A stretch of 41,106 bases of DNA from Bacteroidia bacterium (GTDB taxonomy: Bacteria > Bacteroidota > Bacteroidia > Cytophagales > Flammeovirgaceae): NCBI GenBank assembly GCA_030425505.1, contig JAUIAB010000024.1, positions 1 to 41,106 on the forward strand. The letters are read 5' to 3'. Made by a program: the position numbers and the translations under genes. The notes beneath the pieces were generated by a model. The model did not search any database. It was not told the origin of the DNA and saw only the letters and a list, made by a program, of their open reading frames with translations. This document shows, one piece after another, positions 1 through 41,106 of this stretch (position 1 is the first letter of the stretch; every line of letters begins with the position of its first letter).

Positions 1-1
1 A

Positions 2-139
2 AAGAAATGGTTTAGGGCAGGGGTAGCAAGGTATAAGGGTGTTGCCAAGACGCATGTTCAGCATGTATTGGAGGCAATAGCATATAACTTAAAGAGAGCT
101 CCTGGGATAATTGTGTCTAATGCAATACAAAAAAGCTGA
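2..139 (+). CDS. C-terminal end of an insertion-sequence transposase (partial, runs off the left edge)
   Basis: The second frame is open from the window edge to a TGA at 137-139 and gives 45 residues, including WFRAGVARYKG, AKTHVQHVLEAIAYNLKR and a short tail. The pattern (aromatic-rich start, GVAKTH, a helix ending in NLKR) is what I know from the C-termini of DDE transposases of the IS1182/IS5-like type, where the last catalytic-domain helix precedes the stop. The catalytic residues lie outside the window, so I cannot say whether the element is intact. Immediately after the stop there is a 7-bp inverted repeat (154-160 with 172-178) that could be part of the IS end or a weak terminator. Family assignment at the IS level is inference. 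Confidence 0.6.
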   Translation, partial: KKWFRAGVARYKGVAKTHVQHVLEAIAYNLKRAPGIIVSNAIQKS

Positions 140-583
140 AATGGAAGAGAAAATCAGGAAATTCAATCGACTTCCTGAAAAACAGTGAAACAAATGACCC
201 TACAAACCAGCAAAAAAAAACCAAAAATATTATCTCATTGAATTTTGCAAAGCTCTCTGGGATAACTTAAAGAAGAATTCGTTTTTTTCGTTCAAAAACT
301 CCTGATGCTTCGTTTCAGCCTGTAATGTTGCCACGTTCTCTTTTGCTTTGCGTGTACCGAACCAAGGAAGCATTTTAACAAGCATGTTATTCCAAGCACA
401 AGTAACTTGATGCTTATTTTTAGGCAGGTATGCAATTTGGTTAAATGACTTCAAAACAACTAAATGTGATATATTTATAATAAATACACCTTATTTGTAT
501 CTCAAAAGTATAACTAATTAATTACTAGCATTAGTTGTATTTTGTATAGGGGAAAGTAAATTACCAAATAAACAAGTTGTGTT
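140..583. other. Intergenic stretch between transposase fragment and adenine deaminase gene
   Basis: This AT-rich stretch of about 440 bases has no gene I can defend. It contains a minus-strand open frame (listed separately, weak) and the presumed promoter region of the gene starting at 584. No clear IS terminal inverted repeat or target-site duplication could be recognised, so the exact right end of the insertion element is unknown. Confidence 0.5.
230..454 (-). CDS. Possible small hypothetical protein, 74 residues
   Basis: An open frame on the minus strand begins at a TTG (452-454) and encodes a Lys/Glu/Asn-rich 74-residue protein; an internal ATG 23 codons later gives a shorter 51-residue version. 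The C-terminal half (KENVATLQAETKHQEF and following) looks helical and could form a short coiled coil. I recognise no domain, signal peptide or membrane segment. It sits next to a transposase end, so it may be a decayed fragment or a chance frame. The composition is compatible with real coding sequence but does not prove it. Confidence 0.25.
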   Translation of the reverse strand: MKSFNQIAYLPKNKHQVTCAWNNMLVKMLPWFGTRKAKENVATLQAETKHQEFLNEKNEFFFKLSQRALQNSMR

Positions 584-1615
584 ATGAAAAACTCAAGTCT
601 AAAAAAATTCATAGAAGCAGTTCCTAAATCTGAAATCCATTTACACATAGAAGGGACTTTTGAACCTAACTTAATGTTCGAAATTGCAAAGCGGAACAAT
701 ATAAAAATTAAATATAGCTCTGTCGATGAAGTCAAAGAAGCATATCGATTCAATAACCTACAAGAGTTCTTAGATATATACTATGCAGGAGCTAACGTGT
801 TAATTACTGAGCAAGACTTTTATGATTTGACCTGGGCTTACCTCACTAAAGCTTCTTCACAAAACGTAAGGCATGTAGAAATTTTCTTTGATCCTCAAAC
901 CCATACAGAACGCGGAGTCAGCTTCTCTACAGTAGTAAATGGAATATACAAAGCATTAGAAAAAGGAGAAAAACAGCTTGGAATAACCTTTAGACTCATA
1001 ATGTCTTACCTAAGGCACTTATCAGAAGAAGCTGCTTTTGAAACCTTAGAGCAATCATTAGAATATAAAAATTGGATTGATGGCGTTGGATTAGATTCCT
1101 CTGAGGTAGGCAACCCTCCCGAAAAGTTTGAACAAGTATTTAAAGCCTCTTCTGAAAAGGGCTACAAACTATGTGCTCATGCAGGTGAAGAAGGACCATC
1201 AGAATATATTTGGAGTGCTCTAAAAAATTTAAAAGTTGATCGGATTGATCATGGAAATAGGTGTTTAGATGATAAAGAGCTGGTAAAATATCTCGCTAAA
1301 ACTCAAATACCACTTACGCTTTGTCCTCTTTCCAACTTGGAGTTAAAAGTTATCCAAGACTTAAAAAAATATCCACTAAAAAATATGATGAGTGAAAATT
1401 TGCTGGTTACCATAAATTCAGATGATCCAGCTTATTTCGGTGGCTATATGAACGAAAACTTTTTTGCTATTTCAGAGGCACTTGACCTCGCAGAAATAGA
1501 AGTAGCAACTTTAATAAAAAATGGGTTTAAAGCAACTTGGCTATCTGAAGATAAAAAAGAATGGTGGTGTAATCAGGTAGATGAGGTTTTAAAAAAACAG
1601 CCAGTGAATACATAA
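584..1615 (+). CDS. Adenine deaminase (Aah1-type member of the adenosine/AMP deaminase superfamily)
   Basis: A 343-residue zinc-dependent purine deaminase, probably converting adenine to hypoxanthine and ammonia in the cytoplasm (purine salvage). The TIM-barrel metal site is complete: H19 and H21 in EIHLHIEGT, H199 with the catalytic E202 in CAHAGEEG, H223 in IDHGNR, and D280-D281 in NSDDPAYFGGY. The SDDPAYFGGY form, together with FFDPQTHTERGV and GVGLDSSEVG, is the pattern of the fungal/bacterial adenine deaminases, not of true adenosine deaminases, which is why I prefer adenine as substrate. Length is normal for that group. The ATG at 584 places the protein start just before the barrel. The gene stands alone, with a small hypothetical gene 84 bases downstream. 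Many databases would simply label it adenosine deaminase. Confidence 0.85.
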   Translation: MKNSSLKKFIEAVPKSEIHLHIEGTFEPNLMFEIAKRNNIKIKYSSVDEVKEAYRFNNLQEFLDIYYAGANVLITEQDFYDLTWAYLTKASSQNVRHVEIFFDPQTHTERGVSFSTVVNGIYKALEKGEKQLGITFRLIMSYLRHLSEEAAFETLEQSLEYKNWIDGVGLDSSEVGNPPEKFEQVFKASSEKGYKLCAHAGEEGPSEYIWSALKNLKVDRIDHGNRCLDDKELVKYLAKTQIPLTLCPLSNLELKVIQDLKKYPLKNMMSENLLVTINSDDPAYFGGYMNENFFAISEALDLAEIEVATLIKNGFKATWLSEDKKEWWCNQVDEVLKKQPVNT

Positions 1616-1699
1616 AAAGTAAAGTGTAAGTAAAATCAATGTAGCATCAGCTTGCAGTTTTGATTAAAACTCATACCTTTATAGAATTGATATTTATAA

Positions 1700-2017
1700 A
1701 TGTCTAGGAAGGATTTATATATACTAATATCACTTTTTTTGCTGGTAACTAATACAGCGTCAGTGTTGTCTACTTATCTTGAAGACGACAAAGACCCTAT
1801 GGAGGTTACCTCAGAAGCAGAAACTGAGAAAATCGAAAAAGAACCTTCAGAGAAGGAGTTTAACAAGTTAGAGGGCTACTTTCCAACGCATTCAGATATT
1901 AAAATAATTTCAAAGTTCTGTCTGTTCCAAAAATTAAGCTCGTCTAACTTTGTGCCTATTTTAAAAAGGCATTTAGACTTTTACCTCCTCTATCATTCCC
2001 TCAAAATAGCCTGCTGA
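1700..2017 (+). CDS. Small hypothetical protein with N-terminal signal/membrane segment
   Basis: The 105-residue product has a hydrophobic N-terminus (about residues 6-24, LYILISLFLLV), a very acidic middle (about 30-60, rich in Glu, Asp and Lys) and a basic, aromatic C-terminal third ending in a single Cys. This could be an exported or membrane-anchored small protein. I recognise no family. It lies between the adenine deaminase gene and the efflux operon, on the same strand, 99 bases before the adaptor gene. That gap contains a near-palindrome that may be the efflux operon's operator, so this gene is probably not co-regulated in a simple way. Small proteins upstream of RND operons are common in Bacteroidota, but a functional link here is only a guess. 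Confidence 0.45.
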   Translation: MSRKDLYILISLFLLVTNTASVLSTYLEDDKDPMEVTSEAETEKIEKEPSEKEFNKLEGYFPTHSDIKIISKFCLFQKLSSSNFVPILKRHLDFYLLYHSLKIAC

Positions 2018-2027
2018 AATACCTGAT

Positions 2028-2045
2028 TCGTTCTTCAAAGAACGA
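2028..2045. promoter_or_regulatory. Near-perfect dyad upstream of the RND efflux operon (candidate operator)
   Basis: TCGTTCTT and AAGAACGA are exact reverse complements separated by two bases (CA), giving an 18-base near-palindrome whose end is 71 bases before the ATG of the adaptor gene. A two-base centre cannot form a hairpin loop, so a dimeric repressor or activator site is more plausible than a terminator. No regulator gene lies next to the operon in this window, so the binding protein is unknown. Confidence 0.4.
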
Positions 2046-2116
2046 TAGTACTATTGTCCTGATAATGCATGGCATTAGCTTCTAAATAATTTTTCAGTTA
2101 GACTATAATTAAACCA

Positions 2117-3199
2117 ATGAATAAAATAATTATAAACATCAGCTTGTTTGTGTTAATAGCTATAGCAAGCTGTAAATCACATAATGAAAGTCATAAGTCT
2201 CTGATGAGATTCCCAGTAACCAATCCTTTAAGAAAAGATACGCTAACGACCAGAACATATGTTTCGCAGATACATTCTGCTCGCCATATTGAGCTTAGGG
2301 CTTTGGAAAAAGGATATCTTGAGAAAATTTATGTAGATGAAGGTCAATTTGTCAAAAAAGGTCAACTCATGTTTCAAATTATGCCTCGTCTTTATCAGGC
2401 AGAATTAAAAAGAGCTCAGGCAGAGACAGAGTTTGCAGAAATAGAGTACCAAAATACTAAAAAGCTTGTTGAAACAAACGTAGTATCACCTAATGAACTG
2501 GCTCTCTCTAAAGCAAAACTAGATAAAGCTAAGGCAGAGCTAGCACTAGCTCAAGTACACTTAGACTTTACCCAGATAAGAGCTCCTTTTGATGGCATAA
2601 TGGATCATTTACATGTAAGAGAAGGTAGTCTAGTTGAGGAAGGTGAGCTGCTTACCACTCTTTCTGACAACCATGAAATGTGGGTCTACTTCAATGTTCC
2701 CGAGGCAGAATATCTGGATTACAAAAGTAAAGTAAAAGAAGACAGCATTATGGAAGTTCAGCTGAGACTCGCAAACAACAAATTGTTTGAATATTTTGGT
2801 AAGGTAACCGCCATAGAAGCTGATTTCAACAATGAAACAGGTAATATAGCGTTTAGAGCAACCTTTCCAAACCCTAAAGGTCTCTTAAGGCATGGGGAAA
2901 CTGGCAATATATTGGTGAAACGACCATTAAAAAATGCATTGTTGATTCCGCAAAAAGCAACTTTTGAAATCTTAGATCAGCACTACGTTTTTGTAGTAGA
3001 TAAAAACAACATAGTTCATTCAAGACATATAAACGTTGGTGCTGAGCTTCCACATTTATATGAAGTAAAAGCTGGGCTCAAAGAATCTGAGAGCATACTA
3101 ATCGAAGGTTTAAGGAAAGTACGTGATGAAGATGAGGTTATTCCAGAGTTCCAAAAACCAGAGGAAGTTCTGAGCCAACTAGATCTATATGCTGAGTAA
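2117..3199 (+). CDS. RND efflux system periplasmic adaptor (membrane fusion) lipoprotein
   Basis: This 360-residue HlyD/AcrA-family adaptor would link the inner-membrane pump encoded next to the outer-membrane channel encoded third. A signal peptide ends in a lipobox (IAIASC, lipidated Cys at residue 19), so the mature protein should be membrane-anchored. The order of domains is typical: barrel-sandwich half (about 50-85, EKIYVDEGQFVKKGQ), a helical hairpin (about 90-150, repeated Ala/Glu/Lys-rich heptads), the second half of the lipoyl-like domain (RAPFDGIMDHLHVREGSLV), then beta-barrel and membrane-proximal domains to the end. Length is usual for the family. The stop is followed after 24 bases by the pump gene, so the three genes form one operon. 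Substrates cannot be deduced from sequence. Confidence 0.93.
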   Translation: MNKIIINISLFVLIAIASCKSHNESHKSLMRFPVTNPLRKDTLTTRTYVSQIHSARHIELRALEKGYLEKIYVDEGQFVKKGQLMFQIMPRLYQAELKRAQAETEFAEIEYQNTKKLVETNVVSPNELALSKAKLDKAKAELALAQVHLDFTQIRAPFDGIMDHLHVREGSLVEEGELLTTLSDNHEMWVYFNVPEAEYLDYKSKVKEDSIMEVQLRLANNKLFEYFGKVTAIEADFNNETGNIAFRATFPNPKGLLRHGETGNILVKRPLKNALLIPQKATFEILDQHYVFVVDKNNIVHSRHINVGAELPHLYEVKAGLKESESILIEGLRKVRDEDEVIPEFQKPEEVLSQLDLYAE

Positions 3200-3223
3200 T
3201 CATTCACTCTAAAAAAATTAACC

Positions 3224-6200
3224 ATGTTTATAAGTAGAATAATACATAGACCTGTTTTGGCTATTGTCATTTCAGTAGTATTACTTTTCACAGGAGGGCT
3301 GGCCATCAAAATGTTGCCAAAGTCACAGTTTCCACAGATTGCCCCTACGGTAGTTAATATTTTCATTGCATTTCCTGGATCAAGTGCTGAGGTACTAATA
3401 AACTCTACACTAATACCATTAGAGCAATCTATTAATGGTGTTCAGGACATGCGCTATATCTCTTCTGATGCTACAAGTGCTGGTGAGGCAACTATCCGGG
3501 TTATTTTTGAGCCAGGAACTGACCCAAACGAAGCAGTAGTTAGAGTAAAGACAAGAGTAGACCAGGTAATGCCGCTATTACCGCCACTTGTTCAGAGAGA
3601 AGGGGTAATTATTACCCCCATCCAGCCAAGCATGTTGATGTATGTTAACCTTTATAGTACGGACAAAGAAGCAGACGAAAAATTCCTTTACAACTATGCA
3701 AACGTTAATATGATTCCTGAAATCCAAAGAATAAAGGGAATTGCTCGTGCGCAAATATTAGGAAGCAGGCAGTACGCTATGAGGGTTTGGTTAAAACCAG
3801 ATCGTATGAGAGCCTATAAAATTTCCGCTGAAGAAGCAGTTGAAGCAATGTTAGAGCAAAGTATTATTGCCAGACCAGGAAGATTGGGTAGGGCTGACGG
3901 AAAAAACTCTCAGTCACTTGAGTATGTACTGGTTTATCAAGAGCGATACAATAAACCCGAGCAATATGAAAATATCATCGTAAAAGCCAACGAAGAAGGA
4001 GAGATTATTTATTTAAAAGATATTGCAGAAATAGAGCTGGGAAGTGAGTTTTTTGATATCTATTCTAATCTTGATGGCTATCCAGCAGCATCTATTGTAT
4101 TAAAACAAACAGTAGGAAGTAATGCCTCAAAAGTTATTGAAGAAGTAAAAGAAAAGCTTGCAGAAATGAAGGAAGCATTTCCTCATGGCATGGACTTCAA
4201 AATTAGTTATGATGTTTCAAACTTTCTTGACGCTTCCATTGAGCAAGTTACACACACCTTGCGAGATGCATTTATCTTAGTGGCTTTGGTAGTATTTATT
4301 TTCCTTGGAGACTGGAGGTCAACACTTATTCCAATACTAGCTGTACCAGTATCATTAATTGGGACATTTTTTGTATTGCAGCTATTTGGATTATCCATCA
4401 ACCTAATCACTCTTTTTGCCCTGGTATTAGCAATTGGAATTGTGGTAGATGATGCTATAGTAGTAGTAGAAGCAGTACATGCTAAAATGGAAGAAAAGAA
4501 GCTCTCTTCTTACTACGCTGTAAAAGAAGTGATGGGTGAAATAAGTGGTGCTATTATCGCAATTACTTTGGTAATGGTATCTGTATTTTTACCTATCACA
4601 TTCATGTCAGGGCCAGTAGGTACATTTTATCGACAGTTTGGAATTACTATGGCTAGTTCCATTGTCCTCTCTGCTATTGTAGCACTTACATTAACACCTG
4701 TTCTATGCGCCATTATTTTAAAAAAACACCATGAAAAAAAGAAGAAGAAAAACCTGTTAAATAAAATTATTGGTGGATTTAATGTAGGCTTTGAAAAGCT
4801 TACAGGAAAATACATTAAAGTTTTAAGACTAATTGTAAATCGAAAGATAGTAACCTGGAGTATTCTGATAGCATTTGGTGTAGGCATTTATATTGAAAGT
4901 CAATTCCTTCCTTCAGGATTTATACCAAATGAAGATCAAGGAACTATTTATGCTATTATCCAAACACCTCCAGGAGCAACTCTTGAAAGAACCAATAGGG
5001 TTTCTCACGAGCTGCAAGAAATAGCAGAAGAGATAGAGGGAATCGAGTCAGTTTCTGCACTTGCTGGGTATGAAATTATGACAGAAGGTAGGGGATCTAA
5101 TGCTGGTACTTGCTTGATAAATCTAAAGAATTGGTCAGATCGAGAGCACACTGTACACGAAATCATGGAAGAACTTGAAGAAAAAACCCATAACCTAGGG
5201 GCAATAATTGAGTTTTTTGAACCACCAGCAGTTCCTGGATTTGGTACATCTGGAGGATTCTCTTTAAGGCTTCTTGATAAAACAAACGAGACGGACTACC
5301 AAGAGTTTGATGTGATTAACCAAAACTTTATGGAAGCACTCCGAAAGAGAGAGGAGCTTACGGGTCTATTTACCTTTTTTGCTGCTAACTATCCACAGTA
5401 TGAGATGGTTATAGATAATAAGGTAGCTATGCAAAAAGGAGTTTCTATTAATGATGCAATGGAAAACCTTAACATCTTGATTGGGAGTACTTATGAGCAG
5501 GGCTTTATTCGATTCGGAAGGTTCTTTAAAGTTCATGTTCAGGCATTACCAGAATATAGAAGATACCCATCCGACCTTGATGAATATTTTGTTAAAAATG
5601 AGCATGGTGAAATGGTACCATACTCATCTTTTATGAAGTTGATAAAAAAACAAGGACCGAATGAAATAACGCGTTTTAACCTTTACAACTCCGCATCTAT
5701 TCGAGGTCTCCCTGCTGGGGGATATACAACTGGTGATGCAATTGATGCTATAAGAGAAGTTGCAGCATCTACTCTTCCGAGAGGCTATGATATTGCTTGG
5801 GAAGATTTGTCATACGATCAATCAAGGAGAGGAAATGAGGCATTATACATTTTTATCATCGTTCTTGTTTTCGTATACCTGGTACTGGCAGCTCAATATG
5901 AAAGTTTCTTATTGCCGCTAGCAGTTTTATTATCTCTTCCTATCGGGATTTTTGGATCGTTTTTTCTTTTAAAAGCAATGGGATTAGCTAATGATGTCTA
6001 TGCACAAGTAGGGCTAATAATGCTTGTTGGTCTACTTGGAAAAAATGCTGTATTGATAGTTGAGTTTGCAGTTCAAAAGCACCATCAAGGAGCATCCGTT
6101 TTTGATGCAGCAATTGAAGGAGCTAAGGTGCGGTTTAGACCTATTCTGATGACATCTTTTGCTTTTATTGCTGGTCTTATTCCTTTAGTATTATCCCATG

Positions 6201-6448
6201 GAGCCGGAGCAGTTGGAAATAAAACGATAGGAGGTTCTGCGCTTGGAGGGATGCTTCTAGGGACTTTGCTAGGAGTATTAGTTATACCTGGTCTATACTA
6301 TATTTTTGGTAAAATGTCAGAAAAAAGACAACTAATAAAAGGGGAATACGACGAATCTTTATCCCAAGAATATGTCCATCAAGCTATTGAGAATGACTGG
6401 AAATCAAAAAAAGGAAAAACCTCCAAATCAAATAGAAATAAACAGTAA
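3224..6448 (+). CDS. RND multidrug efflux transporter, inner-membrane pump (HAE1/AcrB family)
   Basis: A 1074-residue proton-driven resistance-nodulation-division pump. It begins with the expected first helix preceded by FISRIIHRPVLA and shows two homologous halves, each with a large periplasmic loop followed by a block of membrane helices. The proton-relay residues are present: D409-D410 in GIVVDDAIVVVEA (helix 4) and K940 in LLGKNAVLIVEFA (helix 10). GPVGTFYRQFGIT and RFRPILMTSFAF are further family signatures. The protein ends in a Lys-rich cytoplasmic tail. It is slightly longer than AcrB (about 1050) because of that tail. The HAE1-type relay argues for organic substrates, not heavy metals. 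It lies 24 bases after the adaptor gene and 14 bases before the channel gene. The middle of the sequence shows no frameshift. Confidence 0.96.
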   Translation: MFISRIIHRPVLAIVISVVLLFTGGLAIKMLPKSQFPQIAPTVVNIFIAFPGSSAEVLINSTLIPLEQSINGVQDMRYISSDATSAGEATIRVIFEPGTDPNEAVVRVKTRVDQVMPLLPPLVQREGVIITPIQPSMLMYVNLYSTDKEADEKFLYNYANVNMIPEIQRIKGIARAQILGSRQYAMRVWLKPDRMRAYKISAEEAVEAMLEQSIIARPGRLGRADGKNSQSLEYVLVYQERYNKPEQYENIIVKANEEGEIIYLKDIAEIELGSEFFDIYSNLDGYPAASIVLKQTVGSNASKVIEEVKEKLAEMKEAFPHGMDFKISYDVSNFLDASIEQVTHTLRDAFILVALVVFIFLGDWRSTLIPILAVPVSLIGTFFVLQLFGLSINLITLFALVLAIGIVVDDAIVVVEAVHAKMEEKKLSSYYAVKEVMGEISGAIIAITLVMVSVFLPITFMSGPVGTFYRQFGITMASSIVLSAIVALTLTPVLCAIILKKHHEKKKKKNLLNKIIGGFNVGFEKLTGKYIKVLRLIVNRKIVTWSILIAFGVGIYIESQFLPSGFIPNEDQGTIYAIIQTPPGATLERTNRVSHELQEIAEEIEGIESVSALAGYEIMTEGRGSNAGTCLINLKNWSDREHTVHEIMEELEEKTHNLGAIIEFFEPPAVPGFGTSGGFSLRLLDKTNETDYQEFDVINQNFMEALRKREELTGLFTFFAANYPQYEMVIDNKVAMQKGVSINDAMENLNILIGSTYEQGFIRFGRFFKVHVQALPEYRRYPSDLDEYFVKNEHGEMVPYSSFMKLIKKQGPNEITRFNLYNSASIRGLPAGGYTTGDAIDAIREVAASTLPRGYDIAWEDLSYDQSRRGNEALYIFIIVLVFVYLVLAAQYESFLLPLAVLLSLPIGIFGSFFLLKAMGLANDVYAQVGLIMLVGLLGKNAVLIVEFAVQKHHQGASVFDAAIEGAKVRFRPILMTSFAFIAGLIPLVLSHGAGAVGNKTIGGSALGGMLLGTLLGVLVIPGLYYIFGKMSEKRQLIKGEYDESLSQEYVHQAIENDWKSKKGKTSKSNRNKQ

Positions 6449-6462
6449 TAAATACAGGCTAT

Positions 6463-7893
6463 ATGAAACCTAATAAAATAACACATATTCTATCTTTTGT
6501 CATATCAACTATATTTTTATCCTCTTGTGTACCAGAATTAGTTGTCTGGGATTCTAAGCAGGATATTCCTAAGCAGTTTATTGATAAAAATGACACTACC
6601 AATACATCTAGTAGCAAATGGGATCAATATTTTAATGATCCTGATTTGGTTAGATTAATTGAAATGGCACTTCTGAACAATCAAGAGCTAAACATTTTTC
6701 AAAGAGAAATGGAGATTATGAAAAATGAAGTACTAGTTAGAAAAGGAGAGTATCTTCCCTTCATTAATATAGGTGTGGAGGGTAGTATAGATAAAGTTGG
6801 CGAATACTCAAGAACAGGTGCTGTAGAGAAAAATTTACCTATAAAAGAAGATAAAGCGTTTCCTGAACCCCTCTCAGACTTTATACTTGGTATTTATACT
6901 ACTTGGGAAGTAGATATTTGGAAAAAGCTGAGGAATGCAAAAAAATCAGCTCTGACCAGATACCTTGCTACAGTTGAAGGAAGAAATTTTCTGGTAACCA
7001 ATTTGGTATCAGAAATAGCTGTTGCTTATTATGAGCTATTAGCTTTGGATAGACAGCTGGATATAGTTCAACAAAATGTCAAAATACAAAGTGATGCATT
7101 AGAGATTGTTAAAATCCAAAAACAGGCAGCAAGGGTAACTGAGTTAGCAGTAAAGCGTTTTGAAGCACAGCTTACTGGAACGCAAAGTTTACAGTATGAT
7201 ATTCAGCAAAGCATTGTAGAAAAAGAAAATGAGATCAATTTCCTCATTGGGAGATTTCCTCAGCCTATCGCCAGATCTAAAACAGCATTTGATGAGATAT
7301 TACTTGATAATATTCATCCAGGTGTTCCTTTGCAGCTGTTGGAAAACCGCCCTGATATAAGGCAAGCTGAGCTAGAGCTAGCTGCATCTAAAATAGACGT
7401 TAAAGTAGCAAAGGCTAATTTTTACCCTCGGTTAGATATCGGAGCAAACCTTGGCTATCAGGCGTTTAACCCCAAGTTTCTAATTAGCACTCCTGAGTCA
7501 ATGCTATTCAGGTTAGGTGGAGAACTTGTTGCACCTCTAGTAAACAGGAATAGAATTAAAGCAATCTATCGTAATGCGAATGAACGACAAATTCAGGCTA
7601 CTATTGAGTACCAACAAACAATCTTGAAAGCTTACATTGAAGTAGTCAATCAACTTGCTAATATTCAAAATTTGAAGAAGGGATATGAATTTAAATCTAA
7701 GCAGGTTCAACAACTTAATGAGTCAATAAACATCTCAAATAATCTTTTTAAGTCAACTCGTGCAGATTATATTGAAGTTCTTCTTACCCAAGAAGAGGCA
7801 TTAGAAAGTAGATTTGAACTAGTAGAAACTAAAGTGAAACAGCTAAATGCGAAAGTCAATATTTATAGAGTTCTTGGAGGAGGATGGAGATAA
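6463..7893 (+). CDS. Outer-membrane efflux channel lipoprotein (TolC/NodT family)
   Basis: The 476-residue third component of the efflux operon forms the outer-membrane exit duct. The signal peptide ends in a lipobox (LSSC, Cys22), as in NodT/OprM-type channels. Two repeated outer-membrane-efflux domains follow (about 60-265 and 280-475), with the long helical stretches of the trimeric barrel. Recognisable family motifs are YTTWEVDIWKKLR, LLENRPDIRQAELELAASK and the final helix. Length matches the family. It is the last gene of the operon, and a 9-bp inverted repeat just after its stop could separate it from the convergent gene. The operon therefore encodes a complete pump without needing a shared TolC. 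Confidence 0.94.
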   Translation: MKPNKITHILSFVISTIFLSSCVPELVVWDSKQDIPKQFIDKNDTTNTSSSKWDQYFNDPDLVRLIEMALLNNQELNIFQREMEIMKNEVLVRKGEYLPFINIGVEGSIDKVGEYSRTGAVEKNLPIKEDKAFPEPLSDFILGIYTTWEVDIWKKLRNAKKSALTRYLATVEGRNFLVTNLVSEIAVAYYELLALDRQLDIVQQNVKIQSDALEIVKIQKQAARVTELAVKRFEAQLTGTQSLQYDIQQSIVEKENEINFLIGRFPQPIARSKTAFDEILLDNIHPGVPLQLLENRPDIRQAELELAASKIDVKVAKANFYPRLDIGANLGYQAFNPKFLISTPESMLFRLGGELVAPLVNRNRIKAIYRNANERQIQATIEYQQTILKAYIEVVNQLANIQNLKKGYEFKSKQVQQLNESINISNNLFKSTRADYIEVLLTQEEALESRFELVETKVKQLNAKVNIYRVLGGGWR

Positions 7894-7903
7894 GTAATAT
7901 AAC

Positions 7904-7936
7904 ACTCATAAACTTATAATAAATACTTTTATGAGT
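7904..7936. terminator. Hairpin between convergent genes (possible bidirectional terminator)
   Basis: ACTCATAAA (7904-7912) pairs exactly with TTTATGAGT (7928-7936) across a 15-base loop. The hairpin lies between the efflux operon and the converging secreted-protein gene, and its right arm overlaps the stop codon of the latter. Neither side has a convincing T-run, so it may be a weak terminator or only a 3'-end stabilising structure. Confidence 0.4.
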
Positions 7937-8636
7937 TTGAGAGTTCATTATTATAATACGAAACAAGCTTTCTTATATTCTTTGATTTTTTCAGATTCAT
8001 ATTTTTCTTCTTAAGAAAAGCGTCTAATTCGTCTTTGTTTTTAGAAAAACAATCTAAAATTTTTTTCTTATTATCTTGAAGAAAGCCACCTCTAAAGTCT
8101 AGCATATTGAGCTCTTTGCGTTCATCTATGATTAAAAAGACTGGAGCAAAAGAACCATGCGGACTTCCTATTGAGGCTAATGCATAATGTCCAGGAGAAG
8201 AAAATGCAGGGTTATTTCCATTTGTTGCGTAATCAGATTGCAGGGCTCTTCCTCTTTTTAGATTGGTATCAAAACTTCGTTCTAAAAAAGATACCGCACC
8301 TTCTTCTAGCAGCTCATAAAAGTGTTTTCTTTTGTAGTTATTGCTTCGCTCAATAGCTATAGAAACGAAAGTCCTGTTAGTTTCTTTTTTAGGTTCAATG
8401 AATTGAAAGGTTAAAACATTTGATGCTGTAAAAGATTTAATACCATCATCAGTAGAAATAAATACAACATCATTTCCAATATCATATTTAACATTTCCAG
8501 AAAGTTTCTGCCCAGACATAAGATCTACACTTCCTTCCTGCCACTTTCCCTTGAAAAAATTTTGCGTAAAAGCGGGAGAAAAAACCAAGGCTACTAAACT
8601 TAAAATGATAAAAAGCTGAGCTAATAATCGAGTCAT
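7929..8636 (-). CDS. Secreted protein of unknown function, paralogue of the neighbouring gene
   Basis: The 235-residue product has a signal peptide (about residues 1-24, ending SPAFTQ), so it is exported. The mature part opens with WQEGSVDLMSGQKLSGNVKYD, which reads as successive beta strands, followed by SFTASNVLTFQF and KRKHFYELLEEGAVSFLER, and it ends in a Lys/Asn-rich basic tail. The same blocks occur in the next gene on the strand (8746-9354), so the two are tandem duplicates that have diverged. The family looks like a Bacteroidota-specific group of exported beta proteins. No catalytic motif or T9SS sorting domain is visible. Compared with its sister it has a longer, lower-complexity middle. 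Confidence 0.75.
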   Translation of the reverse strand: MTRLLAQLFIILSLVALVFSPAFTQNFFKGKWQEGSVDLMSGQKLSGNVKYDIGNDVVFISTDDGIKSFTASNVLTFQFIEPKKETNRTFVSIAIERSNNYKRKHFYELLEEGAVSFLERSFDTNLKRGRALQSDYATNGNNPAFSSPGHYALASIGSPHGSFAPVFLIIDERKELNMLDFRGGFLQDNKKKILDCFSKNKDELDAFLKKKNMNLKKSKNIRKLVSYYNNELSNS

Positions 8637-8745
8637 AATAATATTTAAATTGAACGAATTACAATAATAGTATATAACCTTAGAGGTTAATAGAGAAAAT
8701 AAAATTAAACCAACAAAAGAAAACTACATATAAGTTATTGGTAAA

Positions 8746-9354
8746 TCATCTATTATTATAAAAAGCAACAAGCTTTCTCATGTCACCTAGTTTTCTGAGT
8801 TGCAACTTATTTTTCTTTACAAATAACTTTAACTCCTTTCTCATAGAAGGAAAGTAAGAAAATACTTGCTCCTCTTTCTTAGCAATAATTTGAGTGATAG
8901 TGCCACTTTCGTCTAAAAAGAAAAAGTCATAATCAAGCATATAGTAAACCATACCCATAGTTGGCCCCCAGCGTCCAAGACCAGGATCATATTTCCTTAT
9001 AATAGCTTCCCTAACCAAAAAAGAAACCTTCCCTTCTTCAATAAGCTCAAAAAAATGTTTTCTGACGTAGCCATTCCCCAAGTCAGCTGGAATAGAGAAA
9101 AAATAGCGCACTTTTCCAGTGAGAGCATCTTTAAACTGAAAGGCTAAAACATTAGCAGCAGAAAAAGATTTTGAAATTCCTTGTTCATCAATAATAATAA
9201 CATCTTTAGCCAGATCATACTTAACCTTTCCTTCAATAGTAGTACCTGAAGAAAGATCTACCTCTCCATTGTGCCAATAATCTTTAGAAAAGTTTTGAGA
9301 AAAGCTAGAGGTGAAAGGAAAAAACAGAAAAAGAAAAATGATTAGCTTATGCAA
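8746..9354 (-). CDS. Secreted protein of unknown function, paralogue of the neighbouring gene
   Basis: This 202-residue exported protein has a signal peptide of about 19 residues, ending TSSFSQ. It shares with the gene at 7929-8636 the order of blocks: NGEVDLSSGTTIEGKVKYD, SFSAANVLAFQF, YVRKHFFELIEEGKVSFLVR, and a C-terminal KLGDMRKLVAFYNN that matches RKLVSYYNN of the sister. The gap between the two genes is 109 bases, so they may be transcribed separately or together. No known domain could be assigned. The conserved C-terminal block, following a basic stretch, suggests a structured end and not a random tail. Confidence 0.75.
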   Translation of the reverse strand: MHKLIIFLFLFFPFTSSFSQNFSKDYWHNGEVDLSSGTTIEGKVKYDLAKDVIIIDEQGISKSFSAANVLAFQFKDALTGKVRYFFSIPADLGNGYVRKHFFELIEEGKVSFLVREAIIRKYDPGLGRWGPTMGMVYYMLDYDFFFLDESGTITQIIAKKEEQVFSYFPSMRKELKLFVKKNKLQLRKLGDMRKLVAFYNNR

Positions 9355-9370
9355 GACAAAGAAAAATTAA

Positions 9371-9399
9371 GTAAAGCCATGATTAAAACATGGCTTTAC
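9371..9399 (-). terminator. Rho-independent terminator of the thioredoxin gene
   Basis: A perfect 11-bp inverted repeat (9371-9381 with 9389-9399, 7-base loop) lies just downstream of the minus-strand trxA. Read on that strand, the stem is followed by TTAATTTTTC, a usable T-run. The fit to an intrinsic terminator is good. Confidence 0.8.
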
Positions 9400-9413
9400 A
9401 AAATACAATAAAA

Positions 9414-9749
9414 TTAAGCTGTTTCCTTAACTTGAGAGTCTATCTTTTGAGCTAAAGCTGACTTAGCAGTAGAACCAATAATTCTATCTACTTCTTTTCC
9501 ATTCTTGAATAAAACCATATTAGGAATACTTCTAACACCATATTTGACTGCAAGATCTTTGTTTTCATCAACATTAACCTTAGCAATAGTAGCTTTACCC
9601 TCAAAGTCAGCAGCAAGTTCATCCATTACTGGAGCCATTGCAACACAAGGACCACACCAAGGTGCCCAAAAATCAACAAGAGTTGGATTGCCAGAGTTTA
9701 TAACCTTTTCCTCAAAATTTGAAATGTCAACATTAATTGCTTTCGCCAT
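9414..9749 (-). CDS. trxA: Thioredoxin
   Basis: A 111-residue cytoplasmic dithiol-disulfide oxidoreductase that reduces ribonucleotide reductase, peroxiredoxins and other targets. The active site WCGPC is at residues 31-35, preceded by VDFWAP. The cis-proline segment RSIPNMVLFKNG and the closing GK/ID pattern are all in place. Length and fold are those of canonical thioredoxin 1, with no signal peptide or extra domain. It is followed by a strong terminator. The next gene upstream on the same strand begins its coding end 113 bases away, so trxA probably has its own promoter. Confidence 0.95.
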   Translation of the reverse strand: MAKAINVDISNFEEKVINSGNPTLVDFWAPWCGPCVAMAPVMDELAADFEGKATIAKVNVDENKDLAVKYGVRSIPNMVLFKNGKEVDRIIGSTAKSALAQKIDSQVKETA

Positions 9750-9862
9750 AATTCAAAAAAATTTTAATAAACGTTTATATAATTACCTATCTAGAGGTAT
9801 AAAAGTTCAAAAATAGAAAGAGCTAGATTAGAACTCAAGATCAAAGTACATATAAAGAAGAT

Positions 9863-10201
9863 TTAAACACTAAGATCTTCCTCTGGAAACCATAAAACTC
9901 CCTTCAAATTTACAATCTTATTATTCTCAACTTTTATACCTTCCTTCTCTAATAGTTGGGTCATAGTATCTCCTCCAAAATGCTTTTTACCAGTAAGCAG
10001 ACCCTCTCTGTTTACGACTCTATGTGCAGGAATGGGGTAGGTAGAAGTAAAAGACTGATTTAAAGCCCACCCCACCATTCTTGCACTTCCTTTAGCACCC
10101 AGATAATTTGCTATAGCTCCATAGGTACATACTTTTCCTTTCGGTATTAGCTTAACCACCTCATAAACATGCTCAAAAAAGTTAGAACTCTTATTACTCA
10201 T
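9863..10201 (-). CDS. Alkyltransferase-like protein (DNA-binding domain of methylguanine methyltransferase, no active Cys)
   Basis: The 112-residue product matches only the DNA-binding/methyltransferase domain of O6-alkylguanine transferases: IPKGKVCTYGAIANYLG at the start, ARMVGWALNQ as the helix-turn-helix recognition region, and IPAHRVVNREG where active enzymes have PCHRV. The acceptor Cys is replaced by Ala (residue 59), so the protein cannot take up an alkyl group. This is the definition of alkyltransferase-like (ATL) proteins, which bind O6-alkylguanine and hand the lesion to nucleotide excision repair. It sits 17 bases after the DUF1304 gene on the same strand, so the two are likely cotranscribed. 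Confidence 0.85.
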   Translation of the reverse strand: MSNKSSNFFEHVYEVVKLIPKGKVCTYGAIANYLGAKGSARMVGWALNQSFTSTYPIPAHRVVNREGLLTGKKHFGGDTMTQLLEKEGIKVENNKIVNLKGVLWFPEEDLSV

Positions 10202-10218
10202 ATAAACGTACTCTTAGC

Positions 10219-10581
10219 TTAAAACCATATCAATAAAGAAATAGTAATTAATGCTGGAAACGCTTGAACAAAAAAGATCTTTTTGTCTGCTGTGAATGCA
10301 CCAAAAATACCAGCTACTGCAATACACCCCAACATAAAAAGAGCTACATTCTCTTTCCATGCAGCATTCTCAATAAAAAAAGTCCAAAAAAGACCTGCTG
10401 CAAGGAAACCATTATACAAACCCTGGTTTGCAGCCATAGTTTTAGTTTTTTCAAACAATTCTTTTGGAATTTTTTTAAAAACCTTTCTTCCTCTAGTAGT
10501 CCAGGCAAACATTTCAAACCAGAGAATATAACAGTGAAGCAAAGCAATAAAACCGATAAGAGAATTAGTAACGATAGTCAT
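10219..10581 (-). CDS. DUF1304-type small integral membrane protein
   Basis: The 120-residue product has four hydrophobic segments (about residues 5-24, 55-72, 78-97 and 102-120) and no signal peptide. The family signatures I recognise are LHCYILWFEMFAW near the start and ANQGLYNGFLAAGLFW in the middle, with polar Asn/Gln/Gly positions facing a possible pore or binding site. Its function is unknown. The genomic order (GNAT-nitrilase, DUF1304, ATL, all on the minus strand with gaps of 42 and 17 bases) suggests one transcript, but no obvious functional theme links them. Confidence 0.8.
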   Translation of the reverse strand: MTIVTNSLIGFIALLHCYILWFEMFAWTTRGRKVFKKIPKELFEKTKTMAANQGLYNGFLAAGLFWTFFIENAAWKENVALFMLGCIAVAGIFGAFTADKKIFFVQAFPALITISLLIWF

Positions 10582-10623
10582 AAAAAATTTCGTTAGATAA
10601 CTTTAGTAATTGAAAGTACAAAT

Positions 10624-12147
10624 TTATTTTCTTACTAAAGCATAAATGTCATTCCGCCTGTCCTTCAAGTTAGTAACGCTACCAAACTGATGCAACTCTC
10701 GCAAAAGATTGAGATCTACATCAGCAATCAAAATCATCTCCGTATTGGGGGTAGCTTCAGCCTTGATTCCACTTGCAGGAAAAGCAAAATCGCAAGGAGT
10801 AAAAACCATCGATTGAGCAAACTGAATATCCATATTGTGAACCTTAGGTAAGTTACCCACGCTACCAGCAATTGCCACATAGCACTCATTCTCAATAGCT
10901 CTTGCCTGAGCACAATTCCTAACTCTCGAATAACCATTTTGCGTATCTGTAAGAAAAGGAACAAACAAAATATCCATACCTTCATCTACCAAAAGTCTAC
11001 TCAGCTCGGGGAATTCTACATCATAACAAATCAAGATACCAATTTTTCCACAGTCGGTCTCAAAAGTCTTTACATACTTTCCTCCCTGCAATCCCCAAAC
11101 CCTGGCCTCATCAGGAGTAACATGAATCTTCTCATATCTTTCAACTGAGCCGTCTCTCTTACACAAATACCCAACATTAAAAAGTTTGTTCCACTTCACC
11201 TCTGGAAAACTCCCAGTGATAATATTAATATTATATGAAATTGCCAGCTCAGAAAACCTTTCTACTACAGTAGAAGTATGCTTCGCCAACTCCCTAATAG
11301 CCTCAGACTCAGAAAGGTGATTATTTTCTGCCATTAAAGGAGCATTAAAAAACTCTGGAAACATAGCAAAATCAGAGCGATACCCAGAGACAGCATCAAT
11401 AAAATACTCCGCTTGCTGCATCAGCTCGTCTAAGTTCTTATACGAACGCATTTGCCATTGTACCAAACCCAATCTAACGACACTTTTATGTGGATTTACA
11501 TTCTTCTTCTCAGGCTTTTGATAATAAATATTATCCCACTTGAGCAAAACAGCAAACTCATTAGAAGCATCATCTCCTTCTAAATAACCCTTGATGATCT
11601 TTGAGGGATAAAAATCATTTGAAATCTGAAAATTCAAAACAGGATCATCAATCTCCTTTCTTTTCACCTTTTCTATATAAAGCTTTGGCGAGATCTTATC
11701 TGCATACTTATGATAATTAGGGATTCTTCCACCAAATACAATCCCCTTCAAGTTAAGCCTTTCACAAAGCTCCTTTCTATAATCATACAGTCTTCTCCCA
11801 AGTCTCAAACCTCTAAACTCTGGCTTAATAAAAACATCAATCCCATAAAGCGTATCTCCATCCAGCGTATGTGTTTTGAAGGTATAGTTATCAATAACCT
11901 CATTATACGTATGGTTATCGTCAAACAAATTATAGTCTACAATAATTGACAAGGCACACCCTGCAATATTGTCATTCGCCTTTATCACTACTTGTCCCTC
12001 TGGAAACCTATTAATTAGTAACTGAATTTCATCTTCTTCCCAATACGAGTCTGGCATACTTGGGTACGCTTCGATCATTGCTGATTTCAACTCCTGGTAG
12101 TCATCAATACTTAAAAAAGTAAGCTCTACATTTTCAATCTCTTTCAT
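10624..12147 (-). CDS. Fusion of a GNAT acetyltransferase with a carbon-nitrogen hydrolase (nitrilase family)
   Basis: A 507-residue two-domain protein. Residues about 8-155 form a GNAT N-acetyltransferase domain, with the acetyl-CoA loop FRGLRLGRRLYDYR. Residues about 222-505 form a nitrilase-superfamily amidohydrolase with the full catalytic triad: E265 in AMFPEFF, K340 in RYEKIHVTPDE and C374 in ILICYDVEFPE. The catalytic Cys neighbourhood and long loop are typical of the amidase branch (ammonia release from an amide), not of true nitrilases. The natural substrate is unknown; acetylation and amide hydrolysis may act on the same small molecule. This fusion is a recognised architecture in Bacteroidota and some other phyla. 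It is the first gene of a probable minus-strand operon with DUF1304 and ATL. Confidence 0.88.
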   Translation of the reverse strand: MKEIENVELTFLSIDDYQELKSAMIEAYPSMPDSYWEEDEIQLLINRFPEGQVVIKANDNIAGCALSIIVDYNLFDDNHTYNEVIDNYTFKTHTLDGDTLYGIDVFIKPEFRGLRLGRRLYDYRKELCERLNLKGIVFGGRIPNYHKYADKISPKLYIEKVKRKEIDDPVLNFQISNDFYPSKIIKGYLEGDDASNEFAVLLKWDNIYYQKPEKKNVNPHKSVVRLGLVQWQMRSYKNLDELMQQAEYFIDAVSGYRSDFAMFPEFFNAPLMAENNHLSESEAIRELAKHTSTVVERFSELAISYNINIITGSFPEVKWNKLFNVGYLCKRDGSVERYEKIHVTPDEARVWGLQGGKYVKTFETDCGKIGILICYDVEFPELSRLLVDEGMDILFVPFLTDTQNGYSRVRNCAQARAIENECYVAIAGSVGNLPKVHNMDIQFAQSMVFTPCDFAFPASGIKAEATPNTEMILIADVDLNLLRELHQFGSVTNLKDRRNDIYALVRK

Positions 12148-12319
12148 ATATCAAAATATACAAAGTCTGCTAAGTTAATTCTACAAAAGATCATATTTTT
12201 TAAAGAAACAATGCAACCTTTTAAAAATCACACAATCTTTAAAGTAGGTTTTGCAAATAATAATCGCAGTGATTTAGACTAGATAATACTGGTTTTTCCA
12301 TGAATATTAATAATTTGAA

Positions 12320-12895
12320 ATGGCAGTTCTTACTTTATCAAAGCAAATGCAAGAAGATTCTACAATAGAGCTTATAAGCTTGTGTAAAAAAAGGGATAGA
12401 AATGCCCAAAGAGAACTTTATCAAAAGTACTCAAAACAAATGTTCAATCTTTGCATTCGCTTGCTAAATAGTTTTGAAGATGCAGAAGATATCTTACAAG
12501 AAGGGTTTATTAAAATGTTTAGGAATATACATCAGTGTGATAATCCTTTAGCATTTAGAGCTTGGTTTAAAAGAATAATCATAAACTTATGTCTCCAGAA
12601 AATCAAACAAAATAAACAGGATTTACTAATAACAGAGGATGATAAAATTATTGATATTAGCTCTAGCCAAACGTCAGAAGAAGTTGAAGCAAAAGTTGAT
12701 ATAAACCAGATCAGAAAAGCAATCCAAAAACTGCCAGACGGGTTTCGAATAGTTTTTTCACTCTATCAGATCGAGGGGTATGATCATGAAGAGATTAGTG
12801 AAATACTCAACATCTCAAAGTCGACTTCTAAGTCTCAGTATCACAGAGCTAAGAAGAAGCTTAGGGAAGTTTTACAAAAAGAAGAACTTAACTAA
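12320..12895 (+). CDS. ECF-type RNA polymerase sigma factor
   Basis: A 191-residue extracytoplasmic-function sigma factor. Region 2 (about 25-95) has YQKYSKQMFNLCIRLL and the -10-binding helix DAEDILQEGFIKMFRNI; region 4 (about 130-185) has LPDGFRIVFSLYQIEGYDHEEISEIL followed by the recognition helix SKSTSKSQYHRAKKKLRE. There is no region 3 or 1.1, as expected for ECF factors. The ATG at 12320 is a reasonable start; no other in-frame Met gives a better region 2. The two genes downstream encode a membrane protein resembling an anti-sigma factor and an exported beta-solenoid protein, which suggests an envelope-sensing switch. The divergent gene upstream leaves 172 bases for promoters. Confidence 0.92.
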   Translation: MAVLTLSKQMQEDSTIELISLCKKRDRNAQRELYQKYSKQMFNLCIRLLNSFEDAEDILQEGFIKMFRNIHQCDNPLAFRAWFKRIIINLCLQKIKQNKQDLLITEDDKIIDISSSQTSEEVEAKVDINQIRKAIQKLPDGFRIVFSLYQIEGYDHEEISEILNISKSTSKSQYHRAKKKLREVLQKEELN

Positions 12896-12941
12896 AAACC
12901 CGATTAAGTCATGAAACAGACCATGTCTGATTTAAAATTGA

Positions 12942-12974
12942 GGCACACATAAAGCAATAATTAAGATGTGTGCC
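12942..12974. promoter_or_regulatory. Perfect 9-bp inverted repeat between the sigma and anti-sigma genes
   Basis: GGCACACAT (12942-12950) and ATGTGTGCC (12966-12974) pair exactly across a 15-base spacer. The element starts 47 bases after the sigma stop and ends 33 bases before the preferred anti-sigma start. A smaller dyad, CAGAC-cat-GTCTG, lies just upstream at 12917-12929. Either an RNA hairpin tuning the sigma/anti-sigma ratio or a protein-binding site is possible. There is no T-run, so it is not a standard terminator. Confidence 0.45.
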
Positions 12975-13007
12975 AAACAAATTAGACAAGTCACAAATTT
13001 TAAACAG

Positions 13008-13667
13008 ATGAAGAAAGATCTTAAAAAATTCATAGAGGAAAATAAAGAAAAATTGGACTTTCATGAGCCCCCTAATGACTTATTTGAGAAGATTGAGAGA
13101 AAGTTAGAAGAAGAAGATCCAGTTTGTGTAGAAATCGACTCCAATAAAGGAGAACTAGATTTATTTGAGCCCTCATCAAAGATCTGGGATGAGATAAATG
13201 AAAAAGTAAACTTCAGTAAAATAAAAAGAATAAAGTATGCATCTATCATTTCAGTGGCAGCTTGTCTGATCATTGGTATGTGGATGGTGCTTTCAAAAGG
13301 GTTGTTCTTAGATAAGTCTACAGATATATCTAAAAAAGATCTCGTTGATACTGAGTTTTTAAAAAATATTGAAAATGCTGAAGTCTACTTCGCTCAAATG
13401 GCTAAACAGTACTCAGTAGATAAAAAACAGTTTGCATCAGTTCATGAAAGAGAACTAAATAATGACATAAGCCGTGAGCTCAACTTTTTAGATTCTACCT
13501 ATAGCTCTATGAAACGAGATCTTGTAAATGGAGAATATAATGGAGAGTTAATCAATGCGATGATTTACAATTTACAATTGCGAGTAGATCTACTGCGAAA
13601 CCAAACAGAATTATTAAAGAACTTAAAAAAGAAGAAAAATTATGAAAAAGACATTCATAGGATATAA
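13008..13667 (+). CDS. Putative membrane-anchored anti-sigma factor
   Basis: This single-span protein has a cytoplasmic N-terminus of about 75 residues, one membrane helix (IISVAACLIIGMWMVLS) and an extracytoplasmic part with a long helical, probably coiled-coil region. I start it at the ATG at 13008 (219 residues); the frame is open from an ATG at 12966, but that codon is inside an inverted repeat. The cytoplasmic part repeats a short motif twice: EKLDFHEPPNDLFEKIERKL and GELDLFEPSSKIWDEINEKV, separated by about 20 residues. Position right after an ECF sigma gene, topology and size support an anti-sigma role, although no zinc-binding (ZAS) His-Cys motif is present. Its 3' end overlaps the next gene by 26 bases, implying translational coupling. 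Confidence 0.7.
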   Translation: MKKDLKKFIEENKEKLDFHEPPNDLFEKIERKLEEEDPVCVEIDSNKGELDLFEPSSKIWDEINEKVNFSKIKRIKYASIISVAACLIIGMWMVLSKGLFLDKSTDISKKDLVDTEFLKNIENAEVYFAQMAKQYSVDKKQFASVHERELNNDISRELNFLDSTYSSMKRDLVNGEYNGELINAMIYNLQLRVDLLRNQTELLKNLKKKKNYEKDIHRI

Positions 13668-14721
13668 CTACTTGATTCCATGTACAAGCATATGGATAAT
13701 TTTGACTTTACTTATTTCTTTCAAAACATTAGGTCAGGAAGATAAAAGCAAGCTCAAAAAGCAGATTAATGAGTCATTCGAATATACAAGTGGAAGGAGT
13801 CTGTTAGTTGATAATGTTTTTGGAGATGTTAAAGTAATAGAGGGAGATAAAAATAAAATAGAAGTAAATGTTACGGTAGAGGTTTTTGCTAAAAATGAAG
13901 ATGCTGCCAAAAAGCTGTTAGAAAAAGTTAATATAGAAAAAGATGTGAGTGACTCAAAAATCTCTTTTAAAACAAAAGTACCTGATAGAGATAAGGGAGA
14001 TTACAGTTGGGATGAAGAAGAAAACCATCATTATTACAAGGGAAAAGGAAATAAAGGAGGTATTAATGTTGATTATGAGATACACCTACCCAAAGGGGCT
14101 TCATTAGAAATAGAAAATAAATTTGGCTCTGTCTTTTTTGATGAGTTTGAAGGTGATTTAGACATAAAAGTTCAGTTTGGGAAATTTATTGCCAAAAACC
14201 TGAAAGGTGATAAGAATAAAATAGAAGTAAGCTTTGGCGACCTTGAAATTAACGAAGCAGGAGAGCTAGATTTAACTTTAAAGTATGGCAGTAATTCAGA
14301 AATTGAAAAAGTGGATAAACTAGATCTAGACTTACAGTTTGGAAAGTTAGAAGTGGAGCAGGTGAAAACAATAGAAGGCTCATCTAAGTATTCTCAATTA
14401 AATATAGAAAAGGTGTCCTTAAAGTGTAATGTGGATAGCAAATTTGGAGGCATTGAGATAGAAGAGTTGGATAAAAACTTTGAAGAAGTAGATGTGGATG
14501 CATCTTATGGCTCTCTGAAAATATACTTTGAAGAAGGTGCTTCATTTGACTTTCATGTAGAAGCAAAATTTGGAAGTCTAAATAACAAGCTAGACGATTT
14601 AGTTTTCACAAGAGAGATTGAAAAATTTAGCCATAACGAATATGAAGGACGGAGAGGAAGTGGCGGAGGAAAGGTAAGAGCGAAAGCATCTTTTGGAAGT
14701 GTCAGGTTTGATGAGAGATAG
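13642..14721 (+). CDS. Exported beta-solenoid 'putative adhesin' (DUF4097-like)
   Basis: The 359-residue product has an N-terminal signal segment (about 1-31, LTLLISFKTLGQ) and a long repetitive region. An aromatic-Gly motif (FGDVKV, FGSVFF, FGKFIA, FGDLEI, YGSNSE, FGKLEV, FGGIEI, YGSLKI, FGSLNN, FGSVRF) recurs about every 20 residues, the signature of a parallel beta-helix of the DUF4097/putative-adhesin type. The repeats are acidic with Lys, and a charged insert, KGKGNKGG (around residue 135), interrupts them. The gene is translationally coupled to the anti-sigma gene (ATG at 13642 inside it). Such proteins often sit with ECF sigma/anti-sigma pairs in Bacteroidota, so an envelope-stress or surface role is likely, but its ligand is unknown. 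A terminator follows. Confidence 0.78.
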   Translation: MKKTFIGYNYLIPCTSIWIILTLLISFKTLGQEDKSKLKKQINESFEYTSGRSLLVDNVFGDVKVIEGDKNKIEVNVTVEVFAKNEDAAKKLLEKVNIEKDVSDSKISFKTKVPDRDKGDYSWDEEENHHYYKGKGNKGGINVDYEIHLPKGASLEIENKFGSVFFDEFEGDLDIKVQFGKFIAKNLKGDKNKIEVSFGDLEINEAGELDLTLKYGSNSEIEKVDKLDLDLQFGKLEVEQVKTIEGSSKYSQLNIEKVSLKCNVDSKFGGIEIEELDKNFEEVDVDASYGSLKIYFEEGASFDFHVEAKFGSLNNKLDDLVFTREIEKFSHNEYEGRRGSGGGKVRAKASFGSVRFDER

Positions 14722-14755
14722 TTTAACGGATAATTGCTCTGGTAGAAGTTTTTAT

Positions 14756-14784
14756 AGGACGCGTTTTTGATGCGTTCTTTTCTT
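14756..14784 (+). terminator. Rho-independent terminator of the sigma/anti-sigma/adhesin operon
   Basis: AGGACGC (14756-14762) pairs with GCGTTCT (14772-14778), one G-U included, over a 9-base T-rich loop, and is followed by TTTTCTT. It lies 35 bases after the stop codon and before the convergent amidase gene, so it reads as the plus-strand terminator. Confidence 0.65.
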
Positions 14785-14796
14785 ATGAAGCGGAGT

Positions 14797-15711
14797 TTAA
14801 AAAGTATTTGTATGAACTACAAAAGCATCAGCGAAGCCTAACTTTTGAACTTGTTTTTGAAGTAAAAAAGCATCTTTGTTATTACTTTCTTTGCCGACTA
14901 AATACTTATAAACTGTTTTGTTCTTAGTAACATACTTTTTCTCTTCTACAGGAAGATTAAGTTTTGAAAAGAAAGAAGATCCCATATCCATTTTCTTAGT
15001 AGAAGCAAGTACTTGAACCTTATAAGTAGACTCTTGATTGATTTGTTTTTCAGGAGACTTTGATTGGATATATTTTTTTACAGATCTATAAATAGAAGAA
15101 GATAGTATGGTTTGTCCATAACTAGAGTTTAGGTACTTTTCTTCTTGAGGGTTACTTAAAAAGCCAACTTCAACCAAAACTGCGGGCATTGAGGTGTTTT
15201 GTAACACATACAGGTTATAACCCCTATCATGAGCATCCATTATACCGCGAGATTTTCTTTTAGCCCGACTGGTTAGATCCTGTTCGATCATATTGGCAAA
15301 ACTCAAACTATTAGCATTGTTTTTATCATGTATGTGAACTCTTAATCCACTTATTCTTCTCGCTGGGTTTGAGTTACAATGAATGCTTAAAAAAAGATCA
15401 GCATTTCTACCATTAGCAGTTAAAACCCTGTCTTCAAGAGTAATGTAACTATCTTTTGTTCTAGTATAAATTACTAATATATTATCGAAGTTTTCTTTCA
15501 AATAATCACCTACTTTGAGGGCAAGCTTCAGATTAATGTCTTTTTCGTGATTGTAACTTAGGTGCTTTTTAGGTTGCCCAGGATCGTGTCCTCCATGTCC
15601 AGGATCAATGACCACAACAAAAGGTCTTTTAGTATCTAATCCACCCTTAGATCCTGTAGCATAGGACGCAATGCTAAATAAAAAGACGATATAAAATAAG
15701 CCTCTACGCAC
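14797..15711 (-). CDS. N-acetylmuramoyl-L-alanine amidase with C-terminal SPOR-like domain
   Basis: A 304-residue exported zinc amidase that cleaves the bond between muramic acid and the stem peptide in septal or lateral peptidoglycan. A signal peptide of about 20 residues (ending SYATGS) precedes the Amidase_3 domain (about 31-205), whose zinc ligands and catalytic Glu are visible: H39 in DPGHGGHDPG, E56 in NHEKDIN, H111 in LSIHCNS and E181 in VEVGFLSN. A linker of about 20 residues leads to a C-terminal domain (about 228-304, TYKVQVLAST...) with the beta-alpha pattern of SPOR peptidoglycan-binding domains, which target septal peptidoglycan. The gene is last in a three-gene minus-strand run with the tyrosine phosphatase and dehydroquinase genes. 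Confidence 0.9.
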   Translation of the reverse strand: MRRGLFYIVFLFSIASYATGSKGGLDTKRPFVVVIDPGHGGHDPGQPKKHLSYNHEKDINLKLALKVGDYLKENFDNILVIYTRTKDSYITLEDRVLTANGRNADLFLSIHCNSNPARRISGLRVHIHDKNNANSLSFANMIEQDLTSRAKRKSRGIMDAHDRGYNLYVLQNTSMPAVLVEVGFLSNPQEEKYLNSSYGQTILSSSIYRSVKKYIQSKSPEKQINQESTYKVQVLASTKKMDMGSSFFSKLNLPVEEKKYVTKNKTVYKYLVGKESNNKDAFLLQKQVQKLGFADAFVVHTNTF

Positions 15712-15743
15712 TTAAACAAACTATTGTCTAAAACATAAAATTA

Positions 15744-16217
15744 TTAATTATGTTCTTTAACTAAGTAATTTAAAAAATTATCGCAGCATTCATGTAATAT
15801 TTTATAGCATTCTTCAAATTTTCTAAAGGAATATCCCCAAGGGTCATCAACATCTCTATTTGATTTTTGATTATCAAAAGCTCTCATTAAAAGTAATTTA
15901 GAAGGGATAAAGCTCTCCATACCAATTTTTTTAATATTAGAAATATTGCTGCTATCCATTCCTATTATATAACCAAACCTTTCAAAATCCTCTTTAACAA
16001 ATGGTCTACTTCTATGGGTTAAAGTAATTCCATTTTCGCTAGCTACCCTCATAGAGTCATTGTGTGGTAGTTCTCCTGCGTGATAATCAGATGTGCCAGC
16101 AGAATCACATATAATATTCTTATTTAAATTTTTAGTATCTAAAAATTGATTAAAAATGCCCTCTGCTAAAGGAGATCTACAAATATTTCCTAAACAAACA
16201 AATAAAACCTTTACCAT
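15744..16217 (-). CDS. Low-molecular-weight protein tyrosine phosphatase
   Basis: A 157-residue cytoplasmic phosphatase. The P-loop CLGNICRS at residues 8-15 provides the nucleophile C8 and the phosphate-binding R14; the general acid is D125 in VDDPWGYS. CDSAGTSDYHAGE is another family signature. It has no membrane segment. In other bacteria such enzymes dephosphorylate bacterial tyrosine kinases that control capsule or exopolysaccharide export, or phosphorylated arginines; here no kinase gene is near. It lies 15 bases after the dehydroquinase gene and 32 bases before the amidase gene, so cotranscription is likely although their functions do not obviously connect. Confidence 0.92.
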   Translation of the reverse strand: MVKVLFVCLGNICRSPLAEGIFNQFLDTKNLNKNIICDSAGTSDYHAGELPHNDSMRVASENGITLTHRSRPFVKEDFERFGYIIGMDSSNISNIKKIGMESFIPSKLLLMRAFDNQKSNRDVDDPWGYSFRKFEECYKILHECCDNFLNYLVKEHN

Positions 16218-16232
16218 AAGTTGAATAAATAT

Positions 16233-16655
16233 TTAGTTAGTTCTGATCAGATGATGAATGGCTAATTTATAGCTATTTAGCCCAAGTCCAATTATACACC
16301 CTTCAGCAATAGAGCTGATATAGCTTTCTTTTCTAAACTTTTCTCTTTGATAAATATTTGAAATATGGACCTCAATTATAGGGGAAGAAATCAATTTTAA
16401 GGCATCTAAAATGGCAACAGATGTATGGCTATATGCACCAGCATTTATAACAATACCATTAGAGACCTCTCTTATGCCTTGTATATGATCGACTAAAGAA
16501 CCTTCATGGTTAGATTGATAGTAATGGAGATCAAGAGTTTTAAAGTCATTTTTTAAATCTTTAAAGAAAGAGTCAAATGTTTGATTACCATAAACCTCAG
16601 GTTCTCGTTTACCCAAAAGGTTCAGATTAGGCCCATTTATTATATCAATTCTCAT
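16233..16655 (-). CDS. aroQ: 3-Dehydroquinate dehydratase, type II
   Basis: A 140-residue shikimate-pathway enzyme that removes water from 3-dehydroquinate, third step toward chorismate. All type II hallmarks are present: INGPNLNLLGKREPEVYG with R17 and catalytic Y22, SNHEGSLVDHI, INAGAYSHTSVAI and EVHISNIYQREKFR with H97. Length is typical of the family, which assembles as a dodecamer. The ATG at 16655 lies directly before the first beta strand, so no N-terminal extension is missing. It leads a minus-strand run of three genes. Upstream is an unoccupied stretch containing a perfect 9-bp inverted repeat, then the divergently oriented tRNA-Leu. Confidence 0.95.
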   Translation of the reverse strand: MRIDIINGPNLNLLGKREPEVYGNQTFDSFFKDLKNDFKTLDLHYYQSNHEGSLVDHIQGIREVSNGIVINAGAYSHTSVAILDALKLISSPIIEVHISNIYQREKFRKESYISSIAEGCIIGLGLNSYKLAIHHLIRTN

Positions 16656-16711
16656 GCTGCTAAAGCCTCTGAATAGTCTACTATGCTAAAGTGTGTAATT
16701 TATGCTTGACT

Positions 16712-16735
16712 ATCAAATACTTGCTGGTATTTGAT
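16712..16735. repeat. Perfect 9-bp inverted repeat upstream of aroQ and of tRNA-Leu
   Basis: ATCAAATAC (16712-16720) and GTATTTGAT (16727-16735) flank a 6-base spacer. It lies in the divergent intergenic region between aroQ and the tRNA gene, 57 bases from the aroQ start. A hairpin of this shape with no T-run in either direction is more likely a regulatory dyad than a terminator. No binding protein can be named. Confidence 0.35.
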
Positions 16736-16809
16736 GATATGTCTTGAAAGAATAATGAGATAGATGGGTTGCTATAAAAAAAGATTTTCAGTACTTTCGA
16801 CATCCTTTT

Positions 16810-16893
16810 GCCCAGATGGCGGAATTGGTAGACGCGTTGGTCTCAAACACCAATGATAGCAATATCGTGCCGGTTCGACCCCGGCTCTGGGTA
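16810..16893 (+). tRNA. tRNA-Leu, anticodon CAA
   Basis: An 84-base cloverleaf. The acceptor stem GCCCAGA pairs with TCTGGGT (first pair G-U) and leaves A as discriminator. The D-arm contains the GGTAGACGC segment. The anticodon arm is TGGT-CTCAAAC-ACCA, giving CAA, which reads UUG. A long variable arm (GATAGCAATATC) marks it as a class II tRNA (Leu/Ser). The T-arm is GCCGG-TTCGACC-CCGGC. CCA is not encoded in the DNA, which fits the presence of a CCA-adding-type enzyme at 29027-30469. Confidence 0.95.
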
Positions 16894-16961
16894 CTTTTCT
16901 CTCCTAGTGAGTTTAACTATCAATCTATTAGCAGCTTACTATAAGGTTGTTTTAAGTCTCC

Positions 16962-18908
16962 TTAATTAGCCTTTGCAAAAAATATCTCTTCGTTTTTAGA
17001 AATTTCAAAACCCAATAGGGCTTTCACAGTGTTTAAAATCTCCAGATGACTAAACCCAGCATCTTTATGGAGTTCTATTTGTTCTCCATGCTCAAAAACT
17101 TGATCTGGTATTCCTAGTCTTACTACTTTACTAGAGTAGTTTTTATCCGTCATAAACTCTACAATAGCACTTCCAAAACCACCCATCAAGCACCCATCTT
17201 CTATGGTGACAACTTTATCAAACTTAGAAAAAGCAAAATGCAAAAACTCTTCGTCTAAAGGCTTTACAAAGCGCATATCAAAATGAGCTGGGAAAATACC
17301 TAAAGAATGAAATTGTTCTTGGAGCTCAATCACATAATTCCCTATATGACCAATAGTAAGAATAGCAATATCTTCTCCTTCACTAATTACCTGCCCTTTA
17401 CCTATTACTATTTCTTTAAAAGGCTTTTTCCAATCAGGCATTACACCTTGCCCACGAGGGTAGCGAATAGAAAAAGGACTTTGACTCTGTAATTGAGCTG
17501 TGTACATTAAATTCCTAAGCTCTTCTTCGTTGAGAGGAGATGAAACAATCATATTTGGTATGCAACGCATGTAAGCTATATCGTATGCTCCATGATGGGT
17601 TGCTCCATCAGCACCAGCAAAGCCAGCTCTATCCATACAAAAAATCACAGGTAAATTTTGAATGCACACATCGTGAACTACCTGATCATAAGCTCGTTGC
17701 ATGAAAGAAGAATATATATTACAGAATGGTACTAGACCTTCCGCAGCCATGCCAGCTGATAGAGTAACAGCGTGCTGCTCAGCTATGCCAACATCAAATG
17801 CTCTATCTGGCATTTCTTTCATCATGATATTCATGGACGATCCAGAAGGCATAGCGGGAGTGATGCCAACAATTTTCTCATTTAGCTTAGCAAGTTCTAC
17901 CATAGTTTCACCAAATACCTGCTGATACTTTGGAGGTTGAGGTTTCTCAGAAATCTTTTTCTTTATCTCCCCAGTAATCTTGTCGAACTTGCCTGGTGCA
18001 TGCCATTTAGTTTGGTTTTCCTCTGCTGGTAAAAACCCTTTCCCTTTTACGGTAATGCAATGAAGTAACTTGGGACCAGGAATATTTTTCAAGTCATTCA
18101 GAACGCTGATTAGGTGGCTTACATCATGACCATCTACAGGGCCAAAGTATCTTAGGTTAAGTGCTTCGAAAAGATTGCTATGCTTGAGTAAGGCTGATTT
18201 GATCATATTCTCTACTCTGGAAGCCAGACCTTGAGCTTTTGGAGCAATTTTCTTTACTTTTCCCAAAAGCTTCCAAATATCATCTTTAACCTTGTTATAA
18301 AACTGTGAGGTAGTGATGTCAGTCAAATATTCTTTTAAAGCTCCAACATTAGGATCAATTGACATGCAGTTGTCATTGAGGATAATGAGAAGATTAGCAT
18401 CACTTGAGCCTGCATGATTCATGCCCTCAAAAGCTAGTCCTGCTGTCATAGCTCCATCACCTATCACTGCAACATGTTGCTTTTTGTTATCCCCTTTCAT
18501 TTTTGAGGCAATAGCCATACCCAATGCTGCTGATATAGACGTGGAGGAGTGACCTACGCCAAAGGTGTCATATTCGCTTTCTACTCTTCTTGGAAAGCCA
18601 GAAATACCATCTTTAACTCTATTAGTATAAAAAGTTTCTTTACGACCAGTAAGAATTTTATGCCCATAAGCTTGGTGTCCAACATCCCAAACAAGGAGAT
18701 CTTCAGGAGTGTTGAGAGCATAATGCAATGCAGTAGTCAACTCTACAACTCCAAGGCTTGCTCCAAAATGCCCCCCATACACAGAAACATGATCTATAAT
18801 GAACTGTCTGAGCTCTTCGCAAAGTGCTACAAGTTCTTCTAAGTCAAGAGCTTTAAGATCTTTTGGAGAATTTATTTTCTTAAGAAGCCTTCCCTGCTCT
18901 ATAAGCAT
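16962..18908 (-). CDS. dxs: 1-Deoxy-D-xylulose-5-phosphate synthase
   Basis: A 648-residue thiamine-diphosphate enzyme that condenses pyruvate and glyceraldehyde-3-phosphate, the entry step of the MEP isoprenoid pathway. The N-terminal TPP-binding half shows YGGHFGASLGVVELTTALHY, WDVGHQAYGHKILTGR and the GDGAMTAG TPP/Mg site with the paired NDNCMSIDPNVG. The second half has the transketolase-like pyrimidine domain (VGIAEQHAVTLSAGMA, with catalytic Glu) and the C-terminal domain (SPFSIRYPRGQG, EDGCLMGGFGSAI). Length is normal for the family. The ATG at 18908 is well placed. The gene stands alone: the tRNA lies downstream on the other strand, and a plus-strand protease gene diverges upstream after 277 bases. 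Confidence 0.96.
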   Translation of the reverse strand: MLIEQGRLLKKINSPKDLKALDLEELVALCEELRQFIIDHVSVYGGHFGASLGVVELTTALHYALNTPEDLLVWDVGHQAYGHKILTGRKETFYTNRVKDGISGFPRRVESEYDTFGVGHSSTSISAALGMAIASKMKGDNKKQHVAVIGDGAMTAGLAFEGMNHAGSSDANLLIILNDNCMSIDPNVGALKEYLTDITTSQFYNKVKDDIWKLLGKVKKIAPKAQGLASRVENMIKSALLKHSNLFEALNLRYFGPVDGHDVSHLISVLNDLKNIPGPKLLHCITVKGKGFLPAEENQTKWHAPGKFDKITGEIKKKISEKPQPPKYQQVFGETMVELAKLNEKIVGITPAMPSGSSMNIMMKEMPDRAFDVGIAEQHAVTLSAGMAAEGLVPFCNIYSSFMQRAYDQVVHDVCIQNLPVIFCMDRAGFAGADGATHHGAYDIAYMRCIPNMIVSSPLNEEELRNLMYTAQLQSQSPFSIRYPRGQGVMPDWKKPFKEIVIGKGQVISEGEDIAILTIGHIGNYVIELQEQFHSLGIFPAHFDMRFVKPLDEEFLHFAFSKFDKVVTIEDGCLMGGFGSAIVEFMTDKNYSSKVVRLGIPDQVFEHGEQIELHKDAGFSHLEILNTVKALLGFEISKNEEIFFAKAN

Positions 18909-19185
18909 AGTATAAATTAATAGTCTAAAGAATATAAAGTTAATACTAAAAAGGAAGAATTGTTCAAGTGTGTATTTGCTATAGCAATTATTGTTCTGAT
19001 AAGCTGTTCGTGTCTAAAGCTTAGAATAAATATTAAATATTTACTATCTTTAGTATAATTATACCAATTTAGATATTCAACTGGCTAGCATTTCTTTTTT
19101 TTTTGCATAAATCATTGCGAAAGCCACAAGTTAGAACCAGTTTGCATTTCTATTTGGCGTAAAAGTTTAACCTAAATGTAATATT

Positions 19186-22044
19186 ATGAAAACAACTACC
19201 AGCTTGTTGCTTGTGCTATATGCATTAACAATACTTTCAACAAGTACATTTTCTCAAAAAAAGAGTGATTTAAAAAATGGAAAACTTAGCTATTCTTTAA
19301 AGCTTTTACAGCAAGACTATTCAAAAAGTAAAAAGACTCCAATTGATTTTGGAGGTCTTGTTCGAACTAAAGGAGAGTTAGTAGCAGTACAGGTAAGAGT
19401 TAAAGATCCAGAAAAGTTACTTTCTGAGTTCAAAGCCTTAGGTATGGAATCACCTGAGTACTTGGGTGAACTTTTAGAAGGATGGATACCTGTAGGCTCA
19501 TTAGAGGGTTTAGCTAAAATGAGTGAAGTAAAACATGTTTCTGCAATACCTAAGCCGCAACTTTCTGTAGGTAGAGTGGATAATGAAGCAGATAGAGCAA
19601 TGCAAACAGATGCTTTGAGGCAAGAAATGTGGTTGGACGGGGAAGGCGTAAAAATAGGAGTGATATCCGATAGCTTTAATGGACTTGGAAATATGGGTCA
19701 AGTTATTGCAAGCGGAGATTTACCTGGTCCAGGTAACCCCAATGGATATACTCAAGAAGTACATATACTAAGAGATGATGCGGAAAACCCTACAGATGAA
19801 GGAAAAGGAATGGCAGAACTGATCCATGATATAGTACCTGCAGCCGACCTTGCTTTTCATACTGGTTTTGCAGCTGGAAAAATAGGGTTTGCGAATGCAG
19901 TTAGAAACTTGGCAAATGCAGGATGTGACGTCATAGTAGATGATTTATATATTGGGGGTCAGGCAATTTATCAAAAAGATGTTGTCGCTCAGGCATATGA
20001 TGATGTTTTCGATGCTGGAATTGTAGGTCTTACTGCTGCGGGTAATAGTGCAAATGAAGCTTATGATGCTAGCTTTAATCCTTCTAATGAAGTTCACAAT
20101 GTGCGAGGGAGAATGATAAATGAAAGAAGCGGTCAAAATGATTTAGTAGATGTAGGTAGATTTATTTTCCATGATTTTGATCCTTCAGAAGATAATGAAA
20201 GTCCTTTTTTAGAAGTTAGTTCTCGATATGTAGGTACAGAAAGGATAATTTTACAATGGAGTGAAGCATATCAAACAATTTGTGAGAATTGTCCTGAAGT
20301 ATCCGATTTTGATTTGATAGTAAGTACTACAAATGATTTTGAAAATGCAACTTTATATCACATAACCCAAAATGGAGAAGCAATAGCTTATATGGGTGGA
20401 GATAATAACCTTGAAACAGGGGAAGCATATGAGTTTGGTCTTGCTACGTTTTCAAACAGTTATAACAATCAGACAAGATATATAGCTGTTGGAAAATATC
20501 TAAGTGAAGAAGAAGAAACTACACCAGAGCTTTTAGAGTATTTAAAAAATATTCAGTTCAAGTTATTGTTTATGGACGGGATTGCACATTCAGTAGTTCC
20601 TGGTCTCATTAATGGTTCAACTGTTATGGGTCATTGTGCTACTGAGAAAGTATTAGCTATTGGTGCTGTAAATTATCAAAGTACTCCAGCGTTTGGAGGA
20701 GAATTAGCACGCGCTGACTACTCTTCTATTGGTGGTGGATACTATTATTTTGATGAAAACGGTAACAGCTTAATGCAAAGAGATGCACTAGGAATTATGC
20801 GAAGAGGTGTTTTTCAAAGAAAACCGGATATTATGGCGCCAAGCAGTACCAGGACAAGTAGTTTTGGAATGCAGGATCGAGATAATTTTATGTCATATAT
20901 ATTTCCAGGAACTTCAGCAGCAGCTCCGCATGCAGCAGCAGTAGCAGCCATGATGTTGCAAGTGACAAGAAACCAAATTACTCCACAACAGGTGCAAGAT
21001 GTGTTCCGACAAACAGCTACAGATATGGACAATGATTTGGAAGCAGGATTTCAAAGAGGATATGATGTGGCAACCGGGTATGGATATATCAATGCCATAG
21101 CAGCTGTTCAAACAGCAAGAAGACATTTAGATGTAGGCAGAAGGCCAGCATTGTCATTTGTGAGTGTAACAGAACGTCTTTGCTCTTTAGATGATACATT
21201 AAATGTATTTATGGGATATAATCTATCTGAAGAACAACAAAGAAATAACCAGTTGGTTTTACACTTACAAGATAGCGAAGGAGGTGTTAAAGAGTTAGGT
21301 AGATACAATCTATTTGAACCTATTCAGGTTCTGGTAGAAAATAATGAAGCTCTTCAAAAGCCTGGAAAGTATCAATTGATTGCTACTCTTTCCAATACAA
21401 GAAGCTCAATAGCCGTTAGTGAACGCTTCTCTATTAATGGAGTACAACTAGTTGAAGAAGAGAGCGAGCTAAACTATTATGCGACGGCTACCTGTAATGT
21501 AAAACTAGAAGCTAACTTTCCTGAAGGAAATGATGTAAACCCATCCTACACTGTACTGGTAGAAGGTTTGCCATCACCTCTTCTTGATAGAAACTATCGT
21601 AAAGTAATACATAGAAACCATGCAGGGAGTAGTTTTACATTGAACCCTTCACGAGTGGGGATGATACCAGGTCAGCAATACAAAATAAGACTTAGGTTAG
21701 ACGATGGTTGTGACTGGTGGGAAAGTGAGCCTTTTAGGGTAGAGTTAGGCTTTAGCAACTTTGGTTTTGGTAGTAGATTATCTGGAGATATAGCAAACAA
21801 CTTGATCAAAGCTTACCCTAATCCATTTACCGATAACGTAACTATTAGAATTGCATCTGATATCGAGGTAAAGTCTTTAAAAGTAAGAAGTATGTTAGGT
21901 CATGAAGTATATAGCCAAAATGCATTAAATGTTGATAATAAAAGTATGGAGTTGGAGTTAGATATGTTAAATAAGGGAACGTATCTGTTAGAGATTATAG
22001 GTAATGACGGAAAAAAATATTATCAGCAAATTCTCAAGAATTAG
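19186..22044 (+). CDS. Secreted subtilisin-family (S8) peptidase with T9SS sorting domain and Glu in place of the catalytic His
   Basis: A 952-residue exported protein with a signal peptide (about 1-23, STFSQ), a propeptide-like region, an S8 catalytic domain (about 150-645) and C-terminal beta domains, ending in a type A T9SS sorting domain (about 877-952; AYPNPF, then GTYLLEI). The catalytic Asp is D162 (GVISDSFN), the oxyanion Asn N287 (AAGNS) and the Ser S577 (GTSAAAPHAAAV). Where subtilisins have HGTHVA, this protein has DEGKGMAELIHD, so Glu205 occupies the His position, as in the Ser-Glu-Asp sedolisins. About 180 residues between N287 and S577 look like an inserted beta domain. The gene stands alone and is closed by a strong terminator. 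It should reach the surface or medium through type IX secretion. Substrate unknown; catalysis unproven. Confidence 0.85.
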   Translation: MKTTTSLLLVLYALTILSTSTFSQKKSDLKNGKLSYSLKLLQQDYSKSKKTPIDFGGLVRTKGELVAVQVRVKDPEKLLSEFKALGMESPEYLGELLEGWIPVGSLEGLAKMSEVKHVSAIPKPQLSVGRVDNEADRAMQTDALRQEMWLDGEGVKIGVISDSFNGLGNMGQVIASGDLPGPGNPNGYTQEVHILRDDAENPTDEGKGMAELIHDIVPAADLAFHTGFAAGKIGFANAVRNLANAGCDVIVDDLYIGGQAIYQKDVVAQAYDDVFDAGIVGLTAAGNSANEAYDASFNPSNEVHNVRGRMINERSGQNDLVDVGRFIFHDFDPSEDNESPFLEVSSRYVGTERIILQWSEAYQTICENCPEVSDFDLIVSTTNDFENATLYHITQNGEAIAYMGGDNNLETGEAYEFGLATFSNSYNNQTRYIAVGKYLSEEEETTPELLEYLKNIQFKLLFMDGIAHSVVPGLINGSTVMGHCATEKVLAIGAVNYQSTPAFGGELARADYSSIGGGYYYFDENGNSLMQRDALGIMRRGVFQRKPDIMAPSSTRTSSFGMQDRDNFMSYIFPGTSAAAPHAAAVAAMMLQVTRNQITPQQVQDVFRQTATDMDNDLEAGFQRGYDVATGYGYINAIAAVQTARRHLDVGRRPALSFVSVTERLCSLDDTLNVFMGYNLSEEQQRNNQLVLHLQDSEGGVKELGRYNLFEPIQVLVENNEALQKPGKYQLIATLSNTRSSIAVSERFSINGVQLVEEESELNYYATATCNVKLEANFPEGNDVNPSYTVLVEGLPSPLLDRNYRKVIHRNHAGSSFTLNPSRVGMIPGQQYKIRLRLDDGCDWWESEPFRVELGFSNFGFGSRLSGDIANNLIKAYPNPFTDNVTIRIASDIEVKSLKVRSMLGHEVYSQNALNVDNKSMELELDMLNKGTYLLEIIGNDGKKYYQQILKN

Positions 22045-22071
22045 AATAGATTTTTAATATATGATTAAGCT

Positions 22072-22107
22072 AAAAAAGCTGCCTTATAAAAAAAGGTAGC
22101 TTTTTTT
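22072..22107 (+). terminator. Rho-independent terminator of the protease gene
   Basis: AAAAAGCTGCCTT pairs with AAGGTAGCTTTTT over a short A-rich loop (13 bp with one G-U), and the 3' arm runs into seven Ts. It lies 28 bases past the stop codon. This is a clear intrinsic terminator. Confidence 0.9.
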
Positions 22108-22479
22108 ATGCTCTTCGCTATGTAATGAGTATTACATAATTAAAGTTATAATTAAGTTGTTCTTAACAAAAAAATGAGAATTTAATTGTGAAGTTTAGCA
22201 TCTTCTTAAAAAGAAGTTCTTGCTTTTTAAGAATTTTATTTTAAAATTACAGGTTAATACAATAATAAAGACTAAATATTCTTTGATACTTTTTTTAATT
22301 TACCAGGAATTATCTAAGTTTTCCCGTTTTTGAAAGCTATTTACTAAAATATTTTAAAGTTATGAATGTTTTCCAAAGCAAAATATCCTCTAGCAGCAAT
22401 TTTGCCTCAAGTTCTTGAGGGTTCTACTTAGAAGTTGTTTTTTAAAGTTTGTTTTATATAGTTAACCAGATTTAAAGTT
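22108..22479. other. Long intergenic region with two inverted repeats, no gene seen
   Basis: This AT-rich stretch separates the two T9SS-secreted protein genes. It holds a 7-bp dyad (ATGTAAT-gagt-ATTACAT, 22120-22137) and an 11-bp perfect inverted repeat at 22203-22233. I see no open frame with coding character and no tRNA-like fold. The promoter of the large downstream gene should be in its right half. I could not pick a -7/-33 pair with confidence. Confidence 0.5.
22203..22233 (+). terminator. Perfect 11-bp hairpin with T-rich tail (second terminator or sRNA end)
   Basis: TTCTTAAAAAG (22203-22213) and CTTTTTAAGAA (22223-22233) are exact reverse complements around a 9-base loop and are followed by TTTTATTTT. 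It lies about 100 bases beyond the strong terminator of the protease gene, so it is either a backup terminator or the 3' end of a short untranslated transcript starting between the two. Confidence 0.45.
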
Positions 22480-25400
22480 ATGGATAGAATTCTATACACA
22501 CTGTTATTTTTCTTTTTCTCATCTCTTTTTTGTGAAAGTTCGTTTGGGCAGGTAAATGAGCCGAATAGATTTATATTGAATAAGTCTGCTTTGGGTAAGT
22601 CTAAAATAGAGCGTAGTCCTAAGGAAAACCCTAAGGAGAGGGCAGCATATGAGCACAAAATGCTGGCAGATCCAAGGACGGGAAAAATTCCAAAGGGGAT
22701 AGAAATGAAGGAAGCTTTTTTTTCAGCCTTACTACCAAAAATGCAGTATGGAGTTCAGAAAGGGATACAGGGGAGAGTAGATTTGGAAGATGCAGATCGT
22801 TGGCAAGAGAGGGGTCCATATTTTGTAGGCGGAAGGACAAGAGCTATTGCAATTGACATTACCAATGAAAACATTATCCTAGCAGGAGGAGTTGCAGGAG
22901 GGGTATGGCGCTCAGAAGATGGAGGTAGTACCTGGGTAAAGACGACCAGTCCTTCATATAATCATAGTGTAACAAGTATTGCTCAGGATTCTAGACCTGG
23001 ATATACGCACATTTGGTACTACAGTGCAGGAGAGCAGGAGGGAGCATCATCAGGTGGTTTTTCAGGAGACTCGTCACATGGAGGGGGAGGGGTTTACAAA
23101 TCTACCGATGGAGGTCGGACGTGGTTACTGCTTCTAGGTACTTCTAATGAGGATGGGTTTGAAGGTGTGCGCGATGAAGAGGGTGGATCATTTGATTGGA
23201 CGAACCGGATAGTGGTAAATCCGCTAACGGGAAGTGTGTTTGTAGCTACGTTTAGAGGTATATCTGGCTCTAGGGATGGAGGGGATACCTGGGATTATGT
23301 GCTTAGGAGCACAGATCCGGTAGGTCAGGGTCCAACCAATACAAGTGAGATAGAGGTTACTTCCACAGGTATATTATTTGCAACCATTTCTTATGAAGGA
23401 GTAGAGCATTCAGGTATATATGTATCATTGAATGATGGGCGTACCTGGCAGGATATAACACCTCGGGTAGGGAATGGAGATCCTTTTACGATACTGGAAA
23501 ACTATTCAAGGACGACTATAGGCATAGCGCCATCGGATGAGAGTATAGTATACTTTTTCACAAGTGGGAGAGTACCGCGTAATATAGATCAAAATGTAGA
23601 GTGTATAAATGTAGAAGATCTTTTAGGAGGTAGTGAAAGGTATGCTTTGTATAAGTTGGAGTGGGAATTATCAGGAGATGGTAGGTCAGTAACTACTAGT
23701 TGGGTAGATAGGAGTAGGAATCTACCAGAACAAGGTACATTAGGTTTGGGTCAGGGAAACTACAACAAGTTTGTAAGAGTGAAGCCAGATGATCCAAGTA
23801 CAGTGTTTATTGGAAGCGTTAATTTGTTTAGATCTACAGATGGATTTGCTAGTTCAGAGAGTGTACAATTGATAGGGGGTTATAACTTTAACAAACAGCT
23901 TTTCAATGATCCAAGTGTAGGGATACTATATAAGAATCATCATCCAGATAACCATGATTTGGTATTTTTTCCATCGGATGCTAATAAGGCAATCAGTGTA
24001 CATGATGGTGGTGTAACCTTGGCGTTAGATATTTCAGAAGATACTGGAGGGGAGGAGCCTGTTAGTTGGGAGTCATTAAATGTGGGTTATTATACTACTC
24101 AGGCATACTCGGTAGCAATTAATGATAGAGCTGGGAGTAATGATATAGTAGCAGGATTTCAGGATAATGGTACATTTTCATCAGATAGTTACTCTCCAAA
24201 CAGAAAGTGGCGAGGAGAAGGAGGAGGAGATGGAGGACTTTGTGAGATTACTACAATAGATGGATTTCATATGTTTTCTTCCTCATATTATGCATCCATA
24301 ACGAGGAAAGATTATGATGAATCTGGTAATGTGATAGGAGAGACTTCACTGGTTCCACCTATACCTGACTTTATCAGACCACCTCAAGATGCAGGAGTGC
24401 CAGAAGGGGATCTCATTGATTTCTTTTACTACAATTTCATACATCCATATACATATGATAAAGAGGAAGATATTTTATATTTCCCAATAAAGACGCATGT
24501 TTCTTTTTTGAATAATGCAAGTACATCACAAGGAGGAACTAATTGGGCAGATTTTCAAGGAGATAATTGGCAGTTTCGTTTTGGTTTGATGAATACTCCA
24601 GAAGAGGAAAGATGCTTTAACTTAGGTTTTGTATCAGAAACAACAACAGCAATAGCTGTTTCTGAGTCAGATCAGCAGCCGAAGACGTTGTATTTAGGTA
24701 CATCAGAGGGTAGGCTTTTCAAACATGTGAGAGAGGGTAATGCATGGAATAGAGAAGGTGATGTAGCGGGAAATAACTTTCCAGCAGGGGGATATATTAG
24801 CTGTATAGCTATAGATCCTAGAAATTCGGATAAGGTATATGTAGTTTTTTCTAACTACAATGTTCCAAGTATTTTTGAGTCAGTAGATGGAGGAACAACG
24901 TGGCGTACGGTAGGAGGAAACTTGGAGGATAACCGTGATGGTAGCGGAAATGGGCCAAGTGTTCGATGGCTGAGTATATTGGACTATAGAGCTGCAAACT
25001 ATAAAAAATACTATGTAGGTACTAGCAAGGGTTTGTTTTCTACAAGAGTATTGAATAGAGATAATACGGAATGGATTCAAGAGAGTCCTGATCAAATAGG
25101 TTCTGTTGTGGTGCCAATGATAAAGACGAGGAATAGCGATGGGTATGTTGCAGTAGCTACTCATGCTACAGGTTTGTATACTTCTTATGCCACAGGAGTA
25201 GAGCCATTGAGGGTAGCCAATGCGATTAATGATATAGAGGCGAACATGAATCAGGCAGATACGAAGATAGACTTAAGTAGAGTATTTACAGACCCTAGTG
25301 GACCTGATGAGAATATAGTGGTTTCTTTAGGAGGGAACACAAATGACAATGTGATAGATGTTGAGGTAGTAGGTCAGGAGTTAAGGGTTGATTACTTAGC

Positions 25401-27300
25401 AAATACGACAGGTAGATCAAAAGTTACCGTTATTGGACGCTCAGGTCAGAAAGAAGTAGAAGAGAGCTTTTATGTAACGGTGACAGAGTATGACCCTCAG
25501 GTTTTATATGACCAAACAAATTCAGTAGATTTAGAGGGACAGATTGTTTTAGGGACGTATTTGATAGGAGGTGACATAACAGCTTTGGATTATGAATATT
25601 ATGATGATTTTGTAGTTCCAGCAGGACAGACATGGACTATTAATAGTATTAGTGTAGATGGTTTAGCTGAGTGGGATATACAATTAGGGAACAGGGGGCG
25701 ATTATCCGATATAAATAATATGATAGTTACAATTTATAGAAGTGATTTTGAATCAGAAGATGCTCCTATAGGGGAAGGTTTGGTTATAGAGCGTGTTCCA
25801 TCGGATGATATAAGTTTAATTAAGAATGGTGCAATAACAGAAATAAAAGGTAATACAGATGATATTGTGGTAGGGGCAGGAAGGTATTGGGTTAGTATAC
25901 GTGTTAACTTTTCAGTGGAATGTAATGTTTTTATCCTTGATGATGAGGGTAATACTGTAGATAATGATGGCGATGGTCAAGCCGATATTAATATTGACAA
26001 TAGAGATCAGTGGAAGTTATTTTTTGTGATAGGAACAAAGATGAATGAATATCCAGCCCACGCTTTTGACGGTGCTGAATATAGCCCAGTTGCTTATGGT
26101 ACATCGTTTAAGTTGTTTGGTACTTCTGATAGGGGGCATAGTGCACCATCTAATTTAAGGGAGAAGATATTGAGTCCATCAAGTGTACAGCTAGAGTGGG
26201 ATGACGTAACAGATACTCCGAATGAATCGGGCTATATAATAGAAAAAATTACTGGAGCTAATGGAGGGGCAATAGAAATAGCTAGGGTTGGGAGTGATGT
26301 AACTACGTATGTAGATCAGACAGGATTTACAGCAGCTGATGATACATATAGGTATAGGGTAAAGACATTTGGATCAATGAGTACCTCTCGAGCATCGAAC
26401 ACGGTGGAAGTAATAATGGATAGAGAGCCGGTTGCTTCTAATTGGGAGGAGTTACAAACTGTTAGTGATAGTGAGATTGATCTTACCTGGACATCCGCTA
26501 ACTCCCATAAAGAGGGTTTGAGATTGTATAGGTCGTTTTCTCCAGATAGGGATTTTGTAGTTGTTAGAGATGTCTATGAATATGAGGAAAATGGTGCTGG
26601 AGACTATACAGATAATTGGTTATTGGAGGGGCATGAGTATTATTATAAGTTAGTATCTTACAATGGAGAAATGGAAGAAGAATCAGAAGTAAGAAGTGCG
26701 GTAACGGACTTGAAAGGTTTAACTGGCTTAGGAATTGAGATAAACGAGGACGGTCAAATAGAGCTTAGTTGGGATGATAATAGTTGGATGGAGACGGGGT
26801 ATAGAGTTGAGAGGTCAGAGACCGCTGATTTTTCTGGTGATGTATATTCAGAATTAACAGATGAAGATGCGGAGAGCTGGGTAGATCCAGGAGAGGGCTT
26901 AGTAGAAGGCATAAGATATTATTACAGAATCCGTGGTGTTAATGCTATAGCATCATCTGCGATATCAGAGACTAGTGTGATAGCTCCTGAGAATGCAGCT
27001 GGTGCAAAGGTAGCAGGTGCTCATGAGGGGGATAAGGATCTACAAGAAGCATCTAGTTTGGGTATAAAGGTGTATCCTAATCCTACGGAGTCTGAGTTTT
27101 TGATAGAGTTGGGCATAGACTTTAGTGGAGAAGTAGAGGCAATAATGTATGATATGACAGGAAGAAGGGTTTATAGTAGAGACTTAGTGATGAAGGGAGG
27201 TTTATTACCAATTAATATTGCTCATGTAGAGAGGGGAGCATATACTTTATTGTTGAAGACGCCAAAATCTAACTATGTACATAGAGTAGTGAAAGAGTAG
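22480..27300 (+). CDS. Giant secreted Asp-box propeller protein with fibronectin type III domains and T9SS sorting domain
   Basis: The 1606-residue exported protein has a signal peptide (about 1-24, ending SSFGQ). Residues about 110-900 form a sialidase/Vps10-like beta-propeller region, with Asp-boxes such as SEDGGSTW (near 145), STDGGRTW (near 207), SRDGGDTW (near 263), SLNDGRTW (near 315) and SVDGGTTW (near 800). An Ig/cadherin-like stretch (about 915-1005) and a jelly-roll-like stretch (about 1015-1215) follow; the latter contains DNDGDGQADINIDN, a likely calcium loop. Three FN3-like domains (about 1223-1310, 1317-1408, 1413-1500) and a type A T9SS sorting domain (about 1528-1606, VYPNPTESEFL) end the protein. 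No Arg triad or other sialidase catalytic set was recognised, so binding or an unidentified hydrolase activity is possible. The coding strand is noticeably G-rich compared with neighbours. Confidence 0.85.
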   Translation: MDRILYTLLFFFFSSLFCESSFGQVNEPNRFILNKSALGKSKIERSPKENPKERAAYEHKMLADPRTGKIPKGIEMKEAFFSALLPKMQYGVQKGIQGRVDLEDADRWQERGPYFVGGRTRAIAIDITNENIILAGGVAGGVWRSEDGGSTWVKTTSPSYNHSVTSIAQDSRPGYTHIWYYSAGEQEGASSGGFSGDSSHGGGGVYKSTDGGRTWLLLLGTSNEDGFEGVRDEEGGSFDWTNRIVVNPLTGSVFVATFRGISGSRDGGDTWDYVLRSTDPVGQGPTNTSEIEVTSTGILFATISYEGVEHSGIYVSLNDGRTWQDITPRVGNGDPFTILENYSRTTIGIAPSDESIVYFFTSGRVPRNIDQNVECINVEDLLGGSERYALYKLEWELSGDGRSVTTSWVDRSRNLPEQGTLGLGQGNYNKFVRVKPDDPSTVFIGSVNLFRSTDGFASSESVQLIGGYNFNKQLFNDPSVGILYKNHHPDNHDLVFFPSDANKAISVHDGGVTLALDISEDTGGEEPVSWESLNVGYYTTQAYSVAINDRAGSNDIVAGFQDNGTFSSDSYSPNRKWRGEGGGDGGLCEITTIDGFHMFSSSYYASITRKDYDESGNVIGETSLVPPIPDFIRPPQDAGVPEGDLIDFFYYNFIHPYTYDKEEDILYFPIKTHVSFLNNASTSQGGTNWADFQGDNWQFRFGLMNTPEEERCFNLGFVSETTTAIAVSESDQQPKTLYLGTSEGRLFKHVREGNAWNREGDVAGNNFPAGGYISCIAIDPRNSDKVYVVFSNYNVPSIFESVDGGTTWRTVGGNLEDNRDGSGNGPSVRWLSILDYRAANYKKYYVGTSKGLFSTRVLNRDNTEWIQESPDQIGSVVVPMIKTRNSDGYVAVATHATGLYTSYATGVEPLRVANAINDIEANMNQADTKIDLSRVFTDPSGPDENIVVSLGGNTNDNVIDVEVVGQELRVDYLANTTGRSKVTVIGRSGQKEVEESFYVTVTEYDPQVLYDQTNSVDLEGQIVLGTYLIGGDITALDYEYYDDFVVPAGQTWTINSISVDGLAEWDIQLGNRGRLSDINNMIVTIYRSDFESEDAPIGEGLVIERVPSDDISLIKNGAITEIKGNTDDIVVGAGRYWVSIRVNFSVECNVFILDDEGNTVDNDGDGQADINIDNRDQWKLFFVIGTKMNEYPAHAFDGAEYSPVAYGTSFKLFGTSDRGHSAPSNLREKILSPSSVQLEWDDVTDTPNESGYIIEKITGANGGAIEIARVGSDVTTYVDQTGFTAADDTYRYRVKTFGSMSTSRASNTVEVIMDREPVASNWEELQTVSDSEIDLTWTSANSHKEGLRLYRSFSPDRDFVVVRDVYEYEENGAGDYTDNWLLEGHEYYYKLVSYNGEMEEESEVRSAVTDLKGLTGLGIEINEDGQIELSWDDNSWMETGYRVERSETADFSGDVYSELTDEDAESWVDPGEGLVEGIRYYYRIRGVNAIASSAISETSVIAPENAAGAKVAGAHEGDKDLQEASSLGIKVYPNPTESEFLIELGIDFSGEVEAIMYDMTGRRVYSRDLVMKGGLLPINIAHVERGAYTLLLKTPKSNYVHRVVKE

Positions 27301-27327
27301 TTAGATATAATTTATAACTCATTAATG

Positions 27328-27362
27328 AAAGACCTTCTTTAAATTTTAAGGAAGGTCTTTTT
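27328..27362 (+). terminator. Rho-independent terminator of the giant secreted protein gene
   Basis: AAAGACCTTCTT pairs with AGGAAGGTCTTT (one G-U) over a short AT loop, and the 3' arm continues into TTTTATTTT. It lies 27 bases after the stop codon and ends only 12 bases before the next start, so the thioesterase promoter must overlap it or lie inside the preceding gene. Confidence 0.85.
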
Positions 27363-27374
27363 ATTTTTGCACAT

Positions 27375-27809
27375 ATGTATAGTCAAGAGTTTTCGTATAG
27401 AATTAGATATGCTGAGACGGATCAGATGGGGTATGTATATTATGGCAACTATGCCAAATTTTATGAAATTGGCAGGGTAGAAGCCTTACGCAAGCTAGGG
27501 TTGACGTATAGAGAGCTGGAAGAAAATGGAGTGATTATGCCAGTACTTGATCTTAAAATAAAGTACTTAAAACCAATATTTTATGATGAGCTTATAACTA
27601 TAAAAACAGTGATTGATAAGATGCCAAAACCAGCCATCGAGTTCAACTATGAGATATTAAATCAGAAAAATGAGAAAGCTAATACTGGATATACGAAGCT
27701 TATCTTTTTGAGTAAAGACACGCATAGACCATGTAAACCTCCTTTGCAGCTTTTAGAGAAACTTGAATCTGCTTTTAAGGCTTACGACTCAGAATCTTTC
27801 CAAAACTGA
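27375..27809 (+). CDS. YbgC-type acyl-CoA thioesterase (hotdog fold)
   Basis: A 144-residue cytoplasmic 4-hydroxybenzoyl-CoA-thioesterase-like enzyme. The catalytic segment RYAETDQMGYVYYGNYAKF near the N-terminus contains D16, the residue that polarises the thioester. GRVEALRKLGLTYRELEENG follows on the central helix. In other bacteria YbgC acts on short- or acyl-chain CoA/ACP esters, often near the Tol-Pal genes; here it is not. The length is typical. Its 3' end overlaps the 3' end of the convergent hflX by 28 bases, so the two mRNAs are complementary at their tails. No terminator separates them. Confidence 0.88.
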   Translation: MYSQEFSYRIRYAETDQMGYVYYGNYAKFYEIGRVEALRKLGLTYRELEENGVIMPVLDLKIKYLKPIFYDELITIKTVIDKMPKPAIEFNYEILNQKNEKANTGYTKLIFLSKDTHRPCKPPLQLLEKLESAFKAYDSESFQN

Positions 27810-28996
27810 TTGTAGGAAAATTTTTTATGATTAGGGAAAATAGCATAGTATACTTTTTCAACTTCTTCAAGCAACGTTTCTTTTAAATAAGAAATGTTTG
27901 TGTTTTTATAAGCGGATATAAATACAGCTTTTTTATTAGAATAAAAGGAAGTCCACTCTTCAATAGAGTTAGGAGGATGATCTTCAAAAGGGGGGAACTC
28001 TTTCGCCTTAAAGGCATCCGTTTTATTAAAAACGAGAATTGTTTTTTTATTTGCTGCTCCAATTTCTCCCAGAGTTTTATTTACTACTTCAATCTGATCT
28101 TCAAAGTTTTCATTAGAAATATCAACCACATGTAAGAGTATATCTGCTTCTTTTACTTCATCAAGTGTGGATTTAAAGCTTTCAATTAAGGTTGTTGGTA
28201 GCTTTCGTATAAAACCCACAGTATCAGAGAGAAGGAATGGGATATTGCTAAGAGTCATTTTTCTAACCTTAGAGTCTACGGTTGCAAATAGTTTGTCTTC
28301 AGCAAAGGCATCTGCTTTACCTTTGCTCAATACATTCATTAAAGTAGATTTGCCAACATTGGTATAGCCAACAAGGGCTACTCTGACCATTTTTTTTCTT
28401 GACTCTCTTCGGATCGTATTTTGCTGATCTATTTTTTTTAGTTTCTCTTTTAGTAGAGAAATTTTGTCTCTGATGATCCTCTTATCCGTTTCTAGTTCTG
28501 TTTCTCCAGGGCCTTTCATTCCTATTCCCCCTTTTTGTCTGGAGTGGTGTGTCCACAAGTTAATTAGCCTTGGAAGCATATATTCATACTGAGCTAATTC
28601 AACCTGGAGCTTAGCTTGAGCAGTTTGGGCTCTTTTCATAAATATTTGCAAGATCAAAAGACTTCTGTCAATCACCATACAGTCTTTTAATATCAGCTCT
28701 AAGTTTTTAACATGGCTGGTAGAAAGGTCATCGTCAAATATGACCATATCTATGTCGTTCACTTCTACAAACTCAGCTATTTCTTCTAGCTTACCTTTAC
28801 CAACAAAAGTTTTTGGGTTGATTTTATCTAAGTTTTGTGTAAATCTTTTTTTTTCTTTTATCCCTAGAGTTTCTGCAAGAAAGCTTAACTCATCAAGATA
28901 TTCCTTTGTTTTTTCAATGGTTTGGTTTTGATTCGTAACTGCTACTAAAACAGCTGAAGGTACGCTTTGCGTTTGTGTTTCAAATATTTTTTTCAA
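27782..28996 (-). CDS. hflX: Ribosome-associated GTPase HflX
   Basis: A 404-residue P-loop GTPase. The N-terminal HflX domain shows NPKTFVGKGKLEEI (about 60-73), FDDDLSTSHVKNLE and GPGETELETDKR before a coiled linker. The G domain begins at about residue 206, with G1 GYTNVGKS at 210-217, G3 DTVGFIRKLP and G4 NKTD, then a short C-terminal extension. HflX splits stalled or hibernating 70S ribosomes, especially after heat stress. The length agrees with other bacterial HflX. The gene belongs to a minus-strand group with the nucleotidyltransferase gene 30 bases upstream, suggesting cotranscription of two RNA/ribosome-related functions. Confidence 0.95.
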   Translation of the reverse strand: MKKIFETQTQSVPSAVLVAVTNQNQTIEKTKEYLDELSFLAETLGIKEKKRFTQNLDKINPKTFVGKGKLEEIAEFVEVNDIDMVIFDDDLSTSHVKNLELILKDCMVIDRSLLILQIFMKRAQTAQAKLQVELAQYEYMLPRLINLWTHHSRQKGGIGMKGPGETELETDKRIIRDKISLLKEKLKKIDQQNTIRRESRKKMVRVALVGYTNVGKSTLMNVLSKGKADAFAEDKLFATVDSKVRKMTLSNIPFLLSDTVGFIRKLPTTLIESFKSTLDEVKEADILLHVVDISNENFEDQIEVVNKTLGEIGAANKKTILVFNKTDAFKAKEFPPFEDHPPNSIEEWTSFYSNKKAVFISAYKNTNISYLKETLLEEVEKVYYAIFPNHKKFSYNQFWKDSES

Positions 28997-29026
28997 CTAG
29001 ATGTATTTTATTAGAACTTATTAAGT

Positions 29027-30469
29027 TTATGTGTTAAAATTTTTTTCAGCAAAAGAATCAACAGGTTTTAAACCATGTTTTTTGCCAGAATCGATAAGAA
29101 AAGGAATTGCTTCGTCAATATGATTTTTTATAATCCCATCTAGAATAGCTTCTCGTACTTCACTTTTTAATGTTCCTACTACCTTAGATGGTTTAAGGTT
29201 GAAGATTTCCATAATTAATTCTCCAGTAATAACAGGCTTAAAGTTTCTTAAACTGTCTTTTTCTTCAACTTCTACAATTCTCTTTTCCAGCTTTTCAAAG
29301 TTTTGAATATACCTTTTTACTTTTTCATTGTTCTTAGAGGTTATGTCTGCTTTGCATAGAGCCATTAAGTCATCTATATCATTTCCAGCTTCAAAGATTA
29401 ATCTTCTGATGGCGGAGTCTGAAATGTTATCTTTTACTAAAGCAATAGGTCTTAAATGAAGACGTACCAACTTTTTCACGTATTTCATATTTTCATTTAG
29501 TGGCAACTTTAGCCGCCTAAAAATACCAGGAGTCATTCTTGCTCCTCTTTCCTCATGACCATGAAAAGTCCAGCCAGATATTTTGTCGAATCGCTTAGTT
29601 GGAGGTTTAGCAATATCATGTAAAATAGCAGCCCATCTTTGCCATAGGTTATCTGATACTTCGCTGAGGTTATCTAAAACTTTAAGTGTATGGTAAAAAT
29701 TGTCTTTATGAGATTTACCATCAATGGTTTCAACCCCATGAAGGGCAACCATTTCGGGAAAAATAATTTCTAATAACCCGGAGTGAAATAGTAGTTTAAA
29801 CCCATAAGAAGGGGTAGGTGAGAGGATTATTTTGTTGAGTTCATCAATTATTCTTTCTCCAGAGACTATTTTGATCCGTTCTTTATTTTTGGTAATTGCT
29901 TCAAAAGTATCTGGTGCTATATCAAAGTTAAGTTGAGAAGCAAAGCGAATAGCCCTCATCATTCTCAAAGGGTCGTCAACGAAGGTTATATCAGGATCTA
30001 GAGGGGTTTGTATATTTTTACTCTTAAGATCTTCAATACCATTAAAAGGGTCAACTAACTCTCCATAATTTTTCTTATTTAAGCTTATGGCTAAAGCATT
30101 TATAGTAAAGTCTCTTCTGTTTTGGTCATCTTCTAAAGAACCATTTTCTACAATCGGTTTTCTGGAATTTTTTCTATAGGATTCTTTCCTTGCTCCCACA
30201 AACTCCACTTCTAAATCATCATATTTAAGCATTGCAGTGCCAAAGTTATTGTAAGTAACTACTTGTTTTACTCCAAGGTGATCTGCAACTTTTTTTGCTA
30301 ACTCAATACCACTTCCAAGGCATACAATATCTATATCTTTTGAAGGTCTTTCAATTAAAAGGTCTCTTACAAATCCTCCAATTATAAAAGATTGTACCTT
30401 TAACTCTTCGGCAGCTGTAGATACGGTTTTGAAGATGAAAAGTTTCTCTATTCTATTTTTATAGTTCAT
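29027..30469 (-). CDS. CCA-adding enzyme / poly(A) polymerase-type tRNA nucleotidyltransferase with HD domain
   Basis: A 480-residue class II nucleotidyltransferase. The head has GGFVRDLL (about 31-38) and the catalytic pair D45/D47 in KDIDIVC, followed by RRDFTINALAIS and the nucleotide-discriminating DPLRMMRAIRFASQL. A C-terminal HD-type domain has ILHDIAKPP (about 288-296) and further His residues. Bacteroidota usually carry one enzyme of this kind, which I take as the tRNA CCA-adding enzyme; the tRNA-Leu in this window lacks an encoded CCA, consistent with need for it. Poly(A) polymerase activity cannot be excluded by sequence. The gene is 30 bases upstream of hflX on the same strand. Confidence 0.88.
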   Translation of the reverse strand: MNYKNRIEKLFIFKTVSTAAEELKVQSFIIGGFVRDLLIERPSKDIDIVCLGSGIELAKKVADHLGVKQVVTYNNFGTAMLKYDDLEVEFVGARKESYRKNSRKPIVENGSLEDDQNRRDFTINALAISLNKKNYGELVDPFNGIEDLKSKNIQTPLDPDITFVDDPLRMMRAIRFASQLNFDIAPDTFEAITKNKERIKIVSGERIIDELNKIILSPTPSYGFKLLFHSGLLEIIFPEMVALHGVETIDGKSHKDNFYHTLKVLDNLSEVSDNLWQRWAAILHDIAKPPTKRFDKISGWTFHGHEERGARMTPGIFRRLKLPLNENMKYVKKLVRLHLRPIALVKDNISDSAIRRLIFEAGNDIDDLMALCKADITSKNNEKVKRYIQNFEKLEKRIVEVEEKDSLRNFKPVITGELIMEIFNLKPSKVVGTLKSEVREAILDGIIKNHIDEAIPFLIDSGKKHGLKPVDSFAEKNFNT

Positions 30470-30501
30470 TCTAACTTGTAGAAGCTATTTGAAGTTTCTC
30501 T

Positions 30502-30514
30502 TTAGCTACAAATA
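30502..30514. repeat. Copy 1 of a 13-base motif shared by two intergenic regions
   Basis: TTAGCTACAAATA occurs here and again at 31983-31995. Both copies lie upstream of minus-strand genes (33 and 61 bases before their starts). A shared regulatory motif is possible, but chance is not excluded in AT-rich DNA. Confidence 0.2.
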
Positions 30515-30626
30515 CTCATTATTAGAACTTAGTTTTTTCTCAAGAGTACTACTATATACTCGAAAAAATACTCTTCCAAGCTCTAATACTCAGTATTTCT
30601 GCCATTAAAATTAGCTCAAACAACTT

Positions 30627-31922
30627 CTATAAACTCCAATAGTTTAACCCTTCAAAGTTACTTCTTAATTTTCCTTTAATATCAACAAATAGTGTTAATT
30701 CATTACCTAAATTTTTAAAGTAGGAAGGATCTTTTTCTAAAAACTCTTTGTGTGGAACAGCAAAAACTATAGCATCATAGTCTTTATTGGGGATGCTTTT
30801 TTGAAGATTTAACTTATACTCTTCATAAAATTCCTTTTCAGAAGCATGAGGGTCAACGGTTGTTATATCAACGCCAAAAGAAACAAGTTCTTTAATCAAA
30901 TCTACAACTTTTGAGTTTCTGATATCAGATACATCTTCTTTGAATGTAGCGCCAAGTACAAGTACTTTACTTTCCGAAATATCTTTTTTAAGCTTTGCTA
31001 GCTTTTGGACAATTACTTTAGCAATATGCCCACTCATGGTATCATTTATATTCCTTCCACTCAAAATAACCTGGGGGTGGTACCCTAGTTCTTCTGCTTT
31101 GTAGGTTAAATAGTAAGGGTCTACACCAATACAGTGTCCACCAACAAGTCCTGGTTCAAACTTCAAAAAATTCCACTTTGTTCCTGCTGCTTCAAGGACA
31201 TCAAAAGTATTGATCCCTATTTTGTCAAAAATCTTTGAAAGCTCATTCATTAGAGCGATATTCAAGTCACGCTGGGTGTTTTCAATTACTTTTGCTGCTT
31301 CTGCTACTTTTATTGATGTAGCTCTATGAACTCCAGCATCAATAATTAACTCATAAACTTTAGCGATTACCTCAAGAGCTTCATCATCATTTCCGGCAAT
31401 AACTTTTGTTATTTTTTCTAATGTATGCTTTTTATCTCCAGGGTTTATCCTTTCAGGAGAATAACCAACTTTAAAATCTGAGTAAGCTTTTAAGCCAGAG
31501 TGCTTTTCTAGAATTGGAACACAATCATCTTCCGTACATCCAGGATATACAGTTGACTCATACACTACATAGTCTCCTTTTTTTAATACTTTACCTACAG
31601 TTTCTGAGGCACTTATCAATGGTTTAAGGTTGGGTGATGCGTGCTTGTCAACGGGTGTTGGAACAGCAACAACAAAGAAATTTGCATCTTTTAAATCCTC
31701 TAGCTTTGAAGTAAATAAAATATCGCATCCATCAAAAGCGGAAGAAGGCAGCTCATTACTAGGGTCTACTTTTTTTTTCATCAAATCAACCCTATCATTA
31801 TTTATATCAAACCCAACCACACTCAGTTTTTTTGCAAAAGCAAGAGCGATAGGTAATCCCACATAGCCTAAACCGATTACAGCTAATTTTCTTTTTTTTT
31901 CTTTTAATTCACTAAACATCAA
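30627..31922 (-). CDS. UDP-N-acetylhexosamine 6-dehydrogenase (TviB/WbpO-type UDP-sugar dehydrogenase)
   Basis: A 431-residue cytoplasmic enzyme that oxidises C6 of a UDP-sugar to the acid, using two NAD+. It has an N-terminal Rossmann domain (VIGLGYVGLPIALAFA, about 15-30), the central domain with VVYESTVYPGCTED and VGYSPERINPGDKKHTLEKI, the catalytic Cys C264 in GGHCIGVDPYYL, and the C-terminal UDP-binding domain (LGATFKEDVSDIRNSKVVDLI). The HCIGVDPYYLTYKAEELG form is the one I know from UDP-GlcNAc/GalNAc dehydrogenases (WbpO, TviB), not from UDP-glucose dehydrogenase. The product would feed capsule, O-antigen or exopolysaccharide synthesis, but no glycosyltransferase genes are nearby in the window. 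Start ATG at 31922; a second ATG follows at once. Confidence 0.9.
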   Translation of the reverse strand: MMFSELKEKKRKLAVIGLGYVGLPIALAFAKKLSVVGFDINNDRVDLMKKKVDPSNELPSSAFDGCDILFTSKLEDLKDANFFVVAVPTPVDKHASPNLKPLISASETVGKVLKKGDYVVYESTVYPGCTEDDCVPILEKHSGLKAYSDFKVGYSPERINPGDKKHTLEKITKVIAGNDDEALEVIAKVYELIIDAGVHRATSIKVAEAAKVIENTQRDLNIALMNELSKIFDKIGINTFDVLEAAGTKWNFLKFEPGLVGGHCIGVDPYYLTYKAEELGYHPQVILSGRNINDTMSGHIAKVIVQKLAKLKKDISESKVLVLGATFKEDVSDIRNSKVVDLIKELVSFGVDITTVDPHASEKEFYEEYKLNLQKSIPNKDYDAIVFAVPHKEFLEKDPSYFKNLGNELTLFVDIKGKLRSNFEGLNYWSL

Positions 31923-31982
31923 AAACGATTTTTATAGAGTGCTTAAATAATTTGAGTTTACAATAAGATATATTAGTCATAC

Positions 31983-31995
31983 TTAGCTACAAATA
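31983..31995. repeat. Copy 2 of the 13-base motif TTAGCTACAAATA
   Basis: Identical to the copy at 30502-30514. Here it lies 61 bases before the UDP-sugar dehydrogenase start and is embedded in a short inverted pattern (TAGCTA-caaa-TAGCT). It could be a promoter or operator part on the minus strand; this is an observation without further support. Confidence 0.2.
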
Positions 31996-32139
31996 GCTTA
32001 TGTATTAAAAGTTATTTTACGGAATCTAAGTAATTTCAATAGCTTCAAACGATACAAATTAAATCAGGTTTCTTTAATTTTATATGTCGTACACAATTTT
32101 AAACAATAACATTAACTTTCCACTTCAAAAAGTAAAAAA

Positions 32140-32517
32140 ATGAGTTCAATACCTGAAAATCTAAAATATACGAAAGATCACGAGTGGGTAAAGCTTGAAG
32201 GTGAAATTGCTACTGTAGGAATCACAGATTTTGCACAGTCTGAATTAGGTGATATTGTATTTGTTGATATCACTGAAGATGGAGAAGCAGAAGAAGGAGC
32301 TGTTTTTGGCTCGGTAGAAGCAGTTAAGACAGTATCAGACTTATATATGCCTATCAGTGGTGAAGTTACAGAAGTGAATCCTCTGCTTGAAAACGAGCCC
32401 GAGACAATAAACTCAGATCCTTATGGAAAGGGATGGATGGTTAAAATTAAAGTGAAAAGTGTAGAAGACATAAACTCCTTATTAACCGCAGAAGACTATA
32501 ATAGCCTTGTAAGCTAA
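32140..32517 (+). CDS. gcvH: Glycine cleavage system H protein
   Basis: A 125-residue lipoyl carrier that shuttles the aminomethyl group among the P, T and L proteins of glycine cleavage. The lipoylation site is K63 in GSVEAVKTVSDLYMP, in the beta-hairpin of the lipoyl domain. HEWVKLEGEIATVGITDFAQSELGD and the C-terminal NSDPYGKGWMVKIK block are typical. Length is normal. The ATG at 32140 is unambiguous, near an AT-rich promoter region. The gene is followed after 15 bases by the GlmU-like gene, so they may be cotranscribed. The P and T protein genes are not in the window. Confidence 0.96.
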   Translation: MSSIPENLKYTKDHEWVKLEGEIATVGITDFAQSELGDIVFVDITEDGEAEEGAVFGSVEAVKTVSDLYMPISGEVTEVNPLLENEPETINSDPYGKGWMVKIKVKSVEDINSLLTAEDYNSLVS

Positions 32518-32532
32518 CTTTAGTTGATTAGC

Positions 32533-33744
32533 ATGGTGATACTATTTGATACACCTTCCTCTTGGAAGAGTCTGTTGCCTTTTACGTTTACAAGAGCATT
32601 AGCCGAAATAAGAGTAGGTATTTTAACAATTGCAGAAAAATGGCAGAGGGTTCTTAAACAGGATGATACTTACGCTCTTAGTAAGTTGTATTTAAATCAA
32701 AATAAAAGCTTTCAAGAAGGAAATAAGCCTTTACTTTATATCAATTCGTCTGTGTTTCCTAATAAGGAGATTCTTTACAGAATAGAACAGATGAATGAGG
32801 GAGAAGGAATCAAAGTAGGAAATGAAATAGTAGCTTTCAAGACAAAAAAGGACACCAAAGACCATCTGGAAATTGAAAGTATAGCGGATAAAATCAACTT
32901 TTCATCAGAAGATATTGAAATCATTCAATTAAAAAATGTCTGGGATATTTTCCTTCTCAATAAAAAGCAAATTGAGGCTGATTTTGATCTTATTTGCAAT
33001 GATATAAAAAGAGAAAAAATCACAGACCCTTACACTAAAATTTACGGGAAAGAAAATTTACTAGTTGAAGAAGGAGCAACTATAAGAGCCGGGATAATTA
33101 ATGCAGAAAATGGTCTAGTATTTATTGGAAGAAATGCTAAAATACAGGAAGGAGCAATAATTAAAGGAAGCCATGCCATAGCTAATAACGCAGAAGTAAA
33201 AGTTGGAGCTAAATTAGTTGGTGATTCCACTTTAGGACCGTATTGTAAAGTTGGAGGAGAAGTAAGTAACTCTGTGTTTTTTGGTTATAGCAATAAGGGG
33301 CATGATGGTTTTGTGGGGAACTCTGTAATTGGGGAGTGGTGTAACTTGGGTGCAGATACAAATACATCTAATTTGAAAAACAATTACTCTAACGTAAAAG
33401 TGTGGAGCTACAATGAAGAACAGCTTCAAAATACGGATCAACAGTTTTGTGGACTTTTGATGGGAGATCATTCGAAAAGTGGTATTAACACTATGTTTAA
33501 TACTGGTACTATTGTTGGAGTAGGAGCTAATGTCTTTGGTGCTGGTTTTCCAGATAAATTTATACCTTCCTTTAGCTGGGGAGGAGCTGAAGGAATTGCC
33601 GAATTTACATTTGAAAAAATGCTAGCTACTGCTGAAAAAATGAAGGAAAGAAGAAATTTATCTTTAACTCAAAGAGATAAAAATATTTTGAAAGAAGTTT
33701 TTGAAATAACCTCAAAATATAGGAGTGGCAGAGTAAATAATTGA
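32533..33744 (+). CDS. GlmU-like protein: altered nucleotidyltransferase half plus left-handed beta-helix
   Basis: The 403-residue product starts at the ATG at 32533; the frame is open from a TTG at 32524, but MVILFD is the more natural N-terminus. The first half corresponds to a sugar-nucleotidyltransferase fold, but the usual pyrophosphorylase motif (LAAGxGTRM) is absent and replaced by LPFTFTRALAEIRVGILTI. The second half (about 180-350) is a left-handed beta-helix of hexapeptide repeats (e.g. GATIRAGIINAENGLVFIG), as in GlmU and related acyltransferases. Such proteins are labelled 'putative sugar nucleotidyltransferase' in Bacteroidota, and their true activity is not established to my knowledge. 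It lies between gcvH and the permease gene on one strand. Confidence 0.8.
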   Translation: MVILFDTPSSWKSLLPFTFTRALAEIRVGILTIAEKWQRVLKQDDTYALSKLYLNQNKSFQEGNKPLLYINSSVFPNKEILYRIEQMNEGEGIKVGNEIVAFKTKKDTKDHLEIESIADKINFSSEDIEIIQLKNVWDIFLLNKKQIEADFDLICNDIKREKITDPYTKIYGKENLLVEEGATIRAGIINAENGLVFIGRNAKIQEGAIIKGSHAIANNAEVKVGAKLVGDSTLGPYCKVGGEVSNSVFFGYSNKGHDGFVGNSVIGEWCNLGADTNTSNLKNNYSNVKVWSYNEEQLQNTDQQFCGLLMGDHSKSGINTMFNTGTIVGVGANVFGAGFPDKFIPSFSWGGAEGIAEFTFEKMLATAEKMKERRNLSLTQRDKNILKEVFEITSKYRSGRVNN

Positions 33745-33759
33745 CTGAAAAAGTGTAAA

Positions 33760-34986
33760 GTGAAAAACGAGACGAAAAGTAAAATTAGTTTTTCTCAATT
33801 TATTTATTCAAGAATAAAAAAAAGCAAAGCATCTACTTTCAGTAAGGTTGTAACAAGGGTAGCGATTGGGAGTATAGCTTTTAGTTTAGCAGTAACTATA
33901 ATTTCTAAAGCTGTATATTCAGGCTTTAAAGAAAAAATTCAAGAAAAAATCTTTTCCCTTTCGGGTCATCTAACTGTTACAAAGTTTGATCTTAACACTG
34001 GAATAGAAGAGTCACCGATTGAGTTTCCTGAGTTTCTGGAAAAGGCACAAGAAAAGTATGGCATAGCTCATATGCAAAGTGTTGCTCATAAAACAGGCTT
34101 GCTCAAAAGTGAAACAGAAATAGTTGGTGCAGTATTCAAGGGGGTAAGTCAAAAATTTGATTATGAGAGGTTTAGCAATAATCTTCTTTTAGGTGAGCCT
34201 ATCAAAGAAAACAGCCAGGAGATCATAGTAAGTAAAAAGATTGCGGATAAGCTTAAAGTTAAAGTGGGCGACGAGCCAATATTTTATATACTTGGAAAAC
34301 CAATAAGAGCAAGAAAACTCAAAATTGTAGGCATATATGAGTCAGCATTAGATGAAGTAGATGAACATCTGATTATTGGCGATTTATCTTTTTTGAAGAA
34401 AATAAATAAATGGTCAGAAACGGAAGTAGGCAGTGTAGAAATTTTCATAGAAGATTTTAATAGAATAGAAAAAATATATCAGCAGCTCTATAAAGAAACT
34501 CCTTATGATTTGATTCTAGAAAAAGTAACTGATAAATACAAGGGCTACTTTGACTGGTTCATCATACTTAATAAAAATGTAGATGTAATAATTATTATAT
34601 TAATACTGGTAGCCCTGTTTAATATTGCCTCAGTGATAGTAGTACTTGTTGTTGAAAAAACAAAAATGATTGGTACTCTCAAAGCACTTGGTTCAACAGA
34701 CTGGCAAATACAGCAAGTTTTTCTGAGGAAAGCCATAAATATAATACTTAAAGGAGTAGTAGTTGGTAATATTTTTAGCTTATTAGTATTAGTCATTCAA
34801 AAAAACTTCAACCTGATAGCTCTGGATAAAGAGCTATATTATTTATCTTATATACCAATAAATATAGACCTTAAGAATGTTTTATATTCAAATATTATGA
34901 GCTGTCTAACTATAGTGCTGCTTCTTATAATTATATTAGTCATATTGTTCAGATTAAAGCCCATTAAATCACTAAAGTTTGCATAG
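33760..34986 (+). CDS. LolC/LolE- or MacB-like ABC transporter permease
   Basis: A 408-residue inner-membrane protein with four membrane helices: one near the N-terminus (about 28-48, IAFSLAVTIISKAV) and three at the C-terminal end (about 270-295, 320-345 and 377-402). A long extracytoplasmic domain lies between helix 1 and helix 2. This is the topology of FtsX/LolE-family permeases that move lipoproteins or other periplasmic substrates mechanically. KTKMIGTLKALGST, the cytoplasmic coupling helix, is a family signature. I start it at GTG 33760, which follows the preceding stop by 15 bases; this start is not certain. No ATPase gene is adjacent, so its partner must be encoded elsewhere. Confidence 0.85.
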   Translation: MKNETKSKISFSQFIYSRIKKSKASTFSKVVTRVAIGSIAFSLAVTIISKAVYSGFKEKIQEKIFSLSGHLTVTKFDLNTGIEESPIEFPEFLEKAQEKYGIAHMQSVAHKTGLLKSETEIVGAVFKGVSQKFDYERFSNNLLLGEPIKENSQEIIVSKKIADKLKVKVGDEPIFYILGKPIRARKLKIVGIYESALDEVDEHLIIGDLSFLKKINKWSETEVGSVEIFIEDFNRIEKIYQQLYKETPYDLILEKVTDKYKGYFDWFIILNKNVDVIIIILILVALFNIASVIVVLVVEKTKMIGTLKALGSTDWQIQQVFLRKAINIILKGVVVGNIFSLLVLVIQKNFNLIALDKELYYLSYIPINIDLKNVLYSNIMSCLTIVLLLIIILVILFRLKPIKSLKFA

Positions 34987-35029
34987 AAAACTAACCACGA
35001 TTACTTAATGACAGGTTTTTTTCAAAAAT

Positions 35030-36610
35030 ATGGATGCTATAGGTTCTTTTTTTAGACATCTATTTGATACAAGTAGTTTTCCTCCAAGGTGGTCATGTGG
35101 AAAATGGTCTGACTTTCATGGTTGGCTTTATATTCTGTCAGACATATCTATTTTTTTGGCATACTATGCAATACCTCTGATCCTTCTTTATTATCTCATC
35201 AAAATAAAAAGTGTCCCTTTTAGACCTGTTTTTTTTCTATTTGTTGCTTTTATTTTTTTGTGCGGAGCAACTCATCTAATAGAAGCCATCATTTTTTGGT
35301 ATCCCCACTATAGGATAAGTGCTCTTGCAAAGCTTTTGACGGCAGTAGTTTCTTGGATAACTGTTTTTGCTCTTGTAAAAAATCTACCCAGAGCATTAAA
35401 AGCAAAAACACCTAAGGAGTTACAGAAAACTATTGACGAGAAAACGAAAGAGTTACAGTTAATTAATGAAAGCCTGGAAAAAAGTGAAAGACAGTTTAAA
35501 GCGCTAGTAAATGAGAATCCCGATATTATATTACGCTTCAACAAAGAATATAAAATTGATTTCGCAAATAAATCAGCCAAAGAACTTTCCCAGTTGATCA
35601 AAAAACACTCAGATAAAAGCACTATTCAAGAGCACTTTAAACTTTTGAGAAATAAAGTTGAAGAGGTATTTAACGAAAAAAAAGAAACACATAGTTATCA
35701 TGATGAGCTTTTGATAGGCGAAAAAATAAAAAAATACTTGAGTATTTCTCTTATTCCAGTTAAAAGCTTTGATGGTTTAAGCAATAAAGTGATAGCTGTA
35801 GGTAGAGACATAACCAGTGAGATAGAGTATGAAAAACTTCTTGAAAATAGAGTTAAGGAACTCCAAGCATTATCTGGTAAAATGGTAAATAAACTAGACA
35901 AGCTAAATAGCTTTGCTAGAATAGTTTCTCATAACCTGAGGTCTCCAGTTGGAAATTTAGATGCATTATGTAGCTTGTATAAAGAAAGTAGTGACAAAGA
36001 AGAAAAAAATATTATTCTGGAAAAAGTAGAGAAGGTGATTTCTAATCTACAGAATACAATTTCTGATCTTACAGAAATTGTTAAAATAAATGAAAGTGAA
36101 GATAGAATACCAAAAGAAAACCTGATTCTTGAAAAGATACTAAATAATGTGCTAGTAAGCTTAGTAGCAGAAATTGAAGAGGCAAAAGCAAAAATTAATT
36201 GTGATTTTTCTGAAGTACCTCAAATAATGTATCCTAGAGCATATCTTGAAAGTATTTTTCTTAACCTTATTACAAATTCTATAAAGTATAGATCTTTAAA
36301 AAGAAATTTAAACGTAGAACTAAAGTCTATAAGAGATAGAGGTTACATAGTACTTACATGCCAAGACAATGGAGTAGGAATAGACCTGAAAAAATATGGA
36401 GATAAAGTATTTGGTTTAAACCAAACTTTTCATACAAATAACGATGCCAGAGGGGTGGGTTTATTTATCACCAAAAACCAAATAGAGTCTATGGGAGGAA
36501 GCATTACCGTAGAGAGTGAGCCAGATGTAGGTACTAAATTTATCATCAAATTTCTGGACTTAAAAGAGAAAGATATTGAAGAGCAGTCTTCCGATAAAAG
36601 CGAAAAGTAG
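35030..36610 (+). CDS. Histidine kinase with an ethylene-receptor-like membrane sensor and a PAS domain
   Basis: A 526-residue membrane histidine kinase. Residues about 33-117 form three membrane helices that match the plant ETR1 ethylene-binding domain: D38, Y45, I48 and P49 (in DISIFLAYYAIP) and C78/H82 (in LCGATHLIE) sit at a constant offset of 13 from ETR1 D25, Y32, I35, P36, C65 and H69. LTAVVSWITVFALVKNLP also resembles the third ETR1 helix. In ETR1 the Cys and His bind Cu(I), which binds ethylene. A PAS domain (about 155-262), a HisKA phosphoacceptor H301 (SHNLRSPVGNL) and an ATPase domain (NLITNSIKYRS; CQDNGVGI; ARGVGLFITK; GGSITVESEPDVGTKF) follow. No receiver domain or adjacent response regulator is present. 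It converges on the channel gene, only 12 bases from its stop. Confidence 0.85.
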   Translation: MDAIGSFFRHLFDTSSFPPRWSCGKWSDFHGWLYILSDISIFLAYYAIPLILLYYLIKIKSVPFRPVFFLFVAFIFLCGATHLIEAIIFWYPHYRISALAKLLTAVVSWITVFALVKNLPRALKAKTPKELQKTIDEKTKELQLINESLEKSERQFKALVNENPDIILRFNKEYKIDFANKSAKELSQLIKKHSDKSTIQEHFKLLRNKVEEVFNEKKETHSYHDELLIGEKIKKYLSISLIPVKSFDGLSNKVIAVGRDITSEIEYEKLLENRVKELQALSGKMVNKLDKLNSFARIVSHNLRSPVGNLDALCSLYKESSDKEEKNIILEKVEKVISNLQNTISDLTEIVKINESEDRIPKENLILEKILNNVLVSLVAEIEEAKAKINCDFSEVPQIMYPRAYLESIFLNLITNSIKYRSLKRNLNVELKSIRDRGYIVLTCQDNGVGIDLKKYGDKVFGLNQTFHTNNDARGVGLFITKNQIESMGGSITVESEPDVGTKFIIKFLDLKEKDIEEQSSDKSEK

Positions 36611-36622
36611 TCAATTCCCACC

Positions 36623-37891
36623 CTAGACATTATTCTTTTTAGACCTCGACTCAGCCTCTTCTCTAATTAAAGCAGCAACCTTAGGATAAGAAGACATAAT
36701 CCTATCAAAGTGAAATCGTTTTAGGTAATACAAATCACAAAAAGTTACTGCTTTTACAGAATAATTGTGCATCCGGCTTTCTACGAGGGCAATCTCACCA
36801 AAAAAATCACCTTTCTCCAAGATACCAATAGGTTGCTTTCTATCCAAAACCTCTAACTTCCCTTTTACTACAAAAAATAACTCTTCAGCATGATCATTTT
36901 TCTTGAATATAAAATCTCCTGGAGTGGCAATCATAGGCTTGAGATGCATAGCAACTTCCTTTACAAAGCTCTTTTCCGTATTCTTAAAAATGGGTATTTT
37001 CTCAACAACTTCTTTTTTTAAATGAATAGCTACCTCTTTTTGGAGTCCCTCTGGTAAATTTTCGAGAAAAGATATTTCGTTGAACCCCATCCTCTTTTTC
37101 CACAAATAAGTATAGTAGTCACGTAGCTTGATATGTAGCTTTTTAGGTAATCTTCTATAGTTTATCAAGGCGGAAAGCCTTTCAATATTATTTTGATACT
37201 CAACCTTTGCTGGATCACCTTTAGTAACAATAGCAGTAATATTTGCAATAACATAACCGTATAGTCCCACCCCCATTAGCTGAATGAAAATAGTAAAAAT
37301 CATCTGGTCATTACTTTTGGGTACAATATCTCCATACCCAATAGTAGTGAGCGTAGTTACACTCCAATAGAGCGCTTGCGTATAATTAGTGGCAAGATCT
37401 AGTCCATAGTCAATATCCCTTATTTTGAGCCAAAAGCAGCTGACCCAGTGTGAGAAATGAACAATCCAAAAGATAAAAAAAGCTAAAGACAAGGTATTGC
37501 TAAGGTGAATTTCCTGTCTTTTAAACTCACCCATATATTGATTTACCTTAATGATTTTTACCAACCTGATTAGCCCAAAAAGAGGAGTGCCAAAAATCAA
37601 ATCCCAAGGTGGAATGACAATAATGTCAACCCAAAGTTTATTCTTCAAATAAGAGCGAATAGAAGTACCACTCCAAATAGAAAACTCTGAGCTTTTTTTA
37701 TTGCACCTCCAGACAGAATAGAAGATATCCAAGAAATAAATAATAGAAATAAGAAGCTCTAAGTACTGAAATAAAGCGAGGTCTTTTTTAAGCGAAAAAA
37801 TAGAGTTTAGAGGAATGAAAATAGCTAAAAAACTTGTAGAAAGAATTACAATAATTTCCCATAAATACTCATACACACTTTTTTGTAACAC
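36623..37891 (-). CDS. Six-helix potassium channel with C-terminal cyclic-nucleotide-binding-like domain
   Basis: A 422-residue channel of the eukaryote-like CNG/HCN/KAT topology. Helices S1-S4 lie at about 10-120, with an S4-like segment containing R109, K112 and K115 at three-residue spacing. The pore helix and selectivity filter TTIGYGD (182-188) indicate K+ selectivity. S6 is about 195-225. A C-linker (about 225-295) leads to a CNBD-like domain (about 297-410). The phosphate-binding cassette has GEIALVES at 365-372, but the expected Arg-Ser/Thr-Ala is replaced by H375-N376-Y377, so cyclic nucleotide binding is doubtful. It starts at a GTG (37891), 4 bases after the TGA of the CHASE2 gene, implying translational coupling. 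Prokaryotic relatives such as SthK exist. Gating signal unknown. Confidence 0.88.
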   Translation of the reverse strand: MLQKSVYEYLWEIIVILSTSFLAIFIPLNSIFSLKKDLALFQYLELLISIIYFLDIFYSVWRCNKKSSEFSIWSGTSIRSYLKNKLWVDIIVIPPWDLIFGTPLFGLIRLVKIIKVNQYMGEFKRQEIHLSNTLSLAFFIFWIVHFSHWVSCFWLKIRDIDYGLDLATNYTQALYWSVTTLTTIGYGDIVPKSNDQMIFTIFIQLMGVGLYGYVIANITAIVTKGDPAKVEYQNNIERLSALINYRRLPKKLHIKLRDYYTYLWKKRMGFNEISFLENLPEGLQKEVAIHLKKEVVEKIPIFKNTEKSFVKEVAMHLKPMIATPGDFIFKKNDHAEELFFVVKGKLEVLDRKQPIGILEKGDFFGEIALVESRMHNYSVKAVTFCDLYYLKRFHFDRIMSSYPKVAALIREEAESRSKKNNV

Positions 37892-37895
37892 AGAA

Positions 37896-39164
37896 TCAGG
37901 AAGTTTTTAGTTTCTTAAGCTTTCTCTTATACAAGAAAAATAACCCTTTTTCTAAAAAAGACATATAAAATGATAGAAAAAGAATAGTCAAGTGAATATT
38001 AAATAAGAAATAAGATAATACAGACACAAAACCAAAATAACCCAGGTAAAAAGTAACATCCATAAAAAACTGTAAGACACTATTTTTATTAGGAAACTTT
38101 CTTTCTAAAAACCTGGTGACAGGGTCTTTAACCGTTAAAGCCTTGTAAGAGATAATTGTAAAAAAGACAAACAAGAATAAAATAAAGAAAATAGAGACTT
38201 TATTATAGCTATTTTTAAGACATAAATAAGCGTTAAGTAGAATAATAGGACCAGGCATAGGACCATAAATAGTTTTGTGGATATCTGTATTTTCAAAATC
38301 TCCAATCATAATGATTCTATCTTGAAAATAATCATTAACAATATCCAATAAAATATCATCGGGGATACTCATCAAATCAGACAATTGGTAATAAGGATAC
38401 TTTTTCTTTACAAAAAGATCATACGGTCGTACAGGGTGATCCATAATAAAAGAATCAAAAATCACATTGCCATTCAACTCATCAAACAAACTTCCTCTGA
38501 CAATAGTATCCTTATGGATCTGCTCATACATTAACAAAGGAGTAGTTTTAAGACTGTCATTTTGGATAATATGATACTTCAAAATCATATCATCTTGCAT
38601 TTGTCCAAGCATATCAGACAAACCCAAAGGAGCATCAAAAATGGGATACTCGGGCTTGTGATTAGCGTCTTTATGATATGATACTAAGCAGTTTTTAACT
38701 TTTTTTAGCTCATTACTCAAAAGAGAATCGTCCTCAGACTCTAAATAAAACCGTATATCAATAACCAAAAACTTGTAAGGTTTAGACATCTTATTAAAAG
38801 CCCAAACCAGCTTACCTAAAGACTTCCTATTCGTAATATCTATATAGCCAATTGGAAATCCGTTATTGTCATACTTTGGAATCAGCTGTTTCTCCCATGC
38901 CACATTAATAAAAGCCAGACTATCTTTGGGAGGCTTAATTTGCTTTCCAAAAAGAATATTTTTAACACCAGAAGTTACTTCGATCAAAGCAACCTCATCA
39001 TTCAATGTAAAAGGTAATCTCAGATAGATTAGCGTAACAATCAGTAGAGCAATTGCATGCAAAATGGAAACAAGCCACCTTTTCCCTTCTTTTTTTTGTA
39101 ATAGTATCAAAACTGAAGCGCAATAAATACAATAAAAAGTAAAAATAATAATAAAACAGGGCAT
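37896..39164 (-). CDS. Stand-alone CHASE2 sensor protein (no output domain)
   Basis: A 422-residue membrane protein. An N-terminal hydrophobic pair of segments (about 5-21 and 31-48) precedes a large extracytoplasmic CHASE2-like domain (about 75-300): FINVAWEKQLIP, KSLGKLVWAFNK, KFLVIDIRF, DLMSIPDD, DYFQDRIIMIGDFENTDIHKTIYGPMPGPIILLNAYL. Three membrane helices follow (about 303-322, 357-375, 382-400), and the protein ends in a Lys-rich cytoplasmic tail. CHASE2 domains usually feed kinase, cyclase or other catalytic modules; none is present, so this would be a pure sensor. The next gene, 4 bases away, is an ion channel, its likely partner. The start at ATG 39164 is uncertain because the upstream DNA is an unusual GC-rich element; a later TTG could be the true start. 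Confidence 0.8.
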   Translation of the reverse strand: MPCFIIIFTFYCIYCASVLILLQKKEGKRWLVSILHAIALLIVTLIYLRLPFTLNDEVALIEVTSGVKNILFGKQIKPPKDSLAFINVAWEKQLIPKYDNNGFPIGYIDITNRKSLGKLVWAFNKMSKPYKFLVIDIRFYLESEDDSLLSNELKKVKNCLVSYHKDANHKPEYPIFDAPLGLSDMLGQMQDDMILKYHIIQNDSLKTTPLLMYEQIHKDTIVRGSLFDELNGNVIFDSFIMDHPVRPYDLFVKKKYPYYQLSDLMSIPDDILLDIVNDYFQDRIIMIGDFENTDIHKTIYGPMPGPIILLNAYLCLKNSYNKVSIFFILFLFVFFTIISYKALTVKDPVTRFLERKFPNKNSVLQFFMDVTFYLGYFGFVSVLSYFLFNIHLTILFLSFYMSFLEKGLFFLYKRKLKKLKTS

Positions 39165-39300
39165 CCTCTCGCAAAACCCGCCCCGGCAAGCTTGCTTTCC
39201 TAAAACTCCACCTTGGTCTTGCTGTTCGCCTCTTTACCAAGATTGGAAGTCATACCTTTAAGTGTGACTTCGAAAGGTAAAACTCGAGAGTTTAAGCCTC
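39165..39300. other. GC-rich hairpin-dense element upstream of the CHASE2-channel pair
   Basis: In 39161-39240 I count 43 G/C of 80, far above the flanking AT-rich DNA. The element contains a 10-base palindrome GCAAGCTTGC (39186-39195), a long-range pairing CTTGGT/ACCAAG (39212-39217 with 39236-39241), a 10-bp stem with 6-base loop (39246-39255 with 39262-39271), and AAACTC-ga-GAGTTT (39280-39293). It could be a structured RNA leader, a repetitive extragenic element or the remnant of an inserted element. No family was recognised. Confidence 0.4.
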
Positions 39301-39414
39301 TTAATATTAGAAAATAATTATACATTAAATATTGTATATGAATTATATAAAGTATATAAATAAAAACTTATAATTCGTTTTTATTTATTTTGCAACATAC
39401 ATTAAAAAAAAATC

Positions 39415-40848
39415 ATGCAGAAAGTAACATACGCTAAGGGAGACGGTATTGGTCCTGAGATCATGGATGCTACCATTAAAATTTTAGATGCAGCAAATGT
39501 CAGAGTTGACTGGGAAGAAATAAAAATAGGCGAAAAAGTATACTTGTCTGGCAATACAAGTGGCATAGATAAGGTTGCTTGGGACAGCATTCGTAAAAAC
39601 AAAATATTTCTAAAAGCCCCTATTACAACACCTCAAGGAGGTGGTTACAAAAGTCTAAATGTTACTATGCGTAAAACATTAGGACTTTATGCTAATGTTA
39701 GACCTTGTAATAGCTTTCATCCATTCATTAAAACAAAACATCCAAATATGGATGTAGTTATTATTCGCGAAAACGAAGAGGATTTATATGCAGGTATTGA
39801 GCATCAGCAAACAAATGAGGTAGTACAGTGCCTTAAATTAATAACTCGCCCTGGTTGTGAAAAAATTATCCGCTATGCTTTTGAGTATGCAAAGCTATAC
39901 AATAGAAAAAAAGTAAGTTGCTTTACAAAAGACAATATCATGAAACAAACGGATGGACTTTTCCATCAAGTGTTTAAAGAGATTTCTCAAGAATATCCTG
40001 AAATAGAATCTGAAAACTGGATCATTGATATTGGTGCTGCGAGACTGGCAGATACACCAGAAATATTTGATGTTGTGGTAATGCCAAACTTATACGGCGA
40101 TATAGTTTCAGATATAACAGCTCAGATTTCTGGTTCTGTAGGGCTTGCAGGATCTTCCAACATAGGGAGCAGCTGTGCTATGTTTGAAGCAATTCATGGA
40201 TCTGCACCAGATATTGCTGGAAAAAACATTGCTAATCCATCCGGTTTGCTTAGAGGAGCAGTGATGATGCTTAACCATATAGGGCAGCAGGATGTAGCAG
40301 AAAAAATAATTAATGCTTGGGCTTGTGCCATCGAAGATGGAATTCACACTGCAGATATATATAAGGAAGATATAAGCAGAGAAAAAGTAGGCACTGATGC
40401 TTTTGCAGATGCAGTTATCAAGCGCTTAGGTCTGCGACCAAAATACATTAAACCTGAATCATTTACAAAAGACATAAAACTAAACCTGCCTTCTTACACT
40501 CGAAAGCCTAAGGCAAATAAAGTATTGAAAGGAGTAGACGTTTTTGTTGACTGGGATGGAGAAAAAGTAGATGAGTTAGCTAAAAAACTAAAAAGTATGG
40601 AAAGCGACATCAAATTAAGCATGATTACCAATAGAGGAATAAAAGTATGGCCGGAAGGATTTGAGGAGACGTTCTGTACGGATCATTGGAGATGCAGGTT
40701 TGAAGTAGAAAATGGACATTCAGCTAAAAAGGAAAGTATACTTAATACACTATCAAAAGCTTTAGATGGGGGAGTTGATGTTATTAAAACAGAGAACCTA
40801 TATGAGTTTGATGGTGTGAGAGGATATTCTCTTGGTCAGGGACAATAG
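39415..40848 (+). CDS. icd: Isocitrate dehydrogenase, long-tailed type
   Basis: A 477-residue TCA-cycle enzyme that oxidatively decarboxylates isocitrate to 2-oxoglutarate. The isocitrate-binding residues S80, N82, R86 and R96 are in SLNVTMRKTLGLYANVRP; the Mg-binding Asp residues are in MPNLYGDIVSDITAQI. The region after about residue 340 is an extra C-terminal domain (about 135 residues), as in the Thermus/Rickettsia-type enzymes. The coenzyme-discriminating positions read D265, I266 and A272 (GSAPDIAGKNIANP), where E. coli NADP enzyme has Lys, Tyr and Val. Family annotation is usually NADP-dependent, but the residues suggest NAD+. The gene stands alone downstream of an AT-rich promoter region. 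Confidence 0.92.
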   Translation: MQKVTYAKGDGIGPEIMDATIKILDAANVRVDWEEIKIGEKVYLSGNTSGIDKVAWDSIRKNKIFLKAPITTPQGGGYKSLNVTMRKTLGLYANVRPCNSFHPFIKTKHPNMDVVIIRENEEDLYAGIEHQQTNEVVQCLKLITRPGCEKIIRYAFEYAKLYNRKKVSCFTKDNIMKQTDGLFHQVFKEISQEYPEIESENWIIDIGAARLADTPEIFDVVVMPNLYGDIVSDITAQISGSVGLAGSSNIGSSCAMFEAIHGSAPDIAGKNIANPSGLLRGAVMMLNHIGQQDVAEKIINAWACAIEDGIHTADIYKEDISREKVGTDAFADAVIKRLGLRPKYIKPESFTKDIKLNLPSYTRKPKANKVLKGVDVFVDWDGEKVDELAKKLKSMESDIKLSMITNRGIKVWPEGFEETFCTDHWRCRFEVENGHSAKKESILNTLSKALDGGVDVIKTENLYEFDGVRGYSLGQGQ

Positions 40849-40945
40849 AGAAGGCCTTAATGGTATTCAAATATGCAATGTTACATCGCCTTGCTTATAA
40901 TAGTTTCCATTTATTAAGTTAAAAACAACCCTTTTCTGAGTAAAT

Positions 40946-40976
40946 AAATCAGTAAATAATATCATTTGACTGATTT
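40946..40976 (+). terminator. Possible terminator hairpin downstream of isocitrate dehydrogenase
   Basis: AAATCAGT (40946-40953) pairs with ACTGATTT (40969-40976) over a 15-base loop, about 100 bases after the icd stop. The stem is AT-rich and the following T-run is short, so the support is weak. The remaining DNA to the window edge shows no gene. Confidence 0.3.
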
Positions 40977-41106
40977 TATAACCTGAGTTCGATTAATAAT
41001 TTGCACAAAAAAAGAGCAGAAATAATGGAGAAAAAAGGGTGAGGACTCATAATTATTTAGTATATTAAAGCTCTGATTACCAATAATATACATTATTTAT
41101 CATGAG

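Follow-up and report, generated by a model that had tools for sequence, protein, structure and literature searches.

A predicted fused ETR1-type ethylene receptor and a putative split receptor encoded by one Bacteroidota genome

The window, by which we mean the whole 41,106-nucleotide stretch of DNA that was analysed, carries on its forward strand an open reading frame with an ATG start (35030-36610, +) encoding a protein of 526 amino acids. Its domains follow the order ethylene-binding domain (EBD), coil, PAS, HisKA and HATPase_c. The EBD covers residues 30-124 (35117-35401, +) and was recognized by the Pfam family ETR1_N (PF25487) with E=1.8e-32 and 111.9 bits against a cut-off of 27. An AlphaFold2 model of the region (mean pLDDT 85.2, pTM 0.63) places three membrane helices at residues 28-58, 65-88 and 94-123, in agreement with the hydropathy peaks, followed by a long signalling helix or coil at residues 128-162 (35411-35515, +). 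No solved structure of an EBD that matches by sequence was found, and a Foldseek search with the model gave 0 PDB matches at E<=0.001; the fold assignment thus rests on the sequence family and the model.

The remainder of the chain comprises a PAS domain (PAS_4, residues 163-264; 35516-35821, +), a HisKA domain (residues 292-355; 35903-36094, +) with the phospho-acceptor H301, and an HATPase_c domain (residues 406-510; 36245-36559, +). The original prediction had assigned a PAS-HisKA-HATPase output. HATPase_c is indeed above its Pfam cut-off (E=8.4e-17) and the kinase boxes are present, whereas HisKA (23.8 bits against 26.9) falls just below its cut-off and PAS_4 (17.7 bits against 23.1) also stays under its own. 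The H box SHNLRSP (residues 300-306) contains H301, the N box NLITNSIKYR spans residues 412-421, and the G boxes DNGVGI and GVGLFI occupy residues 446-451 and 475-480. HATPase_c, H301 and the N and G boxes place a histidine kinase transmitter on the same chain as the EBD. As had been predicted, no GAF domain was found among Pfam matches up to E=0.01, and no receiver domain was matched either. In this the protein differs from plant ETR1, which carries both GAF and receiver domains. Among the 25 NCBIfam models listed, of 62 matched, none reached its cut-off. The PHROGs matches of the protein concern its kinase half, the longest beginning at residue 114, and the stand-alone EBD described below had no match in phages or PHROGs; a phage origin was therefore rejected.

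We then aligned the EBD with that of ETR1. The numbering of the ETR1 sequence used here agrees with the residues named in PMC6586836. The seven essential residues of plant ETR1, D25, Y32, I35, P36, I62, C65 and H69, correspond to D38, Y45, I48, P49, I75, C78 and H82 of the window protein, with a constant offset of 13 and no gap from D25 through H69. Six of these positions had been called correctly from the sequence, and the seventh (I75) is present as well. The accompanying claim that the first 117 residues match ETR1 was generous in its extent, as the profile match covers residues 30-124; the BLAST match to the Azospirillum receptor AzoEtr1 begins at residue 11. In helix 3 the offset drops from 13 to 10, so that K91, S98 and P110 of ETR1 equal K101, S108 and P120, and where ETR1 has the C4/C6 pair the window protein has a single N-terminal cysteine, C23. 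According to PMC6586836 and PMC11819568, the Cu(I) of ETR1 is held by C65 and H69, with D25 helping to place H69, while S98 and P110 have a part in output. By alignment the corresponding residues are D38 (35141-35143, +) and the presumed Cu(I) ligands C78 (35261-35263, +) and H82 (35273-35275, +).

None of 14 well-known control genomes contained an ETR1_N match, so the match in the window is not due to chance. ETR1_N was the best Pfam match, 85 bits over its cut-off, rather than an unrelated membrane family, and in the tree the window domain sits in a clade of EBDs with a support of 99. Pfam score, controls and residue alignment together rule out chance or an unrelated membrane family; a family merely resembling the EBD, for which we found no point in favour, has next to no probability. 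The assignment of an ETR1-type EBD to this reading frame was thus borne out by both profile and tree.

On one flank the receptor gene is preceded by an FtsX-like permease gene 43 bp upstream. On the other flank lies, on the opposite strand and convergent with it, a cNMP-gated potassium-channel-like gene with Ion_trans and cyclic-nucleotide-binding domains (36623-37891, -), followed by a gene for a membrane protein (37896-39164, -) whose one Pfam match, to CHASE2, is weak and stays under its cut-off (E=5.5e-05). This neighbourhood is not conserved, since the fused relatives L009 and L017 have different neighbours. Using two regulators as phmmer queries at E<=0.01, we found no receiver-like frame in the whole window, and phmmer at the same threshold found none in the 10 kb around L009 and L017 (stretches L180 and L181).

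The closest described counterpart is AzoEtr1 of Azospirillum brasilense, a protein of 525 amino acids with an EBD-PAS-kinase layout, described without a GAF domain, for which 14C-ethylene binding has been shown; it has the seven residues, and a response-regulator gene is adjacent (PMC11819568). A plasmid of A. brasilense was found to carry the gene (L159:3480-5057, 525 aa), and the first eight residues of its product fit our reading of the primer printed in PMC11819568. The window protein resembles AzoEtr1 in length (526 against 525 aa), in the succession of an EBD with all seven residues, PAS and kinase, and in its non-photosynthetic host. The two EBDs are 42.5% identical over 113 residues, and the whole proteins 24% over 513 alignment columns. 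They differ in the N-terminal lead-in, which reads PPRWxCGxW..FHGWLY in the window protein and PHGxCxxW in AzoEtr1. In contrast to AzoEtr1, which has a response-regulator reading frame just downstream (L159:4975-5457), the window gene has none beside it, and an AzoEtr1-like pair was not found. SynEtr1 (slr1212) of Synechocystis, which we compared by its description, likewise combines an EBD with a histidine kinase and a phosphorelay (PMC11819568, PMC7700396), but has a light-sensing GAF domain (PMC7700396) that the window protein lacks; to judge by AzoEtr1, a GAF domain does not define the bacterial receptors. Many proteobacteria and cyanobacteria possess EBD proteins, whose outputs vary widely (PMC7700396). 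Given AzoEtr1 and this wide spread, the window gene belongs to an already known receptor type. It is ordinary for its family, and the type has been shown to function in another non-photosynthetic bacterium. Of the suggestion that the protein senses ethylene or another small ligand, the domain and the ligand class are well supported, whereas the novelty that it implied for a GAF-less protein of a non-photosynthetic bacterium is not.

How would such a receptor work? As a dimer, the window protein would hold one Cu(I) per protomer, with C78 and H82 as its ligands. Binding of ethylene, or of a similar small alkene, to the copper would shift helix 3, and this shift, passed on through the coil, would lower or raise autophosphorylation of H301. 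Ethylene inhibits the kinase of ETR1, and indirect evidence points to such inhibition in SynEtr1 too (PMC11819568). From H301 the phosphate would pass to a response regulator, which we place elsewhere in the genome because none was found in the window; more speculatively, the regulator of the second locus described below may be a shared target. Copper could be supplied by a Cu-type P1B ATPase found in this genome (E=1.9e-187), although 13 of the 14 control genomes also have a match above that cut-off. Taken jointly with this mechanism and with the split second receptor, it is probable from the sequence that the window encodes a fused ethylene receptor of the ETR1 type with an EBD-PAS-kinase layout.

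The likely ligand class, which is well supported, is thus a small molecule such as ethylene at a predicted Cu(I) site; copper and ethylene binding by the window protein itself would follow from the conserved residues. A genuine Cu(I) site whose natural ligand is another alkene or alkyne, CO or copper itself, making the protein a copper or gas sensor, is a less likely though still appreciable alternative. In plants the seven residues define a copper-ethylene site, yet the names of several carriers of related domains (Belliella aquatica, Aquiflexum lacus, Maribacter sedimenticola) hint at aquatic or sediment habitats, in which exposure to plant ethylene is uncertain, and some relatives of the window EBD have N or S in place of D25. 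Against this, AzoEtr1 and SynEtr1 bind or respond to ethylene with the same residues (PMC11819568, PMC6682694), and ethylene is the sole ligand named for the EBD in the available parts of the cited literature.

We aligned 150 EBDs, made up of 135 rows (aligned together with ETR1), L037, L099 and 13 lower-scoring matches; the 135 rows leave out L003 (duplicate of L001), L013 (below the cut-off), L016 (ambiguous letters), L023 and L130 (in-frame stop), L037 and L099. All seven residues are kept in 125 of the 150. Another 10 differ at a single site, namely I35L in L006, L044, L059 and L080, D25N in L009, L017, L022, L024 and L029, and D25S in L010, and one further row (L099) has C65S. The 14 degenerate, lower-scoring EBDs (L143-L155 and L037) have each lost several residues: C65 is lost in 13 (kept in L153) and P36 in 13 (kept in L155), both together in 12, while H69 is kept in 13. 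Because 78 of the 135 rows were picked with the motif CGx[TS]H, only the other 57 test C65 and H69 without that bias. In these rows, for which the Pfam profile was the sole criterion, C65 and H69 occur in 57/57 and all seven residues in 48/57; they are mostly high-scoring, and L037, which lacks C65, is placed among the degenerate ones.

The fused relatives L009, L017 and L029, 51-54% identical to the window EBD, carry N at D25, and together with D25S in L010 this indicates that the site is not invariant among the relatives of the window EBD. It could be argued that the kinase signals mainly through the PAS-like domain lying between EBD and kinase, the EBD being left as a relic membrane anchor, and the substitution of D25 in several relatives would fit such a loss of function. 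We consider this improbable, as the window protein keeps the seven residues as well as the counterparts of S98 and P110, whereas in decayed EBD-like domains P36 and C65 are both lost in 12 of 14. To judge from the alignment, selection seems to have kept the full residue set of the window protein, with D25 relaxed in some fused relatives.

Several unusual EBDs were seen in the course of this comparison. L143-L149, all of one genus (g264, family f13), carry ETR1_N-like domains on frames of 426-483 aa in which H69 is kept and C65, P36 and D25 (to E) are lost, perhaps representing a repurposed, copper-less domain. L022 and L024, from two genomes of the same phylum, have a D25N EBD on 1567-aa frames without the N-terminal cysteine lead-in. 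In Fibrella rubiginis (L023, L130) an otherwise normal EBD kinase gene has a TGA stop inside helix 1, at a position where several relatives have Trp, indicating either a broken gene or a sequencing error.

A second ETR1_N match of the same genome lies outside the window, at G000:C19, in a locus of three genes that we refer to as L003 (5958-8363). Here the EBD is a separate protein of 159 amino acids (L003:7884-8363, -; ETR1_N E=9.4e-36) with a tail of about 35 residues that gives weak coiled-coil matches. Beginning 4 bases after it is the gene for a membrane histidine kinase of 494 amino acids (L003:6395-7879, -; listed with a TTG start), and this is followed by a receiver-only response regulator of 143 amino acids (L003:5958-6389, -). 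At its N-terminus this kinase carries a membrane domain of its own, with four helices in the model, followed by PAS_3, HisKA and HATPase_c. No Pfam family matched this membrane domain in the three kinases scanned. Structural comparison with VIA-align returned only matches typical of helical bundles, the best of which (Z 9.6) was a designed protein; the similarity to ImcA (8wcn; Z 7.2 across 125 residues) amounts to no more than a lead. The split EBD belongs to the same HGWLY clade as the window EBD, but stands in L003 as a separate protein without a kinase. The two EBDs are 55% identical, and thus are not recent copies of each other.

From gene order and co-occurrence we infer that the EBD protein and the separate kinase form one signalling complex, in which the EBD protein would most likely be the ligand-binding subunit, attached through the membrane and its coiled tail. 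The organism would accordingly possess a split receptor in addition to a conventional fused one. On the evidence set out below we lean towards a split ethylene receptor of Bacteroidota, in which a stand-alone copper- and ethylene-binding EBD would control a four-helix membrane kinase and its regulator in trans.

The same arrangement recurred in other Bacteroidota. We scanned named genomes and obtained at least 592 pattern matches, of which at least 381 were confirmed because they resembled the EBD-only protein of L003, and the best 80 were kept. These include 25 in-frame stand-alone EBDs (L063-L084, L088, L091, L127), leaving out L130 with its in-frame stop and L126, a fused gene with a broken frame. 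In 24 of the 25 loci the next gene matched the membrane domain of the L003 kinase, the weakest matches being L088 (1.3e-6, with a broken kinase frame) and L091 (1.3e-7); as the loci are the best 80 of at least 381, picked by likeness to a stand-alone EBD, this proportion is no measure of how frequent split receptors are. A matching regulator is third in 18 of these 24 loci; it is missing in L070, L071, L088 and L091, and L064 and L074 end at a contig edge. The operon is compact. With each kinase start set mechanically at the first start codon in the vicinity of the EBD stop, the two genes overlap by 1 or 4 nt in 19 of the 23 loci examined and are separated by gaps of 3, 9, 10 and 41 in the other four. 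Carriers are found in the Cyclobacteriaceae, Marivirgaceae, Reichenbachiellaceae, Chryseotaleaceae, Flavobacteriaceae, Crocinitomicaceae and among unplaced Bacteroidota, and their genera include Algoriphagus, Maribacter and Marivirga.

In the tree (137 rows, with the 13 lower-scoring matches and L037 dropped; few columns and a quick search) all 36 split EBD rows fall into one clade with an SH-aLRT of 86, implying one change, although 10 of them pair at zero distance with others, so that the 36 rows amount to about 26 independent genomes. The fused EBD of the window lies outside this clade and inside the same HGWLY clade. All seven binding-site residues are found in 34 of the 36 split rows, the exceptions being L059 and L080 with I35L, which are at zero distance from each other.

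We also approached the association from the kinase side. For this the membrane domain of the partner was turned into a profile (A2; 18 rows), which was built from EBD-adjacent kinases and is biased toward them. It was run on the 390 genomes of the order, scoring at most 10 first-look candidates per genome. A match was obtained in 17 of these genomes, 12 strong (E<=6.7e-40) and 5 weak (E 5.2e-7 to 3.9e-4). Every one of the 12 strong matches adjoins a stand-alone EBD on the same contig and strand, the two domains being 108-178 bases apart. The hypergeometric chance of such linkage, calculated with 15 short EBD frames, is 2e-20, a value that serves only as a guide because of the biased profile, the candidate limit and the relatedness of the genomes. 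Among those 15 frames, G486:C252 was rejected as a stand-alone EBD, being a fused gene truncated by the contig end, and L039 and G750 are without the partner. A natural fusion of an EBD to the partner membrane domain was found in 0 of 2660 frames. No partner kinase was found beside the stand-alone EBDs L039, L127 and L178 (G750), so standing alone is by itself no proof of a split system. The stand-alone EBD of L178 (2708-3337), a protein of 209 aa, belongs to the PHGH type; it retains CxxxH, has a tail that looks coiled, and is unlike the split type.

According to PMC10452086, in every ethylene receptor described a single protein carries the binding domain and, after it, a cytosolic domain. 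If true, a split receptor would break this one-protein rule. We found no description of a stand-alone EBD with a separate kinase in the literature searched, which covered titles and the starts of abstracts, and the split form goes unmentioned in the available parts of PMC11819568, PMC7700396, PMC6944256, PMC6682694, PMC6586836, PMC10452086 and PMC4422448. The split operon is less expected and less ordinary than the window gene, which adds one more bacterium to a known receptor type. If the operon works as proposed, the EBD would be uncoupled from the kinase, and the step leading from binding to control could be dissected and rebuilt from separate proteins.

Counting genomes, with the own genome included each time, ETR1_N scored above its cut-off in 10 of the 58 genomes of the search among relatives, in 84 of 390 from the order to which the window belongs and in 22 of 392 genomes of a phylum sample. 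We take this order to be Cytophagales, since L048, which comes from a genome of the order, is at zero distance in the tree from L065 (Algoriphagus lacus). Together with the window gene, these counts suggest that sensing of the ethylene type may be widespread among Bacteroidota, and raise the question of what role ethylene or a related gas plays there. In the named-genome scan, 76 of the best 80 of at least 381 confirmed stretches were titled Bacteroidota, and the remaining four were from Planctomycetes (L104, L128, L134) and Ignavibacteria (L118). The three Planctomycete stretches, two of them titled Gemmataceae, have frames of 948-1609 aa with an HGWLY EBD of the type seen in Bacteroidota, possibly as a result of horizontal transfer.
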